Of a stretch of 64,000 nt of DNA, positions 1 to 64,000 are shown in pieces. Made by a program: the position numbers and the translations under genes. Every line of letters begins with the position of its first letter. Position 1 is the stretch's first letter. Source of the stretch: Nonomuraea corallina (lineage in GTDB: Bacteria; Actinomycetota; Actinomycetes; Streptosporangiales; Streptosporangiaceae). The notes below the pieces were generated by a model that saw only the letters and a list, made by a program, of their open reading frames with translations, was not told the DNA's origin and made no database searches. Location of the stretch: assembly GCF_027620315.1 (NCBI RefSeq), contig NZ_JAPNNL010000013.1, positions 1 through 64,000 of the forward strand, read 5' to 3'.

Positions 1-2
1 CC

Positions 3-500
3 GGGGACGGGCCTGCCGGGACGCCGGAGCGGCTCGCGGTCAGGCTGGACGAGCACCGGCGGCGGGGTGAGCGGATCGTGTTCACCAACGGCTGCTTCGA
101 CGTGCTGCACCGGGGGCATGTGACGTACCTGGAGCGGGCCGCCCAGCTCGGTGACGTGCTGGTGGTGGCGGTCAACAGCGACGCGAGCACGGCGCGGCTG
201 AAAGGGCCGGGCCGGCCGATCAACCCGTGCGAGGACCGCATGTCGGTGCTGGCGGCGCTCGGCTACGTCGACTACGTGACCTCGTTCGAGGAGGACACGC
301 CGGAACGGCTGCTGCGGATGGTCCGTCCCGATCTGTACGTGAAGGGCGGCGACTACACCCCCGACATGCTGCCGGAGGCGCCGCTGGTGCGGGCCATGGG
401 CGGCGAGGTGCGGGTGCTGGACTACGTCTCCGACCGGTCCACGACGGCGATCATCGAACGGGTGCGCTCGCTGCCCGAGGACTCCCCGGGCCCTGCCTGA
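3..500 (+). CDS. D-glycero-beta-D-manno-heptose 1-phosphate adenylyltransferase-type protein (5' end outside window)
   Basis: The frame is open from the left edge, so the true start lies upstream. The visible 165 codons form a nucleotidyltransferase fold of the RfaE2/HldE C-terminal type. The phosphate-binding signature reads TNGCFDVLHRGH, with the HxGH motif, followed by AVNSDAS and a late segment with VKGGDYTPD and STTAIIERV. Known members transfer AMP (or another NMP) to heptose 1-phosphate to make NDP-heptose. Actinomycetes lack LPS, so here the product probably feeds a cell-surface glycan or a glycosylated metabolite. The preceding residues are compatible with a linker after a kinase domain (HldE fusion) or a short stand-alone N-terminus; the window cannot decide. 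A carbamoyltransferase follows 91 bp downstream on the same strand, which could modify the same sugar. Confidence 0.85.
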   Translation, partial: GDGPAGTPERLAVRLDEHRRRGERIVFTNGCFDVLHRGHVTYLERAAQLGDVLVVAVNSDASTARLKGPGRPINPCEDRMSVLAALGYVDYVTSFEEDTPERLLRMVRPDLYVKGGDYTPDMLPEAPLVRAMGGEVRVLDYVSDRSTTAIIERVRSLPEDSPGPA

Positions 501-522
501 GCGGTCTTCCACGCCCAAATGG

Positions 523-535
523 TCACATTCTGTGA
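523..535. promoter_or_regulatory. Short inverted repeat ahead of the carbamoyltransferase gene
   Basis: TCACA-TTC-TGTGA is a perfect 5-bp inverted repeat with a 3-bp spacer, lying about 57 bp upstream of the ATG at 592 in an otherwise unstructured 91-bp gap. It could be a regulator half-site pair or chance. No clear -35/-10 pair was identified around it. Confidence 0.25.
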
Positions 536-591
536 TATGTCGTGATCTGAGGGTAGAGGGCTCGCCATCGGCTCGTTCGGGGGGATCGAAG

Positions 592-2301
592 ATGGCCCTG
601 AGTCCAGTGGTGATCGGCGTCAACCGGTCGCGCGACGGGTCGATCGCGCTCGCGCGCGGCCCCGGCTCGGTCCACTGCCTGCAGAAGGAGCGGATCACCC
701 GCCGCAGGCACCACCGAGGCCGGCTCGGCGACCTGCCGGACCACTACCTGCCCCGGCTGCCCCCGCTCGCCGGGCCGGTGGACCTCGTGGTGGAGAGCTA
801 CTCGTCCGGCGCCGAGATCGACGACCTGGCCGCCTACCGGGCGGAGCTGCGCGAGACGCTCGGACTGGGCCAGGACACGCCCGTGGTGCTCCTTTCGCAT
901 CACCTGAGCCACCTCTACAGCGCCTTCCCGCCGTCGCCGTTCGAGGAGGCCGCGGGGCTGGTGGTGAACGCGCAGGGCAGCCGGGCCCGCGACCTGACGG
1001 AACCTGTGGAGGCGCCCGGCGACCTGCTGGAGGTCTCGTCCTTCTACCGGTGCGCCAGGGGACGGGGCGGGTACCGGGCCGAGTGCCTCGCCAAGCAGCT
1101 CTGGAACGGTGACTGGACCAGGCCCGCGGGCCTGGGCTGCTTCTCCGCGCTGCTGACGCGGATGCTCTGGCCGAGCGGCGAGGGCGACGCGGGCCAGGTG
1201 ACGGACCTGGCCCCGTTCGGCGACCCGGACGCGCTCGGGCTGCCCGGGCTGGACGTGCGCGGGCACGAGGTGTTCATCCCCCGGCCCTGGCTGGACGCGT
1301 TCGCGCAGGGCGCGGCGTTCCGTTACGTGGTCAACGGCGGGAGCACGTTCAAGCGGTCGGCGAACCTGGCCGCGGCCGGGCAGCGGGTGTTCGAGCGGGC
1401 GCTGGACGAACTGGTGGCGTGGCTGCACCGGCGCACCGGCCTGGCGAACCTGGTGTTCGCGGGCGTCACGGCGCTGAACCGCCCGGCCGTCGGCCGGCTG
1501 GTCCGCGCGTCGCCGTTCCGCGAGGTGTTCGTCCCGCCGAGCCCGCACGACGGCGGCACCGCGATCGGCTGCGCCCTGTACGGGATGATCGAGTGCCTGG
1601 GCGCCGGCAGCGCCTTCCGGTGGACCGACGACTTCCTCGGGCCCGACCCGGACCCGGCCGAGGTCGAGGCCGCGGTGCGGGCGCTGCCGGAGGACCTGGC
1701 GGCCGAGCGGCCCTCGGACCTCGCGGGTGCGATCGCCGGGTTGCTGGCGGACGGCCGCACGGTGGGCCTGCACCAGGGACGCAGCGAGTCGGGGCCGCGG
1801 GCGCTGGGCAACCGGAGCGTCCTGGCCGACCCCCGGGTGCCGCAGATGCGTGACTACGTCAACGCCGAGGTGGGCGGCCGCGAGTGGTTCCGGCCGCTGG
1901 CGGCGCTGGTCGCGGCCGAGCACGCGGAACGGATCTTCGAACTCGACCGTCCGGCGCCGTTCGCGCAGTACACCGCCGGCGTGCGGCCGGAGCACCGCGA
2001 CGCGCTGCCCGGCGTCACGCACGTGGACGGCAGCGCCCGGCCGCAGACGGTGCGGCCGGACACCGCGCCGTTCCTGCACGGGCTGCTGACCCGCTGGCAC
2101 GCGCTGACCGGCTGCCCGGTGCTCGCCTGCGCCTCGCTGAGCGGGCCGGGCGAGCCGCTCGCCGAGACGCCGGAGCACGCCATCGGCACCCTGCGCGGGA
2201 CCGGTCTGCACGCGCTGGCCCTGCCGCCGTACCTCATCCGCAAGCGTGCCGAGCCGCCCGTCCCGGGCGAGGACTGGCAACCTGAGGCGCTCCCGCTCTA
2301 G
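592..2301 (+). CDS. NodU/CmcH-family carbamoyltransferase
   Basis: This 569-residue protein has the two-part NodU/TobZ architecture. The N-terminal Kae1-like part carries HHLSHLYSAF (an HxxxH metal motif), AGVTALN, and PPSPHDGGTAIG with the conserved Asp. The C-terminal part has the family signature GRSESGPRALGNRSVLADPR and then REWFRPLA. The family transfers a carbamoyl group from carbamoyl phosphate, via carbamoyl-AMP, to a hydroxyl of a sugar or antibiotic. Two usually conserved spots are altered: the N-terminal HD is RD in VNRSRDGS, and the usual V-D-G-x-G element reads VNAQGS. The ATG at 592 follows a G-rich purine run; an earlier in-frame ATG at 532 lacks a ribosome site. The substrate may be the heptose made by the upstream gene, which is inference from proximity. 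Confidence 0.85.
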   Translation: MALSPVVIGVNRSRDGSIALARGPGSVHCLQKERITRRRHHRGRLGDLPDHYLPRLPPLAGPVDLVVESYSSGAEIDDLAAYRAELRETLGLGQDTPVVLLSHHLSHLYSAFPPSPFEEAAGLVVNAQGSRARDLTEPVEAPGDLLEVSSFYRCARGRGGYRAECLAKQLWNGDWTRPAGLGCFSALLTRMLWPSGEGDAGQVTDLAPFGDPDALGLPGLDVRGHEVFIPRPWLDAFAQGAAFRYVVNGGSTFKRSANLAAAGQRVFERALDELVAWLHRRTGLANLVFAGVTALNRPAVGRLVRASPFREVFVPPSPHDGGTAIGCALYGMIECLGAGSAFRWTDDFLGPDPDPAEVEAAVRALPEDLAAERPSDLAGAIAGLLADGRTVGLHQGRSESGPRALGNRSVLADPRVPQMRDYVNAEVGGREWFRPLAALVAAEHAERIFELDRPAPFAQYTAGVRPEHRDALPGVTHVDGSARPQTVRPDTAPFLHGLLTRWHALTGCPVLACASLSGPGEPLAETPEHAIGTLRGTGLHALALPPYLIRKRAEPPVPGEDWQPEALPL

Positions 2302-2319
2302 CCGCCGCCGGGAACGCGC

Positions 2320-2354
2320 GAGGGCCCGCACCCCCACCGGGGATACGGGCCCTC
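2320..2354. terminator. Bidirectional hairpin terminator between convergent genes
   Basis: GAGGGCCCG at 2320-2328 pairs with CGGGCCCTC at 2346-2354, and an inner CCCC/GGGG stem is possible in the loop. It sits between the end of the carbamoyltransferase (2301) and the end of the convergent cold-shock gene (2367), so it can serve both strands. Confidence 0.75.
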
Positions 2355-2366
2355 CTCGCCGCGAGG

Positions 2367-2570
2367 TCAGGCGGGGACGATGTTCTCCGCCTGCGGGCCC
2401 TTCTGGCCCTGGGTGATGTCGAAGCTCACCTTCTGGCCCTCGTGGAGCTCACGGTAGCCCTGAGCGGCGATGTTGGAGTAGTGGGCGAAGACGTCGGCGC
2501 CGCCGCCGTCCTGCTCGATGAAGCCGAAGCCCTTTTCGGCGTTGAACCACTTCACGGTGCCTGTGGCCAT
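2367..2570 (-). CDS. Cold-shock protein, CspA family
   Basis: The 67-residue product is a complete single cold-shock domain. It begins [18 protein letters not shown], with RNP1 in KGFGFI and RNP2 in DVFAHYSNI, and ends [10 protein letters not shown]. These small OB-fold proteins bind single-stranded RNA and DNA and keep mRNA unstructured in the cytoplasm. The ATG at 2570 has a good ribosome site (AGGGAG, about 6 nt away). An in-frame extension to 2702 is not coding, because it overlaps a strong hairpin and a promoter-like element. The long structured leader is described separately. Confidence 0.95.
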
Positions 2571-2710
2571 GTCATTCTCCCTTGATGAGTACAGAGCCGG
2601 AGTGTCCGGACCCATCCGGAAATGACCGGTAAAACAAATGCGCCCGACGGTTACATACCGTACGGGCGCACACGAGTCATGGGTACCAGAACTGCAACGC
2701 ATTCACTGTA
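2571..2710 (-). promoter_or_regulatory. Promoter and structured leader of the cold-shock gene, with terminator-like hairpin
   Basis: On the minus strand a -10-like TACAGT lies at 2710-2705, which would give a leader of about 125 nt. Inside it, 2670-2639 forms a stem of 13 pairs with one bulge: TGCGCCCG with CGGGCGCA, and ACGGT with ACCGT, around a 5-nt loop. The T-rich tract TTTGTTTTA follows directly. This has the form of an intrinsic terminator placed between promoter and start codon, suggesting attenuation or a temperature-sensitive leader. The -10 assignment is tentative. Confidence 0.5.
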
Positions 2711-2829
2711 GCACGCGGTCCCGTATGCGGGGCCCACGACAGGCACCCGCGCGAATTCTGGAAATTTTTCGCATTTGCCCGGCCGGGTTCGCCGCGTATC
2801 GCCCCTGTCACGCGGCTATCGTGGCCAGC

Positions 2830-4887
2830 ATGTTACGGGGAGTTGACCCTGATCACCCGTCGCTGGGGCAGCGCCTGGAGGCCGCGCGTGACCGCGCGTT
2901 CGTCGGGCGGGAGGAGGAGCAGGCGCTCTTCCGTTCCGCGCTCGGCTCGGAGCTCTCGTTCATGGTCCTGTTCGTGCACGGCTCCGGCGGCATCGGCAAG
3001 TCGGCGCTGCTGCGCCGGTTCGCCGCCCAGGCCGCCGCGGCCGGCCGGCCCGTGGTGACGGTGGACGGCCGCACCGTGGACCCGTCGCCCGCCGGCTTCG
3101 AGGCCGAGGCGGGGCAGGTGTTCACCGCCGGGCGCGCGGTCCTGCTGATCGACACCTTCGAGCGGTGCCAGGGCCTGGAGGGCTGGCTGCGGGAGAGGTT
3201 CCTGCCGCGGGTGCCGGCCGGAGCCCTCGTCGTGGTCGCCGGTCGCAACCCGCCCGACCTGCGCTGGCAGGCCGACCCCGGCTGGGCGGAGGTGCTGCGG
3301 GTGATCCGGCTGCGCACGCTCGCGCCTCGGGAGGCGATGGCCCTGATCGACGCCAGGGGCGTGACCGAGGAGCTGCGCGAGCCGCTGCTGGCCTTCGCGG
3401 GCGGCCACCCGCTGGCGCTCTGCCTGGGCGCCGCCGTCGCCGCCAAGGACGACCGGGCCTCGGCCCGCTGGACCGTGGACAGGGACATCCCCGAGGAGCT
3501 CGCCGCCACGCTGCTGGACCAGCTCGTCGGCGAGGTGCCGTCGGCGGCCCACCGCCACGCGCTGGAGGTGTGCGCGCACGCCCACGCCACCACCGAGGAG
3601 CTGCTGCGCGCGGTGCTGCCCGACCATCCCAGGCCGCTGTTCGGCTGGCTGCGCCGGCTGCCGTTCGTCGAGTCGGGCCGGCACGGCCTGTTCCCGCACG
3701 ACGTGGTCCGCGACGCGCTGGAGGCGGACCTGCGCTGGCGCGACCCCGAGGGGTACGCGGACATGCACCACCGCATCCACGCCCATCTGGCCGCGCAGGT
3801 GCGCGCCGCCTCGGGCCAGGACGCGCTGGCGGCCATGGGCTCGCTGTTCTTCCTGCACCGCCACGACGGGGTGACCGCGGAGTTCCAGAACTGGCGCGGC
3901 GACGGCGAGGTGCACGAGGAGCCGTTCCACCCCGAGGACCGGGCCGAGGTGCTGCGCATGGCGGCCGAGGCCGAGGGCGAGACGTCGGCCGCGGACGCCG
4001 CGTACTGGATCGACCGCCAGCCGGAGGGGTTCTGGGTGCACCGGCGCACCGAGACCGGCGAGCCGGTCGCGCTCATGTCCTGGGTGCGGGTGAGCGCCCC
4101 GGCCGCGCCGGAAGCCGCCTGCCCGCTGCTCGGGGCGGCCTGGCGGCACGCGGCGGACACCGCGCCGCCGCGCCCCGGCGAGCACGTCGCGCTGGCCCGC
4201 GCCTGGGTGCTGCCGCGCTTCCACGGCCGCTCGCCGGTGATGGACCTGGTGCAGTGGCGGGCGGTCGGCGAGTGTCTGCGCTCCGACCGGCTGGCCTGGA
4301 CGTTCCTCGTCATGCGGGAGCCGGACTCCTGGCGGCGCTACCTGCGCCACTACGACATGCACGACCTGGGCGCCCGCATCCCGGTGGGAGGCGAGACGTT
4401 CGGCCTGTTCGCGCACGACTGGCGCACCATCACGCCGGAGGCCTGGCTGGAGCGGCTGAGCGTGCGCGGCCTGGGCCTGCGCGCGCCCGCCGCCCCGCAG
4501 GGCGGTGAGCTGAGGGTGCTGGCGCGTTCGGACTTCGACACGGCCGTACGGGACGCGCTGCGCAACGTGTCGCGGCCGGAGGCGCTGGCGGGCAACCCGC
4601 TGGCCCGCTGCCGGCTCGTCGCCGTGCACCCGGCGGGGGATCCCGCGCAGGCCGTGCGGGACCTGCTGGAGCAGGCGGTCGAGCAGGTGCGGCAGGACCC
4701 GCGCGCGGACCGCTTCCACCGGGCGCTGGTCACCACCTACTACGGCCGCGTCCCCACCCAGGAGGCCGCGGCCGAGAGGCTGGGGCTGCCGTTCAGTACC
4801 TACCGGCGGCACCTCGCGGCCGGGCTGGAGCGGGTGGCGGAGATCCTGTGGCACCAGGAGGTGTTCGGGGCCCGGCCAGACGCCTGA
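2830..4887 (+). CDS. STAND-type ATPase with C-terminal helix-turn-helix and possible GNAT-like middle domain
   Basis: This 685-residue protein opens with a P-loop NTPase domain of the AAA_16/Orc1-like class. Walker A is GSGGIGKSALL, about residues 51-61; a hydrophobic strand with LLIDTFERC serves as Walker B; and VVVAGRN follows as a sensor-like strand. A winged/helical region follows. Residues about 390-560 contain GEPVALMSWVRV, ARAWVLPRFHGRSP and TFLVMREPDSWRRYL, an order of strands and helices that resembles a GNAT acetyltransferase. The last about 60 residues have TQEAAAERLGLPFSTYRRHL, a recognisable HTH. STAND proteins are signal-gated switches, and here the output is probably DNA binding. 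The ligand is unknown. The ATG at 2830 has no obvious Shine-Dalgarno; upstream in-frame codons run into the cold-shock leader. Confidence 0.7.
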   Translation: MLRGVDPDHPSLGQRLEAARDRAFVGREEEQALFRSALGSELSFMVLFVHGSGGIGKSALLRRFAAQAAAAGRPVVTVDGRTVDPSPAGFEAEAGQVFTAGRAVLLIDTFERCQGLEGWLRERFLPRVPAGALVVVAGRNPPDLRWQADPGWAEVLRVIRLRTLAPREAMALIDARGVTEELREPLLAFAGGHPLALCLGAAVAAKDDRASARWTVDRDIPEELAATLLDQLVGEVPSAAHRHALEVCAHAHATTEELLRAVLPDHPRPLFGWLRRLPFVESGRHGLFPHDVVRDALEADLRWRDPEGYADMHHRIHAHLAAQVRAASGQDALAAMGSLFFLHRHDGVTAEFQNWRGDGEVHEEPFHPEDRAEVLRMAAEAEGETSAADAAYWIDRQPEGFWVHRRTETGEPVALMSWVRVSAPAAPEAACPLLGAAWRHAADTAPPRPGEHVALARAWVLPRFHGRSPVMDLVQWRAVGECLRSDRLAWTFLVMREPDSWRRYLRHYDMHDLGARIPVGGETFGLFAHDWRTITPEAWLERLSVRGLGLRAPAAPQGGELRVLARSDFDTAVRDALRNVSRPEALAGNPLARCRLVAVHPAGDPAQAVRDLLEQAVEQVRQDPRADRFHRALVTTYYGRVPTQEAAAERLGLPFSTYRRHLAAGLERVAEILWHQEVFGARPDA

Positions 4888-5959
4888 TCAGCGGCGCCGC
4901 GGGCCGCTCCACCCAGCGGTGCACGGCGTAGGCGGCCAGGCACATGACCGCGGTCAGCGCCACCAGCAGCACCCACCGGTTCATCGTGCCCCCGAGCCGC
5001 TCGATGACGATGAAGCCGATGTGCGCGTGCAGCAGGTAGAGCGGGTAGGTGAGGGCTCCGGCGGTCACCAGCCAGGGCCTGGCGAGCTGCCGCAGCGCGC
5101 GCAGGGCCACCAGGGTCATGACCAGGAAAGCCGCGGCGATCACGATCACGACCACCCACGGGTCGTACTCGACCCCGTACCGCCGCCCCACCGCCTCGGC
5201 ATACCCCACGCCCCGGTAGATCGCGTTGGCCAGGCAGAGCGGCACGAGCAGCAGCGTCTGCCAGGTGACCCCGAACTGGTACACCAGGAACAGCGCCATC
5301 CCGGCGATGAAGTAGTGCGCGAACTCCGACTGCACGACCAGGTCGGCGACCCCCGGCAGCATCCCCAGCTGGACCAGGGCGGTCATGGCCAGCCACCCCC
5401 ACAGCGCGGCCATGACCCGGCCCCTGGTCATCCCCAGCCAGGCCAGCGCCAGGATGAGGACGTAGAAGCGCAGCTCCGCCCAGAGCGTCCAGTACACGAC
5501 GTCCACGTTGGGCACGTCCACGACCGACTGGACCATGGTCAGGTTGACCAGCACCTGGAGGGCCGACACGTCGAACAGGCCGCGGCCGAGCGTCACCGTC
5601 ACCGCCGCGGTCACCGCCACGCCCAGCCAGTACGCCGGGTAGAGGCGGGCCAGCCTGGAGGCGGCGAACGCCCGCGGGCCCCTGCCCCAGGCGCTCATCA
5701 GCACCACGAAGCCGCTGATGAGGAAGAACAGGTCGACGCCCAGGTAGCCGTACTTGGCCAATCCTGATATTTCGCCATAGGTAATGGTCGTGGTCCCGCC
5801 GACCGGCCCGGAGAACGCGTAGTGGTACAGCACCACGCACAGCGCCGCCGCCAGCCGCAACCCGTCGAGCTCGTAGAGCCGGTCCGCCTTGCGGCGCCGG
5901 CTCTCGTACGCGTTTCCCCCGAGATTCACCCGGCGAGCATGCTTGGCCGCATTGCTCAC
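4793..5959 (-). CDS. Membrane acyltransferase, acyltransferase-3 family
   Basis: The 388-residue protein has about ten hydrophobic segments and the signatures of the OafA/acyltransferase-3 family: ELDGLRLAAALCVVLYHY with the catalytic His in the first membrane helix, GYLGVDLFFLISGFV, and SRLARLYPAYWL. These enzymes transfer acetyl or other acyl groups from the cytoplasm to sugars or lipids at the cell surface. The C-terminus, from about residue 360, is a Pro/Ala-rich tail. The gene's last 95 bp overlap the 3' end of the convergent STAND gene. The ATG at 5959 is preceded only by a weak AAGTGAG. The acceptor is unknown. Confidence 0.85.
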   Translation of the reverse strand: MSNAAKHARRVNLGGNAYESRRRKADRLYELDGLRLAAALCVVLYHYAFSGPVGGTTTITYGEISGLAKYGYLGVDLFFLISGFVVLMSAWGRGPRAFAASRLARLYPAYWLGVAVTAAVTVTLGRGLFDVSALQVLVNLTMVQSVVDVPNVDVVYWTLWAELRFYVLILALAWLGMTRGRVMAALWGWLAMTALVQLGMLPGVADLVVQSEFAHYFIAGMALFLVYQFGVTWQTLLLVPLCLANAIYRGVGYAEAVGRRYGVEYDPWVVVIVIAAAFLVMTLVALRALRQLARPWLVTAGALTYPLYLLHAHIGFIVIERLGGTMNRWVLLVALTAVMCLAAYAVHRWVERPAAPLIRRLAGPRTPPGATGSPPPAPARPRGAAGRY

Positions 5960-6038
5960 TTAACAGGTCGTTTTACGCCCAATCGCTGCTCATTGTCGTC
6001 GCGCCCCTGTCCATCGGGCGTGCTCGGTCGCCCGGAGG

Positions 6039-7259
6039 TCAGGTCCAGACCGCGGTCGGGTCCTCCAGCACCGAGCGCACGGTCGCCAGCGCCGCCCCGA
6101 GCAGCGGCCCCCGCCGGCCCAGCTCCGAGACGGTCAGCGCCCCCGGGTCCCACTCCCGTACGGTCACCCGCGCCGCCAGCTCCCGCCGCATCGGCGGCAC
6201 CAGCCACTCCCCCAGCTCCGCGTAGGCTCCGCCGAGGACCACGGCGGCCGGGTCGAGCAGGTTCACCGCGCCCGCCAGCGCCGTGCCCAGCGCCCTGCCC
6301 GCCTCCTCCAGCGCCCGCCCCACGCGCGCGTCGCCCGCCCGCGCCCTCTCGGCCAGCAGCGCGATCCCGTCGCCTGGACGCTCCCCCGAGGAGGTCACGG
6401 CGGCGGGGTTCGGGGGGAGGCCGGCGGCGCGCAGGACCGCGGCCTTGGCGGCGTACCGCTCCAGGCAGCCGCGCGCGCCGCAGGAGCAGGGGGGACCGTC
6501 CGGGTGGACCGGCATGTGGCCCAGCTCGCCCGCCAGGCCACGGGCTCCGGTGAAGAGCCGGCCGCCCACCACCAGGGCCGCGCCGATGCCGCTCTCGGCC
6601 GAGACGTGGATGAAGTCGGCCGCCACCGGGTGCGCCGACAGCTCGGCCAGCGCCCCCAGGTTGGCCTCGTTCTCCACCCGCGGCGGCAGCGGGCCCGGCC
6701 ACAGGTCTGCCACCGGGACGTGGTGCCAGCCCAGGTTGGGTGCGCTGCCCACGGTGCCGGAGGCGTCGGCGACCAGACCGGGCACGGCCATCACCGCCGC
6801 CACCGGCCGCAGCCCGAGCCCGGCCGCGCCGGCGGTGGCCTCGCTCGCCAGGGCCGCCAGCCTGGCGAGCACCTCGGCGGGCGGAAGGGCGGCGTTGGGG
6901 CTCTCCACGACCGTCCAGACGCGGACCTGGCCGCGCAGGTCGGTCACGCAGGCGCCCAGGTGCCCGACGCCGACCTCCAGGCCGAGCCCGGCGGGGCCGC
7001 GGTCGCTGACCATGAGCGCGCTGCCCGGCCGCCCGACCCGCCCGTTGGCGGCCGGGCCCAGCTCGGTCAGCAGCCCGGCGGCGAGCAGCTCGTCCACCAG
7101 GCTCGACACGGCCGGCCGGGTCAGCCCCGTGTGCCCGGCCACGGCCGCCCTGGACACCGGTCCGTGCCCGGCGACGGTGCTCATGACCAGGGCCAGGTTG
7201 TGCTGCCGCATGCCCTGCTGCGACGCCGGCCGGCTCCCGCCCCCGGGTCCACTCCTCAC
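6039..7259 (-). CDS. xylR: ROK-family transcriptional repressor, XylR type
   Basis: The 406-residue protein has an N-terminal winged HTH ([40 protein letters not shown]) written here only as landmarks: HTH core [21 protein letters not shown] sugar-kinase-like fold follows, with the ExGH element ELGHMPV and the zinc motif [10 protein letters not shown]. In XylR-type members the kinase fold binds xylose or a related sugar and releases DNA. GTG at 7259 is chosen because GGGGAGG stands 6 nt upstream. The gene follows xylB on the same strand after a gap of about 75 bp and lies opposite xylA, so it most likely represses the xylA/xylB intergenic promoters. The symbol is inferred from this context. 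Confidence 0.85.
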
Positions 7260-7335
7260 CGGAAACCTCCCCGTACCCGCGCCGTGGACCTGCGGCGGTC
7301 GCACGAGCGGCCGCGCGCCCGCGCATTCCCCGCGT

Positions 7336-8748
7336 TCAGAGCCGGGTGAACAGCTGGCCGGCCCGGGGCAGCGTACCGGCGATCCGCTCCACCGCCGCCT
7401 CGTCCTTGGCCACCGGCTCCAGCAGCTCGCCGCGGGCCGTGCCCCAGCGGCGGGCGACCGCGTCCGGGGCCTCGCCGGTGAGCAGGGCGGCCGCCTGGGC
7501 CGCCGCGCCGAGTGCGACGAGTTCGGTCGCCGCAGGCACCAGCACCGGGCGGCCGGACAGGCGCAGGATCGTCCGCCGCCAGGCGTCTCCCCGGGCGCCG
7601 CCGCCGATCAGCAGCAGCGGGGTCGCCGGGTCGGGCCGCTCGCCGCCGGCCCGCAGCACGTCGTCGAGCGCGGACAGCAGGGCCGCCGCGGCGCCGTCGT
7701 AGGCGGCCTGGAGCACCTGTCCGGCGGTGGTCTCGTGGCGCAGGCCGTACACGAGCCCGGCGGCGTGCGGCAGGTTGGGGGTCCGCTCGCCGTCCAGGAA
7801 CGGCAGCACGACGGCGCTGCCGCCGGGCTCGACCGCCTCCCGGTCGCGGCCGAGCAGCTCGGCGATCTTGTCGATGGCCTGGGTGCAGTTGAGGGTGCAG
7901 GCGAGCGGCAGCCAGGTGTCCAGCGCGTCGGCGAACCCGGCGACGACGCCGGTCGGGTCCTCGGGGTGCTGCCGGGTGACGGCGTAGACGGTGCCGGAGG
8001 TGCCGAGGCTGAGCACGGGGGTCCCGGGTTCGAGGCCGAGGCCGAGGGCGGCGGCCATGTTGTCGCCGGTGCCGGAGGCGACGAGGGCGCCCTCGGGCAG
8101 CGGCCCGCCCGCCCGCGCGGTGCCCGCCTGGCCGGAGACGACGCGGGGCAGCAGGGCCGGGTCGAGCCCGATGTCGCGCAGCAGGTCCGTGTCGTACCCC
8201 TGGGGCGTCCACCAGCCGGTGCCCGAGGCGTCGCCGCGGTCGGTGACGCCCTCGCCCGTCAGGCGCTCGGTGAGGTAGTCGTGCGGCAGCCGTACGGCCG
8301 CGGTCCGCTCGGCGTGGTGCGGCTCGTTCTCACGCAGCCACAGCCACTTGGAGACGGTGAACGCCGCCGTCGGCACGCTGCCGGTGCGCCGGGCCAGTGT
8401 CGCGGCGCCGTACTTGTCGGTCAGCGCGGCCGCCTGGCCGGCGGAGCGGACGTCGTTCCAGAGCAGGGCGGGCCGGATGGGCGCGCCGGAGGCGTCCAGC
8501 GTCACCAGGCCGTGCTGCTGGCCGCCGACGGAGACGGCGCCGGCCCGGTCCGCCCAGCCGGTCTGGCCGACGGCCGCGCACAGGGCGCGCCACCACTGCT
8601 CGGGGTCGCTCTCGCGGCCGGCGCCGGAGGTGACGGAGTGCGGGGCGCGGCCCTCCCCCACCACGGCGCCGGTGTCGACGTCCACGGCCACGGCCTTGGC
8701 CGCCTGGGTGGAGCTGTCGATCCCGATGACGACGCGCTGTGCCGACAT
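7336..8748 (-). CDS. xylB: Xylulokinase
   Basis: The 470-residue protein is a full-length FGGY-family kinase. The N-terminal phosphate loop reads [16 protein letters not shown], the substrate element is GGQQHGLV, and the C-terminal ATP site has [12 protein letters not shown] and [15 protein letters not shown]. It phosphorylates D-xylulose to xylulose 5-phosphate for the pentose phosphate pathway, acting directly after xylose isomerase. The ATG at 8748 has the ribosome site GGGAGG 5-6 nt upstream. The partner xylA is divergent across a 78-bp region and the ROK repressor follows downstream, the classical actinomycete xylose arrangement. Confidence 0.95.
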
Positions 8749-8826
8749 GGTGCCTCCCGGGTTGTGGGCTTCCCTACCGCGCTTCCGCATATTAATTTGT
8801 TTTGTGCCCTTACGAATAGGAGTCCG
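8749..8826. promoter_or_regulatory. Divergent xylB/xylA promoter-operator region
   Basis: This 78-bp gap is notably AT-rich for the region. Around 8789-8803 it holds ATATTAATTTGTTTTG. On the minus strand TAATAT (8794-8789) is a good -10 for xylB, with TTCGTA 16 bp upstream as a weak -35. xylA has AGGAG 4 nt before its ATG. The AT-rich core is the likely ROK operator, but I see no clean palindrome. Confidence 0.55.
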
Positions 8827-10002
8827 ATGACTGACAGCCTCGCTCCCCGCCCGGAGCACAAGTTCTCGTTCGGCCTGTGGACCGTCGGCTGGCAGGGCCG
8901 CGACCCGTTCGGCGACGCCACCAGGCCCCCGCTGGACCCGGTGGAGACCGTCAACCGCCTGGCCGAGCTGGGCGCGTACGGCGTCACCTTCCACGACGAC
9001 GACCTCATCCCGTTCGGCTCGTCCGACACCGAGCGCGAGTCCCACGTCAAGCGCTTCCGCCAGGCGCTCGACACCGCGGGCCTGGTGGTGCCGATGGCCA
9101 CCACCAACCTGTTCACGCACCCGGTCTTCAAGGACGGCGCGTTCACCGCCAACGACCGCGACGTGCGCCGGTACGCGCTGCGCAAGACCATCCGCAACAT
9201 CGACCTCGCCGTCGAGCTGGGCGCCAAGGTGTACGTGGCGTGGGGCGGCCGCGAGGGCGCCGAGTCGGGCGCCGCCAAGGACGTGCGGGTGGCCCTGGAC
9301 CGCCTGAAGGAGGCCTTCGACCTGCTCGGCGAGTACGTGCTCGGCCAGGGGTACGATCTGCGCTTCGCGGTCGAGCCGAAGCCGAACGAGCCGCGCGGCG
9401 ACATCCTGCTGCCCACCGTCGGCCACGCGCTGGCGTTCATCGAGGAGCTCGCCCACCCCGAACTGGTCGGCGTCAACCCCGAGACCGGTCACGAGCAGAT
9501 GGCCGGGCTCAACTTCACCCACGGCATCGCCCAGGCGCTGTGGCACGGCAAGCTCTTCCACATCGACCTGAACGGCCAGTCAGGCATCAAGTACGACCAG
9601 GACCTGCGCTTCGGCGCCGGCAACCTGCGCGACGCGTTCTGGGTGGTGGACCTGCTGGAGACCGGCGGCTACACCGGCCCGCGGCACTTCGACTTCAAGC
9701 CGCCGCGGACCGAGGACATGGACGGCGTGTGGGCCTCGGCCGCCGGCAACATGCGCACCTACCTGCTGCTGAAGGAGCGGGCGGCGGCGTTCCGCGCGGA
9801 CCCGGAGGTTCAGGAGGCGCTGCGCGCGGCCCGCCTCGACGACCTGGCCCGCCCGACCCTGGCGGACGGGGAGTCGCTGGCCGACCTGCTCGCGGACCGC
9901 GCCGCGTTCGAGGAGTTCGACCCCGACGCGGCCGGCCGGCGCGGCATGGCCTTCGAGCGCCTGGACCAGCTGGCGATGGAGCACCTGCTCGGCGCCCGCT
10001 GA
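8827..10002 (+). CDS. xylA: Xylose isomerase
   Basis: The 391-residue product has the length and motifs of the actinobacterial class I enzyme. It begins with [18 protein letters not shown], carries [12 protein letters not shown] with the catalytic His and its Asp partner, and metal ligands in [28 protein letters not shown] and [18 protein letters not shown] holds the remaining metal-binding Asp. It converts D-xylose to D-xylulose (and glucose to fructose) in the cytoplasm using two divalent metal ions. The ATG at 8827 follows AGGAGTCCG. It is divergent from xylB, which acts next in the pathway. Confidence 0.97.
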
Positions 10003-10241
10003 CGGCCTCCGCCTCCCCGCCTCCCCGCCGTTCCCGCCGTCCCCGCCATGTGGGGGCGGCGGTCCCGGCTACGTATGATGGGCCGATCGCTTGCCGTAGC
10101 GGCGCGGAAGCCGGTGACCCAAGCGGTGGGCGTGGCGGGCGCGGGCACCGCGCCCGGCACGGTTCGACCGGACGCCCGTCGCGGGGCGCGTCCGGGCAGA
10201 AGGCGAAGGCTCGCCCTGTCGCCGGAGGAGGCGGACTCGAC

Positions 10242-10553
10242 ATGGACGTGGTTACGGTCGGCGCGGTCACGGACGGCACGCTGCCGGTGGTGCTACGCGG
10301 TGACATCGACTTCACCAACGCCGCGCGGGTACGGGAGACGATCTCGTCCGCGGTGGCGGCGCGACGCCCTCCCGGGGTGCGGATCGAGATGGGCGAGGTG
10401 ACGTTCCTCGACTCCTCCGGCGTGGGGGTGCTGGTGGACGCGATGAAGGCGGCCTGGGACGTCCAGGCGGGGTTCAAGGTGGTCAACCCGACCCCTCGCG
10501 TGTTCGACCAGCTGAGGATCGCCGGGCTGCTGGACGCCTTCGGCCTGTCCTGA
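10242..10553 (+). CDS. STAS-domain anti-sigma factor antagonist
   Basis: The 103-residue product is a single STAS domain. GDIDFTNAARVR is the first helix region and FLDSSGVGVLVDAM contains the conserved phosphorylatable serine in the DSSG element. Proteins of the SpoIIAA/RsbV/BldG group bind anti-sigma kinases when unphosphorylated and thereby free a sigma factor. No anti-sigma kinase or sigma gene is adjacent, so the partner is elsewhere. The ATG at 10242 has GGAGGAGG about 8 nt upstream. The 239-bp gap before it contains only a C-rich direct-repeat-like stretch (CTCCCCGCC) near 10013-10050 and no gene that I can support. Confidence 0.88.
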   Translation: MDVVTVGAVTDGTLPVVLRGDIDFTNAARVRETISSAVAARRPPGVRIEMGEVTFLDSSGVGVLVDAMKAAWDVQAGFKVVNPTPRVFDQLRIAGLLDAFGLS

Positions 10554-10741
10554 TCCCGAGGTGAACCAAATCCCTCGTATCACCGTATCCCCATAGGAAC
10601 ACCACGTTCACGGAGGAACCTAGACGCTTAAGAGGTCTCGGTGGTTTACCCAAATATCCAGATTTTTGGGACAAACCTGAGGGCGACTCGACAGAATGCG
10701 GATTCCATCCAGCGTCTACCGCAAACTGGAGGGAACCCCGT
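10554..10741 (+). promoter_or_regulatory. Leader with an AT-rich stem-loop before the CAP-domain gene
   Basis: The 188-bp gap is less GC-rich than its surroundings. GGTTT-a-CCCAAA at 10643-10654 pairs with TTTGGG-ac-AAACC at 10665-10677, giving an 11-pair stem with small bulges about 65 nt before the start codon. Cell-wall hydrolase genes of actinomycetes often carry c-di-AMP riboswitches, but I could not match the conserved core of that class here. Its role is open. Confidence 0.4.
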
Positions 10742-11665
10742 ATGCGTAGACCCCTTGGGGTACTCGCCTGCCTCGCGAGCGCGGCCGCGCTCTCGGCACC
10801 CGTCGCCACGGCGAACGCCGCCACGGTGCCCCAGCCGGCCTGCCGCGTCTCCGTGGCCAAGCCGCGCCTGGCCGAGAACGGCACGATCAAGGCGACCGCC
10901 GCCCTGCGCGACTGTCACCGGCCCGGCCTGGTACGGATGCGCATCCTGCGCGCCGTGCCCGGCAAGGACCGGGTCGTCAAGAGCGGCGCCGAGCGGGGCC
11001 GCAACCCCCGCCTCACGCTCGCGATGCCGTGCGCGCCAGGCACGTACTACGTCTTCGCCACCGACTACCGGGGCCACACGGGCAAGTCCAGGGCCGTGCG
11101 CGTGACGGCGTGCGACCCGGCGGCCACCCCGGTCCCGACCACGACGGCGACCACCCCGGCGCCGGCCCCGACCCGTACGGCGACCGCGACCCCCAAGCCG
11201 GTCCCCACCACGACCCGCACCCCCGCCCCCACCCTCAGCGCGACGCCCACGCCGAGTTCTCCCTCGGGCACGGTGGGCACGGCCGAGGAGAACGAGGTCG
11301 TCCGCCTCACCAACGCCGAGCGGGCCAAGGGCGGCTGCCCGGCGCTCAAGCACGACCCGCAGCTGAACAGGGCCGCGGCCGGGCACTCGGCGGACATGGC
11401 CGCGAAGAACTACCTGAGCCACACCTCCCAGGACGGCCGCTCGTTCCTGGACCGGATCAGGCAGGCCGGGTTCACCGGCGGCCGCGGCTGGGCCGAGAAC
11501 ATCGCGATGGGCCAGCGCACCCCGGCCGACGTGGTGCGGGCCTGGATGAACAGCTCGGGCCACCGGGCCAACATCATGAACTGCTCGTACAACCTGATCG
11601 GCGCCGGCGCCGCGAAGAACGCGAAGGGCCAGTTCTACTGGACCCAGAACTTCGCCGCCCGCTGA
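10742..11665 (+). CDS. Secreted CAP (SCP/PR1)-domain protein
   Basis: The 307-residue protein has a Sec signal peptide (MRRPLGVLACLASAAALSA, cleavage probably after ATANA near residue 26). A small N-terminal domain with three or four cysteines follows, then a Thr/Pro-rich linker of about 50 residues. The C-terminal CAP domain starts near residue 180: ENEVVRLTNAERAKGGCPAL, HSADMAAKNYLSHTS, GWAENIAMG and SSGHRANIMN. The CAP His and Glu residues are present. Bacterial CAP proteins are extracellular and often cell-wall associated; their chemistry is poorly defined. The ATG at 10742 follows GGAGGGAACCCC. It has no operon partner. Confidence 0.9.
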   Translation: MRRPLGVLACLASAAALSAPVATANAATVPQPACRVSVAKPRLAENGTIKATAALRDCHRPGLVRMRILRAVPGKDRVVKSGAERGRNPRLTLAMPCAPGTYYVFATDYRGHTGKSRAVRVTACDPAATPVPTTTATTPAPAPTRTATATPKPVPTTTRTPAPTLSATPTPSSPSGTVGTAEENEVVRLTNAERAKGGCPALKHDPQLNRAAAGHSADMAAKNYLSHTSQDGRSFLDRIRQAGFTGGRGWAENIAMGQRTPADVVRAWMNSSGHRANIMNCSYNLIGAGAAKNAKGQFYWTQNFAAR

Positions 11666-11760
11666 CGATCACCTGATCTTCTCCCACGCGGCGTGCGGAG
11701 AAGGCCGCGGCGCCCCGCGACTCCCACCGCGGGGCGCCGCGGCACGCCGGGCCCCGCCCG

Positions 11761-12924
11761 TCAGGCGGACAGCGAGTTCGGGCGGCGGTGGTGCAGCCCG
11801 ATCACCGGCACCTCGTGCAGGCTCCCCGAGTACAGGAACTGCGTCATGCCGACCAGCAGCCGGCGCACGTCCTCCTGGGGCCGCACCACCAGCCGCAGGA
11901 ACTGGCTGGTGGTGCCCAGCTTGTTGCCGCACTCGCGGACGTACACGCCGTGCCGGGTGAGCAGGTGGTCGCGCAGCGCCACCCCGTCGAACCCGTGCGG
12001 CAGCTTCACCAGCAGGAAGTTGCCCTGCGACGGGAAGACCGTCAGCTCCGGCATGCACGACAGCTGGTGGTGCATGGCCCGCCGGTCCTGGGCCAGCCGC
12101 CGCAGGCTCTCCTGGTACTCGGCCGTGCACTGCTTCATCATGAAGACGACGACCTCGGCGAAGGCGTTCAGGTTCCACTTGGGCAGCGCGTCCCTGATCT
12201 TCCCGGCCAGCGCCGGGTTGGCGACCAGATAGCCGAAGCGGACGCCGTGCAGCCCGAAGTTCTTGCCGAGGCTGCGCAGCACGATCACGTTCGGCCGCAC
12301 CGCCGCCTCGGCCGCCACCCCGGGGTAGGGCTCGGCGTCCACGAAGTCGCCGAACGACTCGTCCACGATCACCAGGTCGAGGTCGATGAGCCGGTCGAGC
12401 AGCCGGAGCACCTCGTGCTTGGGCAGGTAGCCGCCGTCGGGGTTGTTCGGGTTGCAGATGACCGCGACCCGGGAGCCCCTGGCGCGGACGAACGACACGT
12501 AGTCGTTCACGTCGAGCGCGAAGGCGCGGCTCTCCAGGAGCGGGTACATGTCGACTCGTTTGCCCGTCTCCATCGGCTGGTCGGTCCAGCGGCCGAAGGT
12601 GGGGATCGGGATCGCCAGGCTCTCGCGCACCAGCAGGTGGTCGATCCAGGTGATCAGCTCGGTGGAGCCGTTGCCCATGGCCACCGTCCTGGGGTGCAGC
12701 CCCATCGTGGCGGACAGCTCGGCGGTGATCGTGTCGGCGTCGCTGGGGTAGAACTTCAGGATCGTCTCCAGGTTCCTCCCCAGGTGCTCGAAGATCTCCG
12801 GCGTCGGGAAGTACGGGTTGCACGGGATGCAGAAGTCCACCGGCGGACGCTCGCCGTCGGAGCCGCGCAGCAACGAGAAGTACGACGGGCTGTGCGCCTG
12901 CGCGCGCAGAAGGCTGAGCTCCAC
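11761..12924 (-). CDS. PLP-dependent aminotransferase of the histidinol-phosphate/CobD-like type
   Basis: This 387-residue fold-type I enzyme shows CNPNNPDGGYLP, IVDESFGDF with the PLP-ring Asp, and the internal aldimine motif RSLGKNFGLHGVRFGY with the Schiff-base Lys. The C-terminal Arg lies in LRLVVRP. Sequence style is closest to histidinol-phosphate or L-threonine-O-3-phosphate decarboxylase relatives. The N-terminus (HSPSYFSLLRG and PVDFCIPCNPYFPT) is unusual, so the substrate is not predicted. I chose GTG at 12924, which has GGAGG 4 nt upstream; the frame stays open to 13083 without a ribosome site. It stands alone, with no his or cob genes beside it. Confidence 0.8.
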   Translation of the reverse strand: MELSLLRAQAHSPSYFSLLRGSDGERPPVDFCIPCNPYFPTPEIFEHLGRNLETILKFYPSDADTITAELSATMGLHPRTVAMGNGSTELITWIDHLLVRESLAIPIPTFGRWTDQPMETGKRVDMYPLLESRAFALDVNDYVSFVRARGSRVAVICNPNNPDGGYLPKHEVLRLLDRLIDLDLVIVDESFGDFVDAEPYPGVAAEAAVRPNVIVLRSLGKNFGLHGVRFGYLVANPALAGKIRDALPKWNLNAFAEVVVFMMKQCTAEYQESLRRLAQDRRAMHHQLSCMPELTVFPSQGNFLLVKLPHGFDGVALRDHLLTRHGVYVRECGNKLGTTSQFLRLVVRPQEDVRRLLVGMTQFLYSGSLHEVPVIGLHHRRPNSLSA

Positions 12925-13080
12925 GACACCTCCATGGCACCTGACAGAACGTGTGGAGGTACGCGCGATCGTCCCGGCCGGTTCAGCGGGCGGACGCCGG
13001 CCGAGGGACGACCGCCTGGCAGGATGCGGGGAAACCCCGAAGGAGCGGATACGTGCGGGCTTCGCCTTTACAAAGTAGAT

Positions 13081-13110
13081 CACCCGGTCTCCCGCGCCGG
13101 AGACCGGGTG
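13081..13110. terminator. Hairpin terminator
   Basis: CACCCGGTCTC and GAGACCGGGTG form a perfect 11-bp stem around an 8-nt loop, and flanking GATCA/TGATC can add pairs past a bulge. It lies just beyond the stop of the minus-strand secreted-protein gene at 13127. Confidence 0.8.
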
Positions 13111-13126
13111 TGATCGCGTCCGCCCG

Positions 13127-13609
13127 TCAGTGGTGGTGACGGTGGCGGTGGCCCAGGACCTTCACCCAGTCGGCGCCCTCGGAGGGCGCCAGGTGGCGCG
13201 AGCCTTCGAAGACCGCGCGCCAGGTGCCGGACGCGCGGGCCGGGGCCTTGGCGTGGAAGGAGCCGTCGCGGTGCGTCTTGACCGTGTCGACGTGCACCCA
13301 CCGGCCGCCGCCGGACGGCTTGAAGAGGATGACGATCCGCTTCCAGCCGAGCCGGTGCCAGGTGCCGTCCTCGTCGCAGTGGTCGGCGTGGTGCACCGAG
13401 ACGAAGCCGTCGATGTAGTCCTCGTCGCACTTCACCGAGAGCTTGCCCTTGATCGACAGCGGCTGGCCGCGCCAGGCGGGCTCGGGGTTGACGTCGAGTC
13501 GCAGGCGGGTGCGGCCGTTCGGGTCGGCCATGGCCGGTGCGGCCGTGCCCGCGAGCACCGCGGCCCCCGCGGCGGCCGCGACCAGTCCGGCGGCGAGTCG
13601 TCGCATCAT
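13127..13609 (-). CDS. Small secreted protein, Ig-like, with His-rich C-terminus
   Basis: The 160-residue product has a Sec signal peptide (MMRRLAAGLVAAAAGAAVL, cleavage after APAMA). The mature part is a single beta-sandwich-like domain with RLRLDVNPEPAWRGQPLSIKGKLS, a pair of cysteines (KCDEDY, DHCDEDG) and the closing motif GTWRAVFEGSRHLAPS. It ends HRHRHHH, which might bind metal. The closing motif is shared with the next gene's product (EWRARFPGTAHEAADD), so the two look like diverged relatives. ATG at 13609 has AAGGAAG 8 nt upstream. Function is unknown; extracellular location is inferred from the signal peptide. Confidence 0.75.
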   Translation of the reverse strand: MMRRLAAGLVAAAAGAAVLAGTAAPAMADPNGRTRLRLDVNPEPAWRGQPLSIKGKLSVKCDEDYIDGFVSVHHADHCDEDGTWHRLGWKRIVILFKPSGGGRWVHVDTVKTHRDGSFHAKAPARASGTWRAVFEGSRHLAPSEGADWVKVLGHRHRHHH

Positions 13610-13737
13610 GAGCGTGACTTCCTTCCCCGTAGAAGACGCGCTCCCCGACCGAGAGCGCCATCGCCAATGACGGGTCAAGCGAAGGAAAAGTTTCGGCAAA
13701 GCCGATCACGATTGGGCAACGCCCGCGCCGGACCGCC

Positions 13738-14583
13738 TCAATCCGTCCTGATCCGCGCGTCGTCCGCGGCCTCGTGAGCGGTGCCGGGGAAGCGCGCGCG
13801 CCACTCGCCGCCGTCCCGGCCGCTCACGGTGCGGGAGAAGGCGCCGGCGCCGGTGGTCTGCGCCACCGCCACGCGCTCCCAGTCCTGCGACGCGTCCCGC
13901 CGCCACAGGAACTCCACCCGCTGCCCCCGGAACGGCACGTACCCGGCGCGACCACGCGGGTCCAGCCTCGTCAGGCGCCCGGACAGCCGCACGCCGCGGC
14001 CGTCGCGCTCGGCGCGCACCGGCGACAGCCTCGTCTCCCGCCTGAGCTCGAACGAGGCGTACTCGGTCACCTCCGCTCCCCCGGCGCCCCGCGCGGTCAC
14101 CGCCACCGTCCAGGTGCCGGTCGGGAAGTAGCGGTTGAGCCGCTTGTCGGGCAGGAACCGCCAGGTCTGCCAGCCGTCGGCGACGGGCCGCGAGGCCACC
14201 GGCGCCTCGACGGCCCGCACGGAGCCCGGCCGTTGATCGTCAGGCCATGGGTCGTCCGGCCGGTCCGGGCCGGGGGCCTCCTCGCGTCCGTCCTCCGAGG
14301 GCGGCCAGGGCGGGCGCTCGTCGTCGAGCACCGGCCCCGGCGGCGTGCCCGGCTCGACCCTGACGGCGACGCCCTGCCGCCCGCGCACTCCCCTGGCGAC
14401 CACGTCGATCACCAGCCGGACGGAGTCCGCGGCCCCCACCACGGGCGCGGCGGGCCGTACGTCGATCTCCCTGATGACGGGCCGGTCGGCGGCGGGCGCC
14501 CGCGCGGACGCGGGGACGGGCACCTGGGCGGTCGCGGTCAGCGCCGCCGCCGAGAGCGAGGCGAGAAGCAGGCATCTGGTCAT
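13738..14583 (-). CDS. Secreted protein of unknown function with Ig-like C-terminal domain
   Basis: The 281-residue product begins MTRCLLLASLSAAALTATA, a plausible Sec signal. An N-terminal strand-rich segment (VIREIDVRPAAPVVGAADSVRLVI) follows, then an acidic Pro-rich linker (about residues 85-120) and a domain containing WQTWRFLPDKRLNRYFPTGTWTVAV. The final domain (VRLSGRLTRLDPRG, VEFLWRRDASQDWERV, EWRARFPGTAHEAA) resembles the neighbour at 13127-13609. The start is ATG at 14583, or TTG two codons earlier; neither has a clear ribosome site. I do not recognise a catalytic motif. Confidence 0.7.
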   Translation of the reverse strand: MTRCLLLASLSAAALTATAQVPVPASARAPAADRPVIREIDVRPAAPVVGAADSVRLVIDVVARGVRGRQGVAVRVEPGTPPGPVLDDERPPWPPSEDGREEAPGPDRPDDPWPDDQRPGSVRAVEAPVASRPVADGWQTWRFLPDKRLNRYFPTGTWTVAVTARGAGGAEVTEYASFELRRETRLSPVRAERDGRGVRLSGRLTRLDPRGRAGYVPFRGQRVEFLWRRDASQDWERVAVAQTTGAGAFSRTVSGRDGGEWRARFPGTAHEAADDARIRTD

Positions 14584-14653
14584 GCGCAAGACGGTAGGAA
14601 CCGCCCGGTCATGATCAGTGCCACGACACCCGCCCCGGATGGCAAAGCCGCGC

Positions 14654-16489
14654 TCAGTCGGTGTACAGGCCCTCGATCAGGTCGGCGTACTTGCTGTGCA
14701 CCACCCGCCGCTTGAGCTTGAGGCTGGGCGTCAGCTCCTGGCTCTCGGGCGTCCACTCGGTGCCCAGCAGCGCCCACTTCTTGACCTGCTGCACCCGCGC
14801 CAGCTTGGCGTTGGCCGCCTCGACGGCGCCGCCGACCTCCTTGAGCACCTCAGGGTGCTCGGCCAGCTCGGCCAGCGTCTCGTAGGCGATGCCGCGCGAC
14901 TGGGCCCAGCCGGGGGCGATCTCCCCGTCGAGGGTGAGGACGGCCACCGGGTAGGGCCGGCGGTCGCCGTAGGCGAGGGCCTGGCCGATCAGCGGGTGCT
15001 CCTTGAGGTGGTTCTCGATCTCGGCCGGCGAGATGTTCTCGCCGCCGGCCGTGATGATCAGCTCCTTCTTGCGGTCGACCACCCGGTAGAAGCCGTCCTC
15101 GTCGACACTGCCGATGTCACCGGTATGGACCCAGCCGTCGGCGTCGATGAGCTCGGCGGTGGCCTCGGGCCGGTTGAGGTAGCCCCGGGTGTTGAGCGGG
15201 CTGCGGGTGAGGATCTCGCCGTCCTCGGCGATGCGCACCTCGACGCCCGGCTCGGCCTGGCCGACGGTGCCCAGGCGGTAGGCGCCTGGGGCGTTGCCGG
15301 TGAACGCCCCGGTCGTCTCGGTCATGCCGTACACGTCGATGACCTTCAGCCCGAGTCCGGCGAAGAAGCGCTGCACCTCGCCGGCGAGCGGCGCGGCGCC
15401 GGTGGCGGTCCACTGGGCGCGGTCGAACCCGATCATGCCGCGCACGATCGACAGCAGGGAGCCGTCCGCCTTCTCGTACGCCGCCTCGATCTCCGGCGTC
15501 ATGGTGTGGCCGTACTGTCCCGCCTCCACCCAGGCGACGCCGGCGGCCATGGCCTGGCGCACGGCCTGTTGCTGCTCCTCCGGCTGCGTGGACAGGACCG
15601 CGACCAGCCGGGCCATCATCTTCTCCCACACCCGCGGCACGCCGAAGAACAGCACCGGCCGCACCTGACCGAGCGTGGCGCCGAGGTTGGCCAGGTCGGT
15701 GCAGAAGTACACGTGGGAGATCTTGACCAGCGGCAGGTAGAGGCTGAGAACCCGCTCGGCGATGTGCGCGTAGGTCAGATAGGAGATCTGGGTGCCCTGG
15801 ACGGGCAGGTCGGCCAGCCGGTCGGTGCAGGCCACCTCGTAGAACACGTTGGCGTGGGTGAGCGGGACGCCCTTCGGCTGCCCGGTCGTGCCCGAGGTGT
15901 AGAGGACCGTGACGGGGTCGTCGGCGGAGACGGCCTGCCAGCGGGCGTCGACGGCGGCCGGGTCGGCCTCCAGCCGGGACCGGCCCAGGTCGAGGAAGTC
16001 CTGCCAGGCCATGAAGCGGTCGCCGCCCGGCGCGCCCTCCAGCATGATGATCGTGCGCAGGCCGGGCAGCCGGTCCAGCACGGGCTCCCAGCGGGCCAGC
16101 TCCTCGGGCCCGCCGATCACCGCCACCTTGGCGGCCACGTCGCCGGCGACGAAGGCGATCTGGTCGGGCGCGAACGTGCCGTAGATGGTGCAGCCCACGC
16201 CGCCCGCGTGCACGGCGCCGAGGTCGGCGAGCACGTGCTCACTCCGGTTGACCATCATCAGCGCCACCGCGTCGCCGGGCTCCAGCCCCAGGGCGGCGAA
16301 GCCGGCCGCGATCTCCAGCACCCGCTGCCGGGCCTGGCCGTAGGTCAGGGTGCTCCACCCGTCGCCGTCCGGGTCGGAGTAGGCGGGGGCGTCAGGATAC
16401 TGTTCGGCGGCCTTCCTCAGCTGCTCGCACAGGGTGAGCCCGGTGATCGATCGCTCGATCTCGGCGCGCACCTCCAGGACGTCGGCCAT
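14654..16489 (-). CDS. Long-chain fatty-acid-CoA ligase (FadD15-like AMP-dependent synthetase)
   Basis: The 611-residue protein is a complete ANL-family adenylating enzyme. It has the phosphate loop YTSGTTGQPKG near residue 200, the adenine motif DVYGMTETTG, GWVHTGDIG with the ribose-binding Asp, and the hinge DRKKELIITAGGENISP. The C-terminal lysine motif is in LTPSLKLKRR. The inserted segment after the P-loop and total length of about 600 match bacterial long-chain acyl-CoA synthetases of the FadD15 type. It activates fatty acids to acyl-CoA at the membrane face. ATG at 16489 has GGAGG 8 nt upstream. It is divergent from the POT transporter gene. Confidence 0.92.
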   Translation of the reverse strand: MADVLEVRAEIERSITGLTLCEQLRKAAEQYPDAPAYSDPDGDGWSTLTYGQARQRVLEIAAGFAALGLEPGDAVALMMVNRSEHVLADLGAVHAGGVGCTIYGTFAPDQIAFVAGDVAAKVAVIGGPEELARWEPVLDRLPGLRTIIMLEGAPGGDRFMAWQDFLDLGRSRLEADPAAVDARWQAVSADDPVTVLYTSGTTGQPKGVPLTHANVFYEVACTDRLADLPVQGTQISYLTYAHIAERVLSLYLPLVKISHVYFCTDLANLGATLGQVRPVLFFGVPRVWEKMMARLVAVLSTQPEEQQQAVRQAMAAGVAWVEAGQYGHTMTPEIEAAYEKADGSLLSIVRGMIGFDRAQWTATGAAPLAGEVQRFFAGLGLKVIDVYGMTETTGAFTGNAPGAYRLGTVGQAEPGVEVRIAEDGEILTRSPLNTRGYLNRPEATAELIDADGWVHTGDIGSVDEDGFYRVVDRKKELIITAGGENISPAEIENHLKEHPLIGQALAYGDRRPYPVAVLTLDGEIAPGWAQSRGIAYETLAELAEHPEVLKEVGGAVEAANAKLARVQQVKKWALLGTEWTPESQELTPSLKLKRRVVHSKYADLIEGLYTD

Positions 16490-16626
16490 GGCATCCGCCT
16501 CCAGTCAGTAATCACTTGCGCAACTGGGATGCATCGCACCACAAGCCGTGGTCAGCGGCAAGAGCCTCGAACGATCGTCACGTACAGTGATGACGCACAT
16601 GCGCGGCGCGACCGGAAAGGGCTCGG

Positions 16627-18117
16627 ATGAGTAACGGCGGCAAGACGTTCTTCGGTCATCCGTGGGGTCTGGCGACGCTGTTCGGGACCGAGATGTGGGA
16701 GCGGTTCAGCTGGTACGGCCTGCGCGCCATCCTGGCGTCGTTCATGGTCGCCTCCCCGGCCGACCAGGGGCTGGGCCTGTCAGAGGAGACCGCGCAGGCC
16801 GTGATCGGCATCTACGGCGCGCTGATCTACCTGGTGGCGCTGCCGGGCGGGTGGGTCGCCGACCGCATCCTGGGCCCCCGCCGGTCGGTGTTCTGGGGCG
16901 GGTTCGTCATCATGTGCGGCCATATCAGCATGGCGATCCCGGTGACCTCTCCGGCCTTCGTCTGGCTGGGCCTCCTGCTGATCATCGCGGGCACCGGGCT
17001 GCTCAAGCCGAACATCTCGGTCATGGTGGGCAAGCTGTACCCCGAGGAGGACGACGCCCGCCGCGACGCCGGGTTCTCGCTGTTCTACCTGGGCATCAAC
17101 CTGGGCGCGTTCTTCGCGCCGATCGTGGTCGGCTGGCTGGCCTCCGGCGACCGGTGGCACCTCGGCTTCGGCGCCGCGGCCGTGGGCATGGCGCTCGGCC
17201 TGCTGCAGTACGTGATCGGCGGCCGGAGCAGCCTGCGCGGCGTCGGCGAACGGCCGGGCATGCCGCTGCCCGCGCGCGAGCTGCGCCGGTTCGGGCTGCT
17301 GGCCGGGGCGGGCGCGGCCGCGGCGGCGATCGCCCTGGGTCTCTGGGCGGCGACGGGCACGTTCACGCTCGGCCGGTTCACCGCGGTGATGACGGTGGTG
17401 ATCGTGGCGGTGCCGATCGTCTACTTCGCGTACATCATGCTGGGGGCGCACGGGCTGACCGAGGACGAGCGGACCCGGATGAAGGCCTACATCTGGCTGT
17501 TCGCCGCCGCCGCGATCTTCTGGATGATCTACGACCTGGCGCCCAGCAAGCTGCTGTTCTTCGCCGAGAACAACACCGACCTGTCGCTGTTCGGCATCCC
17601 GATCCAGGCGGCCACCACCCAGTCGTTCAACCCGCTGTTCATCATGATCTTCGTGCCGGTGTTCGCCGCGCTCTGGGTGAAGCTCGGCAACCGGGTGAGC
17701 ACGGCGCAGAAGTTCGCCTTCGCGCTGGTGATGGTCGGGCTGAGCTTCGTGATCATGGCGGTGGCGGCCAACCTGGCGCAGAGCGGCCGGGTGTCGGTGT
17801 GGTGGCTGGTGCTGGTCTACCTGGTGCAGGTCTTCGGCGAGCTGGCGCTCAGCCCGGTGGGGCTGTCGGTGACGACCAAGCTGGCGCCGGTGGCGTTCAA
17901 GGGGCAGATGCTGGGCGTGTGGTTCATCGCGGTGTCGGTGGGCGACGCGGTGGGCGGCCAGACCGGGCGGCTCGGCCAGGTGATGTCCGAACCGGCCTAC
18001 TACCTGCTGCTGGCCGCGATGGCGGTCGTCGCGGGGCTGGCGCTGTTCGCCTTCTCCGGCAGGCTGCGCGCGATGATGTCGGAGCACCGTACGCCCGCCG
18101 CGCCGCCCATCCGGTAG
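16627..18117 (+). CDS. POT/PTR-family proton-coupled peptide transporter
   Basis: The 496-residue membrane protein has about 13-14 hydrophobic segments and the POT signatures. The ExxERFxxYG motif appears as EMWERFSWYG in helix 1, GGWVADRILGPRR follows helix 2, GTGLLKPNISVMVG follows, and the PTR2 signature is DAGFSLFYLGINLGAFFAP. POT carriers import di- and tripeptides with protons. ATG at 16627 follows GGAAAGGG. A -10-like TACAGT lies about 40 bp upstream in the 137-bp gap shared with the divergent acyl-CoA ligase. The next gene starts 11 bp downstream, so the two may be cotranscribed. Confidence 0.9.
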   Translation: MSNGGKTFFGHPWGLATLFGTEMWERFSWYGLRAILASFMVASPADQGLGLSEETAQAVIGIYGALIYLVALPGGWVADRILGPRRSVFWGGFVIMCGHISMAIPVTSPAFVWLGLLLIIAGTGLLKPNISVMVGKLYPEEDDARRDAGFSLFYLGINLGAFFAPIVVGWLASGDRWHLGFGAAAVGMALGLLQYVIGGRSSLRGVGERPGMPLPARELRRFGLLAGAGAAAAAIALGLWAATGTFTLGRFTAVMTVVIVAVPIVYFAYIMLGAHGLTEDERTRMKAYIWLFAAAAIFWMIYDLAPSKLLFFAENNTDLSLFGIPIQAATTQSFNPLFIMIFVPVFAALWVKLGNRVSTAQKFAFALVMVGLSFVIMAVAANLAQSGRVSVWWLVLVYLVQVFGELALSPVGLSVTTKLAPVAFKGQMLGVWFIAVSVGDAVGGQTGRLGQVMSEPAYYLLLAAMAVVAGLALFAFSGRLRAMMSEHRTPAAPPIR

Positions 18118-18127
18118 ACAGTGCCGC

Positions 18128-18736
18128 GTGGCAGAACTCTTCGACCTCGCGGGCATCTTCGTCTTCGCGCTGACCGGCGCCCTCATGGGGGTGCGCAAGC
18201 GCCTGGACGTGATCGGCATGGCGGTGCTGGCCGAGATCACCGCGCTCGGCGGCGGCATCATGCGCGACCTGGTGCTGAACGTCTCCCCCGTGGCCTTCCA
18301 GAGCCTGGGCTACGTGCTGGTGCCGGTGGCGGCGACCGCGGTGGTGTTCTTCTGGCATCCGCACGTGACCCGGGTGATGCCGGTCATCCTGGTGCTGGAC
18401 GCCGCGGGGCTCGGCCTGTTCTGCGCCGTCGGGACCGTCAAGGCGCTGGAGTACGGCCTCAGCCCGTTGCACGCCACCCTGCTCGGGGCCACCACCGCCG
18501 TGGGCGGCGGCATCCTGCGCGACCTGCTGGCGGGCGAGATCCCCACCCTGCTGTACGACAGGCAGCTGTACGCGGTGCCGGCCCTGGTCGGCTCGGCGGC
18601 GATGGCCGGGATGTGGTGGGCCGGCCTGCACGGCTGGCCGGCGGCGCTGGGCGCGGCGGTGCTGGCCTTCGGGCTGCGCCTGGCCGCGATGCGGCTGAAC
18701 TGGCGCGCTCCCCTGGCCCGGGGCGTCGGCGAGTGA
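18128..18736 (+). CDS. TRIC-like (UPF0126/YicG) membrane protein
   Basis: The 202-residue protein has six to seven membrane segments in two similar halves. Each half contains the glycine motif of the family: GGGIMRDLVLN near residue 40 and GGGILRDLLAGE near residue 125. Prokaryotic relatives form trimeric cation-selective channels; some annotations suggest glycine or other small-molecule transport, which is unproven here. The GTG start at 18128 lies 10 bp after the POT stop codon, implying coupling to that gene. It ends 4 bp before the stop of the convergent MocR gene. Confidence 0.85.
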   Translation: MAELFDLAGIFVFALTGALMGVRKRLDVIGMAVLAEITALGGGIMRDLVLNVSPVAFQSLGYVLVPVAATAVVFFWHPHVTRVMPVILVLDAAGLGLFCAVGTVKALEYGLSPLHATLLGATTAVGGGILRDLLAGEIPTLLYDRQLYAVPALVGSAAMAGMWWAGLHGWPAALGAAVLAFGLRLAAMRLNWRAPLARGVGE

Positions 18737-18739
18737 GGC

Positions 18740-20170
18740 TCACACCATGGGGCTGAGCGCGTCGGGCACCCTGACCGCGCCGGTGCGGCCCACGCGCCGG
18801 GCCCTCTCCAGGCGCCTGACCGCCTCCCGCAGCACCTGGGGCGGCTGGGTGAAGGGCAGCCGCAGATAGCCGTCCAGCGTCCCCTCCAGGCCGAACCAGG
18901 GGCCGGGCGCGATCCGTACCCCGTGACAGGCGGCGGCCTCGGCGAGGGCGACGGCCGAGCCGGAGTCGAGCCGGATCCACAGCGTGCCGCCGCCGCGCGG
19001 CGCGGTCCACTCCCACGCCGGCAGCAGTTCGCGCAGCGCGGCCGCGAGCGTGTCGCGCGACAGGAGCAGGCCGCGGCGGCGCTCGGCCGCGGTCTCGGCC
19101 AGCCGGTCGAACAGCGCGGCCACGACGAGCTGCTCCAGCACCGGGCTGGCGATGTCGATCGAGGCCCGGTGCAGCGCCATCCGGCGGGCCAGCGCGGCCG
19201 AGGCGCGGATCCAGCCGATGCGCAGCCCGCCCCACCACAGCTTGGACGCCGAGCCGATGCTGATCACGTCGCCGTCGGCGCCGAACGCGGCCATCGGCGC
19301 GGTGCGCGGCGTCTCCTCCAGCGCCAGCTCCGACCAGGTCTCGTCGACGAGCAGGACGGTGCCGGCCCGGCGGGCCGCGGCGGCGACGGCGGCGCGGGTG
19401 CCGTCGTCCATGAGCGCGCCGGTCGGGTTCTGGAAGTCGGGCATCAGGTAGGCGAGCCGGGCGCCGGCCTGCCGCATCGCGCTGGAGACCAGGTCCTCGT
19501 GCCAGCCGCCGGCGGAGACGCCGACGGACACCAGGCGGGCGCCGTGCCGCCGGGCGGAGTCGACGGCGTGCGGGTAGGTGGGCGATTCCACGAGCACGGC
19601 GTCACCCGGCCGGACGCACACGCCGAACGCGATCTCGATGGCCTGCTGGGAGCCGGTGGTGACGAGGATCTGCTCGGGGCGGGTGGCCAGGCCGCGCTCG
19701 GTGTAGCGGGCGGCGATCCGCTCGCGCAGGACGGGCAGGCCGAGCGGGTGGTAGCCGTTGCCCATGCCGTACCTGGGCGCCTCGTCGACGGCTTCCAGCA
19801 TGGCGGCGCGCAGCGCGGACGGCGCGGGCGGGGCGGCGGCGTGCAACTGGATGAGGCCGTCGCCGTCGACGGCGAGCCACGGGTTGTCGGCGGTGGCGGC
19901 CGGGTCGGGCAGCGCGGTCCAGCTCCCCGAGCCGCGCCTGCTCTCCAGGAAGCCGCGCTCGCGCAGCACGTCGTACGCGGCCGTCACGGTGGTGCGGCTG
20001 ACGCCGAGGGTCTGGGCCAGGTGGCGTTCGGCCGGCATGCGCACCCGGACCGGGATCTGCCCGCCCATGACAGCCTCGCGCATCGCGTCGGCGAGCGCCC
20101 GGTAGTAGGGCCAGGCCTGCGGGCTGACGTCGACGAGCCGGGCCAGCTGACCGGCGGAGAGGTACCTCAT
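18740..20170 (-). CDS. MocR-type GntR regulator with aminotransferase domain
   Basis: The 476-residue protein joins an N-terminal GntR winged HTH (RMPAERHLAQTLGVSRTTVTAAYDVLRERGFL, landmark core LAQTLGVSRTTVTAAY) to a fold-type I aminotransferase-like domain. That domain has TTGSQQAIE, DFQNPTG, VDETWSE and the PLP Lys in IGSASKLWWGGLRIGW. MocR regulators sense PLP or an amino-compound adduct. The ATG at 20170 faces yczE across 64 bp, a pairing also known for Bacillus ycxD/yczE, so yczE is the likely target. Two spaced direct repeats in the gap support this. Confidence 0.9.
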   Translation of the reverse strand: MRYLSAGQLARLVDVSPQAWPYYRALADAMREAVMGGQIPVRVRMPAERHLAQTLGVSRTTVTAAYDVLRERGFLESRRGSGSWTALPDPAATADNPWLAVDGDGLIQLHAAAPPAPSALRAAMLEAVDEAPRYGMGNGYHPLGLPVLRERIAARYTERGLATRPEQILVTTGSQQAIEIAFGVCVRPGDAVLVESPTYPHAVDSARRHGARLVSVGVSAGGWHEDLVSSAMRQAGARLAYLMPDFQNPTGALMDDGTRAAVAAAARRAGTVLLVDETWSELALEETPRTAPMAAFGADGDVISIGSASKLWWGGLRIGWIRASAALARRMALHRASIDIASPVLEQLVVAALFDRLAETAAERRRGLLLSRDTLAAALRELLPAWEWTAPRGGGTLWIRLDSGSAVALAEAAACHGVRIAPGPWFGLEGTLDGYLRLPFTQPPQVLREAVRRLERARRVGRTGAVRVPDALSPMV

Positions 20171-20234
20171 AAGGCCACTTTCCACGATTGGCCCTGTATT
20201 GGCCAGACTCCCGTGTGCCACGGTGATCCTCATC
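20171..20234. promoter_or_regulatory. MocR/yczE divergent control region with direct-repeat half-sites
   Basis: ATTGGCC occurs at 20187-20193 and again at 20198-20204, in the same orientation and 11 bp apart, one helical turn. MocR regulators are known to bind directly repeated half-sites, so this is a good operator candidate for the adjacent regulator. Confidence 0.55.
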
Positions 20235-20837
20235 ATGAGCCAAGCAACCATCACGCACGCCGGTTCCCTGCCCGTCCGCCTGGTCCGCCTCTACGGCGGC
20301 CTGGCGCTCTACGGCGCGGGCATCGGCCTGCAGATCCGGTCGGGTCTCGGCAACGGCCCCTGGGACGTCTTCCACCAGGGGGCCGCGCTGCGCACCGGCC
20401 TGTCCATCGGCACGATGATCATCATCGTGGGCGCGCTGGTCATGCTGTTCTGGATCCCGCTGCGGCAGCGGCCCGGCTTCGGCACGATCAGCAACGTCGT
20501 CTTCGTCGGCGTCTTCGCCGACGTCGCCCTCCACCTGCTGCCCCCGTCCGGGCACCCGGTCCTCAGCTGGCTCTACGTCGCGCTCGCGGTGACGTCCATC
20601 GCGCTGGCCACCGTCCTGTACATCGGCGCCGGGATGGGCGCGGGCCCGCGCGACGGCGTCATGACCGGCCTGATCCGGCTCGGGCTGTCGGTGCGCCTGA
20701 GCCGCTTCCTCATCGAGATCACCGTCCTGGCCGCGGGATGGCTGCTCGGCGGGACGGCGGGGCTCGGCACGCTCGCCTTCGCCCTCGCCATCGGCCCGCT
20801 CACGCAACTTTTCACCCGCTGGTTCCCGCTGGATTGA
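20235..20837 (+). CDS. YczE/YitT-like integral membrane protein
   Basis: The 200-residue protein has five hydrophobic segments. Two similar glycine-rich stretches occur, GAGIGLQIRSGLGNGPWDVFHQG near residue 25 and GAGMGAGPRDGVMTGL near residue 135, typical of the YczE/YyaS family. Bacillus YczE is needed for full lipopeptide production by an unknown mechanism; no biosynthetic cluster is seen here. The ATG at 20235 is chosen over an in-frame upstream codon at 20199, which would run through the operator region. It is likely controlled by the divergent MocR regulator. Confidence 0.8.
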   Translation: MSQATITHAGSLPVRLVRLYGGLALYGAGIGLQIRSGLGNGPWDVFHQGAALRTGLSIGTMIIIVGALVMLFWIPLRQRPGFGTISNVVFVGVFADVALHLLPPSGHPVLSWLYVALAVTSIALATVLYIGAGMGAGPRDGVMTGLIRLGLSVRLSRFLIEITVLAAGWLLGGTAGLGTLAFALAIGPLTQLFTRWFPLD

Positions 20838-20852
20838 GGCTAGGGTCGAGCC

Positions 20853-22616
20853 ATGCGGATCGAGGACTACGCGCTCATCGGAGACATGCAGTCGGCGGCA
20901 CTGGTCGGCAGGGACGGCTCCATCGACTGGCTCTGCCTGCCCCGGTTCGACTCCCCCGCCTGCTTCGCCGGCCTGCTCGGCGACGACCGCAACGGGCACT
21001 GGTGGCTCGGCCCCGTGGGCCGCCGGCCCGCCGACAGGCGCCGCTACCGGCCCGACACGTTGATCCTGGAGAGCGAGTGGGACACCCCGACCGGGACCGT
21101 CCGGGTGATCGACTTCATGCCGCCGCGTGACGTCAACCCCGACGTGGTCCGCATCGTGGAGGGCGTCTCCGGCACCGTCGAGATGTCCACCCAGCTGCGG
21201 GTCCGCTTCGACTACGGCCGGATCGTGCCGTGGATGCGCCGCACCGGCGGCCATCTGCAGGCCGTCGGCGGGCCCGACGCCGCCTGGCTGCACTCCCCGG
21301 TCCCGCTGCGCGGCGGCGACTACGCGCACGTGGCGACCTTCGAGGTGAAGGCGGGCGACCGGCTGCCGTTCGTGTTCACCTGGCACCCGTCCCACGAGCC
21401 GATGCCGCCCCAGATCCAGTGGGACGAGCAGCTCGTCCAGACCGAGGCCATGTGGCACGACTGGGTCCGCACCTGCACCTACGACGGCCCGTGGCGCGAG
21501 GCCGTGACCCGCTCGCTGATCACCCTCAAGGCGCTCACGTACTCCCCGACGGGCGGCATCGTCGCGGCCCCGACCACCTCCCTGCCCGAGGACCTCGGCG
21601 GCGTGCGCAACTGGGACTACCGCTTCTGCTGGCTGCGCGACGCCACCTTGACCCTGGACGCGCTGATCGGCTCCGGCTACCTGGAGGAGGCCGCCGCGTG
21701 GCGGGCGTGGCTGCTGCGCGCGATCGCGGGCCGGCCGCAGGACCTGCAGATCATGTACGGGGTCGCGGGCGAGCGCCGGCTGCCGGAGCTGGAGCTCGAC
21801 TGGCTGGACGGCTACGAGCACTCGCGCCCGGTCCGGATCGGCAACCAGGCCGTGGACCAGCTCCAGCTCGACGTGTACGGCGAGGTGATGAACTGCCTCT
21901 ACCTCGCCCGCATCTCCGGCCTGACCCCCGACGAGCGGGCCTGGTCGATCCAGCGGCATCTGCTCGACTACGTCGAGGAGCACTGGGACGAGCCCGACGA
22001 GGGCCTGTGGGAGGTGCGCGGGCCGCGGCGCCACTTCGTGCACTCCAAGATGATGTGCTGGGTGGCGATGGACCGGGGGGTCAAGTACGTCGAGCGGTTC
22101 GGCCGCACCGGCCCGGCCGACCGGTGGCGCGCGATGCGCGACAAGATCCACGCCGAGATCTGCGACAAGGGCTTCGACCGGCGCCGCAACACCTTCACCC
22201 AGTCCTACGGCTCCCACGAGCTGGACGCGGCGCTGCTGCTCATGCCCATGCTCGGGTTCCTGCCGATCGACGACCCCCGGGTGACCGGCACGGTCGCGGC
22301 CATCGAGAGGGAGCTGATGGCCGACGGCTTCGTGCTGCGTTACCCGGTGGCCGACGCCAACGACGTCGACGGGCTGCCCGGCGGCGAGGGCGCGTTCCTG
22401 GCGTGCAGCTTCTGGCTGGTCGAGGTCATGGCGATGCAGGGGCGCAAGGAGGAGGCGGTCGAGCTGTTCGACCGGCTGCTCGGGCTGCGCAACGACGTCG
22501 GACTGCTGGCCGAGGAGTACGACCCGCGCTACGGCAGGCTGGTCGGCAACTTCCCGCAGGCGTTCTCGCACGTCCCGCTGGTGCACGCGGCGCGCGCGCT
22601 GTCGAAGCTCATCTGA
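20853..22616 (+). CDS. Glycoside hydrolase family 15 protein (trehalase/glucoamylase-like)
   Basis: The 587-residue protein has an N-terminal beta domain starting RIEDYALIGDMQSAALVGRDGSIDWLCLPRFDSPACF, here quoted by landmarks GDMQSAALV and SIDWLCLPRFDSP. An (alpha/alpha)6 domain follows, with GGVRNWDYRFCWLRDA (acid region), NQAVDQLQLDVYGE and, near the C-terminus, LLAEEYDP with the probable catalytic base. Mycobacterial proteins of this architecture hydrolyse trehalose; others act on maltose or isomaltose, so the substrate is not fixed. There is no signal peptide, implying a cytoplasmic enzyme. It begins 15 bp after yczE and may be read from the same promoter. Confidence 0.9.
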   Translation: MRIEDYALIGDMQSAALVGRDGSIDWLCLPRFDSPACFAGLLGDDRNGHWWLGPVGRRPADRRRYRPDTLILESEWDTPTGTVRVIDFMPPRDVNPDVVRIVEGVSGTVEMSTQLRVRFDYGRIVPWMRRTGGHLQAVGGPDAAWLHSPVPLRGGDYAHVATFEVKAGDRLPFVFTWHPSHEPMPPQIQWDEQLVQTEAMWHDWVRTCTYDGPWREAVTRSLITLKALTYSPTGGIVAAPTTSLPEDLGGVRNWDYRFCWLRDATLTLDALIGSGYLEEAAAWRAWLLRAIAGRPQDLQIMYGVAGERRLPELELDWLDGYEHSRPVRIGNQAVDQLQLDVYGEVMNCLYLARISGLTPDERAWSIQRHLLDYVEEHWDEPDEGLWEVRGPRRHFVHSKMMCWVAMDRGVKYVERFGRTGPADRWRAMRDKIHAEICDKGFDRRRNTFTQSYGSHELDAALLLMPMLGFLPIDDPRVTGTVAAIERELMADGFVLRYPVADANDVDGLPGGEGAFLACSFWLVEVMAMQGRKEEAVELFDRLLGLRNDVGLLAEEYDPRYGRLVGNFPQAFSHVPLVHAARALSKLI

Positions 22617-22622
22617 CCTGAC

Positions 22623-23486
22623 CTACACGGCCAGCCTGGCCAGCACCTTCGCGAACTCGGGCGGCGGGGCCACGACCAGCCTCGTCTGGCCCTGCCGCAG
22701 CTCGATGTCGGCCTTGATGAGCGCGAGCCGGCCCTCGTGCCACCAGTAGACCTGGGAGCTGAGCCCGCCGGTGCGGGCCGCGTGCACGCGCAGCCGTTCG
22801 ATCGCGCGCACCACCCCGATGCCGTCGACGGGGTGGACGAGCATGGTGTACGGGTCGGGCAGCACGACGAGCACGCCGTCGGCCGGCACCGGCAGATAGT
22901 CCTCCAGCCAGCGCAGGTGGGTGGCGGCGGCCGGGGCGCCCGCGGTGAGCCGGGTGACCCGGGTGCCGGACAGCTCGATGGACTCGACCGTCAGCCGCTG
23001 GCCGCGCCGCACGTTGGACACGGCCAGCTCCAGCGCCCGCGCGGCGGGCACCGGCCAGCAGCCGGACTCCTCGGGCCGCACCGGGCGGTCGCCGACGGTG
23101 AGCAGCTCCAGCAGGTCGCCGTTGAGGTGGCGGCCGACCATCCGGGTCGGGTCGGCCACCTCGTCCGCCGCCTCCACGCGGGTGGCCAGCAGCGGCCGGA
23201 CCTGTTCCAGGTCGCAGTAGTCGAGCGGGCCGCCGGCGACGGCGTGCGCCAGGTGCTCGGAGACCAGGGTCGGCCAGTCCTCGCGGGCCCGGCGGCCCGC
23301 CTCTCTGCGCAGCCCGGCCAGCCTGACCCGGATCTCCCGCGGTCCGCGCATGGTCAGGGACGCACCGTCGGCCGCGAACGCGCAGGTGTAGCCGAGGGAC
23401 TCGCTGACGAGCGCCAGCAGCGAGTCGAGGTCCACGTCCTCGACCGATCGGTGTGCGGGCTCCCGGTCACGGTCGGAGAATGGCAC
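22623..23486 (-). CDS. Hypothetical protein, cytoplasmic, unrecognised family
   Basis: The 287-residue protein has no signal peptide or membrane segment. It starts with an acidic, Arg-rich stretch (DREPAHRSVEDVDLDSLLALVSESLGY). Further on are LRREAGRRAREDWPTLVSEHL, DYCDLEQVRPLLATRV and a closing LRWLEDYLPVPADGVLVVLPDPYTMLVHPVDG, quoted as separate landmarks. The order loosely recalls DUF1444-type proteins, but I cannot support that family. GTG at 23486 follows AAGGGA about 10 nt upstream. It converges on the GH15 gene with a 6-bp gap and follows the LD-carboxypeptidase gene's strand. Confidence 0.6.
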   Translation of the reverse strand: MPFSDRDREPAHRSVEDVDLDSLLALVSESLGYTCAFAADGASLTMRGPREIRVRLAGLRREAGRRAREDWPTLVSEHLAHAVAGGPLDYCDLEQVRPLLATRVEAADEVADPTRMVGRHLNGDLLELLTVGDRPVRPEESGCWPVPAARALELAVSNVRRGQRLTVESIELSGTRVTRLTAGAPAAATHLRWLEDYLPVPADGVLVVLPDPYTMLVHPVDGIGVVRAIERLRVHAARTGGLSSQVYWWHEGRLALIKADIELRQGQTRLVVAPPPEFAKVLARLAV

Positions 23487-23526
23487 GCACCCGTGTCCCT
23501 TCTGTCGGTTTCGTCCCTTTCCAGTC

Positions 23527-24453
23527 CTACCTTGCCCGCTCCTCGTTCCAGTACGGGCCCGTCAGGGAGCACGATTCGGTATCAATAGCCCCAAGAGCCC
23601 CAAGCCATACGCTCATCTGGGGTGATCCATGTCCCACGGGCAGCCCCGCGACGATCGGCACCCCGAGCGGCTCCAGCCGGTCGCGGAGCACCGGGTAGGG
23701 GTCCCCGCAGTCGACCCAGGACCCCAGCGCGATCCCCCGCACCCCGGCGAACGCCCCCGCCTGCAGGAGCTGGGTGAGCATCCGGTCGACGCGGTAGGGC
23801 TCCTCGCCGATGTCCTCCAGGAAGGCGATCCCGCCGTCGAACGAGGGCCGGTAAGGCGTGCCGCACAGCGCGGCCAGCAGCGACAGGTTACCTCCGGTCA
23901 GCACCCCTTCGGCCCGGCCCGGCGCCAGCACCCGATCGCCCGTGACCGTCACGGGAGAGCCGGACAGCGCCGCCCACAGCTGATCCCAGGTGACCGGCTC
24001 TGGCCCCGCGCCGGGCCCGTGCTCGCCGCCCAGCAGCACGTTGCCGGGCATCGGCCCGTGCAGGGTGGGCACGCCCAGCTCCACCGCGAACGCCTGGTGC
24101 AGCGCGGTGACGTCGCTGGAGCCCACGAGCACCTTCCGGCCGGCGGCCCGCATGGCGTCCCAGTCGAGCAGTCCCAGCAGCCGGGAGGCGCCGTAACCGC
24201 CCCTGGCGCAGAACACCACCGACACCGCCGGATCGCACCACGCCGCCTGCAGGTCGGCCGCCCGGGCCGCGTCCTCGCCGGCCAGATAGGGCAGGTCCTG
24301 GCGGTCGAGGGCGTGCGGCCCGACGACCACTTTGACGCCGCGCTCCTCCAGGCGCTCGATCCCCCGCCTGAGCAGGGCGGCGTCCACCGGGCCCGAGGGT
24401 GCGACGACGGCGGCGGTGGTGCCGGGATGCAAGAATCCGGTTGTCTCTATCAC
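23527..24453 (-). CDS. LD-carboxypeptidase, peptidase family S66 (LdcA/MccF-like)
   Basis: The 308-residue protein matches family S66 in length and motifs. The nucleophile Ser is in VGSSDVTALHQAF, preceded by FCARGGYGASRLL; LTGGNLSLL, GIAFLEDIGEEPYRVDRML with the Glu, and GLPVGHG with the His complete the triad. Family members cleave the L,D bond of murein tetrapeptides during recycling (LdcA) or inactivate microcin C-like peptidyl nucleotides (MccF). No signal peptide is present, fitting a cytoplasmic enzyme. GTG at 24453 is the best start by alignment, though it lacks a Shine-Dalgarno. It is divergent from the sulfotransferase gene with only 30 bp between them. Confidence 0.88.
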   Translation of the reverse strand: MIETTGFLHPGTTAAVVAPSGPVDAALLRRGIERLEERGVKVVVGPHALDRQDLPYLAGEDAARAADLQAAWCDPAVSVVFCARGGYGASRLLGLLDWDAMRAAGRKVLVGSSDVTALHQAFAVELGVPTLHGPMPGNVLLGGEHGPGAGPEPVTWDQLWAALSGSPVTVTGDRVLAPGRAEGVLTGGNLSLLAALCGTPYRPSFDGGIAFLEDIGEEPYRVDRMLTQLLQAGAFAGVRGIALGSWVDCGDPYPVLRDRLEPLGVPIVAGLPVGHGSPQMSVWLGALGAIDTESCSLTGPYWNEERAR

Positions 24454-24483
24454 CCGGAAAACGGTGTCACACTTACCTCTCGT

Positions 24484-25368
24484 ATGCGACTTCCGCCCCA
24501 CATCCTCGTGGTCAACGGCATCAAGGTCCGCAGGCCGGTCTTCCTGGTCGGCGCCCCGCACTCGGGCACGGACCTTCTGGCCCGCGCCCTCAAGCGGTCC
24601 CCGGGGTTCCACCTGACGACGGGCCGCGCGTGCGTGGCGCACGTCGTGTACGCCTTCGCCCGCCGGCCCTCGATCGGCGGCACCTCGGGCGCGGTGCGGG
24701 TGCTGCGCGACGCGCTGGCCGAATCGTGGCAGCTCCTCGACGGCTCGTGCGGGCTGTGCTCGGACTCCTGCCGCGAGGCGGGCGGGGTGACCAGCACCGG
24801 CCCGTGCGTGGCGGCCGGCGAGGTGACCAGGTTCGGCGACGCCAGCCCCGACCTGCTCTACGCGGCTCCGGTGCTGCTGCGCGCCTTCCCCGACGCCCGG
24901 TTCGTGCAGCTCATCCGCGACGGCCGCGACGTCGTCGCCGACATGCTCGGCGACCCGGCCTGCCTGGCCTGGTTCAAGCCGGTGATGCTGCCGGAGGACA
25001 CCGAGTTCCCCAACGCCTTCCTCGGCGTCAACCGCGACGAGCACCGCGACCGCTGGAAGACCATGCCGGTGGCCGGCAAGAGCGCGCTGCGCTGGCGCAG
25101 CGCGGTCCGGCTGAACGCGGCGCTGCGCCAGGAGCTGCCGGAGGCCCAGCTCATCACGGTCCGGTACGAGGACCTCGCGCGGCGGCCGGCGCAGGAGGCC
25201 GCCAGGCTTTCGGAGTTCCTCAAGACGCGGGTGCCGAAGGTCGCCCTGTACGGACCGCAGCCGCCCGAGGTGGGCGGCTGGCGGGCCCGGCTGCGCGCGG
25301 CCGACGCCGAACTCGTGGAGAAGGTGGCCCGCCAGGAGCTCACGCGGCTGGGCTACCTGACGAGCTGA
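24484..25368 (+). CDS. PAPS-dependent sulfotransferase family protein
   Basis: The 294-residue protein has the 5'-phosphosulfate loop VGAPHSGTDLLARAL near residue 22 and the 3'-phosphate element FVQLIRDGRDVVADM near residue 140. ITVRYEDLARRP follows, as in Stf-type bacterial sulfotransferases. Such enzymes transfer sulfate from PAPS to a hydroxyl of a lipid, sugar or peptide. Four cysteines cluster at GSCGLCSDSC, which is unusual and could form disulfides or bind metal. The gene faces the S66 peptidase across 30 bp and overlaps the end of the convergent ABC exporter by 29 bp. The acceptor is unknown. Confidence 0.75.
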   Translation: MRLPPHILVVNGIKVRRPVFLVGAPHSGTDLLARALKRSPGFHLTTGRACVAHVVYAFARRPSIGGTSGAVRVLRDALAESWQLLDGSCGLCSDSCREAGGVTSTGPCVAAGEVTRFGDASPDLLYAAPVLLRAFPDARFVQLIRDGRDVVADMLGDPACLAWFKPVMLPEDTEFPNAFLGVNRDEHRDRWKTMPVAGKSALRWRSAVRLNAALRQELPEAQLITVRYEDLARRPAQEAARLSEFLKTRVPKVALYGPQPPEVGGWRARLRAADAELVEKVARQELTRLGYLTS

Positions 25369-27226
25369 ACTGGGTGCGGTAGAGCTCGGCGTACAGGCCG
25401 CCGCGGCTGAGCAGTTCCTCGTGCCGGCCGCGCTCGGCGACGCGGCCGGCGTGCACGACGAGGATCTCGTCGGCCTCCCTGATCGTGGAGAGCCGGTGCG
25501 CGATCACCAGCGAGGTGCGGCCCGCCAGCGCGGTCTTGAGCGCCTGCTGCACGGCCGCCTCCGACTCCGAGTCCAGGTGGGCGGTCGCCTCGTCGAGAAT
25601 CACCACGCGCGGCGCCTTGAGCAGCAGCCGGGCCAGCGCCAGGCGCTGCTTCTCGCCGCCGGACAGCCGGTAGCCGCGCTCGCCGACCACGGTCTCCAGC
25701 CCGTCGGGCAGCGCCTCGACCAGCTCGCCGATCTGGGCGGCCCGCAGCGCCGCCCACATCTCCTCCTCGGTGGCGCCGGGGCGGGCGTAGCGCAGGTTGG
25801 CCCCGATCGTGTCGTGGAACAGGTGGGGGTCCTGCATGACCACGCCCACGGTGTCGCGCAGCGAGGCGAGCGTGGCCTCGCGCACGTCCAGCCCGTTGAT
25901 CCGGACGGCCCCGCCCGTGACGTCGTAGAGCCGGGAGACCAGCGAGGTGATCGTGGTCTTGCCCGCGCCCGAGTGGCCGACCAGGGCGATGAGCCTGCCG
26001 GGCGCGGCGGTGAAGCTCACGCCGTCGAGCACCTGCGGGGAGGGGCCGGTGTCCGCCTTGGCGACCGACTCCAGGGACGCCAGCGACACCTCCTCGGCCG
26101 ACGGGTAGCGGAAGCGCACGTCGTCGAACTCGACGGTGACCGGGCCCTCGGGCACCGGCCGGGCGTCCGGCCGCTCGGCCACCATCGGCTTGAGGTCCAG
26201 GATCTCGAAGACCCGGTCGAAGCTGACCAGGGCCGTCATGACGTCGACGTGCACGTTCGACAGCGACGTGAGCGGCCCGTACAGGCGCATGAGCAGCGCG
26301 GCCAGGGCGACGAGCGTGCCCAGCTCGAAGACGTCGGACACGGCCAGCACGCCGCCGATCCCGTACACCAGAGCGGTGGCCAGGGCGGCGACCAGGCCGA
26401 GCGCCACCCGGAACACGGTGCCGTACATGCCGACGCGGACGCCGATGTCGCGCACCCGGGCGGCCCGCTCGCCGAACACCGCGGCGTCGTCCTCGGGTCG
26501 GCCGTAGAGCTTGGCCACCATGGCGCCGGCCACGTTGAAACGCTCCGTCGTGACGCTGCTCATCTCCGCGTCGAGCTGCATCTGCTCGCGGGTCAGCGCG
26601 GACATCCGGCGGCCGACCCACTTGGCCGGGACGATGAAGATCGGCAGGAGCACCAGGGCGATCAGCGTCACCTGCCACGACAGCACCAGCATGGCGCCCA
26701 GCACCAGGACGAGGCTGACCACGTTGGACACCACGGACGACAGCGTGCTGGTCAGCGCCCGCTGGGCGCCGATCACGTCGGTGTTGAGCCGCGAGACCAG
26801 CGCCCCGGTCTGGGCACGGGTGAAGAACGCCACCGGCATCCGCTGCACGTGGTCGAACACCTCGGTGCGCAGGTCGTAGATGAGCCCTTCCCCGATGCGG
26901 CTGGAGAACCAGCGCTGCACCAGCGTCAGCCCGGCGTCGACGAGCGCCAGCACGGCGATCGCCACCGCCAGGCCGATCACCACGCCGGTCCGCTGGGCCA
27001 GGATGCCGTCGTCGATGATGGCCTTCATCAGCAGCGGGTTGGCCACCACGATGACCGCGCCCGCCACGACGAGCAGCAGGAACGCCGCGATCTGCCTGCG
27101 GTAGGGCAGCGCGTAGCCGGCGATCCGCCGTACGGTGCCGGGCGCGAGCCGCTGTTTGGTCACCGAGCCGTCGCGCCGCAGCGAGGCCCACACGTGGGGG
27201 CCGAAGCCCCCGCCCATCATCGCCAT
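25340..27226 (-). CDS. ABC exporter, fused permease and ATPase
   Basis: The 628-residue half-transporter has six membrane helices (about residues 45-310) and a C-terminal nucleotide-binding domain. That domain holds Walker A GHSGAGKTT, Q-loop VMQDPHLF, signature LSGGEKQRLALAR, Walker B VVILDEATAHLD and the switch His in VIAHRLST. It lacks fused peptidase or binding domains, so it probably acts as a homodimeric exporter of lipids, drugs or peptides. A segment between domains (residues about 375-395, ASLESVAKADTG) is longer than usual. No ribosome site is clear before the ATG at 27226. Substrate cannot be inferred from neighbours. Confidence 0.92.
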   Translation of the reverse strand: MAMMGGGFGPHVWASLRRDGSVTKQRLAPGTVRRIAGYALPYRRQIAAFLLLVVAGAVIVVANPLLMKAIIDDGILAQRTGVVIGLAVAIAVLALVDAGLTLVQRWFSSRIGEGLIYDLRTEVFDHVQRMPVAFFTRAQTGALVSRLNTDVIGAQRALTSTLSSVVSNVVSLVLVLGAMLVLSWQVTLIALVLLPIFIVPAKWVGRRMSALTREQMQLDAEMSSVTTERFNVAGAMVAKLYGRPEDDAAVFGERAARVRDIGVRVGMYGTVFRVALGLVAALATALVYGIGGVLAVSDVFELGTLVALAALLMRLYGPLTSLSNVHVDVMTALVSFDRVFEILDLKPMVAERPDARPVPEGPVTVEFDDVRFRYPSAEEVSLASLESVAKADTGPSPQVLDGVSFTAAPGRLIALVGHSGAGKTTITSLVSRLYDVTGGAVRINGLDVREATLASLRDTVGVVMQDPHLFHDTIGANLRYARPGATEEEMWAALRAAQIGELVEALPDGLETVVGERGYRLSGGEKQRLALARLLLKAPRVVILDEATAHLDSESEAAVQQALKTALAGRTSLVIAHRLSTIREADEILVVHAGRVAERGRHEELLSRGGLYAELYRTQFSSSGSPAA

Positions 27227-27313
27227 CTAGGGGAAATCCCTTCGCTCCCCCAGCAAAGCGCCGCCGCGCCGTCCATCGATTCCCTCATCAGCTCCTGGCG
27301 AAATCCGGCCCGG

Positions 27314-28144
27314 TCAGGACTGGGCGTCGAAGAGAGCTTTGAGGCGTTTGGCCTGCTCGGCACCCTCTGCGGCTCTCTGCTCCTCCAGGGTGCGCCCGGA
27401 CGCGCCCTGAAGGAGTCGCTTGGTCGCGGCCGCCGCCTCCCGGTTGGTCGACAGCAGCTGGGCGACCTTGCCGGCCACGGCCTCGTCGAGGTCGCCCCCG
27501 GCGACCACCTGCTCGGCCAGGCCGATGCGGAAGGCCTCCTCGGCTTCCACGTTCCTGGCCGTCAGGCAGATGTCTGTCGCCTTGGCCAGGCCCACCAGCT
27601 CCACCAGGGGCTTGGTGCCGGTCAGATCGGGCACCAGCCCGAGTGCGGGCTCTTTCATGCAGAACTTGACGTCGTCGGCCACGATCCGCAGGTCGCAGGC
27701 GAGCGCGAGCTGGAATCCCGCGCCGACCGCGTGTCCCCGCACGGCCGCGATGGAGACGATCTCGGGGCGGCGCAGCCACAGGAAACCCTGCTGAGCCTGG
27801 TCGACCAGCTCCATGATCGAGCTTTCTTCCCGCCCGCTCGCCGAACCGAACGAGCCCTGCCCCGGCACTCCCTCTTTCGTGAACATCCGCAGGTCGATGC
27901 CTGCCGAGAAGGACGGTCCCTCACCTTTCACCACGACCACGCGCACCTGCTCCGGCAAGCCGGCGCCGATCCGCGCCAGAGCCGACCAGGTCGCGAGCGT
28001 CTGCGCGTTCCGCTTCTCCGGCCGGTTCAGGGTGACCGTGGCTATCTCACCGTCCACCTCGAAGCGCAGGCCGATCTCCGCCAGTTCTTCGGCGGAAATC
28101 TCCTCCGCGTACCCCCCACGCTGTCGCGCCTTCGCGTCCGCCAT
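27314..28144 (-). CDS. Enoyl-CoA hydratase/isomerase family protein
   Basis: The 276-residue crotonase-fold protein has the oxyanion-hole elements KGEGPSFSAGIDLRMF and AAVRGHAVGAGFQLALACDLRI, and the LGLVPDLTGTKPLVELVG region. In hydratases two glutamates act in catalysis; here the second position falls in PDLTGT with Asp rather than Glu, so an isomerase or another crotonase activity is as likely as hydration. A 25-residue N-terminal extension (ARQRGGYAEEISAEELAEIG) precedes the domain. The ATG at 28144 follows GTG in the same frame. It may serve beta-oxidation with the distant acyl-CoA ligase. Confidence 0.85.
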   Translation of the reverse strand: MADAKARQRGGYAEEISAEELAEIGLRFEVDGEIATVTLNRPEKRNAQTLATWSALARIGAGLPEQVRVVVVKGEGPSFSAGIDLRMFTKEGVPGQGSFGSASGREESSIMELVDQAQQGFLWLRRPEIVSIAAVRGHAVGAGFQLALACDLRIVADDVKFCMKEPALGLVPDLTGTKPLVELVGLAKATDICLTARNVEAEEAFRIGLAEQVVAGGDLDEAVAGKVAQLLSTNREAAAATKRLLQGASGRTLEEQRAAEGAEQAKRLKALFDAQS

Positions 28145-28263
28145 CACCGCTGCCCTTCTCGCTGAACCGTCGCGCCCGAGCCTACAGAATCACATTCTGG
28201 CCCGGGCGCGACGGCTGGCTGTCTAGGGACGGGCGGCTGCGGTCGCACGTTCCGAGGCGGCCG

Positions 28264-28479
28264 TCAGCGCTTGGACTTGCCCCGGGTCGCCCCACCACGT
28301 CCGCGCAGAGTCACGCCGGACTCGCTGAGGATGCGGTGGATGAACCCGTAGGACCGGCCGGTCGAAGCGGCCAGGGCGCGAATGCTCTCGCCCGCGGCAT
28401 AGCGCTTCTTCAGGTCGCCGGCCAGTTTCTCGCGATCGGCCCCCGTCACCCGGGTGCCCTTCTTCAGTGTCTCGGCCAC
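28264..28479 (-). CDS. Small actinobacterial helix-turn-helix protein
   Basis: The 71-residue protein is basic and almost entirely one HTH: KKRYAAGESIRALAASTGRSYGFIHRILSESG. It ends with GRGGATRGKSKR, a Lys/Arg tail. Near-identical small proteins are widespread in actinomycetes and carry only a domain-level annotation. GTG at 28479 has a perfect AGGAGG 5 nt upstream. It lies downstream of the ABC-F gene's stop on the same strand and could be transcribed with it. A DNA-binding role is inferred from the HTH only. Confidence 0.88.
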   Translation of the reverse strand: MAETLKKGTRVTGADREKLAGDLKKRYAAGESIRALAASTGRSYGFIHRILSESGVTLRGRGGATRGKSKR

Positions 28480-28592
28480 GAGTACCTCCTGTAGTGCCGG
28501 ACTTCCGCAGCGTTACTCCGCCATGATCAGTCATTTCAGCGGGATCGGCTACCTACTCCACGGGAAAAGATCCGTACCCACCCAAATTAAGA

Positions 28593-30191
28593 TCAGGCAA
28601 GTGCCACAAGATCGGAAAATTCCTCGCTCCACGCGTCTTCAGTTCCGTCTGGCAGCAAGATCACCCTATCTGGTGACAGGGCGTCAACGGCACCCTCGTC
28701 ATGGGTCACCAGGACGATCGCTCCTGAATACGACCTCAGAGCGTTGAGAACCTGCTCCCGGCTTACCGGATCGAGGTTGTTGGTCGGCTCGTCGAGCAGC
28801 AGCACATTGGCGCTGGAGAGCACCAGAGTGGCCAGCGCGAGACGGGTCTTCTCGCCTCCGGAGAGCACTCCGGCGGGCTTGTCGACGTCGTCGCCGGAGA
28901 ACAGGAACGAGCCGAGGACCTTGCGCAGCTCGGTGTCGGTGAACGTGCCGCCCGCCGAACGCATGTTCTCCAGGACGGTCCTGTCACTGTCGAGCGTCTC
29001 GTGCTCCTGGGCGTAATAGCCGACCTTCAGGCCGTGGCCGGGCCGGATCGCTCCGGTGTCGGGCCGCTCCAGACCGCCCAGCAGCCGCAGCAGCGTGGTC
29101 TTGCCGGCGCCGTTGAGGCCCAGGATGACCACCCGGTGACCTCGGTCGATGGCCACGTCGACGTCGGTGAAGACCTCCAGGGAGCCGTAGGACTTGGACA
29201 GGCCCTCGGCGACCAGCGGGGTGCGCCCGCACGGCTGGGGCTCGGGGAAGCGCAGCCGGGCGACCTTGTCGCTCACCCGCTCCTCCTCGGTCGAGGACAG
29301 CAGGCGGTGCGCGCGGCGCATCATGTCCTGCGCGGCCTTCGCCTTGGTGGCCTTGGCGCGCATCTTGTCGGCCTGGGCCAGGAGCGCCCCGGCCTGCTTC
29401 TCGGCGTTGGCGCGCTCACGCTTGCGGCGCTTCTCGTCGGTCTCGCGCTGGGCGAGATAGGCCTTCCAGCCGACGTTGTAGTGATCGATGACGCACCGGT
29501 TGGCGTCCAGGTGGAGCACCTTGTTGACCGTGGCTTCAAGAAGCTGGACGTCGTGGCTGATGATCACCAAGCCGCCCTGATGGGATCGCAAAAAATCACG
29601 AAGCCACCCGATTGAGTCCGCATCTAGGTGGTTTGTCGGCTCGTCCAGAAGGAGAGTTTCCGCGCCGCTGAAAAGAATTCTCGCCAATTCCACCCGGCGG
29701 CGCTGGCCGCCGGAGAGCGTTTTCAGCGGCTGGCCGAGCACCCGGTCGGGCAGGCCGAGACTGGAGGCGATGGAGGCCGCCTCCGACTCCGCGGCGTAGC
29801 CGCCGAGCACGTGCATCTGGTCCTCAAGACGGCCGTACTGCCGGACCGCCTTCTCGCGGGTGCGCTCGTCGGCGGAGGACATGCCGAGCTCGGCCTCGCG
29901 CAGCTTGCGCAGGACCTCGTCCAGGCCCCTGGCCGACAGCACGCGGTCGCGGGCCAGCACCTCCAGATCGCCCGTGCGGGGGTCCTGCGGCAGGTAGCCG
30001 ACGCTGCCGGTGCGGGTGACGGTGCCGCCGGCGGGCAGGCCCTCCCCGGCCAGCACCTTGGTGAGCGTCGTCTTGCCCGCGCCGTTGCGGCCGACGAGCC
30101 CTATCTTGTCGCCGGGGTTGACCCGGAAGGAGGCGTTCTCGATGAGGAGCCGCGAGCCCGCACGCAGTTCGATGTCAGTAGCGATGATCAT
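28593..30191 (-). CDS. ABC-F family ATPase
   Basis: The 532-residue soluble protein has two ABC domains and no membrane segments. Domain 1 has GRNGAGKTTLTKVL, LSGGQRRRVELARIL and LLLDEPTNHLD. Domain 2 has GLNGAGKTTLLRLL, LSGGEKTRLALATLV and LLLDEPTNNLD. Between them is a long basic linker (about residues 235-305, rich in Lys/Arg/Ala) that in ABC-F proteins reaches into the ribosomal E/P site. The family covers translation factors of the EttA/Uup type and antibiotic-resistance target protectors. With no resistance locus nearby, a housekeeping role is more likely. The ATG at 30191 lacks a close Shine-Dalgarno; the 164-bp gap upstream has no gene that I can support. Confidence 0.93.
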   Translation of the reverse strand: MIIATDIELRAGSRLLIENASFRVNPGDKIGLVGRNGAGKTTLTKVLAGEGLPAGGTVTRTGSVGYLPQDPRTGDLEVLARDRVLSARGLDEVLRKLREAELGMSSADERTREKAVRQYGRLEDQMHVLGGYAAESEAASIASSLGLPDRVLGQPLKTLSGGQRRRVELARILFSGAETLLLDEPTNHLDADSIGWLRDFLRSHQGGLVIISHDVQLLEATVNKVLHLDANRCVIDHYNVGWKAYLAQRETDEKRRKRERANAEKQAGALLAQADKMRAKATKAKAAQDMMRRAHRLLSSTEEERVSDKVARLRFPEPQPCGRTPLVAEGLSKSYGSLEVFTDVDVAIDRGHRVVILGLNGAGKTTLLRLLGGLERPDTGAIRPGHGLKVGYYAQEHETLDSDRTVLENMRSAGGTFTDTELRKVLGSFLFSGDDVDKPAGVLSGGEKTRLALATLVLSSANVLLLDEPTNNLDPVSREQVLNALRSYSGAIVLVTHDEGAVDALSPDRVILLPDGTEDAWSEEFSDLVALA

Positions 30192-30355
30192 GTTCGGCGA
30201 AGCACTCCCGTGCTAGGGAAACGAGGGATGAGGGCGTGCGACGCCGGTCAATCGGGAGTGTGCATACCGATCAGTGTAGAGCCCGCGCCTGCGGTTCCAC
30301 CTCTGCGTAACGCGTCGCGCACAGCAGAACGCCGGGCGGCCCCGCTCCGATTCCG

Positions 30356-32953
30356 TCACTCCTCCGGCAGGTGGGCGGCGATCAGGGCCAGGTTCTGGAT
30401 CGCGGCCAGGCCGTACTGGGCGGCGTCGTTGGTGCTCACGAACGGCGCGTCCCAGATCGCCGCCGGCACGTGCGGCCCCTCGACCCGGGTCAGCCGCCAC
30501 TCCGGCTCGCGCTGCAACGGGTTGGTGTTGAGCTGGTCGCCCTCGTCGCGGAAGAACGCGCGCCAGGCCAGCGCGGCCAGGCCGGCGTCGCCCAGGCGGG
30601 CGGCGGCGTAGGCGGGCAGGCGGCTGTGCGCCTGGATCAGCGAGATCCCGCTCAGCGGGCCGCCCAGCTCGGCCGCCTGCCGCTCGGGCGGGGCGAGGTA
30701 GAGGCGGCAGTAGTCGAGCCAGGCCCGTTCGAAGCCGGGCACGTCCAGGCCGAGCGCGAGCAGCTCCGAGCAGATCTCGGGCAGGCCGAAGACGGCCGAC
30801 AGGTGCGAGACGGCGACCGCGTCCCTGGAGGTGTCGAACCGGCCCGTGCCCAGGTCGAGGAGGGCCTCGCCGGTGAAGAACCCGCGGGGCAGCGCGCCGA
30901 TGCCGGCCATGGTGCCCAGCAGCTTGTCCCTGGCCCGTTCGTCGCCGTGCCGCTCCCAGCGGGTCAGCCAGGCGGCGGCCAGCGCGCCCCAGTCGGCGCC
31001 GAGCCCGATCGGCACCGCCTGCCGGCCGGGCGGGCGCTCGTCCCGGCGCACCTTGCGCAGCGGGTCCAGGTCCGCGTACGCCTCCTCGGCGGCGGCCACC
31101 TCGTCGAGCAGGTCGCCGGTGCGCTCGTCGGCGGTCAGGTAGTAGAAGACGCGGCGGTAGGCGGCGTTCGAGATCCGCAACTGTTTGCAGCTGCACCCCC
31201 AGTGCTGCACGTTGTGCCGGCTGCCCAGGCCCTTCCACCGGCCCAGGTGGTGGACGTCGACCTCGCCGGTGTGCCGGCTCATGGCCTCGGCGAAGCGGAA
31301 CACCTCGGCCCGCCCGGTGCGCAGGAACTGGTACCACAGCCACAGGTCGGGCGACAGCTCGGAGTTGTCCCAGGCGTAGCCGCCGACGTCGTAGCGCCAG
31401 GTGCGCCGGTCGGCGTCGTAGGTGTGCATGACGTCGCCGTAGTCCCAGAACCCGTACCAGCGGCGCTGCTCGCGCTCGCGGACGTACAGGTCGAACAGGA
31501 AGTCCAGGCGGTCCTCGATCGCGGCGCGGGCCGGGGTGGCGCGGTCGGGCGGCGCCCAGTCGCCGAACACCCCGGCAGCCCTGATCCGCTCGGGGCTCGC
31601 GACCAGCAGCGGGGGCTCGTTCATCGCGGCCGCGTGCGCGGCCAGCTCCGGGTGCGCGGGCGTGGCCGCGTACGCGCGCAGGGTCAGCTCGTGGGTGCGG
31701 GCGACGCCGTGCGGGTCGCCGAAGCCCGGCTCGTGGTCCTCGTACGTGATCTCCAGTCCTTCGAGCTGCTCGGCGAAGGTGTCCTGGCCCAGGCCGTCGT
31801 GCCAGAAGCGCAGGTCCATGGCGGGCGCGGACGGGGACCAGAGCCAGACGGTGACGGTGGCGGTGGCCGTGGCGGCGTCGCGGACGTCGAGCCTGGTCGG
31901 GTGCAGGCGCCAGAAGTCGCGCAGGCCGAAGCCGAGCCCGCCGCCGGGACCGCCGACATAGCCGTACCCGGCGGAACGGGTGCCGGACGGGACCGTCACC
32001 CAGGCGTGGCCCTCGGCGGTGCGCTTGCGTAGCAGGTAGCCGTCGGCGGAGTTCTGGTCGAGGGTGTAGTCGTTCCAGACGGGGACGAGGTGGAGGCGGC
32101 CGGCGACCTCCGGGTCGCCGATCGCGCCCACCGGCCGTCCCTCGACCTGGGCGCGCCGGGCCGGCTCTCCGGGGTCGCGGCGCAGGCCGGTCAGCCCGCG
32201 CACGGCCTCGGTGAGGAAGCCGTCGCGGCCGGCCAGCCGGACGTGCCGGTCGTGCGGCTCGTCCCGCATCACCACGCCGGCGCGCAGCCCCAGCCCGGCG
32301 AGGAAGTCCCGGCCCGGATCGCCGTCCCAGACGAAGGTGTGCACGATCCGCACGTCCTCGGCGCCCGCGTAGAAGTACAGGCGGACGGTGAACGGCAGCC
32401 GGTCGCCGTGCCGGCCGGTCAGCCTGATCACGGCGCGCACCGGCCCGTCCTGCTCGGCCACGGCCCGCTCGACCCGTCCCGTGGCGCTCTCTCTCCGGAC
32501 GGCGCCGCCCTCGTCGGGGGTGGGGCCGTCCTGGCGCAGGCTGACCAGGCGCACGTCGCGCAGGATCTCCCGGCCGTCGCGCCGGGCGGAGCGCAGCAGG
32601 GTGTCCCCTTCCTCCTCGATCGTCCAGGTGACGGGTCCGGTGCTCACCCGGATCAGGCCGCCCTCACGGGCGACGGTGACGGGCACGCGCGCCGCCGCGG
32701 GCTCCTTTCCCGGTACGAGCCGGTACGCGCTCCCGTCCCCCGGGCCGGGGCCGATGGCGTGCGCGGACCATTTGACCGAGCCGTCCGGCCAGGTGGCCGT
32801 CACCCAGCTCTGCACGGGCACCTCCCCGCCGCCGGGTCCGGTCAGCGCGAAGGGGACGCCGGGAGCGACGGTGCCGCGCGGCCACGGGACCCCCCAGGTC
32901 ACCCCGGTCGCCGTCCCGCCCGGACGGTCCAGCCAGCGCAGCGGGGTCTCCAC
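30356..32953 (-). CDS. YetA-like exo-rhamnogalacturonan lyase (PL26-type)
   Basis: The 865-residue protein matches the PcRGLX/YetA architecture. It has an N-terminal RIFT-barrel-like domain (GVTWGVPWPRGTVAP, WVTATWPDGSVKWSAHA), a central beta-sandwich, and a C-terminal alpha/alpha toroid (WYGFWDYGDVMHTYD, YAWDNSELSPDLWLWY, HHLGRWKGLGSRHNVQHWGCSC). The family cleaves rhamnogalacturonan chains or oligomers by beta-elimination. There is no signal peptide, so it would act on imported oligosaccharides. In Bacillus, yetA follows lplABCD, and the same gene order appears here after lplC-like. GTG at 32953 is chosen because AAGGAG, inside the preceding gene's end, stands 8 nt before it; GTG at 32962 overlaps that stop codon. 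Confidence 0.8.
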   Translation of the reverse strand: METPLRWLDRPGGTATGVTWGVPWPRGTVAPGVPFALTGPGGGEVPVQSWVTATWPDGSVKWSAHAIGPGPGDGSAYRLVPGKEPAAARVPVTVAREGGLIRVSTGPVTWTIEEEGDTLLRSARRDGREILRDVRLVSLRQDGPTPDEGGAVRRESATGRVERAVAEQDGPVRAVIRLTGRHGDRLPFTVRLYFYAGAEDVRIVHTFVWDGDPGRDFLAGLGLRAGVVMRDEPHDRHVRLAGRDGFLTEAVRGLTGLRRDPGEPARRAQVEGRPVGAIGDPEVAGRLHLVPVWNDYTLDQNSADGYLLRKRTAEGHAWVTVPSGTRSAGYGYVGGPGGGLGFGLRDFWRLHPTRLDVRDAATATATVTVWLWSPSAPAMDLRFWHDGLGQDTFAEQLEGLEITYEDHEPGFGDPHGVARTHELTLRAYAATPAHPELAAHAAAMNEPPLLVASPERIRAAGVFGDWAPPDRATPARAAIEDRLDFLFDLYVREREQRRWYGFWDYGDVMHTYDADRRTWRYDVGGYAWDNSELSPDLWLWYQFLRTGRAEVFRFAEAMSRHTGEVDVHHLGRWKGLGSRHNVQHWGCSCKQLRISNAAYRRVFYYLTADERTGDLLDEVAAAEEAYADLDPLRKVRRDERPPGRQAVPIGLGADWGALAAAWLTRWERHGDERARDKLLGTMAGIGALPRGFFTGEALLDLGTGRFDTSRDAVAVSHLSAVFGLPEICSELLALGLDVPGFERAWLDYCRLYLAPPERQAAELGGPLSGISLIQAHSRLPAYAAARLGDAGLAALAWRAFFRDEGDQLNTNPLQREPEWRLTRVEGPHVPAAIWDAPFVSTNDAAQYGLAAIQNLALIAAHLPEE

Positions 32954-32958
32954 CGCGG

Positions 32959-33858
32959 TCACTCCTTCACCGACCCGATGAGCACGCCCTTGGCGAAGTG
33001 CTTCTGCAGGAACGGATAGAAGAGCAGGATCGGCAGCGTGGCGATGACCACGACGGCGAACATCAGGCCCTTGGCGGGGAAGAAGACCGTGTCCAGCGCG
33101 CTGATGGCGTTGGCCGCGTCGGGGCTGGTGAGCTGCCGGACCAGGACCTGGAGAGTCCATTTGTCGTTGTCCTTGATGTACAGCAGCGGCGACATGTAGT
33201 CGTTCCAGATGCCCACCGCGTAGAACAGCGAGAACGTGGCGATGATCGGCTTCGACAGCGGGAGGACGATCTTGAAGAACACGCCCATCTCGTTGCAGCC
33301 GTCGATCCGCGCCGCCTCCTCCAGGGCCTGGGGCAGCTCCTGGAAGAACGACTTCACGATGATCAGGTAGAAGGGGTTGATCGCCAGCGGCAGGATCAGC
33401 GCCCAGTAGCTGTCCAGCAGTCCCAGGTCGCGCACCACCAGGTAGGTGGGCACGAGCCCGCCGCCGAAGACCAGCGTGAACACCACCAGGTTCAGCACCA
33501 GGGTCCGGCCCGGCAGATACCGCTTCGACAGCGGGTAGGCCATGGTGAAGGTCAGCGCCACCTGCACCACCGTGCCCACCGCGGTCACCGCGACCGTGGT
33601 GAGCAGCGCCCGCAGCATGGTGTCGTTGGCGAAGATGTAGGCGTACGTGCTGGTGACGAATCTCTCCGGCCACAGGAAGAACGGCCGCGTGGAGATCTCC
33701 GACTCACTGGCGAACGACCCGGCGACCACGTACAGCAGCGGGAGCACCGTGACCAGCGCGAGCCCGCCGAGCACGACGAGGTTCAGCGCGTCGAACACGC
33801 GGCTGCCGAGCGAGCCGTAGTGCTTGATCGGCGTGCCGGCGGGTTTCTTGACGGGCAT
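32959..33858 (-). CDS. Carbohydrate ABC transporter permease, LplC/CUT1 type
   Basis: The 299-residue membrane protein has six helices and the EAA loop EEAARIDGCNEMGVFFKIVLPLSKP, by which it docks the ATPase (landmark EAARIDGC). The N-terminus starts with a basic cytoplasmic stretch. It is the second permease of a CUT1 importer. No ATPase gene is in the operon, so it presumably uses a shared MsmX/MsiK-type ATPase encoded elsewhere, as Lpl-type systems do. The ATG at 33858 has AAGGAG 9 nt upstream, and the gene follows its partner permease after 14 bp. Confidence 0.92.
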   Translation of the reverse strand: MPVKKPAGTPIKHYGSLGSRVFDALNLVVLGGLALVTVLPLLYVVAGSFASESEISTRPFFLWPERFVTSTYAYIFANDTMLRALLTTVAVTAVGTVVQVALTFTMAYPLSKRYLPGRTLVLNLVVFTLVFGGGLVPTYLVVRDLGLLDSYWALILPLAINPFYLIIVKSFFQELPQALEEAARIDGCNEMGVFFKIVLPLSKPIIATFSLFYAVGIWNDYMSPLLYIKDNDKWTLQVLVRQLTSPDAANAISALDTVFFPAKGLMFAVVVIATLPILLFYPFLQKHFAKGVLIGSVKE

Positions 33859-33872
33859 GGCCACGCGCTCCT

Positions 33873-34850
33873 TCAGAACAGTCCGCGCTGGCCCAGGCGC
33901 TTGGCCAGCCAGTTGGCGCCGAAGATCAGGACGACGCCGGCGACGCCCTTGAACAGGCCGACCGCCGTGGCGTAGCTGTAACCGGCCCCGGCGATGCCGA
34001 CGTAGTAGACGAAGGTGTCGAACACCTCCGCCGTGGAGCGGTTCAGCGAGTTGGTGAGCAGCCAGATCTGCTCGAAGCTCTGGTCGAGGAGGTTGCCGGA
34101 GGTCAGGATCGCCATGACCACGATCGTCGGGCGGATCGCGGGCAGCGTGACGTGCCAGAACTGCCGCCACCGGCCCGCGCCGTCCATCCGCGCCGCCTCG
34201 TACAGGTTGGGGTCCACGCCGGCCAGCGCGGCCAGGTAGATGATCGTTCCCCAGCCGGACGTCTTCCACAGCAGCTGCAGGATGACCAGCGGCCGGAACC
34301 ACTCCGGCCTGGCCATGTAGTCGACCAGGGGCCCGCCGCCGCTCAGGCTGTGGATCCAGCCGGCGATGACGCCGAAGTCCACCGCGAACAGCAGGTACGT
34401 GAGCGAGAAGACGATCGTCCACGACAGGAAGTGCGGGATGTAGATCAGCGACTGCACGTACCGCTTGTAGGCGCTGACCCGCACCTCGTTGAGCAGCAGC
34501 GCGACCACGATCGGCGCCGGGAAGACGAAGAGCGCGGTGAGCAGGGCGAGGAACAGCGTGTTGAAGAGCAGCCGGCCGAAGTCGGGCCCGGTGAACAGCG
34601 CCTCGAAGTGCTTGAGCCCGACCCACGGGCTGCCGGAGTAGCCGCTGAACGGCACGAAGTCCTGGAACGCGATGGTCAGGCCGTACATCGGCAGATATCT
34701 GAAGATCGCGAAGTAGGCCAGGCCGGGGAGGAGCATCACGTACAGCCAGCGGTAGCGCCGCAGCGCCGCGCGGAGCGGCACCCGCCCGGAGCCGTCCCGG
34801 CGGCGCTCGGGGGCCGCCTCGGTGACGGGCGACGCCAGATCGGTGGCCAC
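33873..34850 (-). CDS. Carbohydrate ABC transporter permease, LplB/CUT1 type
   Basis: The 325-residue protein has six helices after a 35-residue charged N-terminus. RWLYVMLLPGLAYFAIFRYLPMYG and VPFSGYSGSPWVGLKHF are typical of LplB/YtmP-like permeases, and the EAA loop reads YEAARMDGAGRWRQFWHVTLP. It pairs with the downstream permease to form the membrane pore of the importer. GTG at 34850 has AGGAGG 5 nt upstream; the frame is open further upstream but overlaps the binding-protein gene. The substrate is inferred to be a rhamnogalacturonan oligosaccharide from the linked lyase. Confidence 0.92.
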   Translation of the reverse strand: MATDLASPVTEAAPERRRDGSGRVPLRAALRRYRWLYVMLLPGLAYFAIFRYLPMYGLTIAFQDFVPFSGYSGSPWVGLKHFEALFTGPDFGRLLFNTLFLALLTALFVFPAPIVVALLLNEVRVSAYKRYVQSLIYIPHFLSWTIVFSLTYLLFAVDFGVIAGWIHSLSGGGPLVDYMARPEWFRPLVILQLLWKTSGWGTIIYLAALAGVDPNLYEAARMDGAGRWRQFWHVTLPAIRPTIVVMAILTSGNLLDQSFEQIWLLTNSLNRSTAEVFDTFVYYVGIAGAGYSYATAVGLFKGVAGVVLIFGANWLAKRLGQRGLF

Positions 34851-34909
34851 GGCGGCCTCCTTTCCCCAAGGGGAGGCCCGGGTGTCCCCGGGCCTCCCGG
34901 TCGAGCCGG

Positions 34910-36457
34910 TCAGCCGCCCACCTTGGCGATCCCCGCCTGGAGCTCGGCCAGGATCTGAGTGCCGCCGCTGTCGTACCAGCGCTTGATCTCCGCCTTGAAC
35001 TGCTCCTCGGTCAGGTCGCCCGCCAGGTACTTGATGCGGGCGTCGGTCGGGATCGGGTTGAGCGTGGCGCCCTGGTCGACCGCGGTCTGTGAGATCACCG
35101 GCAGCGACGGGTCGTGCACCGCCGTCCGCAGGTCGAGCTCCATGAGCTCGTCGCGCTGCCTGAGCCAGTCCCGCTCGGCCTGGCTGGGACGCATCCACTC
35201 GTACGCGTCACCCGCCACGCCGACGCTGGAGGTCATGCCGAGCTGGATGAAGCCGAACTGGACGTCGTTGTTGATGACCTTGACCGCGGGGTCCGATTCG
35301 TTGATCTTGACGGCGAAGCCGTCCTCGACCTTGAAGTTGCGGCCCTCGATGCCGTTGTTGAGCAGGATCGAGCCCTCCTTGGAGGCCAGCTTGTCCAGCG
35401 TCCGCAGCACGTCGTCGAGCTGCTCCTCGGTCCGCACGCGCTGCTTGGAGACGGCGACGATGCCGTTGTAACCGGTGAACGGGTAGGAGAACTTCTGCCC
35501 GTCGGGCCGCGCGAGGTTGCCGGCCATCGCGACCTTCTCGTGGTAGGTGTCCGGGTCCAGCTCCTTGAACTTGTCGAACAGCTCCCCGGCCCGGACGTTG
35601 ACGTCGATGATGATGCCGCCCTTGCCCTGCAGGAACGGGTCGTTCCACTTGCCGGTGTCCAGGGTGGCCCAGTCGGGGTTGACCAGGCCCTCGTCGACGA
35701 ACCTCTTGATGTACTTCTGGGCCTCCCAGAACTCCGGCACGTCGAACTCGGGGACCAGCTTGCCGTCGCGCACGCCGTAGTTGTTGGGGGTGCCGAACCA
35801 GACGTCGATGACGTTGTACGGGCTGGAGGCGGAGAAGACGGGGGCGGGCCACTTGGGCAGGATCAGGCCGTAGGTGTCCTTCTTGCCGTTGCCGTCCGGG
35901 TCCCTCTCGGTGAACGCCTTGGCGATCTCGTACAGGTCGTCGGTGGTCTCGGGCAGCTTCAGGTCCAGCTTCTCCAGCCAGTCCTTGCGGATGACGACCG
36001 CCGAGCGGAGCAGCGGGCGGACCCGGTAGACGCCGTAGTTGCGGCCGTCGGTCTTGGAGTTGAGCCAGGCCTGCGGGGACTTCGGCTTGAGGTTCGGGTA
36101 TTTGTCCAGCTTGTCGGTGAGGTCCCAGAACGCTCCTGCTTTGGCGGTCTTGACGAACGCCGCGCCCTTGTTGTCCTGGATGACCATGACGTCGGGCAGG
36201 GCGTCGGAGGCGAGCGTGACGTTGGTCTTCTCGTTGTAGTCGGCGTTGGGCACCCAGGTGATCTGGAGCTTCTTGCCGGTCAGCTTCTCGGCCGCCTGGT
36301 GGATCTCCCCCTGGGGGTCGGGGGCGGTCTGGAAGAGCGGGACCATCAGGGTGAGCGTGTTCGCGTCCGCCGCCTCACCGCCGCCCCCGGAGCAGGCGGT
36401 GAGAGCCAGGGCGAGGGCTAAGGCGGCGGCAGGCCGGCGACGACGGGATGCGGTCAT
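34910..36457 (-). CDS. Extracellular solute-binding lipoprotein, LplA type
   Basis: The 515-residue protein starts with a basic n-region (MTASRRRRP), an alanine/leucine h-region and the lipobox LTAC at about residues 19-22, so it should be a membrane-anchored lipoprotein. The mature part is a large type of sugar-binding protein: ADYNEKTNVTLASDALPDVMV, GVYRVRPLLRSAVVIRKDWL and a calcium-loop-like DPDGNGKKDTYG. The length over 500 fits LplA/YtcQ proteins that bind pectin-derived oligosaccharides. Its ATG overlaps the stop of the DUF624 gene (ATGA), indicating translational coupling, and AAGGGAACCG precedes it. Confidence 0.92.
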   Translation of the reverse strand: MTASRRRRPAAALALALALTACSGGGGEAADANTLTLMVPLFQTAPDPQGEIHQAAEKLTGKKLQITWVPNADYNEKTNVTLASDALPDVMVIQDNKGAAFVKTAKAGAFWDLTDKLDKYPNLKPKSPQAWLNSKTDGRNYGVYRVRPLLRSAVVIRKDWLEKLDLKLPETTDDLYEIAKAFTERDPDGNGKKDTYGLILPKWPAPVFSASSPYNVIDVWFGTPNNYGVRDGKLVPEFDVPEFWEAQKYIKRFVDEGLVNPDWATLDTGKWNDPFLQGKGGIIIDVNVRAGELFDKFKELDPDTYHEKVAMAGNLARPDGQKFSYPFTGYNGIVAVSKQRVRTEEQLDDVLRTLDKLASKEGSILLNNGIEGRNFKVEDGFAVKINESDPAVKVINNDVQFGFIQLGMTSSVGVAGDAYEWMRPSQAERDWLRQRDELMELDLRTAVHDPSLPVISQTAVDQGATLNPIPTDARIKYLAGDLTEEQFKAEIKRWYDSGGTQILAELQAGIAKVGG

Positions 36458-37083
36458 CGGTTCCCTTTCGAGTGCAGGCGTGCCTCGTTCTCGTCGAAGA
36501 ACCGCAGGCAGAGCCACGTGTTGAGGCAGATCCACGCGCCCACGCTGACGAGCGGCGCGAGGAGGGGCGCCGCCGTCGTCGCGAAGACGATCGCGGCGAG
36601 CACGAACAGCAGCAGCGCGGAGGAGGCCGGGCGGGTGAGCGCCAGCAGCGACGCCTTCGGCAGGTAGGCCGGCAGCGGCAGGTCGTAGTGAACGTAGAGC
36701 GGCCCCAGGTAGGACCCGACGCATGCGAGCGCCACCAGCGCCACCACGGTGGCCACCCGCCAGGCCGTCCCCTCCGGTCCCAGGGCCGTGAAGTACAGGT
36801 AGTTGCCGACCAGGACGGCGGCGGCGACCGCGGGCGGCAGGACGAGCAGGGACGCGCGGACGAACTCGCGCCGGTAGACGCCCCAGAACGCGGCCCACCC
36901 CTGAATCGATTCACCTTGAGCGTGCCTGCGGGCCAGGGTGTACGCGGCCACGGTGGCCGGTCCGAGCCCGAGCAGCACGCCGCCGAGAAGCGTGAAGACG
37001 ATCCACTGCGCATTGAGCCGGGCCGCCCAGACCACCTCGGAACAGGCGGCCTGGACCCTGATGGACATGGCGGAATGGCTCAT
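36454..37083 (-). CDS. DUF624 (YesL/YteU-like) membrane protein
   Basis: The 209-residue protein has five hydrophobic segments. It has the family pattern of an early NAQWIVFTLLGGVLLGLGPATVAAY helix and a Trp-rich loop (GWAAFWGVYRREF). DUF624 proteins occur almost always next to Lpl-type oligosaccharide importers; their role (assembly or sensing) is not established. It is the first gene of the operon, 97-100 nt after the predicted transcription start. ATG at 37083 has GGGAAG 10 nt upstream; ATG at 37068 is a possible alternative. A LacI-type palindrome lies inside the coding region. Confidence 0.85.
   Translation of the reverse strand: MSHSAMSIRVQAACSEVVWAARLNAQWIVFTLLGGVLLGLGPATVAAYTLARRHAQGESIQGWAAFWGVYRREFVRASLLVLPPAVAAAVLVGNYLYFTALGPEGTAWRVATVVALVALACVGSYLGPLYVHYDLPLPAYLPKASLLALTRPASSALLLFVLAAIVFATTAAPLLAPLVSVGAWICLNTWLCLRFFDENEARLHSKGNR
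36902..36913. promoter_or_regulatory. Intragenic LacI-type palindrome
   Basis: TGAATCGATTCA is a perfect 12-bp palindrome within the DUF624 gene, about 285 bp downstream of the promoter operator. It matches 12 of 14 positions of the pattern seen in both promoter sites and could allow looping or roadblock repression. Confidence 0.5.
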
Positions 37084-37187
37084 CCGGCGGCATCTTCCCG
37101 TGGCGTGTGCGCGGGCCCGGGGACGGGACCCGTTGCCGGGTGGTTCCGGTCCCGTTACGCGGGGGTGAACGGCGGTCGGTTGCTGCG

Positions 37188-37216
37188 AAAGTAGTGTTGA
37201 ATCGAATCAAAGTCAA
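37188..37216 (-). promoter_or_regulatory. Operon promoter with LacI operator in its spacer
   Basis: On the minus strand, TTGACT (37216-37211) and TACTTT (37193-37188) are separated by exactly 17 bp. The spacer begins with TTGATTCGATTCAA (37210-37197), a near-perfect palindrome with the central CG of LacI-family sites. Repressor binding there would exclude RNA polymerase. The predicted start is near 37180. Confidence 0.75.
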
Positions 37217-37286
37217 CCGTCTCCGGCGAGGAATCCGGGGGGTGGGGAAAACGCCTTCCGTGCGGCCTGATGGAACGCCGGGCCGC

Positions 37287-38315
37287 TCAGGCGTCGCGCC
37301 GGACGGCCTTGCTCGACTCGCGCACGACCAGGTCGGGCTGGAAGATCACCTGCCGGTGACGGTGCTCGTCCCCCGCCGAGACCTCCTCCAGCAGCAGCTC
37401 GATCGCGGTCCGGCCGAGCAGCTCGCGCGGCTGGCGCACCGACGACAGCGGCACGGCCGCGGCGGCGGCGAAGTCGATGTCGTCGTAGCCGACGATCGCC
37501 ACGTCCTCGGGCACCCTCAGCCCGCGCAGCGACATGGCCTGCAGGAAGCCGAGGGCGAGCAGGTCGTTGGCGCAGAAGGCGGCGGTGGGCCGGGCGGACT
37601 CGGGCAGCGCGGCCAGGCGTTCGCCCGCGGCCCGGCCGGCGGCCACGCCGAGCGAGGCGATCTCGAAGTCGACGAGCTCGGCGCCCTCACCGGCGACGGC
37701 GGCGGCGACGGCGGCCGAGGCCCCGGCGTGCCGGTCGGCGACCTGCTTGATCGACAGCGGCCCGCCCACGAACGCGATGCGCCGGTGGCCGCGCTCGACC
37801 AGGTGGGCCGCGGCCAGCCGGCCGCCGAGCCGGTCGTCGACCGCGACCGAGCACTGCGGGCCCGCGGCGGCGCTGTCCACCAGCACCACGGGCGTGCCCC
37901 TGGCGCTGAGCTGGGCCAGGCGCGGACTGGCGGCGTCGACCGGTGTGATCAGGACGCCCAGCACCCGCTGCTGCTCCAGCTGGTCGAGGTGGCGGCGCTC
38001 GCGCTCGGGGTCGGCGGCGCTGTTGCAGAGCATCATCATCGTGTCGTGCTCGTCGGCGACCGCCTCGGCGCCCTGGGCGACGTCGGCGAAGAACGGGTTG
38101 GAGACGTCGAGGACGACCAGCCCGACCGTGCGGCTGCGGCCGACGCGCAGGTGGCGGGCCACCTCGTTGCGGACGAAGCCGAGCTCGCGGATGGCCTCGA
38201 AGACCCGCTCGCGGGTCGCGGGCGAGACGATCTCGGGGCGGTTGAGCACGTTGCTCACGGTGCCGACCGAGACCCGCGCCAGCTGCGCGACCTCCTTGAT
38301 GCTCCTGGTCCCCAT
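37287..38315 (-). CDS. LacI-family transcriptional regulator
   Basis: The 342-residue protein has a classic N-terminal HTH and hinge (IKEVAQLARVSVGTVSNVLNRP and EVARHLRVGRSRTVGLV). A periplasmic-binding-protein-like effector domain follows, with VSNPFFADVAQGAE, VVLVDSAAAGP, FVGGPLSIKQVADR and VGYDDIDFAAAAAVPLSSVRQP. It lies upstream of the uptake operon on the same strand but has its own promoter. Identical-pattern operators in both promoters show that it probably represses the operon and itself, with a rhamnogalacturonan-derived sugar as inducer. ATG at 38315 has GAGG 7 nt upstream. Confidence 0.92.
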   Translation of the reverse strand: MGTRSIKEVAQLARVSVGTVSNVLNRPEIVSPATRERVFEAIRELGFVRNEVARHLRVGRSRTVGLVVLDVSNPFFADVAQGAEAVADEHDTMMMLCNSAADPERERRHLDQLEQQRVLGVLITPVDAASPRLAQLSARGTPVVLVDSAAAGPQCSVAVDDRLGGRLAAAHLVERGHRRIAFVGGPLSIKQVADRHAGASAAVAAAVAGEGAELVDFEIASLGVAAGRAAGERLAALPESARPTAAFCANDLLALGFLQAMSLRGLRVPEDVAIVGYDDIDFAAAAAVPLSSVRQPRELLGRTAIELLLEEVSAGDEHRHRQVIFQPDLVVRESSKAVRRDA

Positions 38316-38352
38316 TGATCCTCACGAGGCCGTGCCGCCGTGGACGGGGTCC

Positions 38353-38390
38353 ATCATAGCGGCCTTGAAGATTCTTTTGAATCGTCTCAA
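38353..38390 (-). promoter_or_regulatory. Autoregulated promoter of the LacI-family gene
   Basis: On the minus strand, TATGAT (38358-38353) is a strong -10, with TTCAAA (38381-38376) 17 bp upstream. TTGAGACGATTCAA (38390-38377) covers the -35 and matches the operon operator at 12 of 14 bases. This supports negative autoregulation. Confidence 0.65.
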
Positions 38391-38399
38391 AGCCTGGTG

Positions 38400-38966
38400 T
38401 CAGTGCGGCGCGGCCCCGGCGCTCATCCCGTCCAGCATCAGCCCGAGGAACCAGGCGGGCCGGGACGCCACGTGCGCGGGCAGCGAGCCGGGGTGACAGG
38501 CGAACAGGTTGAGCAGCGCCACCACGTCGTCGGCCGTCACGTCGGCGCGCATCCGGCCGTCGGCCTGCGCCCTGCGGACCAGAACGGCGAGCCGCTCCAG
38601 CCAGCGGGCCCGGATCTCCATGAACCCGGGCCCGGCGGTCGCCTCCTCGGGCAGGACGGCCAGCGCGGCGGCGAGGGCGCCCCGCCCCGCGTCGCCCGTC
38701 CACAGCACGAACGCCCGCAGCGCGCTCCAGGCGTCGGGCTCCCGCTCGGCGGCGCGGTCGAGGGCCTCGGCCAGCGAGTGCACGTAGTGCTCCCCCATGG
38801 CGGCCAGCAGCGCGGCCCGGTCGGGGAAGCGGCGGTAGAGGGTGCCGACGCCGACGCCCGCACGACGGGCGATGAGGTCCATGGGCGCGGCCGGGCCACG
38901 CTCGGCCATGACGGCCGCCGCGGCCTCCACGATCTTGCCCAGGTTCCGCCTGGCGTCCGCCCGCAC
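38400..38966 (-). CDS. TetR-family transcriptional regulator
   Basis: The 188-residue protein has a typical TetR HTH in residues about 10-55 (VEAAAAVMAERGPAAPMDLIARRAGVGVGTLYRRFPDRAALL; landmark core IARRAGVGVGTLYRRF). A helical ligand-binding domain follows with RMRADVTADDVVALLNLF. The GTG start at 38966 has no Shine-Dalgarno. It is divergent from the NmrA-like oxidoreductase gene, and a strong nested inverted repeat lies between them, so it most likely represses that gene and itself. The inducer is unknown. Confidence 0.85.
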   Translation of the reverse strand: MRADARRNLGKIVEAAAAVMAERGPAAPMDLIARRAGVGVGTLYRRFPDRAALLAAMGEHYVHSLAEALDRAAEREPDAWSALRAFVLWTGDAGRGALAAALAVLPEEATAGPGFMEIRARWLERLAVLVRRAQADGRMRADVTADDVVALLNLFACHPGSLPAHVASRPAWFLGLMLDGMSAGAAPH

Positions 38967-38995
38967 GGAGGAAGCGTACCCGGAAAGAAGTGGAC

Positions 38996-39043
38996 GATGA
39001 TATTCCGCTTTCTGTTACGGTCACTCGTAACCGGAATATCATC
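38996..39043. promoter_or_regulatory. Nested inverted repeats: TetR operator region
   Basis: The outer arms are GATGATATTCCG (38996-39007) and CGGAATATCATC (39032-39043), 12 bp and perfect. Inside, GTTACG-gtcact-CGTAAC (39014-39031) is a second perfect inverted repeat. Both are AT-rich relative to the region and lie between the divergent TetR and oxidoreductase genes. The inner site has the size of a TetR dimer operator. Confidence 0.7.
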
Positions 39044-39061
39044 ATCCGCTAAGGAGTGGTC

Positions 39062-39880
39062 ATGATCGTGGTCACCGGCGCGACCGGCTCGGTCGGCCGG
39101 GCGCTCGTCGCCCTGCTGCCCCGCGACGAGGTGCTCGCCGTGGTCCGCAGGCCCGCCGACCTGGACTGCCCGCACGCCCCCGGCGACTTCGAGCGCCCGG
39201 AGTCGATCGCCGCGCACCTGTCACCGGGCGACCGGCTGTTCCTCAACAGCTCCCTCTGGCCCGGCGTGGCCGACGCCCACCGCGCCGTGATCGACCTGGC
39301 GCGGGAGGCCGGGGTGGCGCAGGTGGTGACGGTCTCGGTCCGCCACGCCAGACCGGGCGGCCGGCTCGGCCAGGACCCGCACGGCCGCATCGACGAGCAC
39401 CTGCGCGCCTCCGGCCTGCCGCACGCGATCCTGCGTCCCGGCGGGTTCATGCAGAACCTGCTGACGGAGGTGCGCGACGGCCGCTTCCACGGCTCGTACG
39501 GGGCGGCCCGGGTGAACTACGTCGACATCCGGGACGTCGCCGGGGCGGCGGCGGCCCTGCTGACCCGGCCGATCGGGCCGAGCGCGACCTACCCCCTGAC
39601 CGGACCGGAGGCGTTCACCCACGACGAGATCGCCGCCGCGATCACCGCCGCGACCGGCCGCCCGGTGGCCTACGCCGACCTCCCGGTCCCCGCCATGACC
39701 GCCCACCTGACCGCCCAGGGGATGCCGGAGGACGTCGCCGCGCAGCTGGCCGTGATGATGCGGGAGATGGAGACGGAGGACTGGGCGTCGGCCACCACCG
39801 CGGTCGAGGACCTCACCGGGCGCCCGCCCCGCTCGCTGGCGGACTTCCTCGCCGACCACGCCCACGCCTTCGACGCCTGA
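39062..39880 (+). CDS. NAD(P)-binding oxidoreductase, NmrA/atypical SDR type
   Basis: The 272-residue protein begins MIVVTGATGSVGRALVALL, a Rossmann dinucleotide-binding loop of the GxxGxxG type. It continues with SVRHARPGG and an ILRPGGFMQNLLTEV element typical of NmrA-like and quinone-oxidoreductase-like atypical SDRs. The usual YxxxK catalytic pair is not evident. Such proteins reduce quinones or sense the NAD(P) state. ATG at 39062 has AAGGAG 5 nt upstream. It is the probable target of the divergent TetR regulator, suggesting a response to an electrophile or quinone. Confidence 0.88.
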   Translation: MIVVTGATGSVGRALVALLPRDEVLAVVRRPADLDCPHAPGDFERPESIAAHLSPGDRLFLNSSLWPGVADAHRAVIDLAREAGVAQVVTVSVRHARPGGRLGQDPHGRIDEHLRASGLPHAILRPGGFMQNLLTEVRDGRFHGSYGAARVNYVDIRDVAGAAAALLTRPIGPSATYPLTGPEAFTHDEIAAAITAATGRPVAYADLPVPAMTAHLTAQGMPEDVAAQLAVMMREMETEDWASATTAVEDLTGRPPRSLADFLADHAHAFDA

Positions 39881-39885
39881 CCGCC

Positions 39886-40008
39886 GCAGCGCTCCCCGCC
39901 GCCCGCGGCTTCGGCCGCTGACGGTCGCAGCGCTCCCCGCCGGCCGCGCCGTGGGCCGCTGACGGTCGCAGCGCTCCCCGCCGCCCGCTCCGTGGGCCGC
40001 TGACGGTC
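39886..40008. repeat. Three tandem 41-bp repeats
   Basis: Units run 39886-39926, 39927-39967 and 39968-40008. Each begins GCAGCGCTCCCCGCC and ends GGCCGCTGACGGTC, differing only in the middle. Just after, 40028-40045 repeats with one mismatch the 3' end of the preceding gene (CACGCCTT-GACGCCTGA). This implies local duplication of the gene's tail region. Confidence 0.85.
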
Positions 40009-40050
40009 GAGGGGGCCCGCCGTGCGCCCACGCCTTGGACGCCTGAAAGG

Positions 40051-40704
40051 TCAGGACGGGTCCACCACGCGCACCCGTACCGCACGGAACTGGGCCGGGG
40101 TCTCCTTGAGCACCGCCAGCCTCGGGTCGGGCACCGTCAGGAACGGCTCCGCCTCCAGGGCCAGCAGCGGCGCCAGGCGGCGGTCGGCGCGCAGGGCGCC
40201 GGCCGCCGCGCGGTCGCCGCCCAGCACGACGGCGTCCAGGTCGCCCAGGTACGGCGTCAGCACCCGCAGGGCCGTCTCCACCGCCGCCTCGAACGCCTTG
40301 CCCGCCTGATTGGACCTGCGGCGGGCGAAGCGCTGCTGGGACCAGCCGCCGGCCGCCGTGCGCCCCTGCACCAGCCGCGACCCGACCTTGGACGCGACCA
40401 GTTCGGTCCCTTCGAACACCCCGGCCGCGTACCCGCCGAGCCGCACCAGCACCACCCCCACCCGCCGGGCGGCGCGGGCGTGCTCGACGAGCCGCGTCAC
40501 GTGCGGCGGCCCCGGCCGCATCGGCGGGAAGGGCACGTGCAGCTCGGCCAGCGCGCCGTCACGGGCCGTCAGCCGCACCACCCGCTCGTCGCCGGCGGCC
40601 TCGAACGGCCCGTGGCGGGCGGCGAACCCGTCGATCCACGGGTGCAGCCGCTCCGGCGGCACGGACACCCACCGGCCGCCGCCCTTCGCCGGTCGCGCGC
40701 TCAT
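40051..40704 (-). CDS. acVLRF1 family peptidyl-tRNA hydrolase
   Basis: The 217-residue protein carries the release-factor-like loop GGWSQQRFARRRSNQAGKAFE near residue 120 (landmark GGWSQQRFARRRSNQ), diagnostic of the actinobacterial Vms1-like eRF1 family. A Rossmann-like second half follows, with DAVVLGGDRAAAGALRADRRL. Vms1 relatives cleave nascent chains from tRNA on stalled 50S subunits, so this is a probable ribosome-rescue factor acting in the cytoplasm. The catalytic GGQ-like position is represented by GGWSQQ. ATG at 40704 lies 3' of no clear ribosome site. It is a single-gene unit. Confidence 0.85.
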   Translation of the reverse strand: MSARPAKGGGRWVSVPPERLHPWIDGFAARHGPFEAAGDERVVRLTARDGALAELHVPFPPMRPGPPHVTRLVEHARAARRVGVVLVRLGGYAAGVFEGTELVASKVGSRLVQGRTAAGGWSQQRFARRRSNQAGKAFEAAVETALRVLTPYLGDLDAVVLGGDRAAAGALRADRRLAPLLALEAEPFLTVPDPRLAVLKETPAQFRAVRVRVVDPS

Positions 40705-40760
40705 GCGGGAAGGCTAACGGAAGGCCCGGTCGGCGGCGGAGCCGCGGCCCGCGACCTGGA

Positions 40761-40843
40761 CCCGTGTCCTGCCCGTGCTCTGGCCCGTGCTCTGGCCCGT
40801 GCTCTGGCCCGTGCTCTGGCCCGTGCTCTGGCCCGTGCTCTGA
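40761..40843. repeat. 12-bp tandem repeat (minisatellite)
   Basis: Six consecutive copies of CCCGTGCTCTGG occupy 40772-40843 (the last ends in A), preceded by a degenerate copy CCCGTGTCCTG at 40761-40771. The tract lies in the gap between acVLRF1 and the PLP lipoprotein gene. It reads as Gly-Gln-Ser-Thr repeats on the minus strand, but no gene is supported there. Confidence 0.95.
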
Positions 40844-40908
40844 CCCGGTGGGTAACGACTCGTCCGGCCCTCTGGGCAGATCGCGGCGGGCCAGGATAGG
40901 AAGGAGAC

Positions 40909-42222
40909 GTGACGCGATCGATCAACAGACGTGCCCTGCTCGGCACGGGCATGCTCGCCGGGGTGGCCGCCTGCACGCCCGCCGCCTCCCCGGCCCCCTC
41001 CCCGGCCAGTTCCCCCACCGGCGCGCCCGCCTTCGACGCGAGTGACTGGGAGTCGGTGCGCGCGCAGTTCACCCTCGATCCGGCGTACGGGCAGTTCGCC
41101 GCGTTCGTGCTGGCCCCCGCGCCCGCCCCGGTGCGCGCGGCGATCGAGCGGCACCGCGCCGGCCTGGACGCCGACCCGCACTACCTGCCCTCCGGCCGCG
41201 CCACCCCCGACGACTCCGTGCTGGAGGCCGCGGCGCGCTACATCGGCGCCGACGCCCGCGAGATCGCACTCACCGACAGCACCACCATGGGCCTGGGCCT
41301 GCTCTACTCCGGCCTGCGGCTCACCAAGGGCCAGGACGTGCTCACCACCGAGCACGACTTCCTGGCCACCCACGAGGGGGTGCGGCTGCTCGCCGACCGC
41401 ACCGGCGCGAAGGTGCGCAGGGTCAGGCTGTACGACGAACCGGCCAAGGCGTCGGCCGACCGGATCGTCGAGACGATCAAGGATGGCCTGGGGCCGCGGA
41501 CCCGCGTGGTGGCGGTGACATGGGTGCACTCCAGCACCGGCGTGCGGTTACCGATCAGGGCCATCGCCGACATGCTGGCCGAGGCCAACCGGGACCGCGA
41601 CGAGGACGACCGGGCGCTGCTGTGCGTCGACGGGGTGCACGGGTTCGGCGCGATCGCCGACGGGATGGACGACCTGGGCTGCGACTTCATGGCCAGCGGC
41701 ACCCACAAGTGGCTGTTCGGGCCGCGCGGCACCGGGATCCTGTGGGGCCGGGCCTGGGAGGCGCTCACGCCGGTCATCCCGGGCTTCGGGCGGGCGTCGT
41801 TCGTGGCCTGGCAGCGCGGGGCGGGGCCGGGGGCGACCACCGCCGAGCTGGCCACGCCGGGCGGCTACAAGGCGTTCGAGCACCGGTGGGCGATGACGCA
41901 GGCGTTCAACTTCCAGACGGCGATCGGCAAGGACCGCGTCCAGCAGCGCACGCAGGAGCTGGCCACCCGGCTCAAGGCCGGCCTGGGCGAACTCCCCCAC
42001 GTCCGGCTGGCCACCCCGGACTCCCCCGAGCTGTCGGCGGGGCTGGTGTGCTGCTCGATCGACGGCATGGACCCGGCCGAGGCGGTGGCCCGCCTGCACG
42101 AGCGCAAGGTGATCGCCTCGACCACCCCGTACGTGCCGCCGCTGCTCCGCTTCGGCACCAGCATCGTCACCACCCCCGAGCAGGTCGACCAGGCCGTCGA
42201 GGCGGTGAAAGGGCTGACATGA
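40909..42222 (+). CDS. Tat-exported lipoprotein with class V aminotransferase fold
   Basis: The 437-residue protein begins MTRSINRRALLGTGMLAGVAAC. This gives a twin-arginine motif followed by the lipobox AGVAAC at Cys22, then a Pro/Ser/Ala-rich spacer. The remainder is a complete fold-type I PLP enzyme of aminotransferase class V: TDSTTMGLGLLYSGL, CVDGVHGFGA with the PLP-ring Asp, and the internal aldimine SGTHKWLFGPRGTG. Relatives include isopenicillin N epimerase, cysteine desulfurases and EgtE-like lyases. Tat export would fit a cofactor loaded before transport. GTG at 40909 has GGAAGGAG 2-3 nt upstream. Substrate is unknown. Confidence 0.82.
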   Translation: MTRSINRRALLGTGMLAGVAACTPAASPAPSPASSPTGAPAFDASDWESVRAQFTLDPAYGQFAAFVLAPAPAPVRAAIERHRAGLDADPHYLPSGRATPDDSVLEAAARYIGADAREIALTDSTTMGLGLLYSGLRLTKGQDVLTTEHDFLATHEGVRLLADRTGAKVRRVRLYDEPAKASADRIVETIKDGLGPRTRVVAVTWVHSSTGVRLPIRAIADMLAEANRDRDEDDRALLCVDGVHGFGAIADGMDDLGCDFMASGTHKWLFGPRGTGILWGRAWEALTPVIPGFGRASFVAWQRGAGPGATTAELATPGGYKAFEHRWAMTQAFNFQTAIGKDRVQQRTQELATRLKAGLGELPHVRLATPDSPELSAGLVCCSIDGMDPAEAVARLHERKVIASTTPYVPPLLRFGTSIVTTPEQVDQAVEAVKGLT

Positions 42223-42304
42223 ACGACGCCGAACCGTACGGGCCGCTGATCGGGACGACGGCACGGTGACCTGGAACGTCTTCGTCGGGTGATGCGGAGC
42301 CGGA

Positions 42305-42326
42305 GTGCCCGCCTCTGGCCGGGCAC
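42305..42326. terminator. Hairpin between convergent genes
   Basis: GTGCCCG and CGGGCAC form a perfect 7-bp stem around an 8-nt loop, between the PLP lipoprotein gene (ends 42222) and the HxlR gene (ends 42331). The 100-bp gap also holds a 17-codon frame starting with the ATGA overlap at 42219, probably a gene remnant. Confidence 0.55.
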
Positions 42327-42330
42327 GGCG

Positions 42331-42726
42331 TCAGGGGGTCTGCGACGGAGGGGGCGGCTGCTGCTGCGCGCCCCAGTCCCAGAGCGCTTGGAGGACCGGG
42401 CCGAGGCGCCGCCCCTGCGGCGTGAGCCGGTAGTGCACCCGGGGCGGCCAACCGGACCGGCGGCGGCGATCGAGCACCCCCGTTTCCGTCAGGTGCGCCA
42501 GCCGGTCGGACAGGACCTTGTCCGACAGTGCTGGCAGGGCCCGGCTGAGCTCGGTGAAGGTGTGGTCGCCTTTCAGGAACTCGCGGATCACCAGAGTCGT
42601 CCATCGGCCGTGCAGGACCGCGAGAGTGATCTCCACCGGGCAGGAGGAAGTGGGTTCGGCGGCATGTGCCCGCGGGTCGTCCGGCAGACCCGGCAGAACC
42701 GGGTGTCCAACCGTTTGGTGAGTCAC
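42331..42726 (-). CDS. HxlR-family winged helix regulator
   Basis: The 131-residue protein has the typical HxlR start CPVEITLAVLHGRWTTLVIREFL, with the conserved Cys and GRW. It continues with TFTELSRALPALSDKVLSDRL and the wing RVHYRLTPQGR. The C-terminus is Gln/Pro-rich. Members often sense electrophiles or oxidants through the conserved Cys. GTG at 42726 has AGGAGG 7 nt upstream; the open frame beyond it runs into the divergent gene's leader. It faces the NTF2-like gene across 61 bp and probably controls it. Confidence 0.92.
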   Translation of the reverse strand: MTHQTVGHPVLPGLPDDPRAHAAEPTSSCPVEITLAVLHGRWTTLVIREFLKGDHTFTELSRALPALSDKVLSDRLAHLTETGVLDRRRRSGWPPRVHYRLTPQGRRLGPVLQALWDWGAQQQPPPPSQTP

Positions 42727-42787
42727 GAAGGCGCCTCCTAGCGTTGCCACGTCCGGTTGATTGTCTCCGATGGAAGGACGGGTACCG

Positions 42788-43186
42788 ATGACACGGCAGC
42801 TCGCCGAACGTCCCGAGGACGTGGCCCCGGTGTTCGCCGAACGGTTCAACAGCGGCGATCCGGAGGCGGTGGCGGAGGTCTACGAGAGCGGGGCGGTGTT
42901 CGTCGCCGAGCCCGGCTCGCCGCTCACCGGGCAGGAGGCCCACGCCGCCAACGGCCGGTTCATGGAGCTCGGGGTGCCGATCACGGTTCACCCGCGGCAC
43001 GTCTACACCACGGGTGACCTGGCCCTGCTGATCGTCGATTGGGCCATCGACGGCACCGGCCGCGACGGCCGGCCGGTGCACCTGGAGGGCACCGCCACCG
43101 ACATCGCCCGGCGCGGGCAGGACGGGCGGTGGCGGTATGTCGTCGACAACCCTTTCGGCGTGCGCCGGGAAGGCCCACGGCCGTGA
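42788..43186 (+). CDS. NTF2/SnoaL-like fold protein
   Basis: The 132-residue product has the pattern of a DUF4440/SnoaL-like cone fold: an N-terminal helix (PEDVAPVFAERFNSGDPEAVAEVY), EPGSPLTGQEA, and late strands ALLIVDWAID and HLEGTATDIARR with RWRYVVDNPF. Small proteins of this fold include isomerases, dehydratases and stress proteins; no catalytic dyad can be asserted. ATG at 42788 has GGAAGGA about 9 nt upstream. It is divergent from the HxlR regulator, so it is a likely stress-responsive target. Confidence 0.8.
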   Translation: MTRQLAERPEDVAPVFAERFNSGDPEAVAEVYESGAVFVAEPGSPLTGQEAHAANGRFMELGVPITVHPRHVYTTGDLALLIVDWAIDGTGRDGRPVHLEGTATDIARRGQDGRWRYVVDNPFGVRREGPRP

Positions 43187-43234
43187 TCCGCCGGGTCTCC
43201 CGAGGAGAACGCCCTCTCCCCGGGCGACCCGCTC

Positions 43235-44080
43235 TCAGAGCCGGCAGGCGTAGATGTCGGTGACGAGGATGGCGCGGGCGCCGATGTCCCACAGCTTGTC
43301 CATGACCTGCTGGTGGCCCTGACGGCGGACCATCGCGCGGACGGCCACCCAGCCCTCGCGGTGCAGCGGCGAGACCGTCGGGCCCTCCATGCCGGGGGTG
43401 AGCGCGATGGCCTCGTCGATCCGTTCGGCGCGGATGTCGTAGTCCATCATCACGAAGTCGCGGGCGTGCACCACGCCCTGCAGACGGCGGATGATCTGCT
43501 GGACGCCCGGCGTGTCGGCGGCGTCGTGCCGCCGGATCAGCACGGCCTCGGAGCGCATGATCGGCTCGCCGAACACCTCCAGCCCGACGTTGCGCAGCGT
43601 GGTGCCGGTCTCGACCACGTCGGCCACGGCGTCGGCGACGCCCAGCCTGATGGCGGTCTCGACGGCGCCGTCGAGCTTGATCACGCGCGCGTCGACGCCC
43701 TGGTCGGACAGGTACTTGTCGAGCAGGCCGGTGTAGGAGGTGGCCACCCGCAGCCCCTGCAGGTCGTGCACGCTGGTCATGGCGCCCGTCCTGGCCGCCA
43801 GCCGGAACGTGGAGGCGCCGAAGCCGAGCGGCATGATCTCCTCGACGGGCGCGCCCGAGTCGATGAGCATGTCCCTGCCGGTGATGCCGAGGTCGAGCGT
43901 GCCCTCGCCGACGTAGACGGCGATGTCGCGCGGGCGCAGGAAGAACAGCTCGCAGCCGTTGGCCTCGTCGACGATGAACAGCTCTTTGCTGTCTCTGCGG
44001 GGCCGGTATCCGGCCTCCTTGAGCATGGTCTGGGCGGCCTCGCTGAGAGCGCCCTTGTTGGGTACGGCCAGACGTAGCAT
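43235..44080 (-). CDS. hisG: ATP phosphoribosyltransferase, long form
   Basis: The 281-residue protein is the long, allosteric form of HisG. It begins LRLAVPNKGALSEAA and has LGITGRDML, the PRPP loop region DAVADVVETGTTLRNVGLEV and a C-terminal regulatory domain from about residue 210 (GPTVSPLHREGWVAVRAMV). It catalyses the first step of histidine synthesis, ATP plus PRPP to phosphoribosyl-ATP, and is normally inhibited by histidine. The gene follows hisE by 64 bp on the same strand, the usual actinobacterial pairing. The rest of the his genes are elsewhere. Confidence 0.97.
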   Translation of the reverse strand: MLRLAVPNKGALSEAAQTMLKEAGYRPRRDSKELFIVDEANGCELFFLRPRDIAVYVGEGTLDLGITGRDMLIDSGAPVEEIMPLGFGASTFRLAARTGAMTSVHDLQGLRVATSYTGLLDKYLSDQGVDARVIKLDGAVETAIRLGVADAVADVVETGTTLRNVGLEVFGEPIMRSEAVLIRRHDAADTPGVQQIIRRLQGVVHARDFVMMDYDIRAERIDEAIALTPGMEGPTVSPLHREGWVAVRAMVRRQGHQQVMDKLWDIGARAILVTDIYACRL

Positions 44081-44144
44081 GTCGGTGGTTCCTCAGATGT
44101 GTCGCGGAAGTTTGCGGGACGGGCGGAAACGGGCGCGGAGCGCC

Positions 44145-44408
44145 CTAGAGATGCTTGTACACCTCGTCGAGCCCGATCCCCTTCGCGATCATCAGCACCT
44201 GCACGTGGTAGAGGAGCTGCGAGATCTCTTCGGCGGCCCGGTCGTTGGACTCGTGCTCGGCGGCCATCCAGCTCTCGGCGGCCTCCTCGACGACCTTCTT
44301 GCCGATGGCATGGACGCCGGCGTCGAGCGCGGCCACGGTACCCGACCCCGCGGGCCGGGTCTGCGCCTTCTCTGACAGCTCGGCGAACAGCTCTTCGAAG
44401 GTCTTCAT
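44145..44408 (-). CDS. hisE: Phosphoribosyl-ATP pyrophosphohydrolase
   Basis: The 87-residue all-alpha MazG-like protein starts [15 protein letters not shown] and has the metal-binding helix [15 protein letters not shown] and [18 protein letters not shown]. It removes pyrophosphate from phosphoribosyl-ATP, the second step of histidine synthesis. It is encoded apart from hisI, as in other actinobacteria. ATG at 44408 has GAGAGAG 4 nt upstream. TAGGCT about 35 bp further upstream could be a -10. hisG follows directly. Confidence 0.95.
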
Positions 44409-44549
44409 GATCTCTCTCGTCGTTCGGCAGGAGTGCTCTACAAGCCTAGTCTGCGCCGGGCACCGGACTCACCGAGGACCGCCGTGTTCCCCGGGCGCGT
44501 CGCCCTCCTTCCCTCCCGGGTGCGGGCCGCTGATGCGGGCCGCTGGTGC

Positions 44550-44582
44550 GGGCGCGACGCGCCACTGTTCTGCGTCGCGCCC
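44550..44582. terminator. Hairpin terminator of the SDR gene
   Basis: GGGCGCGACGC and GCGTCGCGCCC form a perfect 11-bp stem with an 11-nt loop, 28 bp past the stop of the minus-strand SDR gene at 44610. A short direct repeat GCGGGCCGCTG lies beside it (about 44523-44545). Confidence 0.75.
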
Positions 44583-44609
44583 TGTCCGCGGGCACCCCTC
44601 AGCCGGCCG

Positions 44610-45377
44610 TCACCAGGGAACCGGGCCCTCCACGCTGAAGAACCCAGCGGTCGGCCCGGCGGAACCGAGGGTGGCCAGCCGCACCACGATCGTGGCGCCC
44701 TGCGCGGGGGTGAGGAGCCCGCGGTGGTCGTTGATGTCCGTGGCGACGTAGCCGGGAGCGGCGGCATTGACCAGGATGCCGTCCTTGCGCAGTTCGTTGG
44801 CGTACTGCACGGTCAGGGCGTTCAGGGCCGTCTTGGAGGGCGCGTACGCGGCTGACTGCGGCAGCGCCGTCAGCGGGCCTTGCGGGTCGCTGGTGACGGC
44901 CAGCGACGCGACCCCGCTGCTGAGGTTGACGATGCGGGGCTCCGGCGACCGTCTCAGCAACGGGAGCATGGCGTTGGTCACCGCGATCACGCCGAAGACG
45001 TTCGTCTCGAACACCGCCCGGACCATGTCCAGGTCGACGCCGCTGGGGATCTGATCGACGGCGTCCTCGGGCGCGACCCGGCCCGAACCGGTGATGGCGG
45101 CATTGTTGACCAGCACGTCAAGGTGGCCGAAGCGCTCCCCGATCCAACGCGCGGCGTCCTCGGCGGTGGCCGGGTCGGTGACGTCCAGGGTGACCGCGTG
45201 CGCGTCGCCGCCCCCCGCGCGCACCGCCGCCGCGGCCTCCTCTCCGAGCGCCGGGTCCCTGGCGGCCATCAGGACCGTCATGCCCAGCTCGGCCAGGCGC
45301 TCCGCGGTCGCCCGCCCGATCCCCTTGTTGGCCCCGGTGATCAGCGCGACCCTCTGGCGCGCGGTGTGTTCGTCCAT
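44610..45377 (-). CDS. Short-chain dehydrogenase/reductase under ECF41 control
   Basis: The 255-residue classical SDR has the cofactor loop TGANKGIGRATAERL, the NNAA element (DVLVNNAAITG), a catalytic Ser in IVNLSSGVAS, and YAPSKTALNAL with the Tyr/Lys pair. Oxidoreductase activity with NAD(P) is expected; the substrate is unknown. ATG at 45377 has CAGGAG 8 nt upstream. A promoter with the ECF41 hexamers stands about 40 bp before it, back-to-back with the one driving the epimerase-sigma operon, so the gene belongs to the same regulon. Confidence 0.9.
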   Translation of the reverse strand: MDEHTARQRVALITGANKGIGRATAERLAELGMTVLMAARDPALGEEAAAAVRAGGGDAHAVTLDVTDPATAEDAARWIGERFGHLDVLVNNAAITGSGRVAPEDAVDQIPSGVDLDMVRAVFETNVFGVIAVTNAMLPLLRRSPEPRIVNLSSGVASLAVTSDPQGPLTALPQSAAYAPSKTALNALTVQYANELRKDGILVNAAAPGYVATDINDHRGLLTPAQGATIVVRLATLGSAGPTAGFFSVEGPVPW

Positions 45378-45417
45378 GATCAAGGCTCCTGTCTCAGTGG
45401 CGCTGTGTCCCCCCCGG

Positions 45418-45445
45418 GACGAGACAGGCCGGCCGTCCTGTGACA
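45418..45445 (-). promoter_or_regulatory. Predicted ECF41 promoter for the SDR gene
   Basis: On the minus strand TGTCACA (45445-45439), then 17 bp, then CGTC (45421-45418). This is the arrangement described for ECF41 sigma factors, and it points to the gene starting at 45377. Confidence 0.7.
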
Positions 45446-45468
45446 TGGCCGTCGTCGCCCCGTACGCA

Positions 45469-45496
45469 TGTCACAGAACACCTGGGCCGTCTCGTC
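45469..45496 (+). promoter_or_regulatory. Predicted ECF41 promoter for the epimerase-sigma operon
   Basis: TGTCACA (45469-45475), then 17 bp, then CGTC (45493-45496). It is identical in spacing to the divergent site and lies 45 bp before the ATG at 45541, so the sigma factor is probably autoregulated. Confidence 0.75.
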
Positions 45497-45540
45497 CCGG
45501 GAACGTGGAACTGGTCACTGATGTCGGGAAGGTGATGGTC

Positions 45541-46452
45541 ATGCGGGTGTTCGTGGCGGGTGGCGCCGGGGTGCTGGGACGGCGGCTGGTAGCGCGGCTG
45601 GTGGCGCGGGGCCATCAGGTGACGGCGACGACGACGAGCCCGGGCAAAGTGGGCGTCCTGGAGAGCCTGGGCTCCGAGGCGGTCGTGATGGACGGGCTGG
45701 ACGCGGAGGCGGTCGGCGAGGCGGTGGCCCGGGCCCGCCCGGACGCGATCGTGCACCAGATGACGGCCATCAGCGGCAAGCCGGACATCAGGCATTTCGA
45801 CCGTTGGTTCGCCACCACCAACCGGCTGCGCACCGAGGGGACGGACCATCTGCTTGCCGCCGCCGAGGCGACCGGCGTCCCCCACGTCGCGGCCCAGAGT
45901 TACGCCTCGTGGAACGGCATCCGCGAGGGCGGATGGGTCAAGACCGAGGAGGACCCGCTGGACCCGACCAGCACCGGCCAGGGCGCCGAGGCGATCCGCC
46001 ACCTGGAGCGGGCTGTCGTCGCGGCCGGGGGCGCGGTGCTGCGCTACGGCGCCTTCTACGGGCCGGGCGCCACCGACGCCCAGGTCGAACTGGTGCGCAA
46101 ACGGCAGTATCCCGTCATCGGTGACGGCCGCGGCCACAGCTCGTGGGTGCACCTCGACGACGCGGCCGAGGCCACCGTCCTGGCCGTGGAGCAGCGGGCG
46201 CGGGGCGTGTTCAACATCGTCGACGACGAACCGGCCCCGGCGCGCGAGTGGCTGCCTCACCTGGCCGCGTGCGCGGGCGCCAAGCCGCCGATGCGGATCC
46301 CGGTCTGGCTGGCCAGGCCACTGGCCGGGAGGACCGCAGTGGCGATGATGACGGAAGGCCGCGGCTTCTCCAACGCCAAGGCCAAGCGGGAACTCGGCTG
46401 GCAGCCGCGCCACCCGTCCTGGCGTCAGGGGTTCGAGGAGGAGCTGAGGTGA
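45541..46452 (+). CDS. NAD-dependent epimerase/dehydratase, ECF41 partner (COE-type)
   Basis: The 303-residue extended-SDR protein begins MRVFVAGGAGVLGRRLVARL and has GHSSWVHLDDAAEATVLAV. The YxxxK pair is not evident; SYASWNG occupies the expected area. ECF41 sigma genes are typically linked to a carboxymuconolactone decarboxylase, oxidoreductase or epimerase, and this is the epimerase variant. ATG at 45541 has GGGAAGG 8 nt upstream; GTG/ATG codons at 45532 and 45535 fall inside that site. Its stop overlaps the sigma gene start (GTGA). Confidence 0.88.
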   Translation: MRVFVAGGAGVLGRRLVARLVARGHQVTATTTSPGKVGVLESLGSEAVVMDGLDAEAVGEAVARARPDAIVHQMTAISGKPDIRHFDRWFATTNRLRTEGTDHLLAAAEATGVPHVAAQSYASWNGIREGGWVKTEEDPLDPTSTGQGAEAIRHLERAVVAAGGAVLRYGAFYGPGATDAQVELVRKRQYPVIGDGRGHSSWVHLDDAAEATVLAVEQRARGVFNIVDDEPAPAREWLPHLAACAGAKPPMRIPVWLARPLAGRTAVAMMTEGRGFSNAKAKRELGWQPRHPSWRQGFEEELR

Positions 46453-47384
46453 GCAGGACGGAGGAGTTCCAGGAGTTGCGGCCGCTGCTGTTCTCGATCG
46501 CCTACCGCATCCTGGGCAGCGCGAGCGAGGCCGAGGACGCGGTCCAGGAGGCCTGGCTGCGTTACGACGCCTATCCGGGACGGCCCGCGTCGGCCAAGGC
46601 GTTCCTGTCGGCCACGGTGTCCAGGATCGCGATCGACGTGCTGCGCTCGGCCCGGGTCCGGCGCGAGGAGTACACGGGGCGGTGGTTCCCCGAACCTCTG
46701 CTCGCCGACCCGTACGAGGACCCGGAGCGGTCGGCGGAGCTGGCCGACTCGGTGTCGACGGCGGCGCTGCTGCTGCTGGAGCGGCTCAGCCCGCTGGAGC
46801 GCGCGGTCTTCGTGCTGCGGGAGGTGTTCGGGTTCGGCTTCGGCGAGGTCGCCGCGGCGGTGGGGCGTTCGGAGGCGGCCTGCCGTCAGCTCGCCGTGCG
46901 TGCGCGCCGCCACATGGCCGAGGGACAGGTCCGGTTCACGGCCGACCGCCGGGAGCGGGAGGAGCTGGCGGGACGGTTCTTCCACGCCTTCCGTGAGGGG
47001 GACGTCGACGGGCTGCGCGAGCTGCTCGCCGCCGACGTGGCGATGGTCGGCGACAGCGGCGGCCGGGCCCCGCTGTGGGGCCGGGGCGTCTTCGGCGCCG
47101 CCGAGGTGGCCCGTACCCTGGCCGCCATCGGCGGGCCGTTCGCCCGCATCGGCGGCGTGGTGGAGCCGCGCGAGATCAACGGCCAGCCGGGCGCGATCTT
47201 CCGCGACCGTGACCGCAAGATCGTCAACACCTTGACGTTCGACATCCTCGACGGGCGGATCCAGACGATCCGCGCCGTGATCAACCCCGACAAACTACGC
47301 CACCTGGGCCCGGTGGCGGACGCCTGGGCCGTCATCCGCGAGGCCACCCGAACCCGCCACCCCACCCCTCCCGCCGTGCCCTGA
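46449..47384 (+). CDS. ECF41-group RNA polymerase sigma factor (SigJ-like)
   Basis: The 311-residue protein has sigma region 2 (LLFSIAYRILGSASEAEDAVQEAWLRY), a linker with the group signature WFPEPLL, and region 4 (LSPLERAVFVLREVFGFGFGEVAAAVGRSEAACRQL), quoted by landmarks. A C-terminal SnoaL/NTF2-like domain of about 120 residues ends in the ECF41 motif NPDKLRHL. In this group the C-terminal domain, not an anti-sigma factor, modulates activity. No anti-sigma gene is present here, consistent with that. GTG at 46449 overlaps the epimerase stop; GAGGAGGAG precedes it. Confidence 0.93.
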   Translation: MSRTEEFQELRPLLFSIAYRILGSASEAEDAVQEAWLRYDAYPGRPASAKAFLSATVSRIAIDVLRSARVRREEYTGRWFPEPLLADPYEDPERSAELADSVSTAALLLLERLSPLERAVFVLREVFGFGFGEVAAAVGRSEAACRQLAVRARRHMAEGQVRFTADRREREELAGRFFHAFREGDVDGLRELLAADVAMVGDSGGRAPLWGRGVFGAAEVARTLAAIGGPFARIGGVVEPREINGQPGAIFRDRDRKIVNTLTFDILDGRIQTIRAVINPDKLRHLGPVADAWAVIREATRTRHPTPPAVP

Positions 47385-47528
47385 ACCCGCGCCAGGCACC
47401 GCGCGAGCCCTCAGCGGGTGGCTCGGTGGGGCGGGTGCGGAAAAGAAACAGGCGGGACCCGCCGGGTGGCTCGGTGAGGCGGGAGGTGGATGACGGGGGT
47501 CGGCACCGGCTGGTGGCTACATACGCGA

Positions 47529-47566
47529 GCACCCCCGCGCCGCTCGTCAGAACGGCACGGGGGTGC
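47529..47566. terminator. Hairpin terminator of the DEAD-box gene
   Basis: GCACCCCCG-c-GCCG pairs with CGGC-a-CGGGGGTGC around a 10-nt loop. A second stem, CCCGCCTG (47586-47593) with CAGGCGGG (47617-47624), lies closer to the stop at 47637. The 252-bp gap also contains a near-perfect direct repeat GGGTGGCTCGGTG (47414 and 47463 areas) and no gene. Confidence 0.7.
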
Positions 47567-47636
47567 CCGGTGATGGCCTGTCAGGCCCGCCTGTCACGCG
47601 GATCGCACCGTACGCGCAGGCGGGATCGACCTCGGG

Positions 47637-49547
47637 TCAGCGGTCGAAGCGGCGGCCGGAGCCGCCACGGCGGAAGCCGCCGCCCCTGGCGCCGCGGTCG
47701 TCGGAGCGGAAGCCGCCCGGGCGGTAGCCGTCGCGGGGACGGTCGTCGGGACGGCTGACGGACCGGTCGCGGTCGCCCCCGGCGGGACGGCCACGGTCGG
47801 CGGAGTAGCGGTTGGCCCGGTCGTCGGAGCGGAACCCGCCGGCGCGCGTGCCGCGGTCGTCACGGTAGCCACCCCGGTCGAGGTTGGGCCGGTCGTCGCG
47901 GTAGCCGCCGCGCGGGCGGTCACCGTCGCGGAACGGGCGGTCGTCGGAACGGTAACCGCGCTGCTCAGAGCGGAACCCGTTGTCGCGGCGGTCCTCGCCG
48001 AAGGTGCGAGGCTCCCGGTCGCCGCCGTGGCGGCGGTCGTCGCGGAACGGCCGGTCGCCGCCCTCGTACCGACGCCTGCCCGAGAACCCGTCCTCGTGGC
48101 GGCGCGGACCGGAGAAGCCCTCCTCGCGGCGCGGGCCCGAGAAACCGTCCTCGCGGCGCGGGCCCGAGAAGCCCTCCTCGCGGCGCGGGCCCGAGAAGCC
48201 CTCGTCGTGACGCCTGGGGCGGCGCTCGCCGTCGTAGTCGCGGCGCGGGCGGCGGGTGCGGGCGCCGTGGTTGTCACGGCCGTCGCGGCGCGGGCGCAGG
48301 GGCTTGCGCACGTCCGGCTCCCAGACGGGGATCGACTCGCCGCTCGGCGTGCGGGCGCCGGTGACCTCGGCCACCCGCGGGTGACCCGGGGTCGCCTTGA
48401 GGCGGAACGGGTGGATGCCGGCCCGCCGGGTCAGCGACTCGGTGGAGCGGCGCTCGTTCGGCAGGACCAGCGTGACGACGGTGCCCTTCTCGCCGGCGCG
48501 GGCGGTGCGGCCGCCCCGGTGCAGGTAGCTCTTGCTGTCCTGGGGCGGGTCGACGTGCAGCACCAGGCTGATGTTGTCGACGTGGATGCCGCGGGCGGCG
48601 ACGTCGGTGCAGACGAGCACGTTGACGGAGCCTTCGCGGAACTCGGCCAGGATGCGGGTGCGCTGGTTCTGGCGCTTGCCGCCGTGCAGGCCGCCCGCCT
48701 TGACGCCGACCCTGGCCAGCTGCTTGCAGAGGCGGTCGACGCCGTGCTGGGTGCGCACGAAGATGATCGTGCGGCCCTCGCGGTTGGCGATCTCGGCGGT
48801 GATGTCGAACTTGTCGTCCCGGGTCACCTGCAGCACGTGGTGCTCCATGGTGTCGACGGGCGAGGTGGCGGGGGCGACGGAGTGGCTGACCGGGTCCTTG
48901 AGGAAGCGCTGGACGAGCTTGTCCACGTCGCCGTCGAGGGTGGCCGAGAACAGCAGGCGCTGCCCGCCGGGCGGGGTCTGCGCGAGCAGTTCGGTCACGA
49001 CCGGGAAGAACCCGAGGTCGCACATATGGTCGGCCTCGTCCAGGACGCTGACCTCGATGTCCTCCAGCGAGCACTCGCCCTGGCGGATCAGGTCGCCGAG
49101 CCGGCCGGGGGTGGCGATGACGATGTCGACGCCGCGGCGCAGCGCCTCGATCTGCTTGCCCATGGACATGCCGCCGACGACGACCTTCATGCGCAGGCCG
49201 AGGCCGCGGCCGAGGGGTTCGAGGGCGTCGTGCACCTGGAGGGCGAGCTCACGGGTGGGGACGAGGACCATCGCGCGGGGGCGGCCGGGGGCCGGCCTGA
49301 CGCCGGCGATGCGGGCCATCATGGGGAGCCCGAAGGCGAGGGTCTTGCCCGAGCCGGTCTGGCCGCGGCCGAGCACGTCGGCGCCGGCGAGCACGTCCGG
49401 GATGGCCGCGCTCTGGATGGGGAACGGGGAGTCGATGCCCTGCCTGGCCAGACCGTTCACGAGCGGCTTGGGCAGACCGAGCAACTCGAACTCGGAGGGC
49501 CCCTGCTCGGGGGTCGTCTCGGGCAGGACAGCGTCAAGCATGGTCAC
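47637..49547 (-). CDS. DEAD-box RNA helicase with repetitive Arg/Gly-rich tail
   Basis: The 636-residue protein has a Q-motif (FELLGLPKPLVNGLARQGIDSPFPIQ region), GQTGSGKT, PTRELA, TPGRLGD, VLDEADHM, LFSATL, ARGIHVDN and HRGGRTARAG. These are all helicase motifs, with Gly and Ala replacing the usual Ile and Gly in the last. From about residue 415 the protein is an unstructured tail rich in Arg, Asp, Gly and Ser, with tandem GFSGPRREE units and RSDDR/YRDDR motifs. Such helicases remodel RNA in cold shock and ribosome assembly, and the tail should bind RNA. GTG at 49547 has AAAGG 10 nt upstream; ATG at 49541 is an alternative. Confidence 0.92.
   Translation of the reverse strand: MTMLDAVLPETTPEQGPSEFELLGLPKPLVNGLARQGIDSPFPIQSAAIPDVLAGADVLGRGQTGSGKTLAFGLPMMARIAGVRPAPGRPRAMVLVPTRELALQVHDALEPLGRGLGLRMKVVVGGMSMGKQIEALRRGVDIVIATPGRLGDLIRQGECSLEDIEVSVLDEADHMCDLGFFPVVTELLAQTPPGGQRLLFSATLDGDVDKLVQRFLKDPVSHSVAPATSPVDTMEHHVLQVTRDDKFDITAEIANREGRTIIFVRTQHGVDRLCKQLARVGVKAGGLHGGKRQNQRTRILAEFREGSVNVLVCTDVAARGIHVDNISLVLHVDPPQDSKSYLHRGGRTARAGEKGTVVTLVLPNERRSTESLTRRAGIHPFRLKATPGHPRVAEVTGARTPSGESIPVWEPDVRKPLRPRRDGRDNHGARTRRPRRDYDGERRPRRHDEGFSGPRREEGFSGPRREDGFSGPRREEGFSGPRRHEDGFSGRRRYEGGDRPFRDDRRHGGDREPRTFGEDRRDNGFRSEQRGYRSDDRPFRDGDRPRGGYRDDRPNLDRGGYRDDRGTRAGGFRSDDRANRYSADRGRPAGGDRDRSVSRPDDRPRDGYRPGGFRSDDRGARGGGFRRGGSGRRFDR
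48080..48213. repeat. 27-bp tandem repeats in the helicase tail
   Basis: About five in-frame units encode GFSGPRREE or close variants (EEGFSGPRR, EDGFSGPRR, EDGFSGRRR). The DNA copies are nearly identical over three central units, so copy number probably varies between strains. Confidence 0.85.
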
Positions 49548-49846
49548 GAAATTCGTGCCTTTCAGTCGAAGTGGCACGTCACTTCTGCGAAAGGACGAGC
49601 CAGGACGTACGGCGACCTTGCCGTACACATTGCAGTGCGCCCGCCATCGGGGCGGAGCTTGGGGGAAGGCGCACCTGAGGGCGCCGGCCGCAGGCGGCGC
49701 GGGACGCGCGATGAGGCGTCAGGTGTCCTTGTGTGCCAACAAGGGAGAGATCGCGATGTATTCCCGAGGGAGGACTCCGGACTTTCCGACATCCTCCGGC
49801 ACGCTGAATCGGCCGGCGCCGGGGCGCCAGCCTCCAGCCGAAAATA
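49548..49846 (-). promoter_or_regulatory. 299-bp leader of the DEAD-box gene and end of the suf operon
   Basis: Near the helicase start, GTACGGC-gacctt-GCCGTAC (49607-49626, 7-bp stem) gives a leader hairpin about 60 nt before the GTG. At the other end, a G/C-rich inverted repeat around 49812-49828 (GGCGCC-gg-GGCGCC) just past the sufT stop could terminate the suf transcript. I see no gene between them. Confidence 0.4.
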
Positions 49847-50206
49847 TCAGACGTTGAAGCCTAGCATACGAAGTTGCTCACGACCCTCATCGGTGATCTT
49901 GTCAGGGCCCCACGGCGGCAGCCAGACCCAGTTGATCTTCACGTCGGAGACCATGCCGTCGAGCGCGGAGTGCGCCTGGTCCTCGATGACGTCGGTCAGC
50001 GGGCAGGCCGCGCTGGTCAGGGTCATGTCGATGGTGGCGACGGGCTTGCCGTCCTCGCTCGGGTCCAGGTTGAGGCCGTAGATCAGGCCGAGGTCGACGA
50101 CGTTGATGCCCAGCTCGGGGTCGACGACGTCCTTGAGCGCCTCCATGACCTCCTCGACGGTCGCGTCACCGTCGAAGCCGGTCGGGGTCTCGACAGGCTT
50201 GCTCAT
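49847..50206 (-). CDS. sufT: Metal-sulfur cluster assembly factor, SufT/DUF59
   Basis: The 119-residue product is a DUF59 (MIP18-like) domain: ALKDVVDPELGINVVDLGLIYGL, MTLTSAACPLTDVIEDQ with the conserved Cys, and WVWLPPWGPDKITDEGR. SufT-type proteins help Fe-S cluster maturation or delivery. It is the last gene of the suf operon. Its ATG at 50206 overlaps the sufU stop (ATGA), and GGAG stands 9 nt upstream within sufU. Confidence 0.92.
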   Translation of the reverse strand: MSKPVETPTGFDGDATVEEVMEALKDVVDPELGINVVDLGLIYGLNLDPSEDGKPVATIDMTLTSAACPLTDVIEDQAHSALDGMVSDVKINWVWLPPWGPDKITDEGREQLRMLGFNV

Positions 50207-50643
50207 CGCGCAGCACTCCTCACCACAGCGTCCTTGTAGGCCATCCACGACAGCAGCGCGCACTTGACGCGCGCCGGGAACTTGGCCACCCCGGCGAACG
50301 CCACCGCGTCGCCGAGCACGTCCTCGTCGGGTTCGACCTGTCCCCTGCCCTGCATGAGGCGGGTGAACTCGTCGACCACGGACAGGGTCTCCTCCACGGT
50401 CGAGCCGGTCGTCAGCTCGTGCAGCACCGACGCCGCGGCCTGGCTGATGGAACAGCCCTGCCCGTCGTACGAGACGTCCTCGATCTTGCCGGCGTCGCCG
50501 ACCCTGACCCGCAGCGTGATCTCGTCGCCGCACGTCGGGTTCACGTGGTGAACCTCGGCGTCGTACGGCTCGCGCAGCCCCCGCCCCTGCGGGTGCTTGT
50601 AGTGCTCCAGGATCAGCTCCTGGTACATCGACTCGCCGATCAT
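50203..50643 (-). CDS. sufU: Fe-S assembly sulfur acceptor/scaffold SufU
   Basis: The 146-residue protein has the three conserved cysteines of zinc-binding SufU: NPTCGDEITL, GQGCSISQAA and RVKCALLSW, plus the partner Asp in CGDE. It has the SufU-specific insertion (EETLSVVDEFTRLMQGRG) between the second and third Cys. In Gram-positive systems SufU accepts persulfide sulfur from SufS and hands it to SufBCD. It lies 2 bp after sufS and overlaps sufT by 4 bp. Confidence 0.95.
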   Translation of the reverse strand: MIGESMYQELILEHYKHPQGRGLREPYDAEVHHVNPTCGDEITLRVRVGDAGKIEDVSYDGQGCSISQAAASVLHELTTGSTVEETLSVVDEFTRLMQGRGQVEPDEDVLGDAVAFAGVAKFPARVKCALLSWMAYKDAVVRSAAR

Positions 50644-50645
50644 GG

Positions 50646-51908
50646 CTATGCGAACACCTTCTGGACGTGGTGGAGGCCGCGCACCAGGGCGTCGATCTCG
50701 CCCGTGGTGTTGTACAGATAGAACGACGCCCGGGTGGTCGCCGGTATTCCGAACCGTAGATGCAGCGGGCGCGCGCAGTGGTGGCCGACGCGCACCGCGA
50801 TGCCGAAATCGTCGTCCAGGATCTGGCCGACGTCGTGCGGGTGGATGCCGTCCAGGGTGAACGACAGCGTGCCGCCGCGCAGTTCGAGCGAGTCTGGGCC
50901 GATCAGCCGCAGGCCCGGCAGGTCGCGGAGCGCGTCCAGGGCGTACGCGGTGAGCTCACGCTCGTGGGCCTCGACCGCGGTCATGCCGATCCCGGTCAGG
51001 TAGTCGACGGCCGCGCCGAGACCGATGGCCTCGACGATCGGCGGCGTGCCCGCCTCGAACTTGTGCGGGATGGGGGCGAACGTCGAGCGGTCCATCCAGA
51101 CCGCCTCGATCATCTCGCCGCCGCCGAGGAACGGGGGCATGGCGTCGAGCAGCTCGCCGCGGCCCCACAGCACGCCGATGCCCGAGGGGCCGACCATCTT
51201 GTGACCGGTGAAGGCGACGAAGTCGACGCCCAGCGCGGCCACGTCCACCGGGTGGTGGGGCACCGACTGGGAGGCGTCGAGCATCACCAGCGCGCCGGCC
51301 TGGCGGGCGCGGGCCAGCACGTCGGCCACCGGGTTGACGGTGCCGAGCACGTTCGACTGGTGGGCGATAGAGATGATCTTCGTCCGCTCGCCGACCAGGT
51401 CGTCCAGCCGGGACAGGTCGAGCCGGCCCTCGTCGGTGACGCCGAACCACCTCAGCGTCGCGCCGGTGCGCTGCGCCAGCAGCTGCCACGGCACGATGTT
51501 GGAGTGGTGCTCCATCTCGGAGATGACGATCTCGTCACCGGGTCCGAGCCGGAAGCGGTCGTCGGCGTTGGCCGGGTTGCCGAAGGAGTAGGCGACCAGG
51601 TTGAGCGCCTCGGAGGCGTTCTTGGTGAAGACGACCTCGTCGCGCGAGGGCGCGCCGACGAAAGCCGCGATCTTGTCGCGGGCGCTCTCGTAGGCCTCCG
51701 TGGACTCCGCCCCCAGCACGTGCATGGCGCGGCCGACGTTGCCGTAGTGCATCGCCAGGTGTTCGCGCATGGTCTCGATGACCTGCGTGGGCTTCTGGGA
51801 GGAGTTGCCCGAGTCGAGGTAGACGAGCGGACGCCCGCCGGGCAGCTCGCGGGAGAGAACCGGGAAGTCCTTCCTGATCCTCTCCACGTCCAAGCTGGTC
51901 TGAGTCAT
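50646..51908 (-). CDS. sufS: Cysteine desulfurase SufS
   Basis: The 420-residue fold-type I PLP enzyme has YLDSGNSSQKP, EMEHHSNIVPWQ, the aldimine Lys in FTGHKMVGPSGIG, and the active-site Cys in VGHHCARPLH near residue 370. It takes sulfur from cysteine and passes it to SufU. The ATG at 51908 overlaps the sufC stop (ATGA). In the transcript it lies between sufC and sufU, the usual actinobacterial order. Confidence 0.96.
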   Translation of the reverse strand: MTQTSLDVERIRKDFPVLSRELPGGRPLVYLDSGNSSQKPTQVIETMREHLAMHYGNVGRAMHVLGAESTEAYESARDKIAAFVGAPSRDEVVFTKNASEALNLVAYSFGNPANADDRFRLGPGDEIVISEMEHHSNIVPWQLLAQRTGATLRWFGVTDEGRLDLSRLDDLVGERTKIISIAHQSNVLGTVNPVADVLARARQAGALVMLDASQSVPHHPVDVAALGVDFVAFTGHKMVGPSGIGVLWGRGELLDAMPPFLGGGEMIEAVWMDRSTFAPIPHKFEAGTPPIVEAIGLGAAVDYLTGIGMTAVEAHERELTAYALDALRDLPGLRLIGPDSLELRGGTLSFTLDGIHPHDVGQILDDDFGIAVRVGHHCARPLHLRFGIPATTRASFYLYNTTGEIDALVRGLHHVQKVFA

Positions 51909-52651
51909 GCAGATGCCTTCGTGTACTGCTCGTAGCCCTCGGACTCGAGCTTGTCGGCCAGCTCCGGCCCGCCCTCCTCGACGATCTTGCCGGCGGCGAA
52001 GACGTGCACGAAGTCGGGCTTCACGTAGCGGAGGATGCGGGTGTAGTGGGTGATCAGCAGCACGCCGGTCTCACCGGAGGCGCGGAAGCGGTTGATGCCC
52101 TCCGACACCACCCGCAGCGCGTCGACGTCGAGGCCCGAGTCGGTCTCGTCGAGCACCGCGATCTTCGGCTTGAGCAGCTCCAGCTGGAGGATCTCGTGGC
52201 GCTTCTTCTCGCCGCCGGAGAAGCCCTCGTTGAGGTTGCGCTGGGCGAAGGCGGCGTCGATGGCGAGCGCGTCCATGCCGTTCTTCAGGTCCTTGGCGAA
52301 CTCGCGCAGCTTGGGCGCCTCGCCGCGGACCGAGGTGACGGCCGAGCGCAGGAAGTTGGACACCGACACGCCGGGAACCTCGACGGGGTACTGCATGGCC
52401 AGGAACAGGCCGGCGCGGGCCCGCTCGTCGACCGACAGCTCCAGCAGGTCGACGCCGTCGAGCAGGACCTGCCCGCCGGTGATCGTGTACTTGGGGTGAC
52501 CGGCGATCGCGTAGGCGAGCGTGGACTTGCCCGAGCCGTTCGGACCCATGATGGCGTGGGTCTCGCCGGACTTCACGGTCAGGTTGACGCCGCGCAGGAT
52601 TTCCTTGTCCTCGACGGCGACGTGGAGGTCACGGATCTCAAGGGTGGACAT
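51905..52651 (-). CDS. sufC: Fe-S assembly ATPase SufC
   Basis: The 248-residue ABC-type ATPase has GPNGSGKSTLAYAI, the SufC-type signature FSGGEKKRHEILQL, AVLDETDSGLDVDALRVV and the switch His in LITHYTRIL. It powers the SufBCD scaffold. The ATG at 52651 is the conserved start (MSTLEIRDLHV); the in-frame extension upstream overlaps the ferredoxin gene. It lies 4 bp after that gene, so the operon is compact. Confidence 0.96.
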   Translation of the reverse strand: MSTLEIRDLHVAVEDKEILRGVNLTVKSGETHAIMGPNGSGKSTLAYAIAGHPKYTITGGQVLLDGVDLLELSVDERARAGLFLAMQYPVEVPGVSVSNFLRSAVTSVRGEAPKLREFAKDLKNGMDALAIDAAFAQRNLNEGFSGGEKKRHEILQLELLKPKIAVLDETDSGLDVDALRVVSEGINRFRASGETGVLLITHYTRILRYVKPDFVHVFAAGKIVEEGGPELADKLESEGYEQYTKASA

Positions 52652-52655
52652 GTGC

Positions 52656-52973
52656 TTATGACTCCTTCGAGAGCGAGACGAGCACGTCATCGCCGTCGAT
52701 CTTGACTGTGTAGACGTTCACGGGACGGGTGGCGGGCGGGCCGGTGGGCTTGCCGGTGCGGACGTCGAAGCACGAGCCGTGCAGCCAGCACTCGAGCGTG
52801 CCGTCGTAGACGTCGCCCTCGCTGAGCCGCACCTCGGCGTGGGAGCAGACGTCGTGCAGGGCGAACACGTCGCCGCCCTGGCGCACCAGGGCGACCGGGG
52901 TGTCCCCGACCTCGACGCCCAGGACACCCCCGTCGGGGATGTCACCGATCACGCAGACCTTCTCGAAACTCAT
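52656..52973 (-). CDS. Rieske-type non-heme ferredoxin in the suf operon
   Basis: The 105-residue protein has a single Rieske domain with both cluster ligands pairs: CSHAEV (Cys, His) and CWLHGSCFD (Cys, His). It is small and soluble, like the ferredoxin of aromatic dioxygenases, but in actinobacteria it sits between sufD and sufC. It is thought to supply electrons or act as a test client for cluster assembly, though this is not proven. Its start overlaps the sufD stop by 4 bp. Confidence 0.92.
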   Translation of the reverse strand: MSFEKVCVIGDIPDGGVLGVEVGDTPVALVRQGGDVFALHDVCSHAEVRLSEGDVYDGTLECWLHGSCFDVRTGKPTGPPATRPVNVYTVKIDGDDVLVSLSKES

Positions 52974-54090
52974 CGCGAGAGCTCCGCCTCCAGCGCCGCC
53001 ATGACCCGCTCGCGGATCTCCTCGATCTGGATCTTCTCGACGAGCTGGCCGAGGAAGCCCCGGATGACCAGGCGGCGCGCCTCGTCGTACGGGATGCCCC
53101 GGGCCTGCAGGTAGAACAGGTGCTCGTCGTCGAGCCGGCCGGAGGCCGAGGCGTGCCCCGCGCCGGCCACCTCACCGGTGAGGATCTCCAGGTTGGGCAC
53201 CGAGTCGGCGCGGGCGCCGTCGGTGAGGATGAGGTTGCGGTTGAGCTCGTACGTGTCGGTGCCCTCGGCCTCGACCCGGATGATCACGTCGCCGATCCAG
53301 ACGGCGTGCGCGTCCTGGCCCTGCAGGGCGCCGCGGTAGTCGACGTTGCTCTTGCAGTTGGGCTGCGAGTGGTCGACCAGGAGGCGGTGCTCCAGGTGCT
53401 GGCCGGCGTCGACGAAGTAGACGCCGAGCAGGTCGGCGTCGCCGCCGGGCGCGTCGTAGGACACGCTGGGCGACAGGCGCACGAGGTCGCCGCCGAGCGT
53501 CACCGCGAAGCTGCGGAAGGTGGCGTCCTTGCCGAGCCTGGCGTGGTGGTGGCTGACGTGGACGGCGTCGTCGTCCCAGTCCTGCAGGCTGACCACGCGC
53601 AGGGTGGCGCCGTCGCCGACGGCGAACTCCACGTTGTCGGCGTAGACGGCGCTGCCCTTGTGGTCGAGCACGACCACGGCCTCGGCCATCGGCTCGACCT
53701 GGACCAGCAGGTGACCGTAGGCGGCGCCGTCGCCGGCGCCGGTGAGCGTGACGACGGTCGGCCGGGAGGCCACCGCCTCGCGCGGCACCGTGAGCACGGT
53801 CGCCTTCTCGAACGCGGTGTAGGCCTGCGCGCTGACCCGGTCGGCGGGCACGTAGACCTGGCCGAGCCGCGGGTCGTCACGGCCCACGGTCTCGACGGTG
53901 ACCTCGGGCGCGGCGTCCACATCGACCCTGACATGACCTCCGGGGACGGCCTTGCCGTCGTGCAGGCCCTTCAGTCGCGCGAGCGGGGTGAACCGCCACG
54001 CCTCCTCACGCCCGGCCGGCACGTCGAAGTCGGCCAGGTCGTACGACGCCTTCTCGTGCAGGGTCGACAGGGGCTTCTCGTTCAGGCCCA

Positions 54091-54091
<1 letters not shown>
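52970..54091 (-). CDS. sufD: Fe-S assembly scaffold subunit SufD
   Basis: The 373-residue protein is a beta-helix scaffold subunit. It has YDLADFDVPAGREEAWRFTPL near the N-terminus, HRLLVDHSQPNCKSNVDYRGALQGQ in the core with the conserved His, and the C-terminal GHASASGRLDDEHLFYLQARGI. It pairs with SufB and SufC to build clusters. Its ATG overlaps the sufB stop by one base (TGATG), so translation is coupled. Confidence 0.95.
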
Positions 54092-55499
<1,408 letters not shown>

Positions 55500-55503
<4 letters not shown>

Positions 55504-56282
55504 CCTCCGGTCTCCTTGCTTCTGTCGCGGATGCTTCTATCGCGGATGCTTCTATCGCGGATGCTTCTCTCGCGGACGCTCTGGTCACGACCGCTTTCAT
55601 CTGCTCTATGTGAGGCCCCCAGCGTCTGGGGGCTGACGTGCGTGGTGCAGACCCCGTCGCCGTGGGCGATCGTGGCCAGGCGCTGCACGGGGGTGCCGAG
55701 CAGCTGCGCGAACGCCTCCGTCTCGGCCTCGCACAGCTGCGGGAACTCCGCGGCCGCGTGGGCCACCGGGCAGTGGTGCTGGCAGAGCTGGTCGCCGCCC
55801 GACTTGGCCTTGCTGGCCGAGGCGGCGTAGCCCTCCGCGGACAGGGCCTGCGCCAGCACCTGGACGCGCTGGCCCGCCGGCACCGTCCGCATGACCGGCT
55901 CCAGCCGCCGCAGCAGGCCGTCGACCTGGGTGCGGGCGAAGTCGGCCACCGCCTCCTCGCCCAGGCGCTCGGCCAGGAAGCGCAGCGCGCTCCCGGCCAG
56001 GTCGTCGTAGGCGTGCTCGAAGGCGTTGCGCCCCGCGTCGGTGATGGCGAACAGCTTGGCCGGTCGCCCGCGCCCCCGCTGGCCGCGCGGCCGCACCGTA
56101 CGGGGCTCGATCATCCCGTCGGCGAGCAGCGCGTCAAGGTGGCGCCGGACGGCCGCGGGCGTCAGCCCGAGCCGCTCGCCCAGCGCCGCCGCGGCGATGG
56201 GCCCGTGCTCCAGGATGAGCCGGGCGACGCGCGCACGGGTGCTGCGCTCGCTGCCGGGCTCTATCAAGGGCACGTTTTTCAC
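55500..56282 (-). CDS. sufR: Fe-S cluster-sensing regulator SufR with repeat-extended C-terminus
   Basis: The 260-residue protein has an N-terminal winged HTH ([24 protein letters not shown]) and a sensor domain with the cluster Cys set: [21 protein letters not shown] and GDGVCTTHV. It represses the suf operon when holding a [4Fe-4S] cluster. Residues after about 225 are an extra tail ([16 protein letters not shown] and similar) coded by a 15-bp tandem repeat. I chose GTG at 56282, because VKNV matches the common SufR start; no Shine-Dalgarno is visible, and the operator overlaps the start, so a leaderless mRNA is possible. Confidence 0.92.
55517..55576. repeat. 15-bp tandem repeat at the end of sufR
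   Basis: Four units of TGCTTCT(A/G/C)TCGCGGA run at 55517-55531, 55532-55546, 55547-55561 and 55562-55576, followed by a degenerate fifth. They are in frame and encode SIRDR-type pentapeptides at the sufR C-terminus. Confidence 0.95.
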
Positions 56283-56293
56283 AACATCAGTGT
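56279..56293 (-). promoter_or_regulatory. SufR-type operator
   Basis: On the minus strand ACACT-GATGT-TGTGA (56293-56279) matches the ACACT-N5-TGTGA sequence that I recall for mycobacterial SufR. It covers the proposed sufR start codon, as expected for autorepression. Confidence 0.7.
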
Positions 56294-56353
56294 GCCGTAA
56301 TTCCTTCCCGGTCCACAAATGGTTCCGACCAGCCGGTCAATGCAATTTCTCAC

Positions 56354-56372
56354 GCAGGGTAGCCTTACCTAA
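56354..56372 (-). promoter_or_regulatory. Iron box (IdeR/DmdR-type) upstream of sufR
   Basis: On the minus strand TTAGGTAAGGCTACCCTGC agrees at about 15 of 19 positions with TTAGGTTAGGCTAACCTAA. It lies 72-90 bp upstream of the sufR start and covers the stop codon of the MFS gene. Iron repressor binding would add iron control to the suf operon. Confidence 0.6.
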
Positions 56373-57582
56373 CACGCCTTGGGACCAGGATGGCGAAGGT
56401 CAGGGCGGAGCAGGCGAACAGGACCGTCATGACGACGGCCATGGGCAGCGCGGTGCCCCCGCCGAACAGGCCGACGAACGGCGCCGCGAACGCGCCCAGC
56501 GCGAACTGCAGCACGCCGAGCAGCGCCGAGGCCGCCCCCGCCACCTGCGGCGCCTGGCCGGCCAGGGCCAGCGCGCCGGTGCCCGGCAGGATCAGCCCCT
56601 GACCGCACATGATGACGAACAGCCCCGCCACGACGGCGGTCAGCCCCAGGCCGGCGGAGACGGCCACCAGCAGGAGTGCCGCGCCGGCCAGGGCGACGAA
56701 CAGGCCCGTGAGGACGAGCCCGGCCTGCGACAGCCGGCCGGCCAGCCGCCCGCCGACCTGGGCCATGATCGTCAGGCCCACCGCGTTGAGCGCGAAGATC
56801 AGCGCGTACTGCTGGGCCGTGGCCCCGTACACGTCCTGGAGCACGAACGGCGAGCCGGAGATGTAGGCGAACATCGCGGCGAACGCGAGCCCCGCGGTCA
56901 GCGCGCTGCCCATGAACGGCCGGTCGCCCAGCAGCCGGCGGAAACTGCGCAGCGTGTGGCGGAGCCCGCCGCTCTCGCGCTGGTCCGCCGGGAGCGTCTC
57001 GCGCACCCCGGCCAGCACCGCCAGCATCAGCACCAGCCCGGTCAGGCTCAGCGCCACGAACACGCCGCGCCAGGAGGTGAACGTCAGCAGCTGCGCGCCC
57101 ACGATCGGCGCCAGGATCGGCGCCAGGCCGCTGACCAGCATGAGGCTGGCGAAGATGCGCGCGATCGCGGGCCCCTCGTACAGGTCGCGCACCACGGCGC
57201 GCACGATGACCAGCGCGGCGCCGCCGAGCAGGCCCTGCAGCAGCCGCAGCGCGATGAGCACGGGCACCGAGGGCGCGAAGGCGCACAGCAGCGAGGCGAC
57301 CATGAACCCGGCCACGCCGACGATCAGCGGCACCCGGCGGCCGCGCACGTCGCTGAGCGGCCCGGCCACCACCTGCCCGACCGAGACGCCGACGAGGCAG
57401 GCGGTCAGCGTGAGCTGCACCTGGGCGGGGACGCTGAGCATCTCCTCGGTGATGGCGGGCAGCGCCGGCAGGTACATGTCGATGGACAGAGGCCCGATCG
57501 CGGACAGAGCGCCCAGGATGAACAGCAGGAGCGCCCGGCGGCTCCGCCGGGCGACCGGTTGCGCGGCTTCTGCCACGGACAT
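56365..57582 (-). CDS. Bcr/CflA-family MFS multidrug exporter
   Basis: The 405-residue protein has 12 membrane helices. It has SAIGPLSIDMYLPALPAI in helix 1, GPLSDVRGRRVPLIVG as the MFS loop 2-3 motif, and LRLLQGLLGGAALVIVRAVVRDLY, typical of the Bcr/CflA branch that exports drugs and small peptides. ATG at 57582 has GGGAAGAGG 9 nt upstream. It precedes sufR on the same strand with an 82-bp gap. In mycobacteria a different membrane protein (an MptB-like mannosyltransferase) sits at this position, so this gene appears to be a local replacement. Confidence 0.9.
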   Translation of the reverse strand: MSVAEAAQPVARRSRRALLLFILGALSAIGPLSIDMYLPALPAITEEMLSVPAQVQLTLTACLVGVSVGQVVAGPLSDVRGRRVPLIVGVAGFMVASLLCAFAPSVPVLIALRLLQGLLGGAALVIVRAVVRDLYEGPAIARIFASLMLVSGLAPILAPIVGAQLLTFTSWRGVFVALSLTGLVLMLAVLAGVRETLPADQRESGGLRHTLRSFRRLLGDRPFMGSALTAGLAFAAMFAYISGSPFVLQDVYGATAQQYALIFALNAVGLTIMAQVGGRLAGRLSQAGLVLTGLFVALAGAALLLVAVSAGLGLTAVVAGLFVIMCGQGLILPGTGALALAGQAPQVAGAASALLGVLQFALGAFAAPFVGLFGGGTALPMAVVMTVLFACSALTFAILVPRRVR

Positions 57583-57699
57583 GCGCGTGCACCTCTTCCC
57601 CAGGAGGCCGGAGCGTCGGTCTCCAGGCAGGCTAGGGCGTGGGATCCGCGAACGGCCGAGGAGAGAGAACCGGTTTCCGGCGAACCGCATTCCCGACTT

Positions 57700-57713
57700 C
57701 CGGAAAATTCCGG
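57700..57713. promoter_or_regulatory. Palindromic candidate operator before the ABC-2 operon
   Basis: CCGGAA-AA-TTCCGG is a 6-bp inverted repeat in the 211-bp gap between divergent genes, about 80 bp before the ATPase gene. Its regulator is unknown. Confidence 0.3.
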
Positions 57714-57793
57714 TAAATCGATGCAAATCCCCGGGCCACACCGATGCGGGGCTGCCCGGCGAACCACGCTTCGCGGTCCCTAGACTCGGGGTC

Positions 57794-58702
57794 ATGACAA
57801 CCCCAGCCGTCGAGATCGTCGGTCTCGTGAAGCGGTACGGCGGCACCGCCGCGATCGACGGGCTCACGCTGAGCGCCGCCCGCGGGGCGGTGACGGCCGT
57901 CCTCGGGCCCAACGGCGCGGGCAAGACCTCCACGGTGGAGATCTGCGAGGGGTTCCGCACCGCCGACGCCGGCACGGTGCGGGTGCTCGGGCTGCCGCCC
58001 GCCTCGGCCGAGCTGCGCCCGCGGGTGGGCATCATGCCGCAGTCGGGCGGCGTCCCGCCCGCCGCGCGCTGCGGCGAGTGGCTGCGGCTGGTGGCGCGCT
58101 TCCACGCCCGGCCGCTCGACCCGGCCGCCCTCCTGGACCGGCTGGGGCTCTCCGACCACGTACGGACCCCGTTCCGCCGCCTGTCGGGCGGTCAGCAGCA
58201 GCGGCTGTCGCTGGCCGCGGCCGTGATCGGCCGGCCGGAGCTGGTGTTCCTCGACGAGCCGACGGCCGGGCTCGACCCGCAGGCCCGGCACGCCTGCTGG
58301 GAGCTGGTGGGCCAGTTGCGCGCCGCCGGGGTGTCGGTGGTGCTGACCACCCACCACATGGACGAGGCCGAGCGGCTGGCCGACCAGGTGGTGATCATCG
58401 ACAGGGGCCGGGTGGTGGCCGAGGGCAGCCCGGCCGCGCTGACCGGGGCCGAGCGGCAGCTGCGCTTCCGCGCCCGCCCGGGGCTGGCGCTGGAGGAGCT
58501 GCTCAACGCGCTGCCGGTCGGCAGCGCGGCCAAGGAGTCGCCGTCCGGCCACTACATCGTCGAAGGGCAGGTCGACCCCGAGCTGCTGGCCACCGTGACC
58601 GCGTGGTGCGCGGCGGAGGGCGTGACGGCCGACGACCTGCGCATCGAGCGGCGCACGCTGGAGGACGTGTTCCTGGAGCTGACGGGCAGGGAGCTGCGGT
58701 GA
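57794..58702 (+). CDS. ABC-2 type exporter ATPase
   Basis: The 302-residue protein is a single ABC ATPase. It has GPNGAGKTSTVEI, GIMPQSGGVP as Q-loop, LSGGQQQRLSLAAAV, LVFLDEPTAGLD and LTTHHMDEAERL, with a DrrA-like C-terminal extension after residue 210. It pairs with the following permease, whose start overlaps its stop (GTGA). The pair corresponds in position and type to the ABC genes found next to sufR in mycobacteria (Rv1458c/Rv1457c). Substrate is unknown. Confidence 0.93.
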   Translation: MTTPAVEIVGLVKRYGGTAAIDGLTLSAARGAVTAVLGPNGAGKTSTVEICEGFRTADAGTVRVLGLPPASAELRPRVGIMPQSGGVPPAARCGEWLRLVARFHARPLDPAALLDRLGLSDHVRTPFRRLSGGQQQRLSLAAAVIGRPELVFLDEPTAGLDPQARHACWELVGQLRAAGVSVVLTTHHMDEAERLADQVVIIDRGRVVAEGSPAALTGAERQLRFRARPGLALEELLNALPVGSAAKESPSGHYIVEGQVDPELLATVTAWCAAEGVTADDLRIERRTLEDVFLELTGRELR

Positions 58703-59481
58703 CGACACCCACACTCGACTTCACGCCCGCCCCGGGGGCCGCGCCGTTCCCCAGGATGGTGCTGGCGCAGGCGGGGGCCGAGGTCCGCGGCATGCTCCGC
58801 AACGGCGAGCAGCTCCTGCTCACCATGATCATCCCGGTGCTGCTGCTGGTCGGCTTCTCGCTGGCGCCGCTGATCGACGTGGGCGGCGGGCGCCGGGTCG
58901 ACTTCCTGGCCCCGGGCGTGCTGGCGCTGGCGGTGATGTCCACGGCGTTCACCGGCCAGGCGATCGCGACCGGGTTCGAGCGGCGCTACGGGGTGCTGAA
59001 GCGGCTGGGCGCGACCCCGCTGTCCAGGGGCGGGCTGATGCTGGCCAAGACCGCGGCGGTGCTCGTGGTGGAGGCCGTCCAGGTGGTGGTGCTGGTCGCG
59101 GTGGCGTTCGCGCTGGGCTGGAGCCCGCAGGGCTCGCCGGTGGCCGCCGTGCTGGGCGGCGCGGCGCTGGTGCTGCTGGGCACCGCCGCCTTCAGCGGGC
59201 TCGCGCTGCTCATGGCGGGCCTGCTGCGGGCCGAGGCGACGCTGGCCGCGGCCAACCTGGTCTACCTGCTGCTGCTGGCGGCGGGCGGGGTGGTGTTCCC
59301 GCTGGAGAAGTTCCCCGCCGCGGTGCGGCCGGTGCTCGAACTGCTGCCTATCTCGGCGCTGACCGGCGGCCTGCGCGCGGTGCTCACCGGGGGCGCGCTG
59401 CCGCTGGCCGCGCTCGCCGTGCTGGCGGCGTGGGCCGTGGTCTCGCTCGCGCTGGCCGCCCGTACCTTCCGCTGGGAGTGA
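58699..59481 (+). CDS. ABC-2 type exporter permease
   Basis: The 260-residue protein has six membrane helices in the ABC-2 pattern: VLAQAGAEVRGMLRNGEQLLLTMIIP at the N-terminal coupling helix, FLAPGVLALAVMSTAF, YGVLKRLGATPLSRGGLM and GVVFPLEKFPAAVRPVLELLPISALTGGLR. It forms the membrane part of the exporter with the upstream ATPase. GTG at 58699 overlaps the preceding stop. In many actinobacteria a heme A synthase gene follows; here an MFS gene comes instead on the other strand. Confidence 0.92.
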   Translation: MTTPTLDFTPAPGAAPFPRMVLAQAGAEVRGMLRNGEQLLLTMIIPVLLLVGFSLAPLIDVGGGRRVDFLAPGVLALAVMSTAFTGQAIATGFERRYGVLKRLGATPLSRGGLMLAKTAAVLVVEAVQVVVLVAVAFALGWSPQGSPVAAVLGGAALVLLGTAAFSGLALLMAGLLRAEATLAAANLVYLLLLAAGGVVFPLEKFPAAVRPVLELLPISALTGGLRAVLTGGALPLAALAVLAAWAVVSLALAARTFRWE

Positions 59482-59494
59482 GCGGCGGCCCCGC

Positions 59495-60691
59495 TCACTC
59501 CGGGCGGGGCGCGTCCTCCTCGGGGGCGCGCGCGCCATAGCGGTGGCGGCCGATCGCGGCGACCGCCGTGAGCGGCGCGGTGACGGCCGCGGCCAGGCCG
59601 AACAGCAGCCCGTACGAGCCGCTCCCGGCGAGCGGGCCGGCCGCCCACGAAGAGACGGCGCTGCCCATGAACAGGCACGAGGCGAAGAACGCCACCGCCG
59701 TGCCGCGCGCCCGGGGCGCCACCGAGGTCGCCCAGGTCTGCAGCGAGGAGTGCATGAACGACCAGCCGCCGCCGAGCAGCAGCGCGGTCAGGGCGACCGT
59801 GGCGAGGTTCGCCTCCACGGCCACGATCACGAAGCCGGCGCACATCTGCGCCCCGCCCGCCACGATCAGCCACCACACCGGCCGTCCTCCCGCCAGCCGC
59901 TTGACCACCTGGGAGAACAGGTAGACGCCCGCCCCGTAGCCGGCGGCGGCCAGCCCGGCCGGCCCGGTGCCGACGCCCTGGTGCTGCAGGACGGTCGCCA
60001 GGAACGTGAGCATGCCGAGCAGCGCCGCGCCCTCGACGAACGCCAGCGCGAACACCAGCAGCGCCCACGGCCGGCGCAGCACGGCGCCGACGTGCCGGCC
60101 CAGGCCCCCGATCCCGGCGCGCGGCGGCTCCGGCAGCGCCCGCAGCGCCACGGCGCAGGCCAGCGCGCAGACGGCGGGCACGCCGAACGCCGCCCGCCAG
60201 CCGGCCAGGTCGCCCAGCACCCCGCCGAGCCCGGTGGCCAGCGCGGTGCCCAGGGCCATCAGGCCCATCAGGTCGGACAGCGCGCGCTGGCGCACCGAGA
60301 CCTCGACCGTGTCGCCCACGTACGTCAGCGAGGTGGGGATGACCGCGCCGAAGCAGGCGCCGGCGGCGACCCGGGCGGCGATCAGGGCGGGCAGCGCCGG
60401 CATGGCCGCGGAGGCCAGGCCCGCGAGCCCGGCGCCGAGCAGCGCGAGCCGCATCACCCGGACCCGCCCGAACCGGTCCGACAGCAGCCCCCAGAGCGGC
60501 TGCGACACCCCGTAGGCGAGGTAGTAGCCGCTGGCCACGGCCACGGCGGTGGCCAGCGGGACGTCCAGCTCGGCCGCGATCAGGACCAGGAGCGGGGTCA
60601 CGACCAGGCGGTCGAAGCTGCTGACGAACGAGGCGGCGGCGAGCGGGGCCGGAGGGCGGGTGCGGATGGCGGGCGGGGCTGAGGCGCTCAT
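59495..60691 (-). CDS. MFS transporter
   Basis: The 398-residue protein has 12 membrane helices. It has the loop 2-3 signature GLLSDRFGRVRVMRLALLG, ACFGAVIPTSLTYVGDTVEVSVRQRALS in the middle of the N half, and PRARGTAVAFFASCLFMG in the C half. The last 15 residues are acidic and cytoplasmic. It resembles drug or metabolite exporters of the DHA1 kind, but the substrate is unknown. ATG at 60691 follows CCGGAGCAC. It converges on the ABC permease with a 13-bp gap. Confidence 0.88.
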   Translation of the reverse strand: MSASAPPAIRTRPPAPLAAASFVSSFDRLVVTPLLVLIAAELDVPLATAVAVASGYYLAYGVSQPLWGLLSDRFGRVRVMRLALLGAGLAGLASAAMPALPALIAARVAAGACFGAVIPTSLTYVGDTVEVSVRQRALSDLMGLMALGTALATGLGGVLGDLAGWRAAFGVPAVCALACAVALRALPEPPRAGIGGLGRHVGAVLRRPWALLVFALAFVEGAALLGMLTFLATVLQHQGVGTGPAGLAAAGYGAGVYLFSQVVKRLAGGRPVWWLIVAGGAQMCAGFVIVAVEANLATVALTALLLGGGWSFMHSSLQTWATSVAPRARGTAVAFFASCLFMGSAVSSWAAGPLAGSGSYGLLFGLAAAVTAPLTAVAAIGRHRYGARAPEEDAPRPE

Positions 60692-60802
60692 GTGCTCCGG
60701 CGTCCGGATCGGGAGGTCTCGAATCAGTAAAGCACTCCCTGGCCAGGAATGCCGTGGCAGGCCGATACGCTTCACTCCGTTGTGCCCGGCCGAAGGAGTT
60801 CC

Positions 60803-61717
60803 GTGACCGCGTTCGCCCTCGACAACCCGCTCGACCGCGGCGGGCTGCCCCGGCCCGGCAACGTGCTGCGCACCGCCGCCGACTCCATCCCGCCGTCCGG
60901 GCTGGTGCTGCTGGCGATCTTCTCGGTGCAGATCGGCGCGGGCTTCGCCAAACAGCTGTTCGCGGCGCTGCCGCCGAGCGCGGTGGTGTTCCTGCGCATC
61001 GCCATGGGCGCGCTGGTCATCGGCGCGCTGGCGCGGCCGAAGCTGCGGGGCCTGCGGGGGCGTGACTGGGCGGTGGGGGTCGGGTTCGGCGTGACGCTCG
61101 CGCTGATGAACCTGACGTTCTACGAGGCGCTGGCGCGGCTGCCGATGGGCGTCGCGGTCGCGATCGAGTTCCTCGGTCCGCTGGGCGTGGCGGTGGCCGC
61201 CTCCCGGCGCCGCCTGGACCTGGTATGGGTGGGGCTGGCCGGACTCGGGGTGGTGCTGCTCGCGCCGTGGGGCGAGTCGTCGGCGTCGAGCTGGATCGGC
61301 ATCGCGTTCGCGCTGGCGGCGGGGGGCTTCTGGGCGGGCTACATCCTGCTGTCGGCGGCGGCGGGCAGCCGGTTCCCCGGCACGACCGGGCTGGCGTTCG
61401 CGATGATCGTGTCCGCCGTGGTGGTCGCGCCGGTGGGCGTCACCGCCGGCGGGGCCGACCTGCTCCGGCCGGAGCTGCTGCTGATCGGGCTGGGCGTGGC
61501 CCTGCTGTCGTCGGTGATCCCGTACTCGCTGGAGCTGCAGGCGCTGCGGCGGATGCCCAAGCACGTGTTCGGCATCCTGATGAGCCTGGAGCCGGCCGCG
61601 GCCGCGCTGATGGGCGTGCTGGTGCTCGGCGAGATGCTGCACGCGCAGCAGTGGACGGCCGTGATCTGCATCGTCGCGGCCAGCCTCGGCGTCACCCGGG
61701 CGGCGCGCGGGGGCTAG
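60803..61717 (+). CDS. EamA-family exporter, RhtA-like
   Basis: The 304-residue protein has ten membrane helices in two EamA repeats. The first has FAKQLFAALPPSAVVFLRIAMGAL and LTFYEALARLPMGVAVAIEFLGPLGVAV. The second has YSLELQALRRMPKHVFGILMSLEPAAAALMGVLVLGE. RhtA exports threonine and homoserine; similar genes export other amino acids and metabolites. GTG at 60803 has AAGGAG 4 nt upstream. Its last four bases overlap the end of the convergent FadR-like gene. Confidence 0.9.
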   Translation: MTAFALDNPLDRGGLPRPGNVLRTAADSIPPSGLVLLAIFSVQIGAGFAKQLFAALPPSAVVFLRIAMGALVIGALARPKLRGLRGRDWAVGVGFGVTLALMNLTFYEALARLPMGVAVAIEFLGPLGVAVAASRRRLDLVWVGLAGLGVVLLAPWGESSASSWIGIAFALAAGGFWAGYILLSAAAGSRFPGTTGLAFAMIVSAVVVAPVGVTAGGADLLRPELLLIGLGVALLSSVIPYSLELQALRRMPKHVFGILMSLEPAAAALMGVLVLGEMLHAQQWTAVICIVAASLGVTRAARGG

Positions 61718-62388
61718 CCTTCGCGGGCCGCCCAGATGCCGCGGACGTGCTGGATGTGCTCGCTCATGATGTGCTCGGCGGCGCGCTCGTCGCCGTTCTC
61801 CAGCGCGTCGAGCAGCGCCAGGTGCTCGCGGGCGGAGTCGGCGAGCGTGCCGCGCTCCGCCAGTTGCGACAGGCCGTAGAGGCGGGCGCGGGTGCGCAGG
61901 TCCCTGACCACCTCGACCAGGTGGCCGTTGCCGGACAGGCCGAGCAGCTCCAGGTGGAAGCGCAGGTCGGCGTTGACGTAGGCGAGCAGGTCGCCCCCCT
62001 CGGCGGCGGCGAGGATCTCCTCGGCGGCCGGGCGCAGCCGCCGGAAGTCGGGGGCCCTGCCGGCGTCGGCCAGCTTGGCGACCGTCGGCACCTCGATGAG
62101 CTCGCGCAGCTGGGTCAGCTCGTCGAGGTCGCGCTCGGACAGCTCGGTCACCCGGAAGCCCTTGTTGCGCACGGCCTCGACCAGGCCCGCCTTGGCCAGG
62201 TCGAGCATCGCCTCGCGGACCGGCGTGGCCGACACGCCGAACTGGGCCGCCAGCACCGGCGCCGAGTAGACCACCCCTGGACGCATCTGACCGGTGATCA
62301 GCGCCGCCCTGAGCGCCTGCGCCACCTGCTCGCGCAGGCTCTGCCGTTCGCCCACCATCGGCAGGTCGAGCCGGTCCTCGGCAGCCAT
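61714..62388 (-). CDS. GntR-family regulator, FadR/FCD subfamily
   Basis: The 224-residue protein has a GntR winged HTH (SLREQVAQALRAALITGQMRPG, LAAQFGVSATPVREAMLDLAKAGLVE) and a helical FCD effector domain. The domain's metal-ligand positions appear as Asp in YVNADLRFHLELL and the late histidines in HIMSEHIQHV. FCD regulators respond to carboxylates or amino acids. It follows the cyclodeaminase-family gene by 15 bp on the same strand, so it is the likely regulator of this hydroxyproline-type operon. Confidence 0.9.
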   Translation of the reverse strand: MAAEDRLDLPMVGERQSLREQVAQALRAALITGQMRPGVVYSAPVLAAQFGVSATPVREAMLDLAKAGLVEAVRNKGFRVTELSERDLDELTQLRELIEVPTVAKLADAGRAPDFRRLRPAAEEILAAAEGGDLLAYVNADLRFHLELLGLSGNGHLVEVVRDLRTRARLYGLSQLAERGTLADSAREHLALLDALENGDERAAEHIMSEHIQHVRGIWAAREG

Positions 62389-62403
62389 CCGCCCGTCCCT
62401 TCG

Positions 62404-63372
62404 CTAGGTCTCCTCGTGCCAGGCCTCGTACGCGGCGGCCGCGACCACCAGGTCCTGCCATGCCATGCCGGTGCCCTTGAACACGCGCGGCCCGGCCCCG
62501 GCCGTCACCCGGCCGGCGATCAGGTCGGCGAGGTTTCCGGCGAGATGGCGGGTGGTGATCGTACCGTGGCTCATCGGGATGAGGACATCGCCGGCTTCGG
62601 CCAGGGCGGCCGAGCGGGCCTCGACGACCACCGTGGCGCGGGCGACGAGGCCGCCGTCGAGCTCGCGCGCGTCCGGCTCGTGCGAGCCGATGGCGACGAC
62701 CGTGGCGCCGTCGCGGACGAGCCCGCCGTCGAACAGCGGCTCCCTGGCGGTGGTGCAGCAGACGATCAGGTCGGCCCCGGCGACGGCCCTGGCCTGCTCG
62801 GACGGGCGGGCGGTCAGGGCGCTCAGGGCGCTCAGGGCGGTCGTCTCCAGGCCGAGTGCCGCGCAGCGGGCCGCGAAGGCCGCGGTGCGGTCCGGGTCGC
62901 GGCCGGCGACGGTGACGCGGCGGAGCGGCCGGACCTCGCGCAGCGCGAGGACGTGCCCCCACGCCTGCGGGCCGGTGCCGAACACCACCAGGTCGCCGGC
63001 GTCCGGGGCCGCGAGGTGGCGGACCGCCAGGGCCGAGACGGCGGGGGTGCGCAGCGAGGTGAGCGCGCTCCCGTCCATCGCGGCCAGCGGCGCCAGGGTC
63101 TCGCCGTCGTACAGCAGGTAGGTGCCCTGGACGCGGGGCAGCCCGCGGGCGGGGTTGCCGGGCGCGACCGTGGCCGCCTTCACGCCGGCGTAGCGTCCGG
63201 CCGCGGCGGGCATGAGCAGGAGCTGCCCGGCGGGCAGCGCCACGACGGGCCGCTGCGGCGTCCGCTCGGGGTCGAGCCCGGCCCGCAGCGCGTCCTCCAG
63301 CAGCTGTACGGCGCGCGCCACCGGCACCAGCCGCGCCACGTCCGCGGCGTCGAGGTAGGGCAGCCCGCTCAT
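62404..63372 (-). CDS. Ornithine cyclodeaminase/mu-crystallin family protein (probable pyrroline-2-carboxylate reductase)
   Basis: The 322-residue protein has the family elements GVKAATVAPGNPARGLPRVQGTYLLYD, MDGSALTSLRTPAVSALAV, the Rossmann loop VFGTGPQAWGHVLAL and VVAIGSHEPDARELD. Members include ornithine cyclodeaminase, alanine dehydrogenase and ketimine reductases. Next to a proline racemase-family gene the best-known role is LhpI, reducing delta-1-pyrroline-2-carboxylate to L-proline with NAD(P)H. Its ATG overlaps the upstream gene's stop (ATGA), so the two are coupled. Confidence 0.85.
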   Translation of the reverse strand: MSGLPYLDAADVARLVPVARAVQLLEDALRAGLDPERTPQRPVVALPAGQLLLMPAAAGRYAGVKAATVAPGNPARGLPRVQGTYLLYDGETLAPLAAMDGSALTSLRTPAVSALAVRHLAAPDAGDLVVFGTGPQAWGHVLALREVRPLRRVTVAGRDPDRTAAFAARCAALGLETTALSALSALTARPSEQARAVAGADLIVCCTTAREPLFDGGLVRDGATVVAIGSHEPDARELDGGLVARATVVVEARSAALAEAGDVLIPMSHGTITTRHLAGNLADLIAGRVTAGAGPRVFKGTGMAWQDLVVAAAAYEAWHEET

Positions 63373-64000
63373 CGGAGCGTGAACCCGGTGCCGAGCGGGT
63401 CGGCGGGATCGAGCTCGAAGGCGTGCCTGCCGGTGCGGTAGGCCATGCCCTCGATCTCGGCGATCACCCCGCCCTCGGCGACCCCCGCCACCCGGGCCAG
63501 GAACGTGGTGCCGACGACGCTCTCGTGCACGAGGGGGTCGCGCAGCCCGTCCTGGTGCAGCAGCGCCAGCCGGGCCGCGGTGCCGGACCCGCACGGCGAC
63601 CGGTCGACCTCGCCGTCGGCGAACACGGTCACGTTGCGCTGACGCACCCGGCCCGGCTCCCCGTCCAGCTCCTCGTGGAAGATCACCCCGTACACGCCGG
63701 ACAGCCGGTCGTCGCCGGGGTGCCGGGTCGCCGGGTGACCGGCCAGGGCCGCCTTGACGCGGCGCGCGCAGGCGATCAGCTCGGTCAGGTGCTCCGGACC
63801 CGCCTTCAGCCCCACGGCCGCGGCCGGCAGCGAGGCGTAGATCGCTCCGCCGTACGCGAGGTCGACCCGGACGCCGGCGGCCTCGACGCCGCGCGCGATC
63901 ACGTACGAGGGGACGTTGACGAAGGTGACGGCGGTGACGCGGCCGCCGTCGCAGCGCACCCGCGCCGTGACGCGGCCGGAGGGCACGTCGACGACCACGT
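63369..64000 (-). CDS. Proline racemase/hydroxyproline epimerase/dehydratase family protein (N-terminus outside window)
   Basis: The visible 210 residues are the C-terminal part of a proline racemase-fold protein: VDLAYGGAIYASLPAA, GVIFHEELDGE, VTVFADGEVDRSPCGSGTAARLALLH and EIEGMAYRTGRHAFELDPADPLGTGF. The second catalytic position is Cys (SPCGSGT). The first catalytic residue (Cys, Ser or other) lies outside, so proline racemase, 4-hydroxyproline 2-epimerase and trans-3-hydroxyproline dehydratase cannot be told apart by active site. Coupling to the reductase-like gene favours hydroxyproline degradation. Confidence 0.88.
   Translation of the reverse strand, partial: VVVDVPSGRVTARVRCDGGRVTAVTFVNVPSYVIARGVEAAGVRVDLAYGGAIYASLPAAAVGLKAGPEHLTELIACARRVKAALAGHPATRHPGDDRLSGVYGVIFHEELDGEPGRVRQRNVTVFADGEVDRSPCGSGTAARLALLHQDGLRDPLVHESVVGTTFLARVAGVAEGGVIAEIEGMAYRTGRHAFELDPADPLGTGFTLR

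Follow-up and report, generated by a model that had tools for sequence, protein, structure and literature searches.

Predicted back-to-back ECF41-type promoters between a classical SDR gene and an epimerase-like gene-sigma factor operon in Nonomuraea corallina

ECF41 sigma factors occur widely. The closest described systems are those of the founding ECF41 study (Wecke 2012, PMC3426412), in which the ECF41 promoter was defined as TGTCACA, a spacer of 16 ± 1 and CGTC. The >COE> >ECF> operons made up 29% of the ECF41 loci, and the divergent <ECF< >COE> arrangement was present at 55 loci, with the motif located before 36 ECF and 41 COE genes, often on both sides of the same locus (Table 4 of Wecke 2012); back-to-back ECF41 promoters as such are already known from the latter loci. 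The authors concluded that the regulon of an ECF41 factor is one gene or one operon; they found neither an inducer nor a phenotype, and their list of COE oxidoreductases contains no classical short-chain dehydrogenases/reductases (SDRs). The role of the SnoaL-like domain is known from other ECF41 factors (PMC3426412, PMC8999054). In S. meliloti, where RpoE9 has one target, a transcription start was mapped 9 nt past the ECF41 motif (PMC3616915). Single-target behaviour is not universal, because a review (PMC8999054) cites an Azospirillum ECF41 factor that has flagellar effects.

A 64,000-nucleotide stretch of N. corallina DNA (the window) was analyzed, and the features of the locus are listed in Table 1. 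An earlier note had described TGTCACA-N17-CGTC on both strands of a 163-bp gap, with equal spacers and the TGTCACA boxes 23 bp apart. The coordinates bore this out exactly, and the gap between the SDR start codon (ATG 45377) and the epimerase-like start codon (ATG 45541) had the length claimed. The CGTC box was located 40 nt from the ATG on the SDR side, where the extended -10 element reads CTGTCTCGTC, and 44 nt from the ATG on the operon side. Compared with the systems of Wecke 2012 (B. licheniformis Ecf41/ydfG, R. sphaeroides Ecf41/RSP_0606 and S. meliloti RpoE9/SMb20029), the locus has the same fused C-terminal extension, W(L/F)PEP linker, TGTCACA/CGTC promoter and epimerase-like gene upstream in the same operon, and likewise has no anti-sigma gene nearby. 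Both sites fit the ECF41 promoter definition, with a spacer of 17 each against the published 16 ± 1. In contrast to those systems, a second promoter here is predicted to drive a classical SDR (adh_short), a family outside the COE domain list, and the 3' half of the spacer, GGCTGTCT, is conserved here, whereas the B. licheniformis and R. sphaeroides promoters show no such conservation. As at the <ECF< >COE> loci, the promoters stand back to back between divergent genes; in the window, however, a COE-sigma operon already forms one arm, and the second arm adds a further enzyme.

Table 1. Features of the locus, in window coordinates.
Feature	Position	Strand	Description
SDR gene	44610..45377	-	Classical short-chain dehydrogenase/reductase, 255 aa, divergent arm
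SDR-side predicted ECF41-type promoter	45418-45445	-	TGTCACAGGACGGCCGGCCTGTCTCGTC; TGTCACA 45445-45439, N17, CGTC 45421-45418
Stretch common to both promoters, between the -35 boxes	45446-45468		23 bp
Operon-side predicted ECF41-type promoter	45469-45496	+	TGTCACAGAACACCTGGGCCGTCTCGTC; TGTCACA 45469-45475, N17, CGTC 45493-45496
Epimerase-like gene	45541..46452	+	NAD-dependent epimerase/reductase-like protein, 303 aa
Sigma gene	46449..47384	+	ECF41/SigJ-like; GTG start overlaps the upstream epimerase-like stop by 4 bp

The sigma gene is, as judged from its sequence, of the ECF41/SigJ-like type with a SnoaL-type C-terminal extension. The protein matched Sigma70_r2 (2.4e-12) and Sigma70_r4_2 (1.2e-11) in Pfam and, over nearly its full length, TIGR02957 (343 bits, cut-off 323) and SigJ PRK09636 (310 bits, cut-off 271). 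The structure of M. tuberculosis SigJ (5xe7) was matched at 8.7e-49. The two proteins belong to one subfamily; the match covers residues 3-282, with the SnoaL-like region and the NPDK segment among them, at moderate identity. The extension continues for approximately 150 residues past sigma4, compared with some 100 as the mark of an ECF41 factor, the alignment running through the SigJ extension, and scored 20 bits against SnoaL_2, under the 27-bit cut-off. The linker between sigma2 and sigma4 contains WFPEP, which is the ECF41 WLPEP signature with one substitution, at the aligned place. The gene context is also that of ECF41, with a COE-type (epimerase-like) gene directly upstream, and no anti-sigma candidate was found among the genes adjacent to the sigma gene. 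Another regulator/SnoaL-fold pair was observed 2 kb from the locus at 42331-43186, consisting of an HxlR-type regulator (-) and a SnoaL-like/DUF4440 protein (+) with overlapping divergent 5' ends. Positions 40909-42222 encode a PLP enzyme that resembles PvdN and belongs to the aminotransferase class V family. It begins with a twin-arginine-like sequence, MTRSINRRALLGTG, and scored 370 bits to the PvdN model, under the cut-off of 650.

The SDR matched Pfam adh_short at 9.6e-44 and, in translation, showed the cofactor motif TGANKGIG and the catalytic motif YAPSK; an RBS-like GGAG is present ahead of its ATG. Its nearest solved relatives are the plant menthone/isopiperitenone and salutaridine reductases. 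The epimerase-like protein matched Pfam Epimerase at 1.8e-18 and contains the cofactor motif GGAGVLG. Upon alignment to solved relatives, the YAAAK segment of dTDP-glucose 4,6-dehydratase (8shh) corresponded to GQGAE. Because the canonical YxxxK is not conserved and the catalytic Tyr/Lys pair is absent at the aligned place, the predicted partner protein has an epimerase fold, and we use 'epimerase' as the name of a fold. An identity as the AvaA7 denitrifying (diazo) reductase, the nearest NCBIfam model, was not adopted, as the score of 244 bits was below the cut-off of 400.

The pattern TGTCACA-N15..19-CGTC had two matches in the window, both of them the sites in the gap, compared with 0.13 expected by chance, and two matches occurred in none of 100 dinucleotide-shuffled windows. 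Bare TGTCACA showed no enrichment in the window, with 3 occurrences against an expected 3.57. Taken together with the shuffles of SDR upstream regions described below, the window shuffles ruled out a chance origin of the paired sites. The identity of the two copies exceeds the motif; the same 13 bases, GTCTCGTCCCGGG, are found on both sides and run beyond the published ECF41 promoter boxes. Across the host genome, the looser TGTCACA-N15..19-CGTC pattern gave 15 matches, compared with 6 for a reversed control pattern. The genus comparison covered 55 genomes, 42 with a close relative of the sigma factor and 13 without. A longer motif, TGTCACAG-N8/9-GGCTGTCTCGTC, was present at 68 sites in the relatives, with 83-92% conservation from the C to the C just before TCGTC; the search prescribed TGTCAC and TCGTC, and the remaining positions were free for the cis sites. 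A family scan of 201 genomes gave approximately 68 matches to TGTCACA-N12/13-GTCTCGTC and none to the reversed pattern.

The earlier note had proposed that the SDR gene is a second arm of the regulon, to be checked in related genomes, and this proposal is credible, as conservation of the site extends over the genus and into other families. The site was located at most 150 bp upstream in 17 of 29 SDR orthologues (at least 71% identity), and none of 300 shuffled sets came near that number. Eleven of the 17 site-bearing SDRs diverge from the sigma locus; the epimerase-like gene is present in five of these cases and absent from six. The remaining copies differ in their placement: G035 has a tandem SDR-epimerase-sigma arrangement with the SDR site kept, G002 and G008 have the SDR near the sigma locus in other orientations, and G003, G004 and G017 have it on another contig or far away. 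In G017, the SDR and its matching promoter lie on the same contig as the sigma gene but approximately 6 Mb from it, and the sigma gene there stands alone. In the SDR tree, five copies outside the divergent layout (G017, G002, G008, G004 and G003) are interleaved with the linked ones, and well-supported branches force at least four label changes; therefore, the SDR has moved more than once, with the site retained. Outside the genus, the site was found before the same SDR in Kribbella (L218; tandem with separate promoters) and before an SDR-sigma operon in Nocardia amamiensis (L220) and Saccharothrix (L231).

The SDR is not always in the regulon, because seven orthologues have another site and five of the 29 lack an exact match. 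The seven (L149, L158, L162, L163, L164, L169 and L171) carry [CT]GTCACA-N16-[CG]ATC instead of the CGTC promoter, a pattern that occurred at most once per shuffled set in 300 sets, and two of the seven have an ECF41-like gene, 41% identical, in divergent orientation to the SDR. One of the five shows a near match, TGTCAGG...CTGTCTCGTC, in the SDR-sigma layout of G025.

We then considered the small three-gene unit suggested in the earlier note. The SDR and the epimerase-sigma operon form such a unit in the host genome, but not as a fixed cassette, as the partners vary among relatives. Six relatives have the SDR and the sigma gene facing away from each other without an intervening epimerase-like gene, a layout shared with the <ECF< >COE> loci; four others have the epimerase-sigma operon on its own; and three have a gene for a different NAD(P)H-binding protein in the divergent position. 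Because SDR-only, epimerase-sigma-only and swapped-divergent-gene loci all occur, the unit is, on this comparative evidence, best described as a sigma factor with interchangeable oxidoreductase partners. The accompanying idea of a two-enzyme reaction was not supported, since many loci hold just one of the two enzymes, and these single-enzyme loci argue against an obligate two-step pathway through the SDR and the epimerase-like protein.

Other readings of the paired sites were weighed against these data. The 13-base inverted repeat (CCCGGGACGAGAC ... GTCTCGTCCCGGG) has perfect arms in the window, as would suit the dyad of a dimeric regulator or a structural element whose likeness to ECF41 promoters is secondary. 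We regard this as highly improbable, as in relatives the TGTCAC boxes lie anywhere from 8 bp to over 200 bp apart, and because of this variation the sites look like two separate promoters and not one dyad. Moreover, the -35 and -10 elements agree with mapped ECF41 promoters, and each half-site also occurs singly before genes, among them SDR and epimerase-like genes that are unlinked. Its orientation at these genes is constant, and its distance to the start codon is comparable: 27-58 nt overall and at the SDRs, and 33-46 nt in most cases at the epimerase-like orthologues (at least 73% identity). Where the -35 boxes are 8-23 bp apart, joint binding of polymerase may be hindered in some species. 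It is also conceivable, at slightly better though still very poor odds, that only the rightward promoter works, the leftward copy being a relic of local inversion or a product of chance and the SDR being driven by another promoter. The leftward site is usually absent where there is no divergent SDR (L055, L058, L059, L061 and L064; of these, L055, L058, L059 and L064 have the operon with no divergent gene and lack the site), as expected if the operon needs none, and some SDR orthologues are without a site. However, neither inversion nor chance can explain a site that accompanies 17 of 29 SDR orthologues, unlinked ones included, and no sigma-70-like promoter was found in 44300-47700, although this is a weak test in a GC-rich actinomycete. 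At three loci with another divergent gene, for an NAD(P)H-binding protein (L065, L068 and L069), the leftward site is present.

A more serious alternative, which we nevertheless consider unlikely, is that the sites are ECF41 promoters of which one or both are fired mainly by another paralogue, such as the sigma factor encoded on host contig C112 (75% identical to the locus sigma), so that the gap would be a node of a cross-talking network. There are seven ECF41-like sigma genes in the host, and 15-22 per genome in the six relatives tested (G001, G005, G017, G022, G047 and G048). In G005, which has 22 such genes and no close relative of the locus sigma, the site is kept before an 87%-identical epimerase-like gene. 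Against this, TGTCAC-N13/14-GTCTCGTC occurs at only two places in the host genome, both in the gap and adjoining the locus sigma, and at the DoxX-like gene of the C112 sigma the site has diverged to TGTCACC...CCTCTCGTC. Furthermore, sites rise above background only in genomes with the sigma type of this locus: 74 extended sites were found in the 42 genomes with it (reversed control, 35) and 6 in the 13 genomes without it (control, 11). The excess was significant (Mann-Whitney p = 0.0009; controls, p = 0.91), as a correlation among related genomes that are not independent. We have high confidence, based on sequence and conservation, that the promoters and the second arm are genuine, and we consider it very probable that the gap holds two independent divergent ECF41-dependent promoters through which the local sigma drives its own operon and the SDR.

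Several further sites and genes were observed. In L189 (G002) and L190 (G022), the epimerase-like gene is preceded on the same strand by a second ECF41-like sigma gene, 41-43% identical, and in G002 it is flanked by two ECF41 genes. A second back-to-back pair, TGTCACA-N16-CGTC, is present on host contig C112 at 56027-56091 (L023:6028-6092). It separates a cytochrome b (QcrB-like) gene from a 147-aa gene that is divergent from it and has no Pfam family. The two sites of this pair are conserved in all eight Nonomuraea genomes with the divergent layout (host included), and the 147-aa side has the motif in 11 further genomes. This pair may be used by another ECF41 paralogue, because its -10 element is without the GTCT extension. 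Extended sites were also located approximately 10-50 nt before the start codons of DoxX-like genes (L076, L083, L086, L087 and L129), carboxymuconolactone decarboxylase genes (L136, L138 and L140), uncharacterized membrane protein genes (L123, L134 and L137) and another SDR (L131 and L132). The occurrence of such sites at other genes suggests a wider ECF41 regulon in the genus.

In the mechanism that we propose, the sigma factor would be freed for RNA polymerase when a small-molecule signal acts on its SnoaL-like C-terminal domain. The holoenzyme would transcribe rightwards the epimerase-like gene and the sigma gene, giving positive autoregulation, and leftwards the classical SDR gene, so that the operon and the SDR would be turned on together by the signal. 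The substrates of the two NAD(P)-dependent enzymes are probably the inducing compound or related carbonyl compounds; action in series is not needed. Published ECF41 regulons mostly comprise one neighbouring gene or operon, whereas two arms are predicted here, and one of them, the SDR, lies away from the sigma locus in some genomes. Three features are new relative to Wecke 2012: an arm with a classical SDR, the persistence of this arm in trans, and the extension of the -10 element. More tentatively, and with somewhat less than even expectation, we suggest that this ECF41 subgroup in Nonomuraea and related actinomycetes controls a multi-gene regulon scattered over the genome, with interchangeable Rossmann-fold enzymes as its output; paralogues with the common TGTCACA -35 would be separated by their -10 elements, namely GGCTGTCTCGTC here, CGTC without extension at the cytochrome b pair and, for some SDRs, perhaps [CG]ATC.

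A conserved second target that is able to leave the locus together with its promoter would make the ECF41 sigma the center of a small regulon and not a local switch, and the SDR provides a second enzyme from which the signal of an ECF41 sigma may be guessed. An SDR target in trans is a possible explanation for some 'orphan' ECF41 genes, as in G017. Finally, cross-talk among 7 to 22 paralogues that share one -35 box may be avoided through the longer -10 region, an idea that can be tested.
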